38,082 nt of DNA from Acidobacteriota bacterium (GTDB lineage: Bacteria; Acidobacteriota; UBA6911): positions 79,588 to 117,669 of the forward strand of contig JAAYCX010000059.1 in the NCBI GenBank assembly GCA_012729555.1, in the 5' to 3' direction. Within the stretch, counting starts at the first letter, position 1; each line of letters opens with the position of its first letter. Shown one piece after another: positions 1-38,082 of this stretch. Made by a program: the position numbers and the translations under genes. The notes under the pieces were generated by a model, which saw nothing but the letters and a program-made list of their open reading frames with translations, did not search any database and was not told where the DNA came from.

Positions 1-780
1 GACCCGAAGCTCGACGGCATGGCGCTCTGGCTTTTCCTCAACAAGAAGCTCAACCACTGGAAGTCCACCCGCGCCACGGCGGAGGTGATCTACTCGCTGG
101 CGCACTATCTCAAAAACACCGGGCAGCTCGGCATCCGCGAGGGTGCGACCGTGACGGTGGGGGGCCGGAAGACCACCTTCCTGTTCGAACCGGACCGATA
201 CACCGGGAAGAAGAACCAGGTCGTCGTCCCCGGGGAGGAGATCGACCCCGCCGCGACCTCCCGCGTGACGGTCGAGAAGTCGGGCAAGGGGTACCTTCTG
301 GCCTCGGCGACGTGGCACTTCTCCACCGAGCGGCTGCCGGAAGAGGAGCGGGGGGACGCCCTGCGCCTGACGCGCACCTATTTCAAGAGGGTGAACACGG
401 GAACATCGTTCGAACTGCGGCCGCTCGGGGACGGGGCCGCGCTCTCGCCCGGCGACGAGGTGGAGGTCCATTTGTCCCTGACGAGCCGACACCCGATGGA
501 GTACGTTCACCTGCGCGACCCGCGCGGCGCCGGGTTCGAGCCGTCGGGCAACCTGTCGCGGCACAAATGGGACCTGGGGATCGCCTGGTACGAGGAGATC
601 CGCGATTCCGGCACGAACTTCTTCTTCGAGCGAGTGCCTCAGGGGGAGTACGCCTTCAGCTACCGGATCCGGGCGGCCACGGCCGGGACCTTCAAGGTCG
701 CCCCGGCCACGGTGCAGCCGATGTACGCTCCCGAATTCGCGGCCTACAGCACGGGGGCTACCCTGAGAGTGTCGCCCTGA
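1..780 (+). CDS. alpha-2-macroglobulin-like protein, C-terminal part (5' end outside window)
   Basis: The reading frame is open from base 1, so only the last 259 codons are visible and the Met at base 19 is internal. The visible part matches the C-terminal end of bacterial alpha-2-macroglobulin family proteins: a helical stretch containing TRATAEVIYSLAHYL (end of the thioester-domain helices), then beta-rich segments ending in the receptor-binding-like fold with the typical PEFAAYSTGATLRV closing strand. Family members are large periplasmic, usually lipid-anchored proteins that trap proteases or act in envelope defence. The thioester motif itself would lie upstream and cannot be checked. A convergent hairpin at 788-809 follows the stop. 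Family call is fairly sure; subtype is not. Confidence 0.8.
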   Translation, partial: DPKLDGMALWLFLNKKLNHWKSTRATAEVIYSLAHYLKNTGQLGIREGATVTVGGRKTTFLFEPDRYTGKKNQVVVPGEEIDPAATSRVTVEKSGKGYLLASATWHFSTERLPEEERGDALRLTRTYFKRVNTGTSFELRPLGDGAALSPGDEVEVHLSLTSRHPMEYVHLRDPRGAGFEPSGNLSRHKWDLGIAWYEEIRDSGTNFFFERVPQGEYAFSYRIRAATAGTFKVAPATVQPMYAPEFAAYSTGATLRVSP

Positions 781-787
781 AAAGAGG

Positions 788-809
788 ATCCGGGGAAGAA
801 ATTCCGGAT
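788..809. terminator. hairpin between convergent genes
   Basis: ATCCGG at 788-793 pairs with CCGGAT at 804-809 around a 10-nt loop. It lies in the 33-bp gap between two convergent genes, so it could end both transcripts. There is no long T-tract, so efficiency is uncertain. Confidence 0.4.
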
Positions 810-813
810 TTCC

Positions 814-1008
814 TCAAGGCTTCCTGAGAGCGGGCCACTCCGCGAAGGCCAGGTAAAAGAGCGCCAGCAGGTTGACGCCGGGGATGATCATCGTAAGGCT
901 CAACCACCCGGGAAAGCCCGCTTTCGCGAATATCCTCCAATAGGGCAGGACGATGACCAGGGCTATAAAAACCAGGATGATCCATTCGGTCGCTCCGAGT
1001 CCAAACAT
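814..1008 (-). CDS. small membrane protein, function unknown
   Basis: This 64-residue protein has two hydrophobic segments, the first at about residues 5-22 (EWIILVFIALVIVLPYW) and the second at about 30-50 (GWLSLTMIIPGVNLLALFYL), and a short WPALRKP tail. The pattern 'W..I..KAGFPGW..L..IP.VNL..L...AFAEWP' is seen in many small bacterial inner-membrane proteins of unknown role. The start at 1008 was chosen because GGAGGTGGGGAG lies just upstream; a longer frame reaching 1110 has a low-complexity, non-membrane extension and no ribosome site. A TACAAT -10 box about 70 bases upstream (1077-1082) belongs to a motif shared with two other transcripts in the window. Confidence 0.7.
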   Translation of the reverse strand: MFGLGATEWIILVFIALVIVLPYWRIFAKAGFPGWLSLTMIIPGVNLLALFYLAFAEWPALRKP

Positions 1009-1076
1009 ATTCTCCCCACCTCCCTTTCCTTCGCATACCGGACCGCCGGTTCCGCCGCCGACCCGGGCGGAACCGG

Positions 1077-1090
1077 ATTGTACCCGAAGA
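1077..1090 (-). promoter_or_regulatory. promoter -10 region for the small membrane protein (shared motif)
   Basis: Read on the minus strand this is TCTTCGGGTACAAT: a near-perfect TACAAT -10 box preceded by TCTTCGGG. The same arrangement occurs at 7555-7568 and 31333-31346, each about 70-80 bases before a minus-strand start codon. No matching -35 box is evident. Confidence 0.45.
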
Positions 1091-1203
1091 GGGTCGCACA
1101 GGATACCCATTTGCGAGTGGGGGCGGCCCGTGAAATGGGCGCGTCCCGGACTCTGATACCTTTTTCGGGTCCTGTCGTCTAATGGTTATGGGAGGATTCC
1201 GCC

Positions 1204-1986
1204 ATGATACCGAGTCGACCGATGAAGCTTGCCGCCGTCCTGGCAGGATGGATAATCACCGCCGCGGCCCTGGCGTTGCCGGCCCCGCTTCATGCGCAGG
1301 ACGACGCGTCGGCTTCTTCCCCCTCCGGCTTCGCCCTGGGGCGACCCCGGGTCTTTCTCGGCGGCCACCTCGGGTTGTTCGCCCCGCGGGCCGACAGCGA
1401 CCTCTATGACATGATCACGCGGGAATTGACGCTGGACAAAAGCGATTTCCGCGCCGCCACCGTCGGCGGGGATTTCGGAATTCCCTTCGCCTCCCATTTC
1501 GCCGCGGTGGTTAGCCTGGGATATTCCCGCTCCACCAGCCGTTCCGAATCCCGCGATTTCATCGAGTCCAATGGGGATCCGATAACCCAGACCACCCGCT
1601 TGAGCCAGGTGCCACTGACGGTGACCTTGCGCTATTACCCCAGGAAACTGGGGGAGACGGTCGGCAGCTTTGCATGGATCCCTACCCGGCTCAACCCCTA
1701 CCTGGGCGCCGGGGCCGGCATCCTCCATTATGATTTCTCGCAATATGGACGGTTTGTGGACAGAAACACCCTGGATATCTTCGACGCGGACCTGAAGTCC
1801 TCGGGCCTCACCGACACCGAACACGTGGCCGCCGGGATGGACGTGAGTCTCACCCCCCGGGTTTTCGTGAACGGCGAGGCCCGCTACAGCTGGGCCGGGG
1901 CCGATCTGTCGAGCGATTTCACCGGGTTCCAGCCAATCGACCTGGGAGGGTTCCGGTTGCTCGGGGGGGTGTATTTCCGGTTCTGA
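1204..1986 (+). CDS. outer-membrane beta-barrel protein (porin family-like)
   Basis: The 260-residue product has an N-terminal signal peptide (residues 1-31, cleavage likely after PAPLHA), then alternating amphipathic strands rich in aromatic and Gly residues (VFLGGHLGLFAPR, VVSLGYSRS, PLTVTLRYYP, NPYLGAGAGILHY, FVNGEARYSW, GFRLLGGVYFRF) and a C-terminal Phe, the signature of BAM-inserted barrels. About eight strands fit an OmpA/OmpW-sized barrel. A ribosome site GGAGG sits 8 bases before the ATG. The substrate or partner is unknown. It is transcribed in the same direction as the next gene 45 bp downstream and may share its transcript. Confidence 0.75.
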   Translation: MIPSRPMKLAAVLAGWIITAAALALPAPLHAQDDASASSPSGFALGRPRVFLGGHLGLFAPRADSDLYDMITRELTLDKSDFRAATVGGDFGIPFASHFAAVVSLGYSRSTSRSESRDFIESNGDPITQTTRLSQVPLTVTLRYYPRKLGETVGSFAWIPTRLNPYLGAGAGILHYDFSQYGRFVDRNTLDIFDADLKSSGLTDTEHVAAGMDVSLTPRVFVNGEARYSWAGADLSSDFTGFQPIDLGGFRLLGGVYFRF

Positions 1987-2031
1987 GAAGAAGGTCGTAT
2001 ATGAATATGGGTATTGGAGAGGCAGGCGCAC

Positions 2032-3321
2032 ATGAAAACCATCAATGATTTCGAGAAAATCCGCGGTATTTGCCTGCTCGTGCTCTGGCTGCTTCTGGTC
2101 CCCGGAATATCGGCCGCCCAGGCAGGCACACCCGCAGATCCGGATCCATCGATCATTCCATGGCTGGGCGCCTGGAGGGCGGTCGATGAACCGGCGGCAT
2201 CGGACGGCTCGGCAGCGGCGGAACCGGGCGTTTTGGAGATTCGGCCCGCTGCCGCCGGCAGGGGGCTGGAGATCACGCGCGCGGGAGCCGAAAAACCGGT
2301 CAGCGAGACCATCATTCCCGATGGGAGTTCCCATACCGATGAGACCGACACCTGCACCGCAACCCGGACCTACCGATGGGAACGGCAGACCGGCCTTCTC
2401 ATCGGAAATTCCGAGATCCGGTGCGGGGATTCCCCCGGTTATGCTCTTTCAAACATCAAGATGATGACGGCCCCCGGCCGGATGACGGACATCCTGGCCA
2501 TAAAGGCCCCGGAACAGACGCGCGTAGCCGTGCGGCGCTTCGTCTTCGAAAAGGATCTGGCATCGGAAGCGGGAGTTTTTCCGGACCAGGCCGGATGGGC
2601 CCTGCGTTCGGCGTTGAGCGCCCCCTGGGGCCTCGAAGATGTCCTGCATCTATCCAAAACGATAGAGGCCCCCGTTCTGCAGGCCGCACTGCTCGAGAGG
2701 GATGTCGAGGTCCGGATGGACGCCGGATCGCTCAGGCGGATGAAGGCCGCCGGGGTACCGGATCCGGTCGTAGACCTCCTGGTCGCCCTCGCGCTGCCGG
2801 AAAAATTCCAGATCAGCCGGAACGGCCGGGTCGCCCTGGCGTCCCCCCCTCCGGCCGCTCGAAGCTATTCCACGGCCTATGTCTATCCGGGAGACCCCTA
2901 TTACGACCCTTACGCGTATTATGTCCCTTACCGCCTCTACGGTTATCCCTGGGGATCCTACTGGAGCCACTCCCCCTTCTGGTGGGGCTATCCGCTCTAC
3001 GTCTACCCGGTACCCGTCGGCGGAGGAAGCGGAGGCGGAGACACGCCCCCCCCGGCCTCGGGCGGCCGGCTTTCCGCCGAACGCGGGTACGTAAGGATCA
3101 CCCCCCGTGACGGCGCCCCGAAGGCGGTCCCCCGCAACGGAGCCGCGGCGCCCTCCACGAGAACCGTGCGCGTGCCCTCTTCGGGCGGGGGGGCCGCGGT
3201 GTCCGCGCAGTCATCCAGCGGGGGGTCCGGTTCCAGCGGGAATGCGGCTCCTTCTCCGTCGGCCTCCCCGTCCGGCTATTCGGGCGGAGGGGGGGGCGGC
3301 CAGGCCGTGCCCCGAAATTAG
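2032..3321 (+). CDS. secreted protein with Tyr/Trp-rich and Gly/Ser-rich C-terminal region, unknown function
   Basis: I do not recognise this 429-residue protein. It has a signal peptide (about residues 10-31, LLVLWLLLVPGISAAQA) and a folded part (about 32-270) with a repeated Arg/Glu-rich helical stretch. A striking aromatic segment follows at about 280-325, full of Tyr, Trp and Pro (for example YPGDPYYDPYAYYVPYRLYG). The last 100 residues are low complexity, Gly, Ser and Ala rich. The ATG at 2032 is preferred over an in-frame TTG at 2014; GGAGAGG lies about 9 bases upstream. The composition suggests a surface or matrix protein that could be cross-linked or aggregate, but that is inference. 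Confidence 0.65.
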   Translation: MKTINDFEKIRGICLLVLWLLLVPGISAAQAGTPADPDPSIIPWLGAWRAVDEPAASDGSAAAEPGVLEIRPAAAGRGLEITRAGAEKPVSETIIPDGSSHTDETDTCTATRTYRWERQTGLLIGNSEIRCGDSPGYALSNIKMMTAPGRMTDILAIKAPEQTRVAVRRFVFEKDLASEAGVFPDQAGWALRSALSAPWGLEDVLHLSKTIEAPVLQAALLERDVEVRMDAGSLRRMKAAGVPDPVVDLLVALALPEKFQISRNGRVALASPPPAARSYSTAYVYPGDPYYDPYAYYVPYRLYGYPWGSYWSHSPFWWGYPLYVYPVPVGGGSGGGDTPPPASGGRLSAERGYVRITPRDGAPKAVPRNGAAAPSTRTVRVPSSGGGAAVSAQSSSGGSGSSGNAAPSPSASPSGYSGGGGGGQAVPRN

Positions 3322-3348
3322 CCCGGATCGATCCCGATCATCGAAGGC

Positions 3349-3368
3349 GCCGCCTGAAAATCGGCGGC
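3349..3368 (+). terminator. short GC hairpin after the Tyr-rich protein gene
   Basis: GCCGCC at 3349-3354 pairs with GGCGGC at 3363-3368 around an 8-nt AT-rich loop, 27 bases after the stop codon. The stem is short and lacks a T-tract. The rest of this 207-bp gap also has a 6-bp inverted repeat, GACCTG/CAGGTC, at 3441-3458 that could be an operator. Confidence 0.25.
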
Positions 3369-3528
3369 CTCCCGCACCCATGCAGCCTCACCCGGGGAAC
3401 TCCTGCGCATGAACGGTGTCCATGTAGATAGAAGCAACGAGACCTGAAAGTCCAGGTCCCCGCCACCTTCCGGATTTGTGGTTGAAACATCGAACTCGGA
3501 ACCGACGCAGAAATCGGGGGAGGTGTCT

Positions 3529-4284
3529 ATGTTCGAATCCATGAATCGCGAAGACCGAAGGAACCCGCTTCAAAGCCTCGCCTCTTTCCTCCTTTCGCTT
3601 TGTGTCCACGGCACCATCCTCGGGGTGATCGTGGTCTTGCCGCTGCTGTTCTCCGGCGCGCTGCAGCCCGGGGAGTCGGTGTTTTTCATCCTGGACGCTC
3701 CCGGGCCGCCGGTCCTGCCGCCGCTTCCCGCGCCGCCGGCAACCGGGAGCGCACCGCGCGGGGAAGCGGCGACCGACCGCACCATCGATTATGCGCCCGC
3801 GGCCATTCCCGGAGAGATTCTGCGCCGGTCCGTGGAGCCCCCGCGCGAGGGGGGACCGGCTCCGTTCGGATGGGAGCGCGGCATAACGGGACCGGGCATC
3901 GTCGTCCAGGAGGCCGGGGACGGGTCCGCGATCGCGGATTATGTGTCAAGCCTCAAACCGAAGGAGATGCCGCTTCCCCCACGCCCGGAAAAACCCGCCC
4001 CGATTCCCGTGGTCGGCAGCCTGCAGGCATCCAGGATCCTCTACAAGGTGAGTCCCATGTATCCGGATCTGGCACGGGCGACCCGTACCTCGGGAACGGT
4101 CGAGCTGGAAGCCGTCATCGATGAGGAGGGGAATGTCTCGGACCTCGCGGTCGTCAGCGGGCACCCTCTCCTGGTCGATGCGGCGATAGCAGCGGTGCGG
4201 CAGTGGAAATATTCCCCGACCATCCTGAACGGCGAGCCGATGCGGGTCGTAGCCCGGATCCTGGTGACCTTCCGGATTCAGTGA
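3529..4284 (+). CDS. TonB family energy-transducer protein
   Basis: The 251-residue product has the TonB plan: a short cytosolic N-terminus, one inner-membrane anchor (about residues 17-41), a Pro-rich periplasmic spacer (PPVLPPLPAPP and PLPPRPEKPAPIP), and a C-terminal TonB domain from about 170 (SPMYPDLARATRTSGTVELE, then VSGHPLLVDAAIAAVRQWKYSPTILNG). Such proteins couple the proton motive force through ExbB/ExbD to TonB-dependent outer-membrane receptors; no exbB/exbD lies in the window. The GTVELEAVIDEEGNVSDL form is that of the orphan TonB proteins common in Acidobacteriota and Myxococcota. The start at 3529 follows GGGGGAGGTGTCT; an upstream in-frame start at 3478 has no comparable ribosome site. 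Confidence 0.88.
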   Translation: MFESMNREDRRNPLQSLASFLLSLCVHGTILGVIVVLPLLFSGALQPGESVFFILDAPGPPVLPPLPAPPATGSAPRGEAATDRTIDYAPAAIPGEILRRSVEPPREGGPAPFGWERGITGPGIVVQEAGDGSAIADYVSSLKPKEMPLPPRPEKPAPIPVVGSLQASRILYKVSPMYPDLARATRTSGTVELEAVIDEEGNVSDLAVVSGHPLLVDAAIAAVRQWKYSPTILNGEPMRVVARILVTFRIQ

Positions 4285-4286
4285 AA

Positions 4287-4320
4287 AACGGGGACGTCCG
4301 GAATTCCGGCCGTCCCCGTT
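4287..4320. terminator. bidirectional intrinsic terminator
   Basis: AACGGGGACG (4287-4296) pairs with CGTCCCCGTT (4311-4320), and the loop region is itself a CCGGAATTCCGG palindrome, giving a stem of about 16 bp with one mismatch. On the minus strand the stem runs straight into TTTTTC, the classic T-tract, so it best serves the minus-strand gene ending at 4324, while also lying directly after the TonB gene. Confidence 0.75.
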
Positions 4321-4323
4321 CCA

Positions 4324-5799
4324 TTACGCGGGGGACGACGAGTCTATGGGGCCGATGAAATCCACGTTCATCCGCATCATTTCCTCACGCAGCGCCTTCG
4401 TGTAGACCCCGGCCACCATCACGTGATGGATCCCCATGATCTTCTGGAGGAACACATCGGCGTCGCGGACCTCGAGTTCGACCCGGTTGGAGCAGTACCG
4501 CCGCATTTCTTCCATCCCGGCGGGCGGGTTTTCGAAGGAAGGCTGGGCGGTGTCGTCGATCCCCTCCCGCGTTCTTCCCGGCCAGGCCACGAACGTCCCG
4601 AGATCCTTGCTGAACCCGCCCAACGTCACCTCGAGGCCCGCGGGGAAGGAGACCTGGGGCGTGACGCCCCCCATCCCATGGTAGTCCCGGAGCTTGTAGG
4701 GGAGGGCCGGGGCCTCCCGCCCCAGCAACCGCAGCGGGGCGACGCAGTGGCGCAGCACGGTCCTCGATTTTTCGAGGTCCACGGAGGAGACGTTGCAGAA
4801 ATAGGAGGGCTTGCGGCTGATCTCCTGGAGAACGATGGTGGTCAGCATGCCGCACACGTCCGCCTCGCACGGGAAGGCGTACCCTTCGTCACGCAACCGG
4901 GTGAAGGCCAGGCAGGGGACCGGCACCTTCCGCTTGGCGTCGAAGGAGAAGCTCAGGCAGTCGATCGAGAGCCCCGCCAGGCCCTCCCTCTCCACGATCG
5001 AGCGAAGGAGTACGTACATCCTGGAGGCTTCCAGGAGCACGTCGTCCGTGGGCTCGACGACGGCGGCCGCTTCCCTCTTCCACCGCTCCATCTCCCCCCT
5101 GGCGTCCCCCGCGCTCACGCCCCCCAGCAGGTCCGCCAGTTGCTCCACCGGCCGGTGTTCCAGGCGGACTCCCGTCCGGTTGTAAACCATCTCCGCCGTC
5201 AGGTCGCGCGACGGCACGCTCGAGGAATCGAACGGCCGGCCGTAGATGACGGCCCGCTTCCCCTCGAGCAGCCTGGGGGCGGCCAGGATTTTCATCAACT
5301 CGATGGCGTGCGCCTCCGAGTTGGCCAGGAGGGCGTTCGCGCCCTTGACCCGGAACCCCGCGGCGGCGTTCGCCTCCATCATGATCAGCTCCGGGACCGG
5401 GGGGAGCAGGATCATCGGGACGTCGATCGGGTCGAGTTCCACGGGAAGGTTCCCGGCATTCAGCATCGTACGCGGCAACCCGAAGAAGAGGATGTCCGGG
5501 TCCTCCGCCCGGATGGCCCGGGTGATTTCCTGCGGCTTCTGGTAATCGGCCCTGGCCGTGACCACGGAAAACTCGAATTCCCTTATGGCCTTCACCGACT
5601 GGATCAGCCGCTCGTAGGACTGGGGGGCGTCGCTCAGAAGGAGCAGTTTGCGCCCCTTCCCCGCGTAGGCGCGCCTGCGCATGCCTGTGGAAGGTCGGGC
5701 CATCACCTCCGGAAGGGCGGTGGCCATGCCCGCCAGGGCCGTCGTCCTGATAAAATCGCGTCTTCCCACGTGAATGCAGCCACAGTGCCCGTTCGCCAT
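4324..5799 (-). CDS. TAT-exported L-fucose/L-arabinose isomerase-fold protein
   Basis: The 491-residue product starts with a twin-arginine leader (GRRDFIRTTALAGMATALP, about residues 12-30), so the protein is probably folded in the cytosol and then exported. The body resembles the FucI/AraA-like sugar isomerase superfamily: an N-terminal Rossmann-like part (VVTARADYQKPQEITRAI, DPDILFFGLP), a middle part with LSIDCLSF and CLAFTRLRDEGYAFPCEADVCGMLTTIVLQ, and a C-terminal barrel part with HCVAPLRL and HGMGGVTPQV. The EADVCGMLTT-type segment is typical of proteins annotated as L-fucose isomerase C-terminal domain proteins. Ribosome site AAGGGAGAG lies upstream of the ATG. An exported isomerase is odd, so the real reaction may differ. 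It lies 100 bp downstream of the flavoprotein gene and may be cotranscribed. Confidence 0.72.
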   Translation of the reverse strand: MANGHCGCIHVGRRDFIRTTALAGMATALPEVMARPSTGMRRRAYAGKGRKLLLLSDAPQSYERLIQSVKAIREFEFSVVTARADYQKPQEITRAIRAEDPDILFFGLPRTMLNAGNLPVELDPIDVPMILLPPVPELIMMEANAAAGFRVKGANALLANSEAHAIELMKILAAPRLLEGKRAVIYGRPFDSSSVPSRDLTAEMVYNRTGVRLEHRPVEQLADLLGGVSAGDARGEMERWKREAAAVVEPTDDVLLEASRMYVLLRSIVEREGLAGLSIDCLSFSFDAKRKVPVPCLAFTRLRDEGYAFPCEADVCGMLTTIVLQEISRKPSYFCNVSSVDLEKSRTVLRHCVAPLRLLGREAPALPYKLRDYHGMGGVTPQVSFPAGLEVTLGGFSKDLGTFVAWPGRTREGIDDTAQPSFENPPAGMEEMRRYCSNRVELEVRDADVFLQKIMGIHHVMVAGVYTKALREEMMRMNVDFIGPIDSSSPA

Positions 5800-5880
5800 C
5801 GCTCTCTCCCTTTATGAAACCCTCTGATGTCCCAAGACGGTATACGTGTCGATCCTCTACAGCCGGGGCGCCCGGCGGCA

Positions 5881-5894
5881 CCGGGACGTCCCGG
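5881..5894. terminator. 14-bp perfect palindrome after the flavoprotein gene
   Basis: CCGGGACGTCCCGG lies 6 bases beyond the stop of the minus-strand flavoprotein gene, and a further GC-rich repeat (about 5863-5876) lies next to it. No T-tract follows, so it may only partly separate the two minus-strand genes. Confidence 0.35.
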
Positions 5895-5899
5895 TTATC

Positions 5900-7483
5900 T
5901 TACGATTCCTTGACCCGCTCTGCGGCGGCGGCGTTCCCGCCGGCGATCCGGCCGGTGCAGAGGGCCTCGGAGTTGTTCCCGCCGCCGTTGTACATCCATC
6001 CCCAGAAGGAGCCGAGTTCGCCCGCGCTGTACAGGCGCGGAATCGGCCGGCCGTCGGGATCGACCACCTCGCAGTTCGGGTTTCTCCTGGGTCCCCCCTG
6101 GGTATTGTAGGTCGCCGGGTACATCTTGACGCAGTAGAAGGGAGGCTTTTCGATCGACACGAGGCTCCGGGCCGGGCGGGCGAATTCCGGATCGAGCTTG
6201 TCGGCGCAGTACCCGTTGTACCTGGCCACGGTCGCCTCCAGTTCGGCCGGCTTGATTTCGAGCCGCTCCGCCAGGTCCGCGAGGCTCTCCCCCTTGACGA
6301 TCCACCCCTTTTCGATCTCCTTGGAGTTGTCGCGGCTCGCCTGGTAGTTGCCGAACCAGCCGAACCAGCCGAACTTCCACCCCGCGCCGCCGACGACCGG
6401 GCCCCGCAGCCGCGTCGTCTCGTCGAAGATCGCGTAGCACGGAATCCGCGTGAAGTCCCCGATCACCCCGTCGAAGAAGAGGAGGTGCTCCTTGTGCCCG
6501 AACCCGTGGCGGTTGTCGCGCAGTTCGCTCATGAAGCGTCGGCCGGTCTTGTCGACGAGGATGTACCCGTTCCCCGGGATGGACGCCGGGATCAGGACGG
6601 GCTCGAACTCCGGCACCATCATGCACCCGATGCCGGCGAGAGAGTTGTTCATGTGCCAGAGCGCCGCGCCCGCCTTCTGCGCCATCCGGATCCCGTCCCC
6701 GGTGTTTCCCGGGGTCCCCCGCCCGTAGGTGGGCCATCCCGGCAGGAACTGCTTCTGCATCTCGAAGTCGAATTCGAACCCGCCGCACGCGAGGATGACG
6801 CCTTTGCGCGCCCCGATGGCGATCGGTTTTCCCGCCGCCGTCGCCCGGACTCCCAGGACCTCGCGGGTGGAGGGGGACAGGACGAGGTCCACCGCCGGCG
6901 TTTCGTACAGCACCTCGATCCCCCGCTTCTCAACCTCCCCCCGGATCGGGATCCAGAGTTTGCCGTCCCCGGCCCCGCTGTTGCTCCAGGTGCGCACGCA
7001 CGCCGCGCCCGGCAGTTCCGGGTGTTCCGGCTGGAATATGCCCAGGGGCGCGGCCTTCACCCCCATCTTCGCGAGCCATTCGTTCAGCCCCATCATGGCT
7101 TCGGCCAGGGCACGGATGCTTTCCTTGTCGGTGAGCCCGTTGCTGAGCGCCTCCATGTGCTGGAGCGCCTCGGGCAGGTTCGTCGGCGTCCACCACATGT
7201 TCCCCGACACGCGGCTGTTGCCTCCCTCATGCTCCCGCGTCATCTTCTCCAGGACGAGGACCTTGGCGCCGGCGTCATGAGCCGTAATGGCGGCCGCCAG
7301 CCCCGCGAATCCCGTCCCCAGGATCACGACATCCGCCTCCCGGTCCCACCGGGGCGTCTGCCGCCCCCGGGGCTGGCCCCAGGCGTCCCACGCGCCGGCG
7401 GCGGCGACGGCCGGGGCGGCTACGGCGGCCCCTTTAAGAAATCCGCGACGATTCATCTCCCTGGTCGGTTTCCGCTCGGTCAT
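5900..7483 (-). CDS. TAT-exported FAD-dependent oxidoreductase (fumarate reductase / 3-ketosteroid dehydrogenase-type flavoprotein)
   Basis: The 527-residue product begins with a TAT leader (NRRGFLKGAAVAAPAVAAAG) and then carries the FAD-binding dinucleotide motif VVILGTGFAGLAAAITAHDAG followed by VLVLEK at about residues 52-80, a substrate-cap domain, and a C-terminal FAD-closing segment with PRLYSAGELGSFWGW and NGGGNNSEALCTGRIAGGN. This is the FAD_binding_2 family that includes fumarate and urocanate reductases, tricarballylate dehydrogenase and ketosteroid dehydrogenases. No haem-binding CxxCH domain is present, so its periplasmic electron partner must be another protein. Ribosome site GGGAGGGG lies before the ATG. 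The promoter motif at 7541-7575 precedes it. The substrate is unknown; the neighbours suggest a ring compound. Confidence 0.85.
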   Translation of the reverse strand: MTERKPTREMNRRGFLKGAAVAAPAVAAAGAWDAWGQPRGRQTPRWDREADVVILGTGFAGLAAAITAHDAGAKVLVLEKMTREHEGGNSRVSGNMWWTPTNLPEALQHMEALSNGLTDKESIRALAEAMMGLNEWLAKMGVKAAPLGIFQPEHPELPGAACVRTWSNSGAGDGKLWIPIRGEVEKRGIEVLYETPAVDLVLSPSTREVLGVRATAAGKPIAIGARKGVILACGGFEFDFEMQKQFLPGWPTYGRGTPGNTGDGIRMAQKAGAALWHMNNSLAGIGCMMVPEFEPVLIPASIPGNGYILVDKTGRRFMSELRDNRHGFGHKEHLLFFDGVIGDFTRIPCYAIFDETTRLRGPVVGGAGWKFGWFGWFGNYQASRDNSKEIEKGWIVKGESLADLAERLEIKPAELEATVARYNGYCADKLDPEFARPARSLVSIEKPPFYCVKMYPATYNTQGGPRRNPNCEVVDPDGRPIPRLYSAGELGSFWGWMYNGGGNNSEALCTGRIAGGNAAAAERVKES

Positions 7484-7540
7484 TCTTCCCCTCCCTAAAT
7501 GATGAACATCAGCCCGGGACGGCCCCCCTCTGGACTATGC

Positions 7541-7575
7541 TTGACTATGGCGGCATTTTACCCGAAGATCGTGGC
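7541..7575 (-). promoter_or_regulatory. promoter region of the flavoprotein gene; copy of a 35-bp shared element
   Basis: On the minus strand TAAAAT (7555-7560) is preceded by TCTTCGGG and followed by GCCGCC. The whole 35-bp block matches 31319-31353 at 30 of 35 positions by eye. The -10 box lies about 70 bases before the ATG at 7483. On the plus strand it lies in the leader region of the sulfatase, so it might act on both genes. Confidence 0.5.
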
Positions 7576-7611
7576 ATTGCTGAGCATATTTTCTTCATCC
7601 GGGAGGGCATG

Positions 7612-9267
7612 ATGCCGCGCGCACTTCGCATTGCCATCGTATTATCCGTCTCCTTGCTGGCGGCGGGCCTGGTTTCGTCCTGCAAAAAAGGCGGGGACGC
7701 CTCAAGGCAGGGCACGGACGGGGCCAGGCCGAACATCCTCTTCATCCTGGCCGATGACCTGGGCTTCGGCGACCTGGGGGCGTTCGGCGGGGAGATCCCC
7801 ACGCCCCGGCTGGACACCCTCGCGCGGGGGGGGATGCGGCTCACCAACTTCTACTCCGGCCTGACCTGCTCCCCCACCCGGGCCATGCTGATGTCGGGGA
7901 CCGACAACCACCTGGCCGGCGTGGGAGTGATGGGGGGGCCGTCGCGGCCCGAACACAAGGACAAGCCCGGATATGTCGGCTACCTGAACTCCGACGTCGT
8001 CTCCCTGGCGGAGGTCCTCCGCGACGCCGGGTACAACACCTATATAGCGGGCAAATGGCACCTGGGCATGGAAGTGGACAACGGCCCGGTGGCCAGGGGG
8101 TTCCGGCGCTCCTTCGTCTCCCTCGACGGCGCCGCCCACCTGGGAGGCTGGGACTGGCGGGGGCCTCAGCCCGCCAACTACCGCGACGGGGAGGAACTGG
8201 TCCAGGTGGGGGACGATTTCTACAGCACCCGCGTCTACACCGAAAAGATGCTCGGGTATATCGAAGCCGACCGCGCCGAGGACAAGCCCTTTTTCGCCTA
8301 CCTCGCCTACACCGCCCCGCACTGGCCGCTGCAGGCGCCGGACGAGTCGATCGCCCGGTTCAGGGGGAGATACGACAAGGGATACCAGGCCCTGTACCAT
8401 GAGAGATTCGAGCGCATGAAAGAACTCGGTCTGGTGGCGCCCGACGCCGAACCGATCGGCGATGAACGGTTCGAGCCGGCGTGGGACGCCCTCAGCGCGG
8501 ATGAGAGGAAGGTCGAGGCGCGCAAGATGGAAATCTACGCGGCCATGGTCAGCGACCTGGACACCTACGTCGGAAAGGTGATCGATTACCTCGAGGAGAT
8601 CGGCGAACTGGACAACACCTTCATCATGTTCATGTCCGACAACGGGGCGGAATCGAGCCGGCTCGACCTGGCCCCCTTCATCGCCGATCACGTGGGGAAG
8701 GAATACGACCACAGCCTGGAAAACCTGGGGCGCGGCAACACCTACGTCATGTACGGCAGGAACTGGGCCAGCGCCTCGGCCGCCCCGCATTTCAGGCACA
8801 AGGCGACGGCGTTCGAGGGGGGCATCCACGTGCCCGCCTTCGTCCATTACCCCAAAATGGTGGCCCCGGGCTCAAGCAGCGACGGCATCGGGCACGTCAT
8901 CGACGTCTACCCCACCCTGCTCGAACTCGCCGGCGCCCGGCACCCGGGAACGACCTACAAGGGAAAGGAAGTGCTGCCGGTCAGGGGCCGGTCCCTCATC
9001 CCGCTGATCACCGGAAAGGCCGAAGCGATCCGTGACGCGGACGAAATCCTGGGATGGGAATTGCACGGCCACCGCGGCGTCCGCCAGGGGGACTGGAAGC
9101 TGGTCTGGGACCAGGCCCTCCCCGAAAAGGAGAGGAGATGGCGCCTCTTCAACCTGGCCGAAGACCCCTTCGAGCAGAACGATCTCAGCGGGACCCGGCC
9201 GGAAAAATACGGCGAGATGATGGCCCACTGGGACACCTACGCCCGCGAAAACGGGGTTATCTATTAA
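7612..9267 (+). CDS. lipoprotein arylsulfatase-type sulfatase
   Basis: The 551-residue product has a lipoprotein signal ending in LVSSC (Cys24), so it is likely membrane-anchored in the periplasm. The alkaline-phosphatase-like sulfatase fold is clear: metal-binding DDLGFGDLG (Asp48, Asp49), the catalytic signature CSPTR with Cys86 that must be converted to formylglycine, the second signature GYNTYIAGKWHLG, and MSDNGAESS for the C-terminal metal ligands. Cys rather than Ser at position 86 implies a formylglycine-generating enzyme or anSME elsewhere in the genome. It would hydrolyse sulfate esters of sugars, phenols or sterols. ATG codons exist at 7609 and 7612; the second has better spacing from GGGAGG. 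A strong hairpin follows at 9305-9330. Confidence 0.93.
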   Translation: MPRALRIAIVLSVSLLAAGLVSSCKKGGDASRQGTDGARPNILFILADDLGFGDLGAFGGEIPTPRLDTLARGGMRLTNFYSGLTCSPTRAMLMSGTDNHLAGVGVMGGPSRPEHKDKPGYVGYLNSDVVSLAEVLRDAGYNTYIAGKWHLGMEVDNGPVARGFRRSFVSLDGAAHLGGWDWRGPQPANYRDGEELVQVGDDFYSTRVYTEKMLGYIEADRAEDKPFFAYLAYTAPHWPLQAPDESIARFRGRYDKGYQALYHERFERMKELGLVAPDAEPIGDERFEPAWDALSADERKVEARKMEIYAAMVSDLDTYVGKVIDYLEEIGELDNTFIMFMSDNGAESSRLDLAPFIADHVGKEYDHSLENLGRGNTYVMYGRNWASASAAPHFRHKATAFEGGIHVPAFVHYPKMVAPGSSSDGIGHVIDVYPTLLELAGARHPGTTYKGKEVLPVRGRSLIPLITGKAEAIRDADEILGWELHGHRGVRQGDWKLVWDQALPEKERRWRLFNLAEDPFEQNDLSGTRPEKYGEMMAHWDTYARENGVIY

Positions 9268-9304
9268 GGCCCCGCACCCTTTAGTCCCGATCTCCCGGTA
9301 ACGT

Positions 9305-9330
9305 GCGGACGGGTTTCCGGACCCGTCCGC
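9305..9330 (+). terminator. strong hairpin after the sulfatase gene
   Basis: GCGGACGGGT (9305-9314) and ACCCGTCCGC (9321-9330) form a perfect 10-bp stem with a 6-nt loop, 37 bases after the stop. No T-tract follows. Confidence 0.55.
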
Positions 9331-9390
9331 CGGCCCGGTCCCGCCCCGGAGCACCCTCGAATTGCGTGGTCTCCGGTCCCGGATCTCCCC

Positions 9391-9396
9391 TATAAT
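9391..9396 (+). promoter_or_regulatory. TATAAT -10 box before the OYE-type gene
   Basis: A perfect TATAAT lies 31 bases before the ATG at 9427. The expected -35 position (about 9368-9373) does not resemble TTGACA, so only the -10 element is supported. Confidence 0.45.
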
Positions 9397-9426
9397 GCTG
9401 CCTGCGGAGGCTGAAAGGGGAAAGAC

Positions 9427-11526
9427 ATGGCGCGGCGGAAATCGTACGCACGGATCCTGGAACCGGGAACGATCGGCCGGATCAGGACCCGGAACCGGAT
9501 CATCAAGTCGGGCGCCGGCATGCTCATGTGGCATGAAGACGACGTTCACATGCGGGAGGAGGTCCAGGCCCATTACGAGCGCTTCGCCCGCGGGGGGGTG
9601 GGGCTCGTGATCGTGGAAGCGGTCACCGTGGATTACCCCTGGGGGGCGCGCTACCGCAACCGCTACCGGATCGACGAGGACCGGTTCATCCCCGGGCTCG
9701 CCGAACTGGCCGACGTCATCCACAGGCACGATTGCCCGACCTTTCTCGCCGTAAACCACGACGGCCCCTGGCAGGTGCACTGGGGGAACGAACAGAACCC
9801 CCTCTACCCCGGCCCCCCCGTCGCCGCTTCCCCGACGTGGCTGGCCCACCCCTGCGACCACCACAACGAGCGGCCGCGCGCCCTCACGGTCCCCGAAATC
9901 GAAGGGATCGTGGAAAAGTTCGCCGCCGCCGCCCTGCGCGCGCGCAAGGCGGGGTTCGACGGAGTGGACATCAACGCCGCCAGCAGCCACCTGTTCCACA
10001 ACTTCCTCTCCCCCTTCTGGAACAAGCGAGAGGACGACTACGGCGGCAGCATCCGGAACAGGGCCCGGCTGCTGACGGATACGATCCGGGCGATGAAGGA
10101 CCGCGCCGGGCGCGATTTTCCCGTGTCCATCATCCTGAACGGCATCGAGATCGGTCTGGCCGTCGGCGCCGGGGCGGCCGAATGTTTTTCCCACGAGGAC
10201 AGCCGCGCCGCCGCCCGCCTGGCCGAAGCCGCCGGCGCGGACGCGATCCAGGTGCGCAGCCACTGGATCGGGCGTCACGTTCCGGGATTCCTGCCCGATC
10301 TCCTTTTTTATCCGGAGCCCCCGGTTCCCCTGCGCGATTTCCCGCAGGAATACGACGCCGGCCGCAAAGGGGCCGGGGCCAACATCCGGCTGGCGTCGGG
10401 GATCAAGAGCGCCGTAAGCATTCCGGTCACGGTCGTCGGGCGGATGAGCCCCGACCTGGGCGAGGAAACCCTGCGACAGGGGCAGGCGGACTTCATCGCC
10501 ATGAACCGGCGGCTGCACGCCGACCCCGAGCTCCCCAACAAGCTGGCCGACGGCAGGCCGGAAGAGATCGCGCCCTGCACCGGCTGCACCTTCTGTCTCG
10601 GGGGGCAGGGGCGCTGCCGGATCAACGGGCTGGCCGGGACCACGCACACGTCCGTCGGGCGGGCCGAGAGAAGGAAAAGGGTAGTGGTGGTCGGCGCCGG
10701 CCCGGCCGGGATGGAAGCGGCCCGGGTTTCGGCCCTGCGCGGGCACCAGGTGGTCCTGCTGGAGAAGACGCGCAAGCCGGGAGGCCTCCTCCCGCTGGCG
10801 GCCATGGTCAAGGGACCGCACCCGGAAGACCTGCCCGCCATCATCCGGTATTTCACGCATCAGCTGGCCAAACTGGGAGTGACCCTGCACCCCGGCACGG
10901 AGGCGGATGTCGCCGCGATCCGAAATCTTCGTCCCGACGTGGTCTTTCTGGCCACCGGGGGGCTGGCCGCGGTCCCGGATATCCGGGGCATCGAGCGGCC
11001 GAGCGTGGTCAGCGGCGCGGAGCTGCATCGCCGGCTGAAGTTCTTCTCCCGGTTCCTGGCGCCGGCGACGCTGCACCGACTCTCCAGGATCTACATGCCT
11101 ATCGGCAGGAGGGTCGTCGTCATAGGCGGCGGGGTGCAGGGGTGCGAGCTCGCCGAATTCCTTCTCAAACGGGGCCGGACCGTCACGGTCGTGGACCGGG
11201 CGGAGGAGATGGGGGAAGGCCTCGTCATGGCGATGAAGGAACAGCTCTTCCGCTGGTTCGAGGAGAAACGGGTGCCCCTCGTCTCCGGGGCCAGGGAGTA
11301 TGTCGAGATCAGCGACAAGGGACTGGTCTTCGTCGACCGGGAAGGCCGGACGGTGACGCTCGAGGCCGACACCATCATCCCCGCGCTTCCGCTCGAACCC
11401 AACCCGGCCATGCTGAAGGAACTGCAGGACTTCGTCCCCGAGGTCTATCTCATCGGGGATTGCGGCGAGCCGCAGCTGATCGTGGATGCCGTCGGCTCCG
11501 CGCTGCGCGCCGCGATGACGGTATAA
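9427..11526 (+). CDS. OYE / 2,4-dienoyl-CoA reductase-type NADH:flavin oxidoreductase
   Basis: The 699-residue product has the three-part plan of the FadH, BaiCD and BaiH group. An FMN TIM barrel spans about 1-370 (TRNRIIKSGAGM, HNFLSPFWNKREDDYGGSIR, DFIAMNRRLHADPELPNKL). A four-cysteine iron-sulfur site follows (Cys384, 387, 390 and 397: CTGCTFC then GRC). An FAD/NAD(P) domain starts near 419 (VVVVGAGPAGMEAARVSALRG) with the second nucleotide motif VVVIGGGVQGCELAEF. Such enzymes reduce or desaturate alpha,beta-unsaturated carbonyls on CoA esters, steroids or aromatics. The Cys spacing C-x2-C-x2-C is tighter than the usual C-x2-C-x3-C. Ribosome site GGGGAAAG lies upstream. The CDF gene follows after 27 bp. 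It is a paralogue of the protein at 23771-25852. Confidence 0.88.
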   Translation: MARRKSYARILEPGTIGRIRTRNRIIKSGAGMLMWHEDDVHMREEVQAHYERFARGGVGLVIVEAVTVDYPWGARYRNRYRIDEDRFIPGLAELADVIHRHDCPTFLAVNHDGPWQVHWGNEQNPLYPGPPVAASPTWLAHPCDHHNERPRALTVPEIEGIVEKFAAAALRARKAGFDGVDINAASSHLFHNFLSPFWNKREDDYGGSIRNRARLLTDTIRAMKDRAGRDFPVSIILNGIEIGLAVGAGAAECFSHEDSRAAARLAEAAGADAIQVRSHWIGRHVPGFLPDLLFYPEPPVPLRDFPQEYDAGRKGAGANIRLASGIKSAVSIPVTVVGRMSPDLGEETLRQGQADFIAMNRRLHADPELPNKLADGRPEEIAPCTGCTFCLGGQGRCRINGLAGTTHTSVGRAERRKRVVVVGAGPAGMEAARVSALRGHQVVLLEKTRKPGGLLPLAAMVKGPHPEDLPAIIRYFTHQLAKLGVTLHPGTEADVAAIRNLRPDVVFLATGGLAAVPDIRGIERPSVVSGAELHRRLKFFSRFLAPATLHRLSRIYMPIGRRVVVIGGGVQGCELAEFLLKRGRTVTVVDRAEEMGEGLVMAMKEQLFRWFEEKRVPLVSGAREYVEISDKGLVFVDREGRTVTLEADTIIPALPLEPNPAMLKELQDFVPEVYLIGDCGEPQLIVDAVGSALRAAMTV

Positions 11527-11553
11527 CAGGGATCGGACCTGTCGAGGCGCGCT

Positions 11554-12489
11554 ATGACAACGGAATCCGCAGGGATACCCCGCCGGGAGGCATCGGGCGC
11601 GGCCGCCCCGGCCAGCCGGGTCCTGTTGTTTTCCATCGCCGCGTCGCTGGTGACCATGGCGCTCAAAATCACCGCCTACGCTTTCACCGGTTCCGTCAGC
11701 CTCCTCTCCGATGCGCTGGAATCGACCGTCAACCTCGCCGCGGCCCTCATCGCCTTCCTCGCCCTGGCCGTCGCGGACCGTCCCGCCGACCGGTCGCACG
11801 CCTACGGCCACGAAAAGGCGGAATATTTCTCCAGCGGGGTGGAAGGCGCCCTGATCCTGGTCGCGGCCATCGCCATCATCTACGCGGCCGTGCAGCGCTT
11901 TCTCGACCCGAGGCCCCTCACCGATCTTGGAGCGGGCATAGGCATCGCCCTGGCGGCTTCCGGGATCAACTTCGGCGTTTCGCGTTTCATGCTGCGGAAG
12001 GCGAAGCACTACGACAGCATCGCGCTGGAGGCGGATGCCCGGCACCTCATGACCGATGTCTGGACCTCGGCGGGCGTCGTGGCCGCCCTGGCCGTCATGG
12101 CCTTCGCCCCTCCCCGCTGGCTGATCCTGGACCCGATCGTAGCGGTCCTGGTCGGCCTCAACATCATCCGTACCGGCACCGACCTGATCCGGCGTTCGAT
12201 GGCCGGGCTCATGGACAGCAGTCTTCCGGAAACCGAGATCCGGCAGGTCGAGGAAGCGATCCGGGCCTCGCTCGATCCCGGCGCGGCCTACCACGGCCTC
12301 CGGACCCGGAAATCGGGATCCCGGCGTTTCGTTGAGCTGCATGTCACGGTGCCGGGCGACCTGTGCGTGACCCGAGGGCACGACTGCTGCGAACGGATCG
12401 AGGCCGCGATTGAACGCCGGCTGCCCAAAACATCGGTTTCCACCCATCTGGAACCGGACGACGCGCGGCCGGGCCGGGATCCGTCCTGA
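11554..12489 (+). CDS. cation diffusion facilitator (CDF) family transporter
   Basis: The 311-residue product is a divalent-cation/proton antiporter of the CDF family in the inner membrane. It has six hydrophobic segments between about residues 20 and 215. The metal-site motifs are SLLSDALEST in the second helix and DARHLMTDVWTS in the fifth, with the family HAYGHEKAEYFSSG segment between them. The C-terminal cytosolic ferredoxin-like domain starts near 215 (EIRQVEEAIRASLDPG) and holds RFVELHVTVPGDL and a HDCCERIE segment. The likely cargo is Zn2+, Fe2+ or Mn2+; the sequence does not decide. It lies 27 bp after the OYE-type gene and is probably cotranscribed, which may be chance rather than function. 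Confidence 0.9.
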   Translation: MTTESAGIPRREASGAAAPASRVLLFSIAASLVTMALKITAYAFTGSVSLLSDALESTVNLAAALIAFLALAVADRPADRSHAYGHEKAEYFSSGVEGALILVAAIAIIYAAVQRFLDPRPLTDLGAGIGIALAASGINFGVSRFMLRKAKHYDSIALEADARHLMTDVWTSAGVVAALAVMAFAPPRWLILDPIVAVLVGLNIIRTGTDLIRRSMAGLMDSSLPETEIRQVEEAIRASLDPGAAYHGLRTRKSGSRRFVELHVTVPGDLCVTRGHDCCERIEAAIERRLPKTSVSTHLEPDDARPGRDPS

Positions 12490-12499
12490 ACTGTTCAGG
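12485..12499. repeat. 15-bp perfect palindrome over the CDF stop codon
   Basis: CCTGAACTGTTCAGG has 7-bp arms around one base and overlaps the TGA at 12487-12489. It may be the stem of a transcript end or a protein-binding site. The rest of the 252-bp gap to the NfeD gene contains TTGTAATATTACA near 12550, a possible -10 region for the NfeD-SPFH pair. Confidence 0.35.
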
Positions 12500-12741
12500 C
12501 ATCGATATCCAGGCGATCCAAAGAGATCCTGTCTTCCTCAACCGGTATGTTGTAATATTACAGGGATTCAGGACCATCGGGGCTTGCACCCAGGGGCATT
12601 CCCGACAGCGTGTCCCCGATAGGATTTTGTCTTTGGGTTCACCCTAAATCACGCGTCTCCGGATCCAGGCCGGGTGGCACCGCCCGCCGTATCGCGTCCC
12701 TGGGGAAGACCGGACAGGCTCTCAAAAGGCAGGTGACCATT

Positions 12742-13188
12742 ATGCAAGACTCGTACTTGTTGATCTTCATCGGCATCGGGTTGGCCCTGGTCCTGCTGGA
12801 ACTGCTGATGGGCCTGTTCACCGGGCTCGACCTGGTGTTCATCGGCTCCGCCTTCATCCTGGGCGGCTTGATTTCCTGGCCGTTTCACTCGTGGGTTCTC
12901 GCCCTCCTGGCGACCATGGCCATCTGCGTGGCCTATATCGCCCTGGGCAGGAAATACGTCCACCGGTGGTCCGCCGTTAAAAAAGAGATCAGCAACATCG
13001 ATCGTATTATCGGGCTGAAGGGGGTCGTGCTGCAGGCTATCCCTGCGGGCGGCACCGGCCTGGTGAAAGTAGGCAACGAGGAGTGGAGGGCCCGGGCCGA
13101 AACCGCGATCGAACCGGGGGCGGCGATCGAAGTCACCGGAATCAGCGGAGTCACGCTTCGCGTGCAAAAATGCCAAGGAGGCAACTAA
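12742..13188 (+). CDS. NfeD-like membrane protein
   Basis: The 148-residue product has two to three hydrophobic helices in its first 70 residues ([50 protein letters not shown]) and a C-terminal OB-fold of the NfeD type ([39 protein letters not shown]). This is the short NfeD form without the ClpP-like protease domain. NfeD proteins work with SPFH/stomatin partners in membrane quality control or microdomains. Its TAA stop shares a base with the ATG of the SPFH gene (TAATG), showing translational coupling. The start at 12742 follows AGGTGACC; an upstream in-frame extension has no membrane character or ribosome site. Confidence 0.85.
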
Positions 13189-14066
13189 TGGAATTGGGAT
13201 CCTTCATACTTCTGGTCCTTCCGGCGCTGGTGATCCTGCTCGTACTGGCCAAATCGATCGTGATCATCCGCCAGGCCGAAAAGGGCATCGTCGAAAGGCT
13301 GGGCCGGTACAAGGAAACGCTCGACCCGGGTCTCCGGGTGCTGATTCCCTTCATCGACGGTCTGCGCGCCAGGGTCGACATGCGCGAAACAGTCCTGGAC
13401 GTCGCGCCCCAGGCCGTGATCACCAAGGACAACGTCGGGATCACGGTGGACGCCGTCGTGTACTACTACGTGACGGACGCCAAGGCGGTGACCTACGAGG
13501 TGGCCAACTTTTTCGTGGCCGTCAGCAAGCTGGCCCAGACCAATTTGAGGAACCTCGTCGGCGACATGTCGCTGGACGAAACGCTGGGCTCGCGCGAACG
13601 CATCAACTCGTCCCTGAGGACCACCCTGGACGAAGCTACCGACAAATGGGGCGTCAAGGTCACCAGGGTGGAGGTCAAGGAGATCCTGCCGCCCAAGGAC
13701 ATCACCGAGGCGATGAGCAAGCAGATGAAGGCCGAGCGGGAGAAACGGGCCACCATCCTGGAAGCCGAGGCCTACAAGCAGAAGAAGATCCTGCAGGCGG
13801 AGGGGGACAAGCAGAACGCCATCCTGGTCGCCGAGGGCGACCGCCAGTCGGCCATCCTGAGGGCCGAGGGGGAAGCCAAGGCCATCGAGAACGTATCGGT
13901 CGCCGCCAGGGAGTACTTCGTCGGCAACGCCCAGATCCTGAAGCAACTGGAGGTCACCCAGGCGGCCCTGCAGCAGAACACCAAACTCGTCATCTCCGAC
14001 CAATCCCGCTTGATCAACGTCCTGGGGTTGGGGGAGGAACTCAAGGAGATATCGGTCAGGAAATAG
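13188..14066 (+). CDS. SPFH / Band 7 protein (stomatin or QmcA-like)
   Basis: The 292-residue product has one N-terminal membrane anchor (about 5-25), an SPFH domain (about 26-200: [59 protein letters not shown]) and a charged coiled-coil flotillin-like stretch (about 180-240: [38 protein letters not shown]). It would form oligomeric membrane scaffolds together with the upstream NfeD protein. The start overlaps the NfeD stop and is preceded by AAGGAGG. A convergent hairpin follows at 14097-14120. Confidence 0.92.
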
Positions 14067-14096
14067 GGGTTCCGCGCCGTCCCCGGACCGATGGGC

Positions 14097-14120
14097 CCCG
14101 GTCGCTCCCCCACGACCGGG
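14097..14120. terminator. hairpin between convergent SPFH and SOD genes
   Basis: CCCGGTCG (14097-14104) pairs with CGACCGGG (14113-14120) around an 8-nt loop. It lies midway between the two convergent stop codons. There is no T-tract. Confidence 0.5.
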
Positions 14121-14138
14121 ACCCCGGCGCGCCCGGCG

Positions 14139-14780
14139 CTAGCCGGCGTTCTGCAAGGCGAATTCCCAGTGGATCAGCCTGTCGAGCACCGCGTTGACGT
14201 AGTCGGCCCGACGGTTCTGGTAATCCAGGTAGTAGGCGTGCTCCCAGACATCGATGGTGAGCAAAGGCGTCATCCCCTTCGTCAAGGGGGTTTCGGCATT
14301 GGCGGTCTTGACCACCTTGAGGGAATCCCCGCGGAGGACGAGCCAGCTCCAACCGCTCCCGAATTGAGCCAGGGCCGCGTCCGCGAGCTCCTTCTTGCAG
14401 GCGTCGACGCTCCCGAAAGCGTCCACCATCTTCTTCCTGAGCGCCTCCGGCGGCTCCCCTCCCCCCTTCGGGTTCAGGCTTTTCCAGTAGAAGGAATGGT
14501 TCCAGATCTGCGCCGCGTTATTGAAGATCGCCGCCCCTTCAAGCCTTCCGGCCGTCTCGGCCATCACCTTCTCCAACGCCAGGTCGGCATATTCCGTTCC
14601 CGCAACAAGCTTGTTCAGGTTATCCACATAAGCCTTGTGATGTTTGCCGTAGTGAAAACTCACCGTTTTGGCCGTAATGACGGGTTCCAATGCGTTTTCG
14701 GCATAAGGAAGAGGGGGCAGAACATGGGGCGACGCGGCTCCAGCCGTTGCCGGGGATTGACTTGTGTCTTTATCGCTCAT
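14139..14780 (-). CDS. sodB: superoxide dismutase, iron type
   Basis: The 213-residue enzyme disproportionates superoxide. All four metal ligands are visible: His43 ([11 protein letters not shown]), His95 (IWNHSFYW), Asp177 and His181 ([11 protein letters not shown]). [10 protein letters not shown] with Gln91 and GSGWSWLV are the marks of the iron-dependent form rather than the manganese form, although cambialistic enzymes exist. It has about 17 extra N-terminal residues ([17 protein letters not shown]) that look disordered and not like a Sec signal, so cytosolic location is likely. The start at 14780 follows AAGGAGACC; a longer frame to 14897 lacks a ribosome site. A TAGAAT box at 15038-15043 is a possible distant promoter. 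Confidence 0.93.
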
Positions 14781-15250
14781 TTTGGTCTCCTTGCGGTGGG
14801 TGGGCACTGCGTGATACCTCCCGCTCCGGCGTCGGCAACCCCGGTGGGCGGACAGGAATCCTTCCGGTGGAAGGTCCCGGGTCGATCCGGCAGACATCCC
14901 CTTTCAGGACTTCGTCGACATCGCTCCGACCGCATCCGGGCCGGATCGGCCCGCCCGATCGCCTTTTGCTCGAATGCCTGGTGTCGGGAATATCTCCGGC
15001 ATCCCGCCTGAGACCACTCCATGCCGTTGTTGATGCCATTCTACCCCAATATCACCGCGTTGGACATCGGTTTCGGGGCACGGCGGCATCCTTTTCCAGC
15101 GGAGGCGAGGGCTCGGAACGCGCGGGCGAAGACTCACGGTCCGGCCGTCCCCATTTTTTTATACTTTATATTGCAAAGTACTTGATTATGGATTAGCATT
15201 GCAGCCGAACGAACGCGTGCGCAAACCGATTGCCGACCCTGGAGGACACC
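14781..15250. other. 470-bp divergent intergenic region between sodB and creD
   Basis: No convincing gene is seen here on either strand. It holds a minus-strand TAGAAT box (15038-15043), an AT-rich patch (15152-15200) unlike the GC-rich surroundings, the TACTTT/AAAGTA palindrome at 15162-15180, and a possible plus-strand promoter TTGCAA (15171-15176, with T at 15171-15172) followed 17 bases later by TAGCAT. The region probably carries the control signals of both flanking genes. Confidence 0.4.
15162..15180. promoter_or_regulatory. operator-like palindrome upstream of creD
   Basis: TACTTT (15162-15167) and AAAGTA (15175-15180) form a perfect 6-bp inverted repeat separated by 7 bases, in an AT-rich island about 70 bp before the creD start. 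It overlaps the candidate -35 element, as a repressor site would. No candidate regulator gene is adjacent. Confidence 0.45.
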
Positions 15251-16633
15251 ATGAACCTGAATACGGAGAAATCCCCCCTTCCCCGGACCGCGGCTCTTCA
15301 GAGCCGCTTCTCGACCGCTCTGAAGATGGCTTCCATCGCCCTCTTGATCCTTTTCCTGCTCATCCCCCTGGCGATGGTCCGTTCGGTCCTCGAGGAGCGC
15401 CTGGCCCGGCGGGACGCGGCGGTGGATGAGATCACCTCCACCTGGGGCAAGGAACAGGTCGTCACCGGGCCGGTTTTGATCGTTCCCTATACCTTCGACC
15501 AGAGGAGCTGGGAAGAACAGGTGATCGAAGGGCGGAGGGAGCGGGTCGAGCGGATCCAATCCCTGAGGGGTCAGGCCTATTTCCTTCCTTCGGAGTTGAA
15601 GGTCGATGGACAGATCCGCCCGGAACCGCGCCACCGGGGGATCTATGAAACGGTCGTTTACAGCGGCACCCTGGATCTCAGCGGCAGCTTCACCAGGCCT
15701 TCCTTAGAAGAGTGGGACGTGGACCCCTCCCGGATTCTGTGGGACGAAGCGGAGGTCGCCCTCGCGGTTACGGACCTGCGGGGGACCCGGGAATCCCTCC
15801 GGATCACGCTGGCCGGGCGGGCGGCGCCGATGAGGCCGGGGAGCCGCCTGGCGGCCTTCGAAAACGGCATCCACGCGAGGATCCAGGGGCTCGGCGCCGC
15901 GATCGACACCATTCCTTTTGCGATGTCGCTGGGGCTGAACGGCAGCCGCGGCCTCCGCTTCGCACCCGTCGGGGTGAACAACGATGTGACGATCCGCTCC
16001 ACCTGGCCCGATCCGAGCTTCCAGGGGGCATTCCTGCCCGCCGAACGGACCGTGAATCGGGACGGTTTCAGCGCCCGCTGGCAGGTTTCCTACTACGGCC
16101 GTTCCTACCCGCAACAGTGGACGGACCGCACTCCTGTCGAAGCCGCCGGCTTTGCCGCTTCACTTTTCGGCGTGGACCTGGTTCCGGCCATCGATTCCTA
16201 CCGGTACGTGGAGCGGTCCATCAAGTACGGCATCCTGTTCATCGCGCTCCTGTTTGCGGCGTTTTTCCTGTTTGAGATCCTCTCGTCCGCACGCATCCAC
16301 CCGTTCCAGTACACCCTCGTCGGCATCGCCCTCTGTCTGTTCTATCTCGGGCTGCTGGCCCTGTCCGAAGTGACCTCGTTTGCAGCCGCGTACTGGATCG
16401 GCGCCGCCCTGGCCGCGCTGATGATCGCGCTGTACAGCGGCAAAGTCCTCCACAGCCCCCGGGCGGGCGCCCTGGTCGCGGCCGGCCTCGCCCTGATCTA
16501 CGCGTTCCTGTTCGTGATCCTCCGTTTGCAGGACTACTCGCTCCTGGTCGGCGCCCTGGGGCTGTTTCTCCTGCTCGGCGTCGCAATGTTCGTGACGCGC
16601 AACATCGACTGGTACGAGCGGGACGGCCGATAA
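15251..16633 (+). CDS. creD: CreD family inner-membrane protein
   Basis: The 460-residue product has the CreD plan: one N-terminal membrane helix (about 24-46), a large periplasmic domain (about 47-330: TGPVLIVPYTF, YFLPSELKVDGQIRPEPRHRG, GIYETVVYSGTLDLSGSF, WPDPSFQGAFLP) and a block of five or six membrane helices to the end (RYVERSIKYGILFIALLFAAF onward). CreD (colicin E2 tolerance, Cet) is linked to envelope stress in enterobacteria, but its biochemical role is unknown. The start at 15251 follows GGAGGACACC. The creABC genes are not adjacent, so regulation differs from E. coli; the palindrome at 15162-15180 is the likely control site. A strong hairpin follows. Confidence 0.93.
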   Translation: MNLNTEKSPLPRTAALQSRFSTALKMASIALLILFLLIPLAMVRSVLEERLARRDAAVDEITSTWGKEQVVTGPVLIVPYTFDQRSWEEQVIEGRRERVERIQSLRGQAYFLPSELKVDGQIRPEPRHRGIYETVVYSGTLDLSGSFTRPSLEEWDVDPSRILWDEAEVALAVTDLRGTRESLRITLAGRAAPMRPGSRLAAFENGIHARIQGLGAAIDTIPFAMSLGLNGSRGLRFAPVGVNNDVTIRSTWPDPSFQGAFLPAERTVNRDGFSARWQVSYYGRSYPQQWTDRTPVEAAGFAASLFGVDLVPAIDSYRYVERSIKYGILFIALLFAAFFLFEILSSARIHPFQYTLVGIALCLFYLGLLALSEVTSFAAAYWIGAALAALMIALYSGKVLHSPRAGALVAAGLALIYAFLFVILRLQDYSLLVGALGLFLLLGVAMFVTRNIDWYERDGR

Positions 16634-16640
16634 CGGGAAA

Positions 16641-16677
16641 GGGCCGGCGCCTGCGTTCGGCACGCGGGCGCCGGCCC
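16641..16677. terminator. strong bidirectional hairpin
   Basis: GGGCCGGCGCC (16641-16651) and GGCGCCGGCCC (16667-16677) make a perfect 11-bp stem between the convergent creD and DUF8021-like genes. There is no clear T-tract. Confidence 0.55.
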
Positions 16678-16698
16678 CGACAGCGGACGGCTTCGCAA

Positions 16699-17715
16699 TC
16701 ATTCCGGTTGCGGGTAGACCTTCTCCTCCGCTTCCCAGTGGGAAGGGGTGTTGTACGGCAGGACCGCGCCGGGAGCCTCGATTTCGTAAAGCTTGCCATT
16801 GCGGATCTTGTAGACGTGCACGGCGGCCAGGTTGAACTGCCCGTAGGTCTGGGTGTTCCCCGTCACGCCCTCCCTGGGCGGACGCCGCGTGCCGTCGTGG
16901 CGGAACATCGAAAAGCCCACCGCCAGCCCCTTCTGCACGTCGGCGACGACGAGGCGCGGCCGGATTTCGGTGATATAGGAAAAAACCCCCGCGCTGAGCT
17001 GCCCTTCGCAGTCGGTGGGGACGCCCCCGAACCCCCCGGTGGGCATGGCGCCGCCGGGCGCCGCCTTGGCCTTGGGGGGCGGGCCGCCCGCCGTGACCAT
17101 GCCGTTCTCCCGCCGTTCACATTCCTTCGCGAACGGGGCCCGGGTGCCGTCCTCGGAGGTCAGGGCGTCGTAGTACGCCAACCCGATCCGGACCAGGTCC
17201 TCCCGCTTCATCCGTTCGGCCTCCGGGATGTCCTCGTCGAAGCCGGGGCGGGACTTCAAGAGGTTGGGCCCGGAGAAATTCATGGGCATGCTCCCGCCGC
17301 CCCGGACGATCAGGTGCTCGGCCTCGGTAATCTTCCCCGCCTCGAGCTTGATGCGGGCCCCGAGCATGACGGGTTGGTCCTTTTCCTTCATGACCACCAG
17401 GCAGGCGGCCGCCTGCCCCTCGGGATCGGCCGCGAAGATCCGGTAGTCCTTCGGCCCCTCGGTAGCGGTCTCCCACAACCCCTTCCCCACCTCGAGGACC
17501 TCGATCCCCTTTTCGGTGTTCTCGGTGAACTTCACGCTGTCGGCAAAGGGCAGGCTCCCGGGATCGTGCTGGACCAGCGCCTCGATATACCGGTGCATCA
17601 GGTTGTCGAGGCACTGCCGGTCGCACTCTTCGACCTTCACCCCGCAACCCGTCCACCCCCAGGCGGCCAGGAACACGGCTGCGACAAATACCCTATGGAA
17701 TCGGCTTGATCTCAT
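16699..17715 (-). CDS. DUF8021-like exported protein 1 (putative lipoprotein)
   Basis: The 338-residue product has a signal sequence ending in WTGC, an imperfect lipobox, so it may be a lipoprotein. Two NTF2-like units follow. The first (about 30-150) has CDRQCLDNLMHRYIEALVQH, VKFTENTEKG, VGKGLWETATEG and ARIKLEAGKITEAEHLIVR. The second (about 185-330) has EDLVRIGLAYYDALTSEDGT and VHVYKIRNGKLYEIE. The first unit matches, almost motif by motif, the protein at 36949-37848 (C..CL, RYL.ALVQ, FTE.T, GLW), and both resemble the DUF8021 family to which 33214-34152 belongs. No function is established. NTF2-like folds often bind small hydrophobic ligands or act on ring compounds, which would suit the neighbouring redox genes. 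Confidence 0.7.
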   Translation of the reverse strand: MRSSRFHRVFVAAVFLAAWGWTGCGVKVEECDRQCLDNLMHRYIEALVQHDPGSLPFADSVKFTENTEKGIEVLEVGKGLWETATEGPKDYRIFAADPEGQAAACLVVMKEKDQPVMLGARIKLEAGKITEAEHLIVRGGGSMPMNFSGPNLLKSRPGFDEDIPEAERMKREDLVRIGLAYYDALTSEDGTRAPFAKECERRENGMVTAGGPPPKAKAAPGGAMPTGGFGGVPTDCEGQLSAGVFSYITEIRPRLVVADVQKGLAVGFSMFRHDGTRRPPREGVTGNTQTYGQFNLAAVHVYKIRNGKLYEIEAPGAVLPYNTPSHWEAEEKVYPQPE

Positions 17716-17899
17716 TCGGTTCTCCCTTCATGGTTGGATCAGGCAATACTACTGCAAGGATGGGACTCCAGGATAGTATTTTGCAGTCGCTGGATGGGGG
17801 CGGGGATCCGGTACCTTTGTGGAGCCGGATGCCGTTCGGAACTTTCGGCCTACGGCCTGGCATTGTATCTGCAGCAATGACCCTCGTCCGTCCCCGGTC

Positions 17900-19060
17900 C
17901 TATCCCAGCTGGGTGATGAAATAGCCGGCGACGATGGTGGTGCCGATGACGCCCGCCACGTTGGGTCCCATGGCGTGCATGAGGAGGTAATTGGAGGGGT
18001 CGCTCTTTTGGCCTTCCACCTGGGCCACCCGCGCCGCCATGGGAACCGCGGATACGCCGGAAGCTCCGATCAGGGGGTTGAGCGGATTTTTGGAGGAGAG
18101 CAGGTTCATGAGCTTGCCCATCAGGATCCCGCTGGCGGTGGAGAGGGCGAAAGCGCAGACGCCCAGGGCGATGATTTTCAATGTCTGGGGGGTCAAAAAC
18201 CGGTCGGCGCTCATGGTGAAGCCGACGCTGGTGCCCAGAAAGATCGTCACGACGTTGATGATCTCGTTCTGGCTCGATTTCACCAGCCGCTCGGTGACCC
18301 CGCATTCGCGGAGGAAATTGCCCAGCATCAGCATGCCGATCAGGGCCGCTGACGCAGGCACGAGCAATATGCACGCGACGCAGACGATCAGCGCGAAGGC
18401 CATTCTTTCGAGCTTGCCCACCGTGCGCAGCGACCGCATCCGGATTTTCCGTTCTTTCGCCGTGGTCAGCAGGCGCATGATCGGGGGCTGGATCAGCGGC
18501 ACCAGCGCCATGTATGTGTAGGCGGCGACCGCAATGGGGCCGATCAGGTCGGGCGCCAGTTTGGATGCCGTGAAGATGGAAGTCGGGCCGTCAGCGCCGC
18601 CGATGATGCCGATGGACGCCGCTTCTCCAGGCGTGAAGCCGAGGGCGATCGATCCCAGGAAGGTGGCGAAAATTCCGATCTGGGCGGCGGCTCCCAGCAG
18701 GAGCGTTCGGGGGTTGGCGATCAGCGGTCCGAAATCGGTCAGCGCGCCTACACCGAGGAAAATGATGGGCGGAAAGAGCTCCCATTCGATCCCTTTGGAA
18801 ATGTAGTAATACAGGCCTCCCGGCGCCATCGAGCCGTCGGGCTGGACAAGGGGGGGGTTGACCACGCCCAGGGTCGGAAGGTTGGCGATCAGGGCGCCAA
18901 ACGCTATGGGCACCAGCAGGAGTGGCTCGAATTCCTTGTACACCGCGAAATAGAGGAGGAGGAGCACCACCCCCCACATGATGACCTGGCCCCCCGATAC
19001 CTGCGCGAAGCCGGTGTCGGCCATAAAGCGGGCAAAACCCTGTAGCATGCCGAAGTCCAT
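17900..19060 (-). CDS. sodium-translocating decarboxylase subunit beta (OadB/GcdB/MmdB family)
   Basis: The 386-residue protein is the membrane channel subunit that couples decarboxylation of a carboxybiotin to Na+ export. It is hydrophobic throughout and shows family marks: FLGVGALTDFGPLIANP, GFTPGEAASIGIIGGADGPTS (the conserved Na+-site region with the Asp in IGGADGPT), TVGKLERMAF and PLIGASGVSAVPMAARV near the C-terminus. The gene starts 3 bp after the biotin-carrier gene stop with only a weak ribosome site, so translation is probably coupled. The operon order gamma-like, biotin carrier, beta is that of methylmalonyl-CoA or glutaconyl-CoA decarboxylases. No carboxyltransferase alpha subunit is in the window. 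Confidence 0.92.
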   Translation of the reverse strand: MDFGMLQGFARFMADTGFAQVSGGQVIMWGVVLLLLYFAVYKEFEPLLLVPIAFGALIANLPTLGVVNPPLVQPDGSMAPGGLYYYISKGIEWELFPPIIFLGVGALTDFGPLIANPRTLLLGAAAQIGIFATFLGSIALGFTPGEAASIGIIGGADGPTSIFTASKLAPDLIGPIAVAAYTYMALVPLIQPPIMRLLTTAKERKIRMRSLRTVGKLERMAFALIVCVACILLVPASAALIGMLMLGNFLRECGVTERLVKSSQNEIINVVTIFLGTSVGFTMSADRFLTPQTLKIIALGVCAFALSTASGILMGKLMNLLSSKNPLNPLIGASGVSAVPMAARVAQVEGQKSDPSNYLLMHAMGPNVAGVIGTTIVAGYFITQLG

Positions 19061-19062
19061 CC

Positions 19063-19449
19063 TTATGCGAGCGTTACGAGAACCGCGCCTTCCTCGGCCC
19101 GCATGCCCGGTTGTGCCTGAATCGAAGCGATCACGCCGTCCTGCGGCGCCCATACGGGGGTGTTCATTTTCATGGCTTCAAGCATGACCAGGAGGTCGCC
19201 CTTCTTGACCCGCTGCCCCTGCTCCACATGGACGGTGACGACGATGCCGGACAGGGGACACAGGACCCTCCCACCTTCGGCCGCCGGCTGCGGCGTCGGT
19301 GCGACATGCCGGGGGGGGTGCAGGACGGGGGCCTGTGGCTGCACCGGGATCGCGGCCTGCGGGTAACCGGCGTTATCGTCCAGCAGTTCCGCCGTGACGT
19401 CATAGACCTGGCCGGCGATGGTGATACGGATGTGTCGTGTGATGGACAT
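19063..19449 (-). CDS. biotin carboxyl carrier subunit of the decarboxylase
   Basis: The 128-residue product has an N-terminal strand region (HIRITIAGQVYDVTAELLDD), a Pro/Ala-rich flexible linker (about 31-58) and a C-terminal biotinyl domain with the biotinylation motif EAMKM, Lys94, flanked by GDLLVML and the usual Gly-rich hairpin. It carries CO2 from the carboxyltransferase to the membrane beta subunit. The linker plus biotinyl domain plan is that of MmdC/GcdC. Ribosome site AAAGGA lies upstream. Gaps of 10 bp to the gamma-like gene and 2 bp to the beta gene indicate one transcript. Confidence 0.92.
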   Translation of the reverse strand: MSITRHIRITIAGQVYDVTAELLDDNAGYPQAAIPVQPQAPVLHPPRHVAPTPQPAAEGGRVLCPLSGIVVTVHVEQGQRVKKGDLLVMLEAMKMNTPVWAPQDGVIASIQAQPGMRAEEGAVLVTLA

Positions 19450-19459
19450 GGCGAATCCT

Positions 19460-19972
19460 TTACCTGTATTTCTTCAGAGTCGGGCGCCGCCTCGGAACGC
19501 GGGCCCTGCCGATCGGCGGCCTCAGGTTGCGCACGGCCCCGCGCTGGGAATAGGCATGCGAATCAAAGATCTGCCGCCGGCCTTCCCCCCCCCACCAGTT
19601 TTGCTCGTAGGGACCAAGGACCGGGGCGACCCGGTGGATGCGGAAAGCCCGATCGTCGAGCACCACCGCCACCGCCGCGGCAATCACCGCCGGGAGGAGC
19701 GGGTCGCCGGAGGTCGCGGGCGATCGCTGGGGGTCTGCCGCGGAAACCGGCACGAAGCCCGGTGCCGCAGGCCTTCGGCCGCCGCGCTCCAGGCGCTGGA
19801 AAAAAAACCCGGTGGCGGTACAGAACAGGCTGATCCCGGCCAGCGCCGTCAGGACAATGAACACCCCCAGGACCAGAAAACCCAGAACCTCGCCCCACGA
19901 CGGTTGCGCCGCGAGCGCCGGGACTTTAACTTGAAACTGGTCTGAAATGAGACCCAAGGAGGAGGCGTCCAT
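19460..19972 (-). CDS. OadG-like gamma subunit of the decarboxylase
   Basis: The 170-residue product has one membrane helix (about 26-52, LGFLVLGVFIVLTALAGISLF), a Pro/Arg-rich linker, and a C-terminal part with DPLLPAVIAAAVAVVLDDRAFRI-type helix and the WGGEGRRQIFDSH motif seen in OadG-family proteins of this larger kind. It helps assemble and anchor the complex. The ATG at 19972 is the first in-frame start giving a normal N-terminus, but it has no Shine-Dalgarno sequence; a TAGAAT box ends 8 bases before it, which suggests a leaderless transcript. It is the first gene of the minus-strand operon with the biotin carrier and beta subunit. Confidence 0.82.
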   Translation of the reverse strand: MDASSLGLISDQFQVKVPALAAQPSWGEVLGFLVLGVFIVLTALAGISLFCTATGFFFQRLERGGRRPAAPGFVPVSAADPQRSPATSGDPLLPAVIAAAVAVVLDDRAFRIHRVAPVLGPYEQNWWGGEGRRQIFDSHAYSQRGAVRNLRPPIGRARVPRRRPTLKKYR

Positions 19973-19980
19973 AGAGCGGT

Positions 19981-19986
19981 ATTCTA
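19981..19986 (-). promoter_or_regulatory. -10 box directly before the gamma-subunit start
   Basis: TAGAAT on the minus strand ends 8 bases before the ATG at 19972, within an AT-rich stretch. A start of transcription about 7 bases downstream would fall on or next to the start codon. No consensus -35 is evident at 16-18 bases. Confidence 0.4.
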
Positions 19987-20152
19987 AAAAAACAAAGAAG
20001 GCGACATATTCAAAACAACATACGGCTGCGGTCATTCTGTTTGCTTATATTTTTCCCTCGCCAATTAGTTATTATAATGTCTCCCGGAGTGGAAACCAAT
20101 GGCTATATGCAGCCAGGAGCCGCATCTCGAAGACGCCGGTCTTCCCCGGGAC

Positions 20153-20177
20153 GGCCTCCGGCCTGTGGCCGAAGGCC
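20153..20177 (-). terminator. hairpin after the DUF2007 gene
   Basis: GGCCTCCGGCC (20153-20163) and GGCCGAAGGCC (20167-20177) pair with one mismatch around a TGT loop, 8 bases past the stop of the minus-strand gene ending at 20185. Confidence 0.4.
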
Positions 20178-20184
20178 CGCGGAC

Positions 20185-20433
20185 CTAATCCTGGCCGGGG
20201 GCCCCGTCCCCTGCGCCGCCTTCCGCCGCGGCCGCCAGGACCTGTTCCGCCAGGGCGGCGTCCTCTTCTCCGATGAAGAGCTGCACCCCGCGCGCGAACG
20301 CGAGGGCGGGGTCGACCGACCCGCAGTCGTCGGAATTCAGGTAGGATTCGATGCCGTTCGCCAGCAGCAGTTGCCGGACGATTCCCGCTTCCGCCCGGGA
20401 ATGGAATTCCCGGCACAGCACCCGTCGTTTCAT
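20185..20433 (-). CDS. DUF2007 putative signal-transducing protein
   Basis: This small 82-residue protein matches the DUF2007 pattern: a short N-terminal strand and helix (HSRAEAGIVRQLLLANGIESYL), a variable loop (NSDDCGSVDPA) and a closing V-Q-L-F-I strand and helix (EEDAALAEQVLAAAAE). The family is common and small, with a ferredoxin-like fold and unknown role. The start at 20433 follows GGGGAGGATGCC. It is the last gene of the minus-strand run from 23601, with a 68-bp gap to the DUF3795 gene. Confidence 0.8.
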   Translation of the reverse strand: MKRRVLCREFHSRAEAGIVRQLLLANGIESYLNSDDCGSVDPALAFARGVQLFIGEEDAALAEQVLAAAAEGGAGDGAPGQD

Positions 20434-20501
20434 GGCATCCTCCCCAGGCCGCACCCTGAACTCCCGTCCCTTCCGCCTGGAATGCCGGGCCGGCCCGAGC
20501 G

Positions 20502-21119
20502 TCACCCCCGCCGGAGGGGGAAGAGCCGTTCGGATCTCGCGGCCCCGCAACGGGCGCATTTCGGGTCGTACCACGAAATGCGCGCCTGGCACTCGGGGCA
20601 GCTCCAGCGCTCCTCCTCGTGCCGGGTCCACCGCGCGATTCCCCTCTCCCGAAGGCCGCGGCAGTTTTCCAGCACCTCCGCGTGGTGCAGCATCCCGTCG
20701 TTGTTGAAATCGGTCACGAGCCTGCAGGGGAAGTCGCCGCAGTCGGCGCAGCGGGTCACCCCCGGTTTCGTTTCGGCGCACTCCCGCATGGAGCATTTCC
20801 GGCAGAAGGCCGCGACCCGTCCGCCGCCGATGCAGCCGTCGCATTGCACGTCGGCCAGGGTCATCGAGGAATCCCGGCCCGAAAACTGCCCGAGGAGCGC
20901 TTTGATTTTCGCCTCGTCCTTGTCCCGGGTGGCGAGATACATGGGGCAGGCGCCGCAATACAACCCGCAGGGCGCGACCAGCAACTCCCTGTTTTCCGGC
21001 GCGCCGGAAGCGCGGGCCGCCGGGACGTCCAGTCCGGCGATGGAGCCGATGACGGCGGCGCCGGCCACGGTCCGGACGAACTCTCTTCGCGAAGTCCCCT
21101 TTTTCATTCCCGTGCTCAT
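20502..21119 (-). CDS. TAT-exported DUF3795 cysteine-rich protein
   Basis: The 205-residue product begins with a TAT leader (SRREFVRTVAGAAVIGSIAGL), then a DUF3795 domain with CGLYCGACPMYLATR and several cysteine pairs (CDGCIGG, CRKCSMREC, RCADCGDFPC), and ends with a zinc-ribbon-like pair (CPECQ, CARCG). DUF3795 proteins are cysteine-rich, possibly metal-binding, and of unknown function. A TAT leader means a cofactor or metal is likely inserted before export. It sits 97 bp after the molybdenum-enzyme gene, so it may serve that system, for example as an electron or metal carrier (inference). Ribosome site GGAGGTCTC lies before the ATG; upstream in-frame Mets have no ribosome site. Confidence 0.8.
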   Translation of the reverse strand: MSTGMKKGTSRREFVRTVAGAAVIGSIAGLDVPAARASGAPENRELLVAPCGLYCGACPMYLATRDKDEAKIKALLGQFSGRDSSMTLADVQCDGCIGGGRVAAFCRKCSMRECAETKPGVTRCADCGDFPCRLVTDFNNDGMLHHAEVLENCRGLRERGIARWTRHEEERWSCPECQARISWYDPKCARCGAARSERLFPLRRG

Positions 21120-21216
21120 GAGACCTCCACTCCCCCGATAAAAAAATTCGCAACGCAGCCACCCGCCGCGCCGCCCCCCATCCGGTCCCATCCCGCCCGC
21201 CGCGCCGTCCGGGTCC

Positions 21217-23601
21217 TTATCCCTTGCCCAGCGCCTTGAGCACCTTTTCGGGCGTGGCCGGCGATTCGACCCATTTGCCGGTGGCGTTGTGGATGGCCAT
21301 GATGACCAGGTGCGTGTTGGCCAGGCTGTGGCTGATGCCGTTGGCACCGTAACACGCGTTCCCCGCCCGTGTTTCCAGCAGGTCCAGGTCCACCCTGGGC
21401 ATGTCGAGCATCGAGACCTTCCGGTAGTCGAACATGTTCGTGCTGAGTTTCACCCCGGTCGCCGGGTCGTAGACATATTCCTCCTGGAGCTGACACCCGG
21501 CGCTGAAGTCCATCACCTGGTCGATCTGGCTCTCGAGCGACGTCAGGCGCAGGATCTTCCCCGGATCCGCCGCGACCCCGAACCGGAGGATTTCGACCTC
21601 CCCGGTTTCGGTGTCCACGGCGACCTCGCACGCCGCCACGTTCATCGTGTCGAGCGCCCTGCCGCGCTGGTTCCAGAGGGCCAGCGGCGGCCGGCCCGAA
21701 TAGGTCGCGAACAGGTTGGCCCGGACGGCCCGGGCCAGGGGAAGCCCCTTGCCCGGATCGGCCTTGACGACCACCCTGCCGTCCCGCATATCCAGGTCCT
21801 CCGGCTTCAGCCCCTTGAAGGGGTTCGGGGCCTGCGCGGCCGGGCCGCGCCCCATGCTGATGCCGCCGGCGGCCGCCGGGGCGTTGGCCTCGGTGACGGC
21901 CGCTTCCAGGATCCGCTCCTTGAGGATATGGGCGCATTCCTTCATGGCCCAGGAGGACGCCGTAGACCCGTCGCTCCCCCCCCCGTAAGGGCGGTAGATC
22001 TCCTGGGAATCGAGCTCGATGCGGATATCCCCGTATTCGAGCCCCAGTTCCTCGGCGATGACCATCGCGTTGCATTCCAGGCCGTAGTGGCCGATGGTGG
22101 GACCCTGGGACGCCAGGACGACCTGGCCCCTGCGCAGTTCCAGCTTGGTGTTGTACGTCATCCCGGAATGGCGCGGGCACTGGTTGTAGCGGAAGCTCGC
22201 CCCGTGCAGGCGCCCGTCGGGGAGCTTTCCGGCCCCGGTGGGGTGCCACCGCCACTGCATCCTCTTCTTGAGGGCGGCCACGCACGCCTCATAGCTGGGG
22301 ACCGGGTCGGGGTCGTCCTGGGACCGGGGCCCGTGCAGGTTGAGCGTCGCGATCTCGATCGGGTCCTTCCCCAGTTTCTCCGCGATCAGGTAGAGCCCCA
22401 CCATCAGGGAATCCCACGACATCGGGTTGTGCTGACCGCTGACGTACATCTTGCCGCGGTTGCTGTCGACGACCTCCATCCTCTGCCGGACATTCGTGCA
22501 GCGGGTGGTGAAATAGGGGCCGTACGTCTGGTCCATCGTGTTGCCGAAAATGGAGCTGCCCCGGACGCCGCCGTCGGCGACTGAGAAATCGTCGACGGCC
22601 GTGATCCTTCCGTCGCCTGTGAAGCCGACCTTCATGTGCACGTAGCGCTGGCTCAGGTTGAGGTCGTACATCTCGTAACGGTTGTTGACGCAGCGCACCG
22701 GCCGGCCCGCCCTCCTGGCAAGCAGCGGGGTGATCAGCTGAGTCTTGCGGTTCCCCCAGTCGCAATACCTCCCCCCCAGGAACATTCCGTCGCGGAAGAT
22801 CTTTTCCGGGGGGAAGTGGTACAGGTCCCCGATCGAGTCCTCGGTCCAGGCGGGGATCCCCTCGATATGCAGGTTCTTTCCCTCGCCGTGGACCGCGTCG
22901 TCGAACCACCAGGCGACCGAACCGGTCGGGTTGGGGATATGGCCGGAAAAGGCGGCCGTATTGACGTCGTATTCGATGATGTGGTCCGCCTCGCGGAACC
23001 CGGCCTCGATGTCCCCGTCGTTGACGTTGGAATAGGAGACGTTCCCTTTCCTGGGGGGATTCTGGCCGCCGGCCGGACCCGGACCGCCGCTTCCCCCGTC
23101 GGGACCGGGGTAGGGGGGCGCCGGCCGGATCACGGCCGCCTCCGGCTCCCGTCCCTTGCGCAGGTCGATGACGTGGGGCAGCACCACCCAGTCCACCTCG
23201 AGAGCGCGCAGGGCCTCCTCGCAGATGTCCTCATTTTCGGCGACGACGATGACGCCGACCTCGGCCCCCTCCTGGTCGGCGATGTTATCCAGGAAGGGCT
23301 CGGACGGGCCTCCCATGAATCCCCCCCCGAGGCGCAGGCTCCGGACGTCCTCGTCCTCCCAGGTGAGGACATCGACGACTCCCGGGACGGCCCTCGCCTT
23401 CGCGGTGTCGATCGACCGGATCCAGGCGTTCGCGTAGGGGCTCCGGAGGAACTTGGCCTCGAGCATGTGGGGGACGACATAGTCGAGCCCGAATTTCGCG
23501 ACCCCGGTCACCTGGGACCAGGACAATACCCCGGGCAGGTTCGGTTTCCCGACAACCCTGAAATCTCTTCTGGTTCCGTTTGCGCCTTCCAGGTCGGCCA
23601 T
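21217..23601 (-). CDS. xanthine dehydrogenase-family molybdopterin-binding subunit, catalytic Glu replaced
   Basis: The 794-residue product is the large subunit of the molybdenum hydroxylase family: an a/b hammerhead domain (about 15-130: TGVAKFGLDYVVPHMLEAKF, SPYANAWIRSIDTAKA) and the molybdopterin domains (about 190-780). It ends with the family AIHNATGKWV and TPEKVLKALGKG segments. At the site where the family has GxGE, this protein has GISH, so the catalytic base glutamate is His758. The paralogue at 34316-36718 keeps Glu761. No Fe-S or FAD partner gene is adjacent. The ATG at 23601 is spaced correctly from GAGGGGAG; an in-frame GTG at 23610 is too close. There is no TAT or Sec leader. 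A TAAAAT box at 23677-23682 may drive it. Confidence 0.87.
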   Translation of the reverse strand: MADLEGANGTRRDFRVVGKPNLPGVLSWSQVTGVAKFGLDYVVPHMLEAKFLRSPYANAWIRSIDTAKARAVPGVVDVLTWEDEDVRSLRLGGGFMGGPSEPFLDNIADQEGAEVGVIVVAENEDICEEALRALEVDWVVLPHVIDLRKGREPEAAVIRPAPPYPGPDGGSGGPGPAGGQNPPRKGNVSYSNVNDGDIEAGFREADHIIEYDVNTAAFSGHIPNPTGSVAWWFDDAVHGEGKNLHIEGIPAWTEDSIGDLYHFPPEKIFRDGMFLGGRYCDWGNRKTQLITPLLARRAGRPVRCVNNRYEMYDLNLSQRYVHMKVGFTGDGRITAVDDFSVADGGVRGSSIFGNTMDQTYGPYFTTRCTNVRQRMEVVDSNRGKMYVSGQHNPMSWDSLMVGLYLIAEKLGKDPIEIATLNLHGPRSQDDPDPVPSYEACVAALKKRMQWRWHPTGAGKLPDGRLHGASFRYNQCPRHSGMTYNTKLELRRGQVVLASQGPTIGHYGLECNAMVIAEELGLEYGDIRIELDSQEIYRPYGGGSDGSTASSWAMKECAHILKERILEAAVTEANAPAAAGGISMGRGPAAQAPNPFKGLKPEDLDMRDGRVVVKADPGKGLPLARAVRANLFATYSGRPPLALWNQRGRALDTMNVAACEVAVDTETGEVEILRFGVAADPGKILRLTSLESQIDQVMDFSAGCQLQEEYVYDPATGVKLSTNMFDYRKVSMLDMPRVDLDLLETRAGNACYGANGISHSLANTHLVIMAIHNATGKWVESPATPEKVLKALGKG

Positions 23602-23676
23602 AATCCGCACTCCCCTCGTTTTCCTTCAAGAACCGCGGAATCCCCGGCGATGCGGAAATCCCCTCCCGTCCGACCC

Positions 23677-23682
23677 ATTTTA
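23677..23682 (-). promoter_or_regulatory. TAAAAT -10 box before the molybdenum-enzyme gene
   Basis: On the minus strand TAAAAT lies about 76 bases before the ATG at 23601, in the 169-bp gap after the OYE-type gene. It allows a separate transcript for this gene, though read-through from 26457 is also possible. Confidence 0.35.
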
Positions 23683-23770
23683 AAGCAGTTCCGGTCTGAA
23701 AAGTACAGAATCGGCGGGCGATCGCGCCGGGGGCGCGGACGCATCCCGGCCGGGGGCCGTGCAGCCTTTC

Positions 23771-25852
23771 CTATATGGCGCGCCCGATGCGGGAGCCGTC
23801 CCCGATCGCGTCGATGATCAGGGCGGGGTTCCCGCAGTCGCCGATCTGGTAGATCTCTGGCGCCGTCCCCTCCAGGCTCCTGACCCTGTCGGCGTCCGGA
23901 GCCATGGCCAGAGCCGGCAACAGGGTGTCCGCCGGCAGGGTCTTCCTCTCCCCTTCCCTGGTGGTCACCGTCAGCCCCTGATCCGTTATCCTTTCATACC
24001 GGACGCCGGGCAACAGGGGCACTCCCTTCCGCTGCAACCACCAGAAGAGGCGGACTTTGTAATTCTCGATCACCCCTTCCCCCATTTCCTCGGCCGTGTC
24101 CACTACCGTCACCTTTCTGCCCCGTTTGACCAGGAACACGGCCAGCTGGAGACCATGGATGCCTCCGCCGATGATGACGACCCTCTTGCCGACCGGCATC
24201 CATATTTTCGTGGCCCGGTTGAGCAGCCCGGGGCCGAAAAACCTCAAATATTTCTTCAGCCGGCGGTTCAGGGCGGCGGCCCGGACCACTTTGCCCGATT
24301 CGATACCCGGAATCTCCGGAACGGCATACTCCCCTCCCGTGGCCAGGATGAGGACGTCGGGCCCGACCCGCTCCACAAGCGCCCTGTCCACCTCTTTGCC
24401 CAGGTGGATCCTGACGCCCAGCCGGGCGATCTGCGTCTCGAGGTAGCGCACCAGGGCCGGGAGGTCTTCGATTTCGAGCCCCTTGATCGTGGCGGCGACG
24501 GGTACGGACCCTCCCAGCCGATGCTCCTTCTCGTAAAGCGCGACTTCATGCCCCCTCAGGGCGGCCACCCGTGCGGCCTCCATTCCCGCCGGTCCGCCAC
24601 CGACGACCATGACCCTTTTCTTCCTGGGCGCCGGCCGGATCTCGAATTCGCGCTCCCTGGTCAGGGCGGCATTGATGCGGCAGCAGGACTTCCCCTCGAC
24701 CGGGTGCGTATGGATGGCCTCGATGCAGGAAAGGCAGCGCGTGCAGGGGGCGATATCGTCCAGTCTCCCGGCGGCGATCTTGTTGGGGAATTCGGGGTCG
24801 GCCAGCAGTTGCCGCGTCATGCCGATGAAGTCCGCCCGGCCCTGCAGAAGGATCCTCTCTCCCATTTCGGCGTCGATGCCGGCGGTGGCGATCACCGGTA
24901 TGGACACCGCCTTCTTGACCATGGCCGACAGGGGCACCCAGAACCCCGCCCCGCTTTTTCTCCCGTCGAGCCCTTCCGGCAGGGGATCGGGGACCTCCGG
25001 GTAGCAGACCGTTTCGGGCCAGTTGATCAGGCAGTAGACCGGGCCGAAGCCGTCGGCCTTGGGATGGAGGTTGTCCGCGCCGGCGGCTTCGAATATCCGG
25101 CCGAACTCCACTCCCTCCTCGGGGGTGATACCGTCGTCTATCCCGTATTCGGCGGCGTTGTAAAGGACGCCGATCGGGAAGTCCTTGCCCAGGCGCCGCT
25201 TCATTTCCTTCAGGATCTCCACCGTGAACCGGGAGCGGTTTTCCAGGCTCTGCGGGCCGTATTGGTCCCCGCGCCTGTTCCAGTGGCGGGACATGAAGGT
25301 GTTGCCCAGGTGCTGCGTGCCGCAGTGGACCTCCAGGTGGTCGATCCCCGCCTTCTGGTAACGCTCCGCAGCCTTGACGAACTTCTCCTGAATGTCCTCG
25401 ATCTCGGCGATGCTCGCCTCGACGGTTTCATCGCTCCAGTTCCCGTACACTTCCTCTCGCATCACGGATGCGGCTATGGGCGGGCGCCCGGAAAGGGACG
25501 CCGGGCACCAGGGCCCGGCATGCATCATCTGAACGGACAACCGGCAACCATGTTTGTGGACGGCATCGGCCAGCCTGCGGAAACCCTCGATGTATTCGTC
25601 GGCGTCGATGCGCAACCCGTCGGCTATCCTTGCGCCCAGGGGGTAATCCAGGTAGGCGTTCCACAGGATGATCATGCCCGCGCCGCCCCTGGCCACCGCC
25701 TCGATGTAGTCGATGGTTTTCTGGTTCATGTGAAAATCGTGCGGGTCATGGGTGTTCATTTCCGCGGCGGTTTTGATGATCCGGTTCTTGATCCGCAGCT
25801 TCCCGATGTTGCAGGGGGACAGCAGCTTCTCAAATGGCGCCTTCCCGCTCAT
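23771..25852 (-). CDS. OYE / 2,4-dienoyl-CoA reductase-type NADH:flavin oxidoreductase, second copy
   Basis: The 693-residue product has the same plan as the protein at 9427-11526. An FMN barrel spans about 1-360 (IKNRIIKTAAEMNTHDP, MSRHWNRRGDQYGPQSLENR, FIGMTRQLLADPEFPNKI). A cysteine cluster follows (Cys370, 373, 376 and 390/391, CTRCLSC then SCC). The FAD/NAD(P) domain has RVMVVGGGPAGMEAARVAALR and VVIIGGGIHGLQLAVF. Substrates of the group are alpha,beta-unsaturated CoA esters, bile acids or steroid enones. It differs from copy 1 in the active-site loop (HCGTQHLGNTF against NAASSHLFHNF), so the two may act on different intermediates. The start at 25852 follows AAGGAGAAACGATC; a longer frame to 25909 has no ribosome site. 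Confidence 0.88.
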   Translation of the reverse strand: MSGKAPFEKLLSPCNIGKLRIKNRIIKTAAEMNTHDPHDFHMNQKTIDYIEAVARGGAGMIILWNAYLDYPLGARIADGLRIDADEYIEGFRRLADAVHKHGCRLSVQMMHAGPWCPASLSGRPPIAASVMREEVYGNWSDETVEASIAEIEDIQEKFVKAAERYQKAGIDHLEVHCGTQHLGNTFMSRHWNRRGDQYGPQSLENRSRFTVEILKEMKRRLGKDFPIGVLYNAAEYGIDDGITPEEGVEFGRIFEAAGADNLHPKADGFGPVYCLINWPETVCYPEVPDPLPEGLDGRKSGAGFWVPLSAMVKKAVSIPVIATAGIDAEMGERILLQGRADFIGMTRQLLADPEFPNKIAAGRLDDIAPCTRCLSCIEAIHTHPVEGKSCCRINAALTREREFEIRPAPRKKRVMVVGGGPAGMEAARVAALRGHEVALYEKEHRLGGSVPVAATIKGLEIEDLPALVRYLETQIARLGVRIHLGKEVDRALVERVGPDVLILATGGEYAVPEIPGIESGKVVRAAALNRRLKKYLRFFGPGLLNRATKIWMPVGKRVVIIGGGIHGLQLAVFLVKRGRKVTVVDTAEEMGEGVIENYKVRLFWWLQRKGVPLLPGVRYERITDQGLTVTTREGERKTLPADTLLPALAMAPDADRVRSLEGTAPEIYQIGDCGNPALIIDAIGDGSRIGRAI

Positions 25853-25938
25853 GATCGTTTCTCCTTCGGGGGTTTCTTCCGGCCCTGTTTTGAAAAAATC
25901 GGGCGACATCTGACGAGCCCGTTATCGGGATGCCTTCC

Positions 25939-25964
25939 CCGGCGGAACCGTCCGATGCCGCCGG
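25939..25964 (-). terminator. hairpin between the SnoaL-like and OYE-type genes
   Basis: CCGGCGG (25939-25945) and CCGCCGG (25958-25964) form a perfect 7-bp stem with a 12-nt loop, 50 bases after the SnoaL-like stop. It may reduce expression of the downstream genes rather than fully stop the transcript. Confidence 0.35.
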
Positions 25965-26014
25965 AGCCTTCGGCAGCGGTCTGGATGGGACTCCCGGGTC
26001 GCCGGGGGGCTCCT

Positions 26015-26407
26015 TTAGAGTTCGGCACAAACGACTTTTACGAATTTGCCGTTCTCGAGATGGTAATGGATGAACTGCGGGATAACGGCGGTCTGTCCGA
26101 CGGCCAGCGGCTTCAGCTTCGGATAGTCGGAAGCGGCGACGGTTTCCGGGGACAATTCCCTCACACCCTCGATCCGCACCCTGGCCTCGAGCGCGATGGT
26201 GGACGCGTCCGAAACAAAACGGTCCACGATCACGCTCTCCTTGATGTAGGCGTGAAGAAAAGCATAGAACTTCTTCACCGCCTCCCGGGATTTGAGAGAA
26301 CCCGCGACATGGATCATCTCGAAATCGTCGGCGAAATAATCGAGGAACCCGTCGTAATCCCTGCCGTTGAATTTTTCCAGGTAAACATCGAATTCTTCGC
26401 GCGTCAT
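26015..26407 (-). CDS. SnoaL-like / NTF2-fold protein
   Basis: The 130-residue protein has the cone-shaped NTF2 layout: N-terminal helices (EFDVYLEKFNGRDYDGFLDYF), the strand ADDFEMIHVAG, the helix SREAVKKFYAFLHAYIKE, then long strands (STIALEARVRIEGVREL and TAVIPQFIHYHLENGKFVKV). SnoaL-like proteins include polyketide cyclases, ketosteroid isomerase relatives and limonene epoxide hydrolases. No catalytic set can be assigned with confidence. The ATG follows GGAGAGAGGAC and a good promoter (26457-26484) precedes it, so this is the first gene of a minus-strand run that leads into the OYE-type and molybdenum-enzyme genes. Confidence 0.8.
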   Translation of the reverse strand: MTREEFDVYLEKFNGRDYDGFLDYFADDFEMIHVAGSLKSREAVKKFYAFLHAYIKESVIVDRFVSDASTIALEARVRIEGVRELSPETVAASDYPKLKPLAVGQTAVIPQFIHYHLENGKFVKVVCAEL

Positions 26408-26456
26408 GTCCTCTCTCCGCTTTCAGGTTATTCCTTGTGATGGTTGAACTTAACTT

Positions 26457-26484
26457 ATTGTATAAGCGCAGCCTGCAATGTCAA
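26457..26484 (-). promoter_or_regulatory. sigma-70-type promoter for the SnoaL-like gene and downstream run
   Basis: On the minus strand TTGACA (26479-26484) is followed after 16 bases by TACAAT (26457-26462). This is the best full promoter match in the window. The expected start of transcription leaves a leader of about 40 bases before the ATG at 26407. Confidence 0.7.
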
Positions 26485-26627
26485 CCGCGCTTTTCTACGC
26501 CGAGAGCGGCCGGCAGCGGGCCGCCGGGCCCGTTCCCGGAAAGACCCGGGGCGGCAAAGGACGTTCCCCCGCGGCGGCGGATGTGCCATGATCAGGGGCG
26601 ACAACCTTATCGCAGAGGAGAAACGCC

Positions 26628-26831
26628 ATGCCCGTCGTCATCGTCGAAATCACACCCCAGGAGTACGCCAAGAAGGCGGAGATCGCCAGGGTTTTCACGG
26701 AGGAACTCAGCAGGATCACCGGCATACCGAAGGATCCGATCGTGGTGCTGTTTCACGACATCTCCCCCGAAAACGCCGCCGCGGCCGGGGAGATGCTGGT
26801 CGAAAGGCTCCGGCGCGCGCCCTCGCGGTAG
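26628..26831 (+). CDS. 4-oxalocrotonate tautomerase-like protein
   Basis: This 67-residue protein has the small tautomerase plan: MPVVIVEIT at the start, giving Pro as the new N-terminal catalytic residue after Met removal, a helix (AKKAEIARVFTEELSRITG), the strand DPIVVLFHDISPENAA, and a C-terminal helix. The size and start match the 4-OT family, which moves double bonds in enol or dienol acids during aromatic and steroid ring breakdown. The canonical substrate-binding arginines are not obvious, so activity is uncertain. GAGGAGAAACGCC before the ATG is a strong ribosome site. It converges on the esterase gene with a 43-bp gap. Confidence 0.8.
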   Translation: MPVVIVEITPQEYAKKAEIARVFTEELSRITGIPKDPIVVLFHDISPENAAAAGEMLVERLRRAPSR

Positions 26832-26874
26832 CCGGCCGCGGCCCGTCCGTGCCGCCGCGGGGCGGAAGGCCGTC

Positions 26875-28431
26875 TCACGGTTCCGCCCGCGCCGCCCTGA
26901 CCCGGGCGAAGTGGGTGTCGAACGCCAGGATCTTTTCGAGATCGGGATGTTTCCTCGCTCCCGACTCGCCGTCTATGTACAGGACCCGGGGATCCTTTTC
27001 ATCGAAGGCGGGCCAGTGCGGCAGGCCGGGCCCGTTGGGATCCCCGTTCCGGGCGAAATGGACCCAGTACGACTGGAGCCTCTCGGCCAGGGCCTGGGCC
27101 CCGGGACCGGCGCCCCCCCCGGTCATCCCGGGTGTATCGAGCGTGCCGAACACGTACCGGATCTCGTCGGCGTGGTTGGCGCCGTCGGGGGACGCCGGTG
27201 TCCGGTGGTCGAAGTAGTACACGAAGGCCTTGTGCCTCCCGTTTCGGGCCTGCAGGGTGGCCCAGGCCCAGGTCGGCCAGGCGAAGGTGGAATCACGCAT
27301 GATGTCCCTGGCGGACCGCGAGGCTTCTTCGTCCGTGGCGTGCGGGTAGGCGGCCAGCAGAACGTCGGCCCCCTCCGGGTACTGTCCGCGCACCATCCGC
27401 TCGAACCCGTCCCGCGTCACCGGCTGCGTGACGAACAACCCCCCTTCGTTCGAGTTGGTGCCGACGAGAATGGGGGTGTCGTTGAACCGGCCCGCCAGGT
27501 AGCGTTCGTACTGGTCCGCCACGATCGTCTCCCCGTCCGGTACGGGCCAGAAGCTCCCCATCCCCCTGGTGTTGCGCTGGATCTCCTCCGCCCCGAGGGC
27601 GCGGGCGGCGCGGATATCCCCGGCCCCCAGGGCGGCCAGGTAGGCCTTCCCCTGCGCCTCGGCCGCGGCCCGCGTCATGCGCGGCGGCGCCATCGACCCG
27701 CCGCTCTGGGAAATGGCGCGCTGGAACAGCCCGGCCGCCCCGGGCGATCCCGCCAGCATGGCGACCGAAATGCCTCCGGCGGATTCCCCGAAGAGGGTCA
27801 CGTTGGCCGGGTCGCCCCCGAACCGGGCGATGTTCTCCTTCACCCACCGGAGGCCCGCGATCTGGTCCTGGATCCCGTAAGCGCCCGAGCCCCCGCCGCT
27901 TTCGGCACTCAGTTCGGGGTGCGCCAGGAATCCCATGGGGCCGACGCGGTAGGCCACGCTTACGAGAACCACCCCCTTCTTCGCCAGGCTCGTGCCGTCG
28001 TAGGCGGGGGAGCTTGTCATACCGATGCCGAAGCCGCCGCCGTAGATCCAGACCATGACGGGACGCTTCTCGTCCGTGGTCCGGGCCCCCGTCCAGACGT
28101 TCAGGTAGAGGCAGTCCTCGCTGATCTCCTGCGGGCCGCCGAGCAGCGCGCCGAAGGCGGTATCCTGCATCGGGCCGGGGGCGAACCGGTCCGCCCGCTT
28201 CACGCCGTCCCACGGCACCACCGCCTGCGGCGCTTTCCAGCGCAGGGCGCCGACCGGGGGCGCGGCGAAGGGAATGCCCTTGAAGGCAAGGATCCCGTCC
28301 CCGGCCACCCCTTCCACGATGCCGCCCGTCACGGTTACCCTGGTCGTAACCGGGTCCGGGGAACCGCATCCGGCCGCGCAGAATGTCAGGGCGAGTATCA
28401 CGAACCAGCTCCGGCGCTGTCGTAGCCTCAT
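26875..28431 (-). CDS. type B carboxylesterase, lipoprotein
   Basis: The 518-residue product has a lipoprotein signal ending in CAAGC (Cys22) and a full carboxylesterase type B alpha/beta-hydrolase domain. The oxyanion motif is YGGGFGIG (about 130-137), the nucleophile is Ser217 in GESAGG, the acid is Glu329 in TNSNEGG, and the base is His420 in GANHADE. EDCLYLNVW is the second family signature. It would hydrolyse esters in the periplasm or at the outer membrane. The start at 28431 follows AAGGAGTCGCC. It is the last gene of the operon with the MFS carrier and cupins (gap 59 bp, containing a CCCCGC/GCGGGG hairpin at about 28454-28475). Confidence 0.93.
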   Translation of the reverse strand: MRLRQRRSWFVILALTFCAAGCGSPDPVTTRVTVTGGIVEGVAGDGILAFKGIPFAAPPVGALRWKAPQAVVPWDGVKRADRFAPGPMQDTAFGALLGGPQEISEDCLYLNVWTGARTTDEKRPVMVWIYGGGFGIGMTSSPAYDGTSLAKKGVVLVSVAYRVGPMGFLAHPELSAESGGGSGAYGIQDQIAGLRWVKENIARFGGDPANVTLFGESAGGISVAMLAGSPGAAGLFQRAISQSGGSMAPPRMTRAAAEAQGKAYLAALGAGDIRAARALGAEEIQRNTRGMGSFWPVPDGETIVADQYERYLAGRFNDTPILVGTNSNEGGLFVTQPVTRDGFERMVRGQYPEGADVLLAAYPHATDEEASRSARDIMRDSTFAWPTWAWATLQARNGRHKAFVYYFDHRTPASPDGANHADEIRYVFGTLDTPGMTGGGAGPGAQALAERLQSYWVHFARNGDPNGPGLPHWPAFDEKDPRVLYIDGESGARKHPDLEKILAFDTHFARVRAARAEP

Positions 28432-28490
28432 GGCGACTCCTTGATGAGAATGTCCCCGCTTCGGCGGAGGCGGGGGTGCGGTGATGCGCC

Positions 28491-29798
28491 CTACCCCGCC
28501 AGGCTTCTCCCGATGTCGGCCCTGACATGCCGCCCGGCCCAGAGGTAGAAGAGGGCTCCCAGCATGCTCGACGCCGCCACGCAGAGGAGCGAGTACCGGA
28601 TGGCGAGCGGGCCGTACCGGCCCTCGAGGAGGTCGTTGAGCACCCCGATGAGGAGGGGGCCGGCGGCCGAGCCGACGATGGTGCCGATCATGAACAGGGT
28701 GGCCGCGGCGAACGCCCGCATGCGGACCTTGACCACGCTCTGCACCAGGCCGAGAATCGGCCCCATGCGGAACGTCAGGAGGATCATGGCGAAAAACAGC
28801 CCCACGTAGGTCCACGGCAGGGGGGCGAAGAGAAACACCATCAGCACCGGGCCGGCCAGGAGCGAGGTCACGCCGGGCCCGACGATCTTCCACCGGTCGT
28901 CCCTTTTTCCCAGGCGGCCGATGACGGCGCCCCCCAGGAGGACCCCGGCGATGCCGGCGACCGAGTTCAAGGTTCCCCCGAACGTGCTGGCCTCCAGCAG
29001 CGAGGTGCCGTGCACCCGCTGCATGAAGGGGACGAACCAGGTGGCCAGCGCCAGGTCCGCGATGCCGGAGAAGGTGAACCCGATCACGATCAGCAGGTAG
29101 GTAGTGTTTTCAAAAAAGAAGCGCACCGTCTCGCCGATCCCGTACTCCCGGACATCGGCGTGTTTCCCGTCCTGGATGCCGCGCACGGGCTCCCTGACGG
29201 TGAAATACAGGAGCGCGGCCACGATGAAACCGGGGATGGCGACGGCGACGAAGGCCCCGCGCCACCCCCAATGCGAGGAGCCCACGATCCCCCCGATCCA
29301 GGCCGCCACCAGGCCGCCGATGCAGGGGGCCATGGACATGATGGCCATCGCCATCGGCAGTTTGTCCCTGGGGAAGAAATCGGAGACCAGGGAGTTGCCC
29401 GGGGCGGGGGACACGGCGCCGCCGATGCCGAACCCGATCCGCGCCAGGACCAGCTGCAGGACGTTTTGCGCGAATCCCCCCAGCGTGGTCAGGACGCTCC
29501 AGAACGCGACCCCGATCGATATGATCGCCAGCCTTCCCTTCCGGTCGGCGAGTCGCGCCACCGGCATGGAAAGAAGCGACCCCAGCAGGGTGACGACGAT
29601 CCCGGCGATCAGCCCCATCGCCGTGTCCGATACCCGGAAATCGTTCTTGATCTGCTCGAGCACGACATTGACGATCTGGATATTGGCGAACTGCAGCGCC
29701 CATACCAGCGTCAGGAGAACGAGCACGTAGTAGGCCCTCGTCAGCGAAACGCCCGTTCCCCGTTCCGGCTCCCGCCCGACCGATTCCTCTGGTTTCAT
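28491..29798 (-). CDS. MFS transporter
   Basis: The 435-residue product has twelve predicted membrane helices and major facilitator marks: the loop 2-3 motif VARLADRKGR (GxLADRxGR-like), RIGFGIGGAVSPAPGNSLVSDFFP after helix 4, and the weaker repeat GRLGKRDDRW in the second half. It resembles the spinster/hexuronate-like bacterial carriers of organic acids and aromatic compounds. It probably imports the compound released by the neighbouring esterase or exports a product; direction and substrate are inference. Ribosome site GTGGGGGATTC is moderate. It lies 63 bp after the single-cupin gene. Confidence 0.9.
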   Translation of the reverse strand: MKPEESVGREPERGTGVSLTRAYYVLVLLTLVWALQFANIQIVNVVLEQIKNDFRVSDTAMGLIAGIVVTLLGSLLSMPVARLADRKGRLAIISIGVAFWSVLTTLGGFAQNVLQLVLARIGFGIGGAVSPAPGNSLVSDFFPRDKLPMAMAIMSMAPCIGGLVAAWIGGIVGSSHWGWRGAFVAVAIPGFIVAALLYFTVREPVRGIQDGKHADVREYGIGETVRFFFENTTYLLIVIGFTFSGIADLALATWFVPFMQRVHGTSLLEASTFGGTLNSVAGIAGVLLGGAVIGRLGKRDDRWKIVGPGVTSLLAGPVLMVFLFAPLPWTYVGLFFAMILLTFRMGPILGLVQSVVKVRMRAFAAATLFMIGTIVGSAAGPLLIGVLNDLLEGRYGPLAIRYSLLCVAASSMLGALFYLWAGRHVRADIGRSLAG

Positions 29799-29861
29799 GA
29801 ATCCCCCACGTGGGTCAGGCCGGGCGGAGGACTCCCGCCGGCCCGGGCCCCTTCTATGGCC

Positions 29862-30278
29862 TTATTCCGTTTCATGCGGGCCGCGGTAGTTCCTGTCCGT
29901 CGCCGTGGCGAAATGGAAAACGGGCCGGCCGAGGCGTTTCAGAATCAAGGGACAGTGCCGGATGCCCGGCGGGACGAAAATGACGCAGCTCTTCGTTATC
30001 GTGTGCTTTTCATCTTCCAGCCAGAATTCGATCTCGCCGCCGAGATCGGTCGGGTCCTCGGGATTGGAACCGAAAAAGGTCACGACTTCCCCGAAGTCGT
30101 GCACGTGACCCTTGTCCACGACCGTCACCTCCTTCGGTTGCGGCCAGAACCAGGCGCAGTCGACATAGGGCGCCCCTTCGAACACCCCGCCGTGCATGCA
30201 GTAGACCCTGGTGCCGAGGGCGTCCGGCACCCTGTTCAAGTCCGTTACGATGTACTTCCCGAATTTTGATTCCGCCAT
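29862..30278 (-). CDS. cupin-fold protein, single domain
   Basis: The 138-residue protein has a beta-barrel pattern with possible metal ligands His58, His60 and Glu64 (GHVHDFGEV) and His108 (PPGIRHCP), the H-x-H-x3-E and late His arrangement of mononuclear cupins. It is homologous to each half of the protein encoded just upstream (GGEIEFWLEDE, VPPGIRH). Cupins of this kind can be dioxygenases, isomerases or decarboxylases, or only bind ligands. The gap to the two-domain cupin gene is 26 bp and to the MFS gene 63 bp, so it belongs to the same operon. Confidence 0.75.
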   Translation of the reverse strand: MAESKFGKYIVTDLNRVPDALGTRVYCMHGGVFEGAPYVDCAWFWPQPKEVTVVDKGHVHDFGEVVTFFGSNPEDPTDLGGEIEFWLEDEKHTITKSCVIFVPPGIRHCPLILKRLGRPVFHFATATDRNYRGPHETE

Positions 30279-30304
30279 TGTATCGCTCCCCGGTTATCCA
30301 GGAC

Positions 30305-31252
30305 TTAGGACCTGTTGTGTTTGTTCCTCTGGATCTTCTCCTGATGCCCGCCCGGGTCGGCTTCCGCGAGACTCCCGGCGCCCGGGATGATGGCAATTTC
30401 AAGATGCGGCGCCGTGTACTTCTTCCACACCAGCGGACCGTGGCTCACCCCCTTGGGGACATACACCATCGACGTCCGATCGAGCCGGAGCATCTGGCCG
30501 CCGACGGGAAACTCGATTTCGCCGCACAGCTCCTCGGGATGCTCGTAATCCGTCCCGTAATGAAGCACCAGCTCCTCGAAATCGCGGTGGGCGTGCTCGA
30601 GGATGTGCGGGTTGGGATCGGGCATCCCCCACACCCAGCCCCCCTCCACGTAAATGTTGCACTCGGGGACGAGGTTCCGGTTCATGAAGGTCATGGAGGA
30701 GGGACTCTGCCGGTTCTTGATGGGGGTCCCCGCGATCACCTCGTAGGTGGGCCTCCGGACCAGGTATCGTGCATAGTCGACTCCCGGATCCGGTCCCCGG
30801 CCCGTCTCCTCCGGGTTCCGCATGTTCCCCTTCCCGCGCTCGCCGGTTCCCAGCAGGATGGAGATGCGCACGTGCGGATGGCGGTAAGCCTTGTAGGTCA
30901 GCGGCCCGTGCGGGACCCCCTTCGGCACGAACAGAGCCCCGGTGGAATCGGTTTCGAGCTTCTGGCCGCCGAGAGTGTACTCGATATCCGCCCCCAGGTC
31001 TTCCGGGTCCCGGCAGTCTCCACCGATGTTCAGGATGATCTCGTCGTGCCCGCCGACCTCCTCCCCCAGGCAGGGATTGGGCTCGGGCATGCCCCATACC
31101 CATCCGAACTCCACGTTATACCGGACCCCGGGAACCAGCCCGCTGCTCATGTAGATCAGGGGCGGGTACGTCCGGTTCTTCACACCGGGATCGGGCTCCT
31201 CCACCGTTGCCGGCGTTTTGACCATATACCTTTCATAGTCATCGACAGCCAT
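30305..31252 (-). CDS. two-domain cupin-fold protein
   Basis: The 315-residue protein is an internal duplication: residues about 25-135 and 180-290 repeat the same blocks (GWVWGMPEPNP and GWVWGMPDPNP; VPKGVPHGPL and VPKGVSHGPL). The second half keeps the metal set His220, His222, Glu226 and His271. In the first half the matching positions are Glu64, Val66 and Asp70, and only His115 is kept, so that half probably does not bind metal in the usual way. Two ATGs exist (31255 and 31252); the second is better spaced from AAAGGGG. It is the first gene of the four-gene operon and is preceded by the shared promoter element at 31319-31353. Confidence 0.78.
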   Translation of the reverse strand: MAVDDYERYMVKTPATVEEPDPGVKNRTYPPLIYMSSGLVPGVRYNVEFGWVWGMPEPNPCLGEEVGGHDEIILNIGGDCRDPEDLGADIEYTLGGQKLETDSTGALFVPKGVPHGPLTYKAYRHPHVRISILLGTGERGKGNMRNPEETGRGPDPGVDYARYLVRRPTYEVIAGTPIKNRQSPSSMTFMNRNLVPECNIYVEGGWVWGMPDPNPHILEHAHRDFEELVLHYGTDYEHPEELCGEIEFPVGGQMLRLDRTSMVYVPKGVSHGPLVWKKYTAPHLEIAIIPGAGSLAEADPGGHQEKIQRNKHNRS

Positions 31253-31318
31253 CATGGGCCCCTTTCGACTCCCCCCCTTTTCGGTTCCGGCAAACGTCCC
31301 CGGCTGCGGCGCTTCTTC

Positions 31319-31353
31319 TTGACTCTGCCGGCATTGTAGCCGAAGATCGGGGC
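31319..31353 (-). promoter_or_regulatory. promoter region of the cupin-MFS-esterase operon; copy of a 35-bp shared element
   Basis: On the minus strand TACAAT (31333-31338) is preceded by TCTTCGGC and followed by GCCGGC. The block matches 7541-7575 at 30 of 35 positions by eye. The -10 lies about 80 bases before the start codon. On the other strand it lies upstream of tspO. Confidence 0.5.
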
Positions 31354-31406
31354 GATCAATATCGATTTATGAGCCTGAGAGCATTTATTGCAGGGGGTGA
31401 CACGGG

Positions 31407-31910
31407 ATGGAACCATCCGGCCGGCCGATGAGGCGCAAGCGTTCGCTTCTCGGGCTGGCGGGTTGGCTCGCCGTTACCTTCGCGGTGTCGGCCTTCGGCG
31501 CGCTCTTCACGCCGGGCGGGGGAGGCGGCGGCTGGTACGCGACCCTGCCCAAGCCCGCATGGACGCCCCCCGGCTGGGTTTTCGGCCCGGTCTGGACCCT
31601 CCTCTACATCCTCATCGCGGTCGCGGCCTGGCTCGTCTGGCGCGCGCGGGGGAGCCTGCGGGCGGCCGCCCCGCCGCTCGCCCCCTGGGCGGCCCAGCTC
31701 CTGCTCAACGGCCTGTGGTCCCTGCTCTTCTTCGGCCTGCGCCTCGTCGTCCCCGCCTTCGTCGAGATCCTCGTCCTCTGGTTCGCCATCCTCGCCACCG
31801 TCATCGCCTTCTGGCGCGTGCGGCCGCTTGCCGGGGCGCTGCTGATTCCCTACCTGGCCTGGGTCGCCTTCGCCGCCGCGCTCAACGGCGCCATAGCGTT
31901 CGCCCTCTGA
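31407..31910 (+). CDS. tspO: TspO/MBR family protein (tryptophan-rich sensory protein)
   Basis: The 167-residue product is an inner-membrane protein of five helices. The family signature is clear: WYATLPKPAWTPPGWVFGPVW, then WTLLYILIAVAAWLVW, QLLLNGLWSLLFFGL, ATVIAFWRVRPLAGALLIPY and LAWVAFAAALN. TspO binds porphyrins and sterols and is tied to oxygen, light or stress responses in bacteria; sterol binding makes the link to nearby ring-compound genes worth noting but does not prove it. The ATG at 31407 follows AGGGGGTGACACGGG; a second in-frame ATG at 31428 is less well placed. It is divergent from the cupin operon. Confidence 0.92.
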   Translation: MEPSGRPMRRKRSLLGLAGWLAVTFAVSAFGALFTPGGGGGGWYATLPKPAWTPPGWVFGPVWTLLYILIAVAAWLVWRARGSLRAAAPPLAPWAAQLLLNGLWSLLFFGLRLVVPAFVEILVLWFAILATVIAFWRVRPLAGALLIPYLAWVAFAAALNGAIAFAL

Positions 31911-31942
31911 TCGGGAATCGACGGGCGCTGCCGGGAGCGGGT

Positions 31943-32923
31943 CTATTCCCGCGTCCCGATGCCGAGCACCTCGAGCTGCGTCCTGACGGCCGGCGCCTGG
32001 GCCGCGTCGGGGTGGAGGGCAAGGAACTGCCGGAGCACCCGCGCCGCCGAAACGGGGTCCCTCATCTGCAGGTAGATGTCGGCCAGCGGCAGCTGCGGGA
32101 AGGAGAAGTGGGCGGGGTCGAGGGCGATCGCCCGCTCCAGATGCCTGGCGGCCTCCACCGGTCTTTCGAGAAAATAATAGCTCAGCCCCAGTTGCGAATG
32201 CGCCAGCGCGTCGTCGGGCCTTTCCCTCGCCGCGGCCAGGTTCGTCTCGAGCGACTCCGGGATCCGGTTCAGCGACAGGAGGGCGCCGCCCAGGTTGACC
32301 AGGGCCGGGTAGTATTCCGGATCGTGCTTCAGGGCTTCGCGGAAGCGGGTTTCGGCCAGGGCGAACTCTCCCGATTGGAACGCCAGCGTCCCCAGGACAT
32401 TCCAGGCCGAGACGAACTGCGGCGCCAGGCGCACGCTCTTCTCCAGGTGGGCGACGGCCCCCGCCAGGTCCCTTCTTTCCAGCCGCCGGTACGCCTTCTC
32501 GTATTCCTTCCGGGCCTTTTCGGGGACCGAGAGTTCGGCCGCCGACACCCCCCCGAGGTTGCCGCTTCTCGATTGCGGACGAAAAAGCACCTTCACGGAG
32601 ATCCTGTCCCGGGAGTCGGCCAGGCCGGGGCTGACCTCGATCGTCCGCTGGCACTGGCCGACGCGCGCGATCGACACGATCAGGGTGTATCGGTCCGGCG
32701 GCAGCTTCCTGAACCTGAACTTTCCGGACCGGTCGGCGAGGGTGTGGGCGGCGAAAGGCTTCGTGATTCCTTCCAGCAGCACGAGGGGCGTCGCGTCCGG
32801 GGAAAACGCGGCTTCCTCGTACACGATCCTGCCTGTCAGCTCATACTCTTCGCCTGCCGCGACGGCGCCGGCGGCCTGCAATCCGGCGAGGAGCAGCAGG
32901 GGAAGGATTCGAAGGCTCCTCAT
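31943..32923 (-). CDS. secreted TPR protein with carboxypeptidase-regulatory-like domain
   Basis: The 326-residue product has a signal peptide (LLLLAGLQAAGAVAAG), an N-terminal beta-sandwich of the carboxypeptidase-regulatory type (about 28-110: LTGRIVYEE, SGKFRFRKLPPDRYTLIVSI), and at least four tetratricopeptide repeats (about 140-310: ARKEYEKAYRRLERRDLAGA, SAWNVLGTLAFQSGEFALAE, ALVNLGGALLSLNRIPESLE, AHSQLGLSYYFLERPVEAAR). It is probably a periplasmic scaffold; the partner is unknown. The ATG at 32923 lacks a clear Shine-Dalgarno sequence, and TACTAT ends 6 bases before it, so a leaderless transcript is likely. Confidence 0.82.
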   Translation of the reverse strand: MRSLRILPLLLLAGLQAAGAVAAGEEYELTGRIVYEEAAFSPDATPLVLLEGITKPFAAHTLADRSGKFRFRKLPPDRYTLIVSIARVGQCQRTIEVSPGLADSRDRISVKVLFRPQSRSGNLGGVSAAELSVPEKARKEYEKAYRRLERRDLAGAVAHLEKSVRLAPQFVSAWNVLGTLAFQSGEFALAETRFREALKHDPEYYPALVNLGGALLSLNRIPESLETNLAAARERPDDALAHSQLGLSYYFLERPVEAARHLERAIALDPAHFSFPQLPLADIYLQMRDPVSAARVLRQFLALHPDAAQAPAVRTQLEVLGIGTRE

Positions 32924-32929
32924 GACCCG

Positions 32930-32935
32930 ATAGTA
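32930..32935 (-). promoter_or_regulatory. -10 box directly before the TPR gene start
   Basis: TACTAT on the minus strand ends 6 bases before the ATG at 32923, so transcription would begin at the start codon. TTGCGC lies 16 bases further upstream as a possible -35. Confidence 0.45.
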
Positions 32936-33213
32936 CCAGCCCGACCGCGGGGCGCAAACAGCCGAAAGAGGGGAAGCGCGCATCCCCGGGCGGGGCCCGG
33001 CCCGAGAAAATGCCTTACCCGCGCCGGGCGGTTCGGTAGTAGAATCCCCGTGTCCGGCGGTTCCGGCCATTGATCCAGGCCGGGGGACGCGATGAAGCAG
33101 CGAAGAATCCGACATGGGGCGGTCATGAAGCGGGGGCCCGACGGGGTGGGAATGAAAACGCAGCCTGCGGGCCCTGTCCATTCCACACAACCATCATCAG
33201 GAGACTACATCCA

Positions 33214-34152
33214 GTGAAACGCACGAATCTCGTCACGATGTGCATCGCGCTCTGTGCCGCGATGCTGTTCCCCGTTTTGGGGCAGGCGCAGTTTGCGAAG
33301 GCCAAACCGAAGCCGGGGGATCCTCCCCCGGGGGTGCAGGCTTCCCAGGTCCCGATGGTATCCTGCCAGCGCGGCGGCCTGCAGCACGCCGTCCGGCTGT
33401 ACCTGGCCGCTCAGGCCAGGGGCGACATCTCCATCCTGCCGCTTGCCACGGGGCTCGGCTACCAGGAGAACATGAAGCCCGCCGACATCAAGACCGGCTT
33501 CCTCACCAAACCCCTCGTCATCGACAAGAGCATGAGCCTGTACGACGACGCCTCGTGCCAGACCTTCACCGAGGTCATCGCGACCGACAAGGCCAATCCC
33601 CACGTAATCGGGGTGCGGCTGCGCGTCAACCACGACAAGATCGCCGAGATCGAATTGATCACGACCACGACCGGGGATTGGCTGTTCAACGCCGACAACT
33701 ACCTGAAGTACACGTCCGAGGAGAACTGGGGCCCCATCCCCGCCGACCGGCGCAACAGCCGAGCCGAACTGGTGCGCGGGGCCACCGCCTACCTCGACGC
33801 CTTCCTCGAGGCGAAGACCGACCTGGTCCCGTGGGGCTATCCGTGCGTGCGGGTCGAAGGGGGCATGACCACGTCCCAGGGTACGGACGCGGACACCTGC
33901 GAGGCCGGCCTGCCGGCCGGCGTCAACATCGCCAACCGCCGCTTCGTGGTCGATGAAGTGCTCGGCTCGGTGGTTGTCTGGTGCACGTTCGGCGCCGGCG
34001 GCCCGGGAGGCATGACGGGCGCGCCCGACACCCACCTCTTCCGGATGGAGAACGGCAGGCTGCGCTACGTGCACACGCTGACGCATCTCAAGATGAGCGA
34101 CTTCCGGGGCCCCACCGGCACCAACGCCGACAACCCGGCGCCGAAACGGTGA
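33214..34152 (+). CDS. DUF8021-like exported protein 2
   Basis: The 312-residue product has a signal peptide (CIALCAAMLFPVLGQAQ) and two NTF2-like units. Its motifs are very close to the DUF8021 pattern: an N-terminal Cys and amphipathic helix (QHAVRLYLAAQARGDISILP), YQENMKPADIKTGFLTKPL, IDKSMSLYDDASCQTFTEV, ITTTTGDWLFNADNYLKY, then NWGPIPADRRNSR, VPWGYPCVRVEGG, ANRRFVVDEVLGSVVV and HLFRMENGRLRYVHTLT. Proteins with this layout that I recall are mainly from filamentous fungi. The start is a GTG at 33214 after AGGAGA; the next ATG (33238) would cut into the signal peptide. It is one of three related genes in the window. Function is unknown. Confidence 0.78.
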   Translation: MKRTNLVTMCIALCAAMLFPVLGQAQFAKAKPKPGDPPPGVQASQVPMVSCQRGGLQHAVRLYLAAQARGDISILPLATGLGYQENMKPADIKTGFLTKPLVIDKSMSLYDDASCQTFTEVIATDKANPHVIGVRLRVNHDKIAEIELITTTTGDWLFNADNYLKYTSEENWGPIPADRRNSRAELVRGATAYLDAFLEAKTDLVPWGYPCVRVEGGMTTSQGTDADTCEAGLPAGVNIANRRFVVDEVLGSVVVWCTFGAGGPGGMTGAPDTHLFRMENGRLRYVHTLTHLKMSDFRGPTGTNADNPAPKR

Positions 34153-34212
34153 CCCTGCCGGGCGATTCCGCAGTCGCCCGCCGCTCAGCCTGAGGCGGGG
34201 AGGGAGCCATAC

Positions 34213-34235
34213 GCGCGCCGCAGCGGCGGGCGCGC
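34213..34235. terminator. GC-rich hairpin in the convergent gap
   Basis: GCGCGCC (34213-34219) pairs with GGCGCGC (34229-34235) in the 163-bp gap between DUF8021-like gene 2 and the convergent molybdenum-enzyme gene. No T-tract is present. Confidence 0.3.
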
Positions 34236-34315
34236 CGCTTCCTCCCCGCCGTGATCCGGAAAATCCCCGCTCCGTCCCCTTCCCCGCTCCTTCTTCAACG
34301 GTGCCGCCTTCGGCC

Positions 34316-36718
34316 TCAGATCCTCCCCAGCGCCTTGAGAACCCTGTCCGGCGTCGTGGGATAATCCAGCACCCATTTGCCGGTGGCGTTGTATATCGCC
34401 GATACCGTGATCCCGGACATGGCGGCGCCGACATTCTCCCCCAGCCCATAGGAGCCGTATGCGGCGTATCCCAGATGGCTCTCATTGATCAGACAGCGGG
34501 CCCGCGCGTAATCGTTCATGGTGCCCAGATGGTATCCGATCAGATCATAATTCAGGGCGACGCCGGTCCGCGGGCAGTAGACATGCTCCTCGGTGGCGCT
34601 TCTTCCCAACCCCATGATCGATCCGCCGTACTGCTGCGCCGCGGCTCCCCGTGGATTGAACAGATGGCCGACGTCATTGACGCAGACGACCTGGGTCACC
34701 TCGACCTGCCCGGTTTCCGTATCCACCTCGACCTCTATGAAATGCGCCTGCCGTGCCATCGCCAACAGCTCCGGATGAGGCTTGCCGTCGACCGTCAGCC
34801 CATAGAGCACTCCGGCTACCGGATGAGAGATCGGTGGATCCGTCACCCAAAACGGATCGGCGACTTCCCGTACCGTCTTGCGGTTTTCGGGATTTGCCTT
34901 TTCAAAAACGATGCTGTCCCGGATGTCCAGATCCCCGCTCCTTAAATTCGGAAAAAGCGGAGGCTGGGCCGGACTGTTATAGAGGCCCGGTTTCGTCCGG
35001 ACGGCATAGTCCAGGATTTTTTTGCGGATTTCCCTGGCGGCCAAAACCAACTGGGTCGTGATATAGGGCGTGCCGAAGGAACCGCCGATCTGCCATAAAT
35101 GATAGTTCGTGTTGTCCGACCGGCGCTCCTGCATCACGGTGTCCTCATACTTGAGGCCGATCTCCGTCGCCACGCATTTGCGCGCGCCGGATTCCGTATC
35201 GATCCCCATATCGCTCCGGATGCCGATGATGGCGGCCTTGCCGTGGCGCAGGGTCACGCAGGCAAAGGAGATCCCCGGGATAGGAGCATGCCAATGCCAT
35301 TCATTGACATGCATGAAACCCATTCCATGCATCCTGCCGTTCGGCAATCTCCTGCTTCCGGGCTCATGCCAGTTCCTGTCCCAATCGATGGCCCACTTCC
35401 CCTTTTCAATGACTTCCTGGAGACTCCATCGCTGGGGGAAACCATTTTCCCTCTGATAGCGCGTAACCCAATCCCAGTCATGGCCGTTACAGCCGTCGTT
35501 TTTCAGCGCGACCTCCGTGGGGTCCAATCCCAGTTCCGCGGAGACCCGATCGAACATGACGTTGTGCGGAACACAGGTGTGCGCTCCGTGGCGGATACAC
35601 ATGGAGTGCCCCTTGTTGATCAGCGCCCATTCCTGGGTGGCGAGAATATTGGGAATCCTGGTGCTGACATGGGTCTTTTCGATGGCCGGGTTTCGGATTC
35701 CGATCATATGCCAATGCGAGGCGGTGATCGTGCCGTCCTTTTTCACACCGACTTTGCATCGGAAAGTCCCGGCATCGTCGCCGCCGCAATAATAGCCGCT
35801 TTCATCGTACAGCAGCTTGACCGGCCTTCCGGAAGCGCGCCGCGCCAGGATGGCGGCCAGGCGGACAAAAGAATAGGAATAGGCCAGCCAGGCAAATCCG
35901 CCGAACCAGGATCCCTGGTAAGGCATCGTGACCGAAATCCTGGTCCAATCGGCGATGGCGGGCTGCGTTTTTTCGCGAATGGAATTCGGTTCCGTCAGCG
36001 CGCCCTGGGGAATGTCCTGATGATGAACCCACAGGTCCAGGAATTCGCCTCGCCATTGCGCGACGCATGCGGCCGCTTCTACGCCCGCCGTGGAGTTTCG
36101 AGCGCGTGTGACCGTGTATTCGATGATTTTATCCGCGTCCGTGAATCCCTTTTCGACATCGCCGAACTCCTCCCGGTCGGTCAATACCGTGTTGGGATCC
36201 CTGGCCCCGGGGTTCATGCGCAGCACCTCCGGCATGATTCTGGGCGCACCGGGTTTCAACGCGTCTTCCATGTCAAGGATGAACGGCAGCTCTTCCCAGG
36301 TGATCTTGATGAGGCGCAGCGCCCGATCGCAGACTTCCTCGCTGTCGGCGACGACGACGACTCCCATCGGATGCTGATAAAAATCGCCGGTTCGGGGAAG
36401 CGTCAGAATGTTGTAGTTGCGCGAAACTTCAAAATAGGGGCCGTTTTCATTGTCAAACGCGATGTCGGGATCGCCGAACTTGAGAATATCCCGCACTCCC
36501 GTGAGAGCCTCGGCCTCCCTGGAATCGATGGAGGCGATCCTCGCATGGGCATAGGGAGAAAGAAGAATCTTGGCATGGAGCATCCCGGGCAGACAAACAT
36601 CCCGGGTGAACACCGCTTGTCCGCTGACCCTTTCATAGGCGTCCTGCCGCGTCATGGCGGGCGTCATGGCGTCGCTGTTTTCCGGTATTTTCCACGTCCA
36701 GGGGCGATACTCCAGCAT
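34316..36718 (-). CDS. xanthine dehydrogenase-family molybdopterin-binding subunit, second copy
   Basis: The 800-residue product is the large subunit of a molybdenum hydroxylase: a/b hammerhead domain (about 20-135: YERVSGQAVFTRDVCLPGML, SPYAHARIASIDSREAEALTG) and molybdopterin domains to the end. The C-terminal active-site segment GSYGLGENVGAA keeps the catalytic base Glu761, unlike the paralogue at 21217-23601. AIYNATGKWV and TPDRVLKALGRI close the protein as in the paralogue, so the two genes come from one duplication. The ATG follows AGGGAGAATCCCC. No [2Fe-2S] or FAD subunit gene is beside it, and there is no leader peptide. Substrates of the family are N-heterocycles, aldehydes and aromatic or steroidal carbons; the actual one is unknown. 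Confidence 0.88.
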   Translation of the reverse strand: MLEYRPWTWKIPENSDAMTPAMTRQDAYERVSGQAVFTRDVCLPGMLHAKILLSPYAHARIASIDSREAEALTGVRDILKFGDPDIAFDNENGPYFEVSRNYNILTLPRTGDFYQHPMGVVVVADSEEVCDRALRLIKITWEELPFILDMEDALKPGAPRIMPEVLRMNPGARDPNTVLTDREEFGDVEKGFTDADKIIEYTVTRARNSTAGVEAAACVAQWRGEFLDLWVHHQDIPQGALTEPNSIREKTQPAIADWTRISVTMPYQGSWFGGFAWLAYSYSFVRLAAILARRASGRPVKLLYDESGYYCGGDDAGTFRCKVGVKKDGTITASHWHMIGIRNPAIEKTHVSTRIPNILATQEWALINKGHSMCIRHGAHTCVPHNVMFDRVSAELGLDPTEVALKNDGCNGHDWDWVTRYQRENGFPQRWSLQEVIEKGKWAIDWDRNWHEPGSRRLPNGRMHGMGFMHVNEWHWHAPIPGISFACVTLRHGKAAIIGIRSDMGIDTESGARKCVATEIGLKYEDTVMQERRSDNTNYHLWQIGGSFGTPYITTQLVLAAREIRKKILDYAVRTKPGLYNSPAQPPLFPNLRSGDLDIRDSIVFEKANPENRKTVREVADPFWVTDPPISHPVAGVLYGLTVDGKPHPELLAMARQAHFIEVEVDTETGQVEVTQVVCVNDVGHLFNPRGAAAQQYGGSIMGLGRSATEEHVYCPRTGVALNYDLIGYHLGTMNDYARARCLINESHLGYAAYGSYGLGENVGAAMSGITVSAIYNATGKWVLDYPTTPDRVLKALGRI

Positions 36719-36780
36719 GGGGATTCTCCCTAAATCGGGTTGAGGGTTCCATGTCCCGGGTGCCAGGCTGCCGTAGGGGG

Positions 36781-36786
36781 ATTATA
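36781..36786 (-). promoter_or_regulatory. TATAAT -10 box for the second molybdenum-enzyme gene
   Basis: A perfect TATAAT on the minus strand lies 62 bases before the ATG at 36718. A TTGAAA occurs 13 bases upstream, which is too short a spacing for a standard promoter, so only the -10 is supported. Confidence 0.5.
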
Positions 36787-36915
36787 TGCCGATTTGCGTT
36801 TTCAATAATGTCTTATTATCTCCATTCGACCGGGAACACGCCGCCGGCCCGATCCGGCTTTACCGTCACCATCGGGGCGATCGGCTATCCGGTGCCGGAT
36901 TCCGGTCCCGTGAGG

Positions 36916-36921
36916 TATAAT
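36916..36921 (+). promoter_or_regulatory. TATAAT -10 box for DUF8021-like gene 3
   Basis: A perfect TATAAT lies 27 bases before the ATG at 36949, followed by the ribosome site GGAGGG. No clear -35 is visible. It is divergent from the promoter of the molybdenum-enzyme gene. Confidence 0.45.
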
Positions 36922-36948
36922 GGCGCCACTTTTCGGAGGGTAGGCGTC

Positions 36949-37848
36949 ATGAAACGCTCGATCGCTTCGGCTTCCCTGTCCGTCCTTCTGACCATCCCGG
37001 CAAATGCGCAAACCCGGGCGGGAACGGCCGCCGATCCATGCGGCCGCGAATGCCTGCGCGGCTTCATCACGCAATACCTGGATGCCCTGGTCCAGCGCGA
37101 TCCGAAGGCGATCCCGACCGCGCCCGAGGTGCGCTTCACCGAAGACACGAAGACATTGCCGCTGGGGGAGGGGCTATGGAAGGGGGCATCGAAGCTCCGC
37201 CCCTATCGGCAGGACTTCCTGGACGTCCGCGAGGGCGTGGCGGCGGCCCATGTCGTCGTCGAGGAGAACGGCACCCCCGTGATGCTGGCGTTGCGGCTGA
37301 AGATCGAAAACAGGGAGATCACGGAAATCGAAACGATGGTTACAAGGAGCAGGGCGGAAGGCGCGCTCTTCGATATCGAAAAGCTGACAACAGCGCATGC
37401 GGCCATGAACGTCGTGCCCGAAGCCTCCCGGCGCATGTCGCGTGCCGGGCTGATCCGGATCGCGGAAACCTACGCCGCCGGCTTGAAGGTCGGCGGCACC
37501 TTTGAGGCGGTCGACGCGCCCTTCGCGCCGGGCGCCTACCGCATCGAGAACGGGGTCACCACCGCCGGTCCCGGCGCCAGGGCGGGGAGCGAGAACATCC
37601 GCACCCAGTCCGTCATGGCACACCCCGACCTCACCTACCGGGTTGCGGCCGTGGACGAGGAAATGGGCGTCGTGCTGTTACGACTCGACTTCGGGAACAC
37701 CGGAAACTACGGCCCCGGAAACGCGCTGACCCTGTTCGAAGCCTTCAAGATCCACGGCGGGCAGATCCACGCGGTGGAGGCGTTCATGGACATCATGCCG
37801 GTGAACACCCCCTCCGGCTGGCCGGATTACGAGATCAGGAAACCGTAG
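36949..37848 (+). CDS. DUF8021-like exported protein 3
   Basis: The 299-residue product has a signal peptide (SASLSVLLTIPANAQ) and two NTF2-like units. The first (about 30-140) has CGRECLRGFITQYLDALVQR, VRFTEDTKTLPLGEGLWKGA and LRLKIENREITEIETMVTRS. The second (about 165-290) has RAGLIRIAETYAAGLKVGGT and an ending with LFEAFKIHGGQIHAVEAF. It is closest to the protein at 16699-17715 (shared C..CL, YL.ALVQ, FTE.T, G.GLW). The start at 36949 follows GGAGGG and a TATAAT box. It is divergent from the second molybdenum-enzyme gene with a 230-bp gap, so the two may be coregulated. Function is unknown. Confidence 0.75.
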   Translation: MKRSIASASLSVLLTIPANAQTRAGTAADPCGRECLRGFITQYLDALVQRDPKAIPTAPEVRFTEDTKTLPLGEGLWKGASKLRPYRQDFLDVREGVAAAHVVVEENGTPVMLALRLKIENREITEIETMVTRSRAEGALFDIEKLTTAHAAMNVVPEASRRMSRAGLIRIAETYAAGLKVGGTFEAVDAPFAPGAYRIENGVTTAGPGARAGSENIRTQSVMAHPDLTYRVAAVDEEMGVVLLRLDFGNTGNYGPGNALTLFEAFKIHGGQIHAVEAFMDIMPVNTPSGWPDYEIRKP

Positions 37849-37958
37849 CCGGCCCGTACCGCAGAAGAACCGGGAAGGGATACACCCCCAGCACTCTGTC
37901 AGCCGGAAATCGGGGCGATCCCCTGGCCCCGGACCGCTTTTCGAAATGCGCGTCAGGG

Positions 37959-38082
37959 ATCGGGTAGGAGGGGGCCTCACGGCCCCCGTCCTCCCACACC
38001 ACCGGACGTACGGTTCCGTATCCGGCGGTTCAGATAATCATAAGGGCTGACGAACCGTTGTCAGCAGTGAGAGCAGCCCCAG
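37959..38082 (-). mobile_element. 3' end of a group II intron, continuing past the right edge
   Basis: Read on the minus strand, the end of the window holds a domain V-like hairpin (37998-38029) followed by a domain VI-like hairpin (about 37963-37995). Domain VI has a GGGGGCC/GGCCCCC stem and an unpaired A, at plus position 37966, beside the CCC before the end; the sequence then closes with CCCGAT, fitting the AY 3' splice boundary at about 37959. The region just before domain V contains a TGA in one frame that could be the end of the intron's reverse transcriptase gene, but too little is visible to claim protein. The intron is inserted to the right of DUF8021-like gene 3, in the opposite direction. 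Confidence 0.75.
37998..38029 (-). ncRNA. group II intron domain V
   Basis: On the minus strand ACCGCCGGA pairs with TCCGGTGGT (one G-T pair), then comes a two-base bulge on the 3' side and an upper stem TACG/CGTA closed by a GAAC loop. Size, the 3' bulge and position just before domain VI fit the catalytic domain V of bacterial group II introns. Confidence 0.7.

Follow-up and report, generated by a model that had tools for sequence, protein, structure and literature searches.

Background

In the XO family of molybdenum enzymes, the active-site Glu is held to be essential for hydroxylation, and it has also been proposed as the proton donor in reductive reactions. The family includes reductive dehydroxylases, namely 4-hydroxybenzoyl-CoA reductase (4-HBCR) and Ucdh (PMC12771579). 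HcrA, the alpha subunit of 4-HBCR (PDB entry 1rm6), represents the reductive phenol dehydroxylases of anaerobes and keeps the Glu (GAKEASE) as well as the GGGFG and RGHG motifs. Ucdh/UcdO, the urolithin C dehydroxylase of the gut anaerobe Enterocloster bolteae, is an XO-family enzyme that works in the reductive direction with NADH as donor in vitro (PMC12771579). It is reported to be 32.7% identical to 4-HBCR and so close to that type; it is set beside the protein studied here by description. PaoABC, the periplasmic aldehyde oxidase of E. coli, is an oxidase without an NAD(P)H module. It has a Glu-type large subunit.

Results and discussion

An XO-family large subunit with His in place of the catalytic Glu

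The protein P0001 is encoded on the minus strand at positions 21217..23601 of the window, i.e. the whole stretch of 38,082 nucleotides of acidobacterial DNA that was analysed. On translation, its open reading frame starts with an ATG at 23601, ends with a stop codon at 21217 and yields 794 amino acids. The Pfam domains Ald_Xan_dh_C (a/b hammerhead), MoCoBD_1 and MoCoBD_2 were detected in this order, all above their curated cut-offs. HcrA was both the best PDB sequence match, with about 21% identity, and the best Foldseek match; the two proteins have the XO-family fold and the S-L-M plan in common. P0001 nevertheless fails the NCBIfam equivalog of 4-hydroxybenzoyl-CoA reductase (TIGR03194), with a score of 154.4 bits against a cut-off of 994.55. 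The Cu-binding Cys loop VAYRCSFR of CoxL (aerobic CO dehydrogenase) has YVSGQHNP as its equivalent in P0001, and the Arg is absent. An AF2 model matched the folds of 1rm6 and XDH with Z scores up to 32.6, matches that indicate the family only. The mean pLDDT of this model is 72.9, and values below 50 are found exactly in the cofactor loops (273-284, 383-393, 541-545 and 752-755), so that the geometry of His758 relative to Mo, and that of Cys280, is unreadable from it.

Domain order and fold matches thus uphold the membership of P0001 in the XO family, of which one hallmark is missing, the catalytic Glu of the GxGE segment (XDH Glu1261). The corresponding motif YGANGISH (residues 751-758, 21328..21351, minus strand) ends in His758, encoded by CAC at 21328-21330. 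In phmmer and profile alignments, the GISH of P0001 lies opposite the ASE segment of 1rm6 without gaps, pairing the His with the Glu, and by motif position 758 is XDH Glu1261. The replacement reported in the initial annotation is therefore borne out by both the translation and the alignments, and all the coordinates given there were correct. The motif column holds His in 64 out of 64 non-redundant full-length homologues, which we call the His clade, so that the Glu is missing throughout. The preceding Ser757 is variable, one of the 64 sequences reading GIAH. In the Glu set, 32 of the 34 sequences having a residue in this column carry Glu and the remaining 2 carry Gln.

We considered a sequencing or assembly error, a frameshift, or a chance substitution in a single decaying gene, and give these a vanishingly small probability: no point in their favour was found, the 64 homologues come from many assemblies and all agree, and the frame is intact, as the initial annotation had maintained. 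We also looked for another Glu that might substitute. No conserved Glu was gained near the motif, and the acids specific to the His clade are Asp281, Asp397 and Asp544.

The window encodes a Glu-type paralogue, P0002 (34316..36718, minus strand), a family member by Pfam and placed by the tree in a sister clade; it reads GSYGLGE with Glu761, just as annotated. P0002 keeps its Glu, but its Mo-loop, GFAWLAYS, is unusual and no subunit genes adjoin it; several P0002-like genes are present in the same genome.

A single clade with a patchy distribution

The 64 homologues are 45-95% identical. It had been asked whether proteins with the ISH motif form a clade. In our tree all His sequences fall in one clade (SH-aLRT 100), which spans at least three bacterial groups and has the P0002-type Glu clade as its sister. 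A second group of relatives, from a Deltaproteobacterial class (L159-L165), reads GIGE. These two groups (P0002 with L004, L006 and L008 for the former) are the nearest relatives by tree or profile score; unlike P0001, they keep the Glu, the Arg and a Gly-containing Mo loop, and the P0002 type is found in the same genomes as the His type.

All 10 genomes of one Acidobacteriota genus had homologues, whereas none of the 5 genomes sampled from the three remaining genera of the family did. Of 210 genera sampled from the phylum, 1 had homologues. They were also recovered from Clostridia of termite guts and digesters, Sporobacter termitidis DSM 10068 having three copies, and from a few genomes of one Deltaproteobacterial class. 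They were found in 2 of 394 Oscillospirales genomes and in 4 of 398 genomes in a wider phylum sample. Judging from their isolate names, several of the MAGs appear to be of termite-gut origin. The genome carrying the window has three further His genes, one on contig C11, one on C44 and one divided between the ends of contigs C4 and C13; the two halves of the last are presumed to be one gene from their overlapping ranges. This patchy spread suggests horizontal transfer. A plasmid search returned distant XDH-type proteins only (about 27% identity). No characterised member of the His clade was found, and literature searches on the His variant, on links to anaerobic etherases and on Michael hydratase returned nothing on this clade.

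The second of two tandem His-clade genes in an Oscillospiraceae MAG (L055:3857-6220, plus strand) is open except for one in-frame TAG at 5282-5284, which may reflect a pseudogene, an error or amber read-through. Two other genes (L087:1382-3523 and L089:7020-9161) form a distinct GISHCMA subgroup, whose neighbours are a tungsten aldehyde ferredoxin oxidoreductase-like gene and a Tat-type 4Fe-4S protein.

A coordinated remodelling of the active site

We compared the 64 His-type sequences with 39 Glu-type sequences, residue by residue. The two residues 757-758 change from Gly-Glu to Ser-His in the His clade. The loop that elsewhere reads [FY]-G-G is C280-D281-W282 in P0001 (22756..22764, minus strand), Cys280 being found in 64 of 64 sequences where Gly is found in 39 of 39; position 280 is presumably XDH Gly799. 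The stretch that follows this loop is shortened, again specifically in the His clade. Asn224 (22930..22932) replaces a Glu, Ser388 (22438..22440) an Arg and Gln695 (21517..21519) a Gly, each of the replaced residues being present in 39 of 39 relatives; all three codons lie on the minus strand. In most or all His-clade sequences, Asn stands at position 224, Cys at 280, Ser at 388 and Gln at 695, the last in all 64 of them. By the motif RGFG, position 388 corresponds to XDH Arg880; it is Arg in none of the 64 members (mostly Ser, otherwise Gly, Cys or Leu). The family hallmark formed by Arg880 and the Gly after the aromatic residue of the GG-x-F-G loop is thus lost in the His clade and kept in 39 of 39 relatives. 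The roles of XDH Arg880 and Glu1261 have been reviewed (PMC3624778). In total, 101 columns are invariant across the His clade, and 19 residues that never vary there are hardly ever seen in other sequences. These include Cys280, Asp281, Asp397 (22411..22413, minus strand; 64 of 64, His clade only), Arg477-His478, Asp544, Gln695 and His758; Gln390 also belongs to the invariant set of the clade.

The change in the active site is therefore a coordinated replacement of several residues, larger than a single Glu to His exchange. The earlier reading is right on the exchange itself but missed that conserved loops have also lost an Arg, a further Glu and two Gly, so that a simple swap does not describe the change. 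This bears on whether P0001 still works oxidatively, as a hydroxylase or dehydrogenase. In such an enzyme, His758 would serve as the base for the Mo-OH ligand in the role of the Glu and only substrate specificity would differ. The fold and the alignment position of His758 are the same, as such an enzyme would have it; however, the loss of Arg388, Glu224 and the two Gly goes beyond the needs of a base swap, and the Glu to Ala mutation at this position inactivates the D. gigas aldehyde oxidoreductase (PMC3624778). We consider this reading rather unlikely. In our judgement, the initial annotation was right to allow for a reaction other than hydroxylation.

The same replacements might serve a non-redox or net redox-neutral enzyme, such as a hydratase or a transhydroxylase-like enzyme, with Mo as a Lewis acid or oxygen shuttle and His, Asp and Cys in acid-base catalysis. 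Groups suited to it were gained (Cys280, Asp281, Asp397, His423, His478 and His758), and oxygen shuttling by Mo has a precedent in the pyrogallol-phloroglucinol transhydroxylase of the DMSO-reductase family (PMC10420851). On the other hand, genes for a full electron-transfer chain lie beside 18 of 60 His-clade genes, and the NAD(P)H module fused in the clostridial complexes would be superfluous; we regard a redox-neutral reaction as improbable.

Selection, partner subunits and cofactor genes

Compared with orthologues that are 75-90% identical, P0001 has a dN/dS of 0.08-0.16; values against more distant orthologues are affected by dS saturation. The genes that adjoin 18 of the 60 His-clade genes encode the S (two-[2Fe-2S]) and M (FAD) subunits, with Fer2/Fer2_2 and FAD_binding_5/CO_deh_flav_C domains, in operon with relatives of P0001. 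Full S-L-M sets occur in Sporobacter and other Clostridia, as in the S. termitidis operon at L064:5223-10713. The window copy and most acidobacterial copies have no adjacent S or M genes; homologues of these are found elsewhere in the same genome (contigs C97, C98, C39, C92 and C65). Directly after the paralogue on C11 lies a gene for a MocA-like cytidylyltransferase, and the genome has two XdhC homologues, which argues indirectly for MCD as the predicted cofactor, Mo being bound in the XO family as MCD/MPT with a sulfido ligand. MCD binding is not certain, since a number of the loops touching the pyranopterin in characterised enzymes are changed.

These data bear on the proposal that P0001 is a binding-only partner, i.e. 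a cofactor-free or catalytically dead partner or scaffold. Residues universal in Glu-type sequences have been lost and the window copy stands without adjacent partner subunits, as might be expected of such a protein, but the gene is under purifying selection (dN/dS of about 0.1 against close orthologues), 101 columns are invariant over 64 sequences, relatives lie in [2Fe-2S]/FAD operons and a MocA-like gene neighbours the paralogue. We hold this alternative to be very unlikely. From the low dN/dS, the complete operons and the MocA-like gene, P0001 is predicted to be probably a live redox subunit and not a pseudoenzyme.

The partners differ between lineages. A Fer4_20/Pyr_redox_2 module is inserted in the clostridial FAD subunit; it is similar to NfnA and GltD and would be NAD(P)H-linked by sequence. 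A twin-arginine-type signal, as read by eye, is present on the FeS subunit of the acidobacterial complexes and of one from a Deltaproteobacterium, so that this form is probably periplasmic; the signal is a PaoABC-like feature of the acidobacterial complex. 4-HBCR is marked by a [4Fe-4S]-binding 4-Cys insertion in its FAD subunit. The FAD subunit of the L081 type has a 4-Cys insertion, is closest to the PaoB type rather than to 1rm6_B, and has this insertion in common with the PaoABC FAD subunit. We rejected the 4-Cys insertion as proof of a reductive direction: it also occurs in PaoB and in the medium subunit of one more aldehyde oxidase, both oxidative. The likeness of the acidobacterial complex to PaoABC in signal and FAD subunit favours an oxidative enzyme, as does the fact that NAD(P)H modules can work in both directions.

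The [2Fe-2S] subunits at L064:5223-5993, L081:2484-3380 and L102:2-490 have a C2H2 zinc-finger-like CxxC...H...H stretch before the 2Fe-2S domain, which is unusual for this subunit type; the Pfam zinc-finger matches are weak. At L101:6720-9643 (contig C65), a [2Fe-2S] and FAD pair without adjacent large subunit is followed by a U32-peptidase-like gene. A protein of about 360 amino acids, with no Pfam or NCBIfam family, adjoins His-clade genes at L081:4348-5439, L080:5125-6267 and L074:8794-9873.

Gene neighbourhood and preferred function

All the genes described here upstream of P0001 are on the minus strand. They encode a Fe-S flavoenzyme with matches to the Oxidored_FMN/BaiCD-like enoate reductase family (23771..25909), a SnoaL-like small protein (26015..26407), a carboxylesterase family protein (26875..28893, its true start being probably further in, as the frame overlaps the next gene) and an MFS transporter (28491..29798). 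A homologue of the flavoenzyme, together with a SnoaL-like gene, also occurs near the His-clade paralogue L081. An MFS homologue lies directly upstream of the closest orthologue, 90% identical, in L043; the other three of these genes are not beside that orthologue. Sodium-pumping decarboxylase-like genes (beta subunit, biotin carrier and gamma-like; 17900-20035, minus strand) lie just downstream of a DUF3795 gene in the window, and the L043 orthologue is likewise followed by homologues of the two outer ones. At 7 of 60 His-clade loci, mainly clostridial, we found SDRs whose best PDB likeness is to lignin C-alpha-dehydrogenases. Sporobacter encodes 18 Fe-S flavoenzymes (PMC7371122).

With the clade and its replaced residues established, the reaction and substrate are what we infer from this context. 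We are rather confident that there is an active enzyme of the XO family here whose site has been remodelled. Because of the window neighbours, the lignin-type SDRs, the Sporobacter Fe-S flavoenzymes and the known reductive 4-HBCR and Ucdh, we tentatively prefer, at slightly less than even chances, a reduction at a C-O bond of a plant phenolic in which His758 donates the proton, P0001 being the Mo (MCD) subunit in an anaerobic complex of the XO family. The plant phenolic itself is a guess from the gene neighbourhood. Several points count against this preference: 4-HBCR, a known reductive member, keeps its Glu, so that reduction is possible without Glu loss, and the 4-Cys FAD insertion, found in oxidative enzymes too, leaves the direction undecided. 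Further points are the lack of S and M genes beside most acidobacterial copies, the changed pyranopterin loops and the mainly clostridial occurrence of the SDRs.

In the preferred reaction, electrons would enter at the FAD subunit, coming in Clostridia from NAD(P)H through the fused glutamate-synthase/Nfn-like module and in Acidobacteriota from a periplasmic donor, and would pass through the FeS clusters to Mo. There they would drive the reductive cleavage of a C-O bond in a phenolic of plant origin, or its dehydroxylation, with His758 donating a proton to the leaving oxygen. The organism of the window would rely on S and M subunits encoded in trans. A more speculative possibility, which we think has little chance of being correct, is a re-ligated site: Cys280, replacing the Gly of the loop that faces the apical position of Mo, would coordinate Mo, and His758 would act as general acid in reductive aryl C-O cleavage.

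Conclusions

A conserved clade in which the Glu, the Arg and the loop Gly are replaced while the electron-transfer partners are kept is a natural experiment on the Mo sites of the XO fold. A re-ligated site, if real, would have no known counterpart among the Mo sites of the XO family, and it would mean that anaerobes cleave aryl C-O bonds reductively in this way, in a phenol or a lignin-type beta-aryl ether. Little is known of the enzymes that break down plant aromatics in the anaerobes of termite guts and digesters, where the His clade occurs in several copies per genome. One of these anaerobes, Sporobacter termitidis, is cultured, and the function of the His clade can thus be tested in a cultivated strain.
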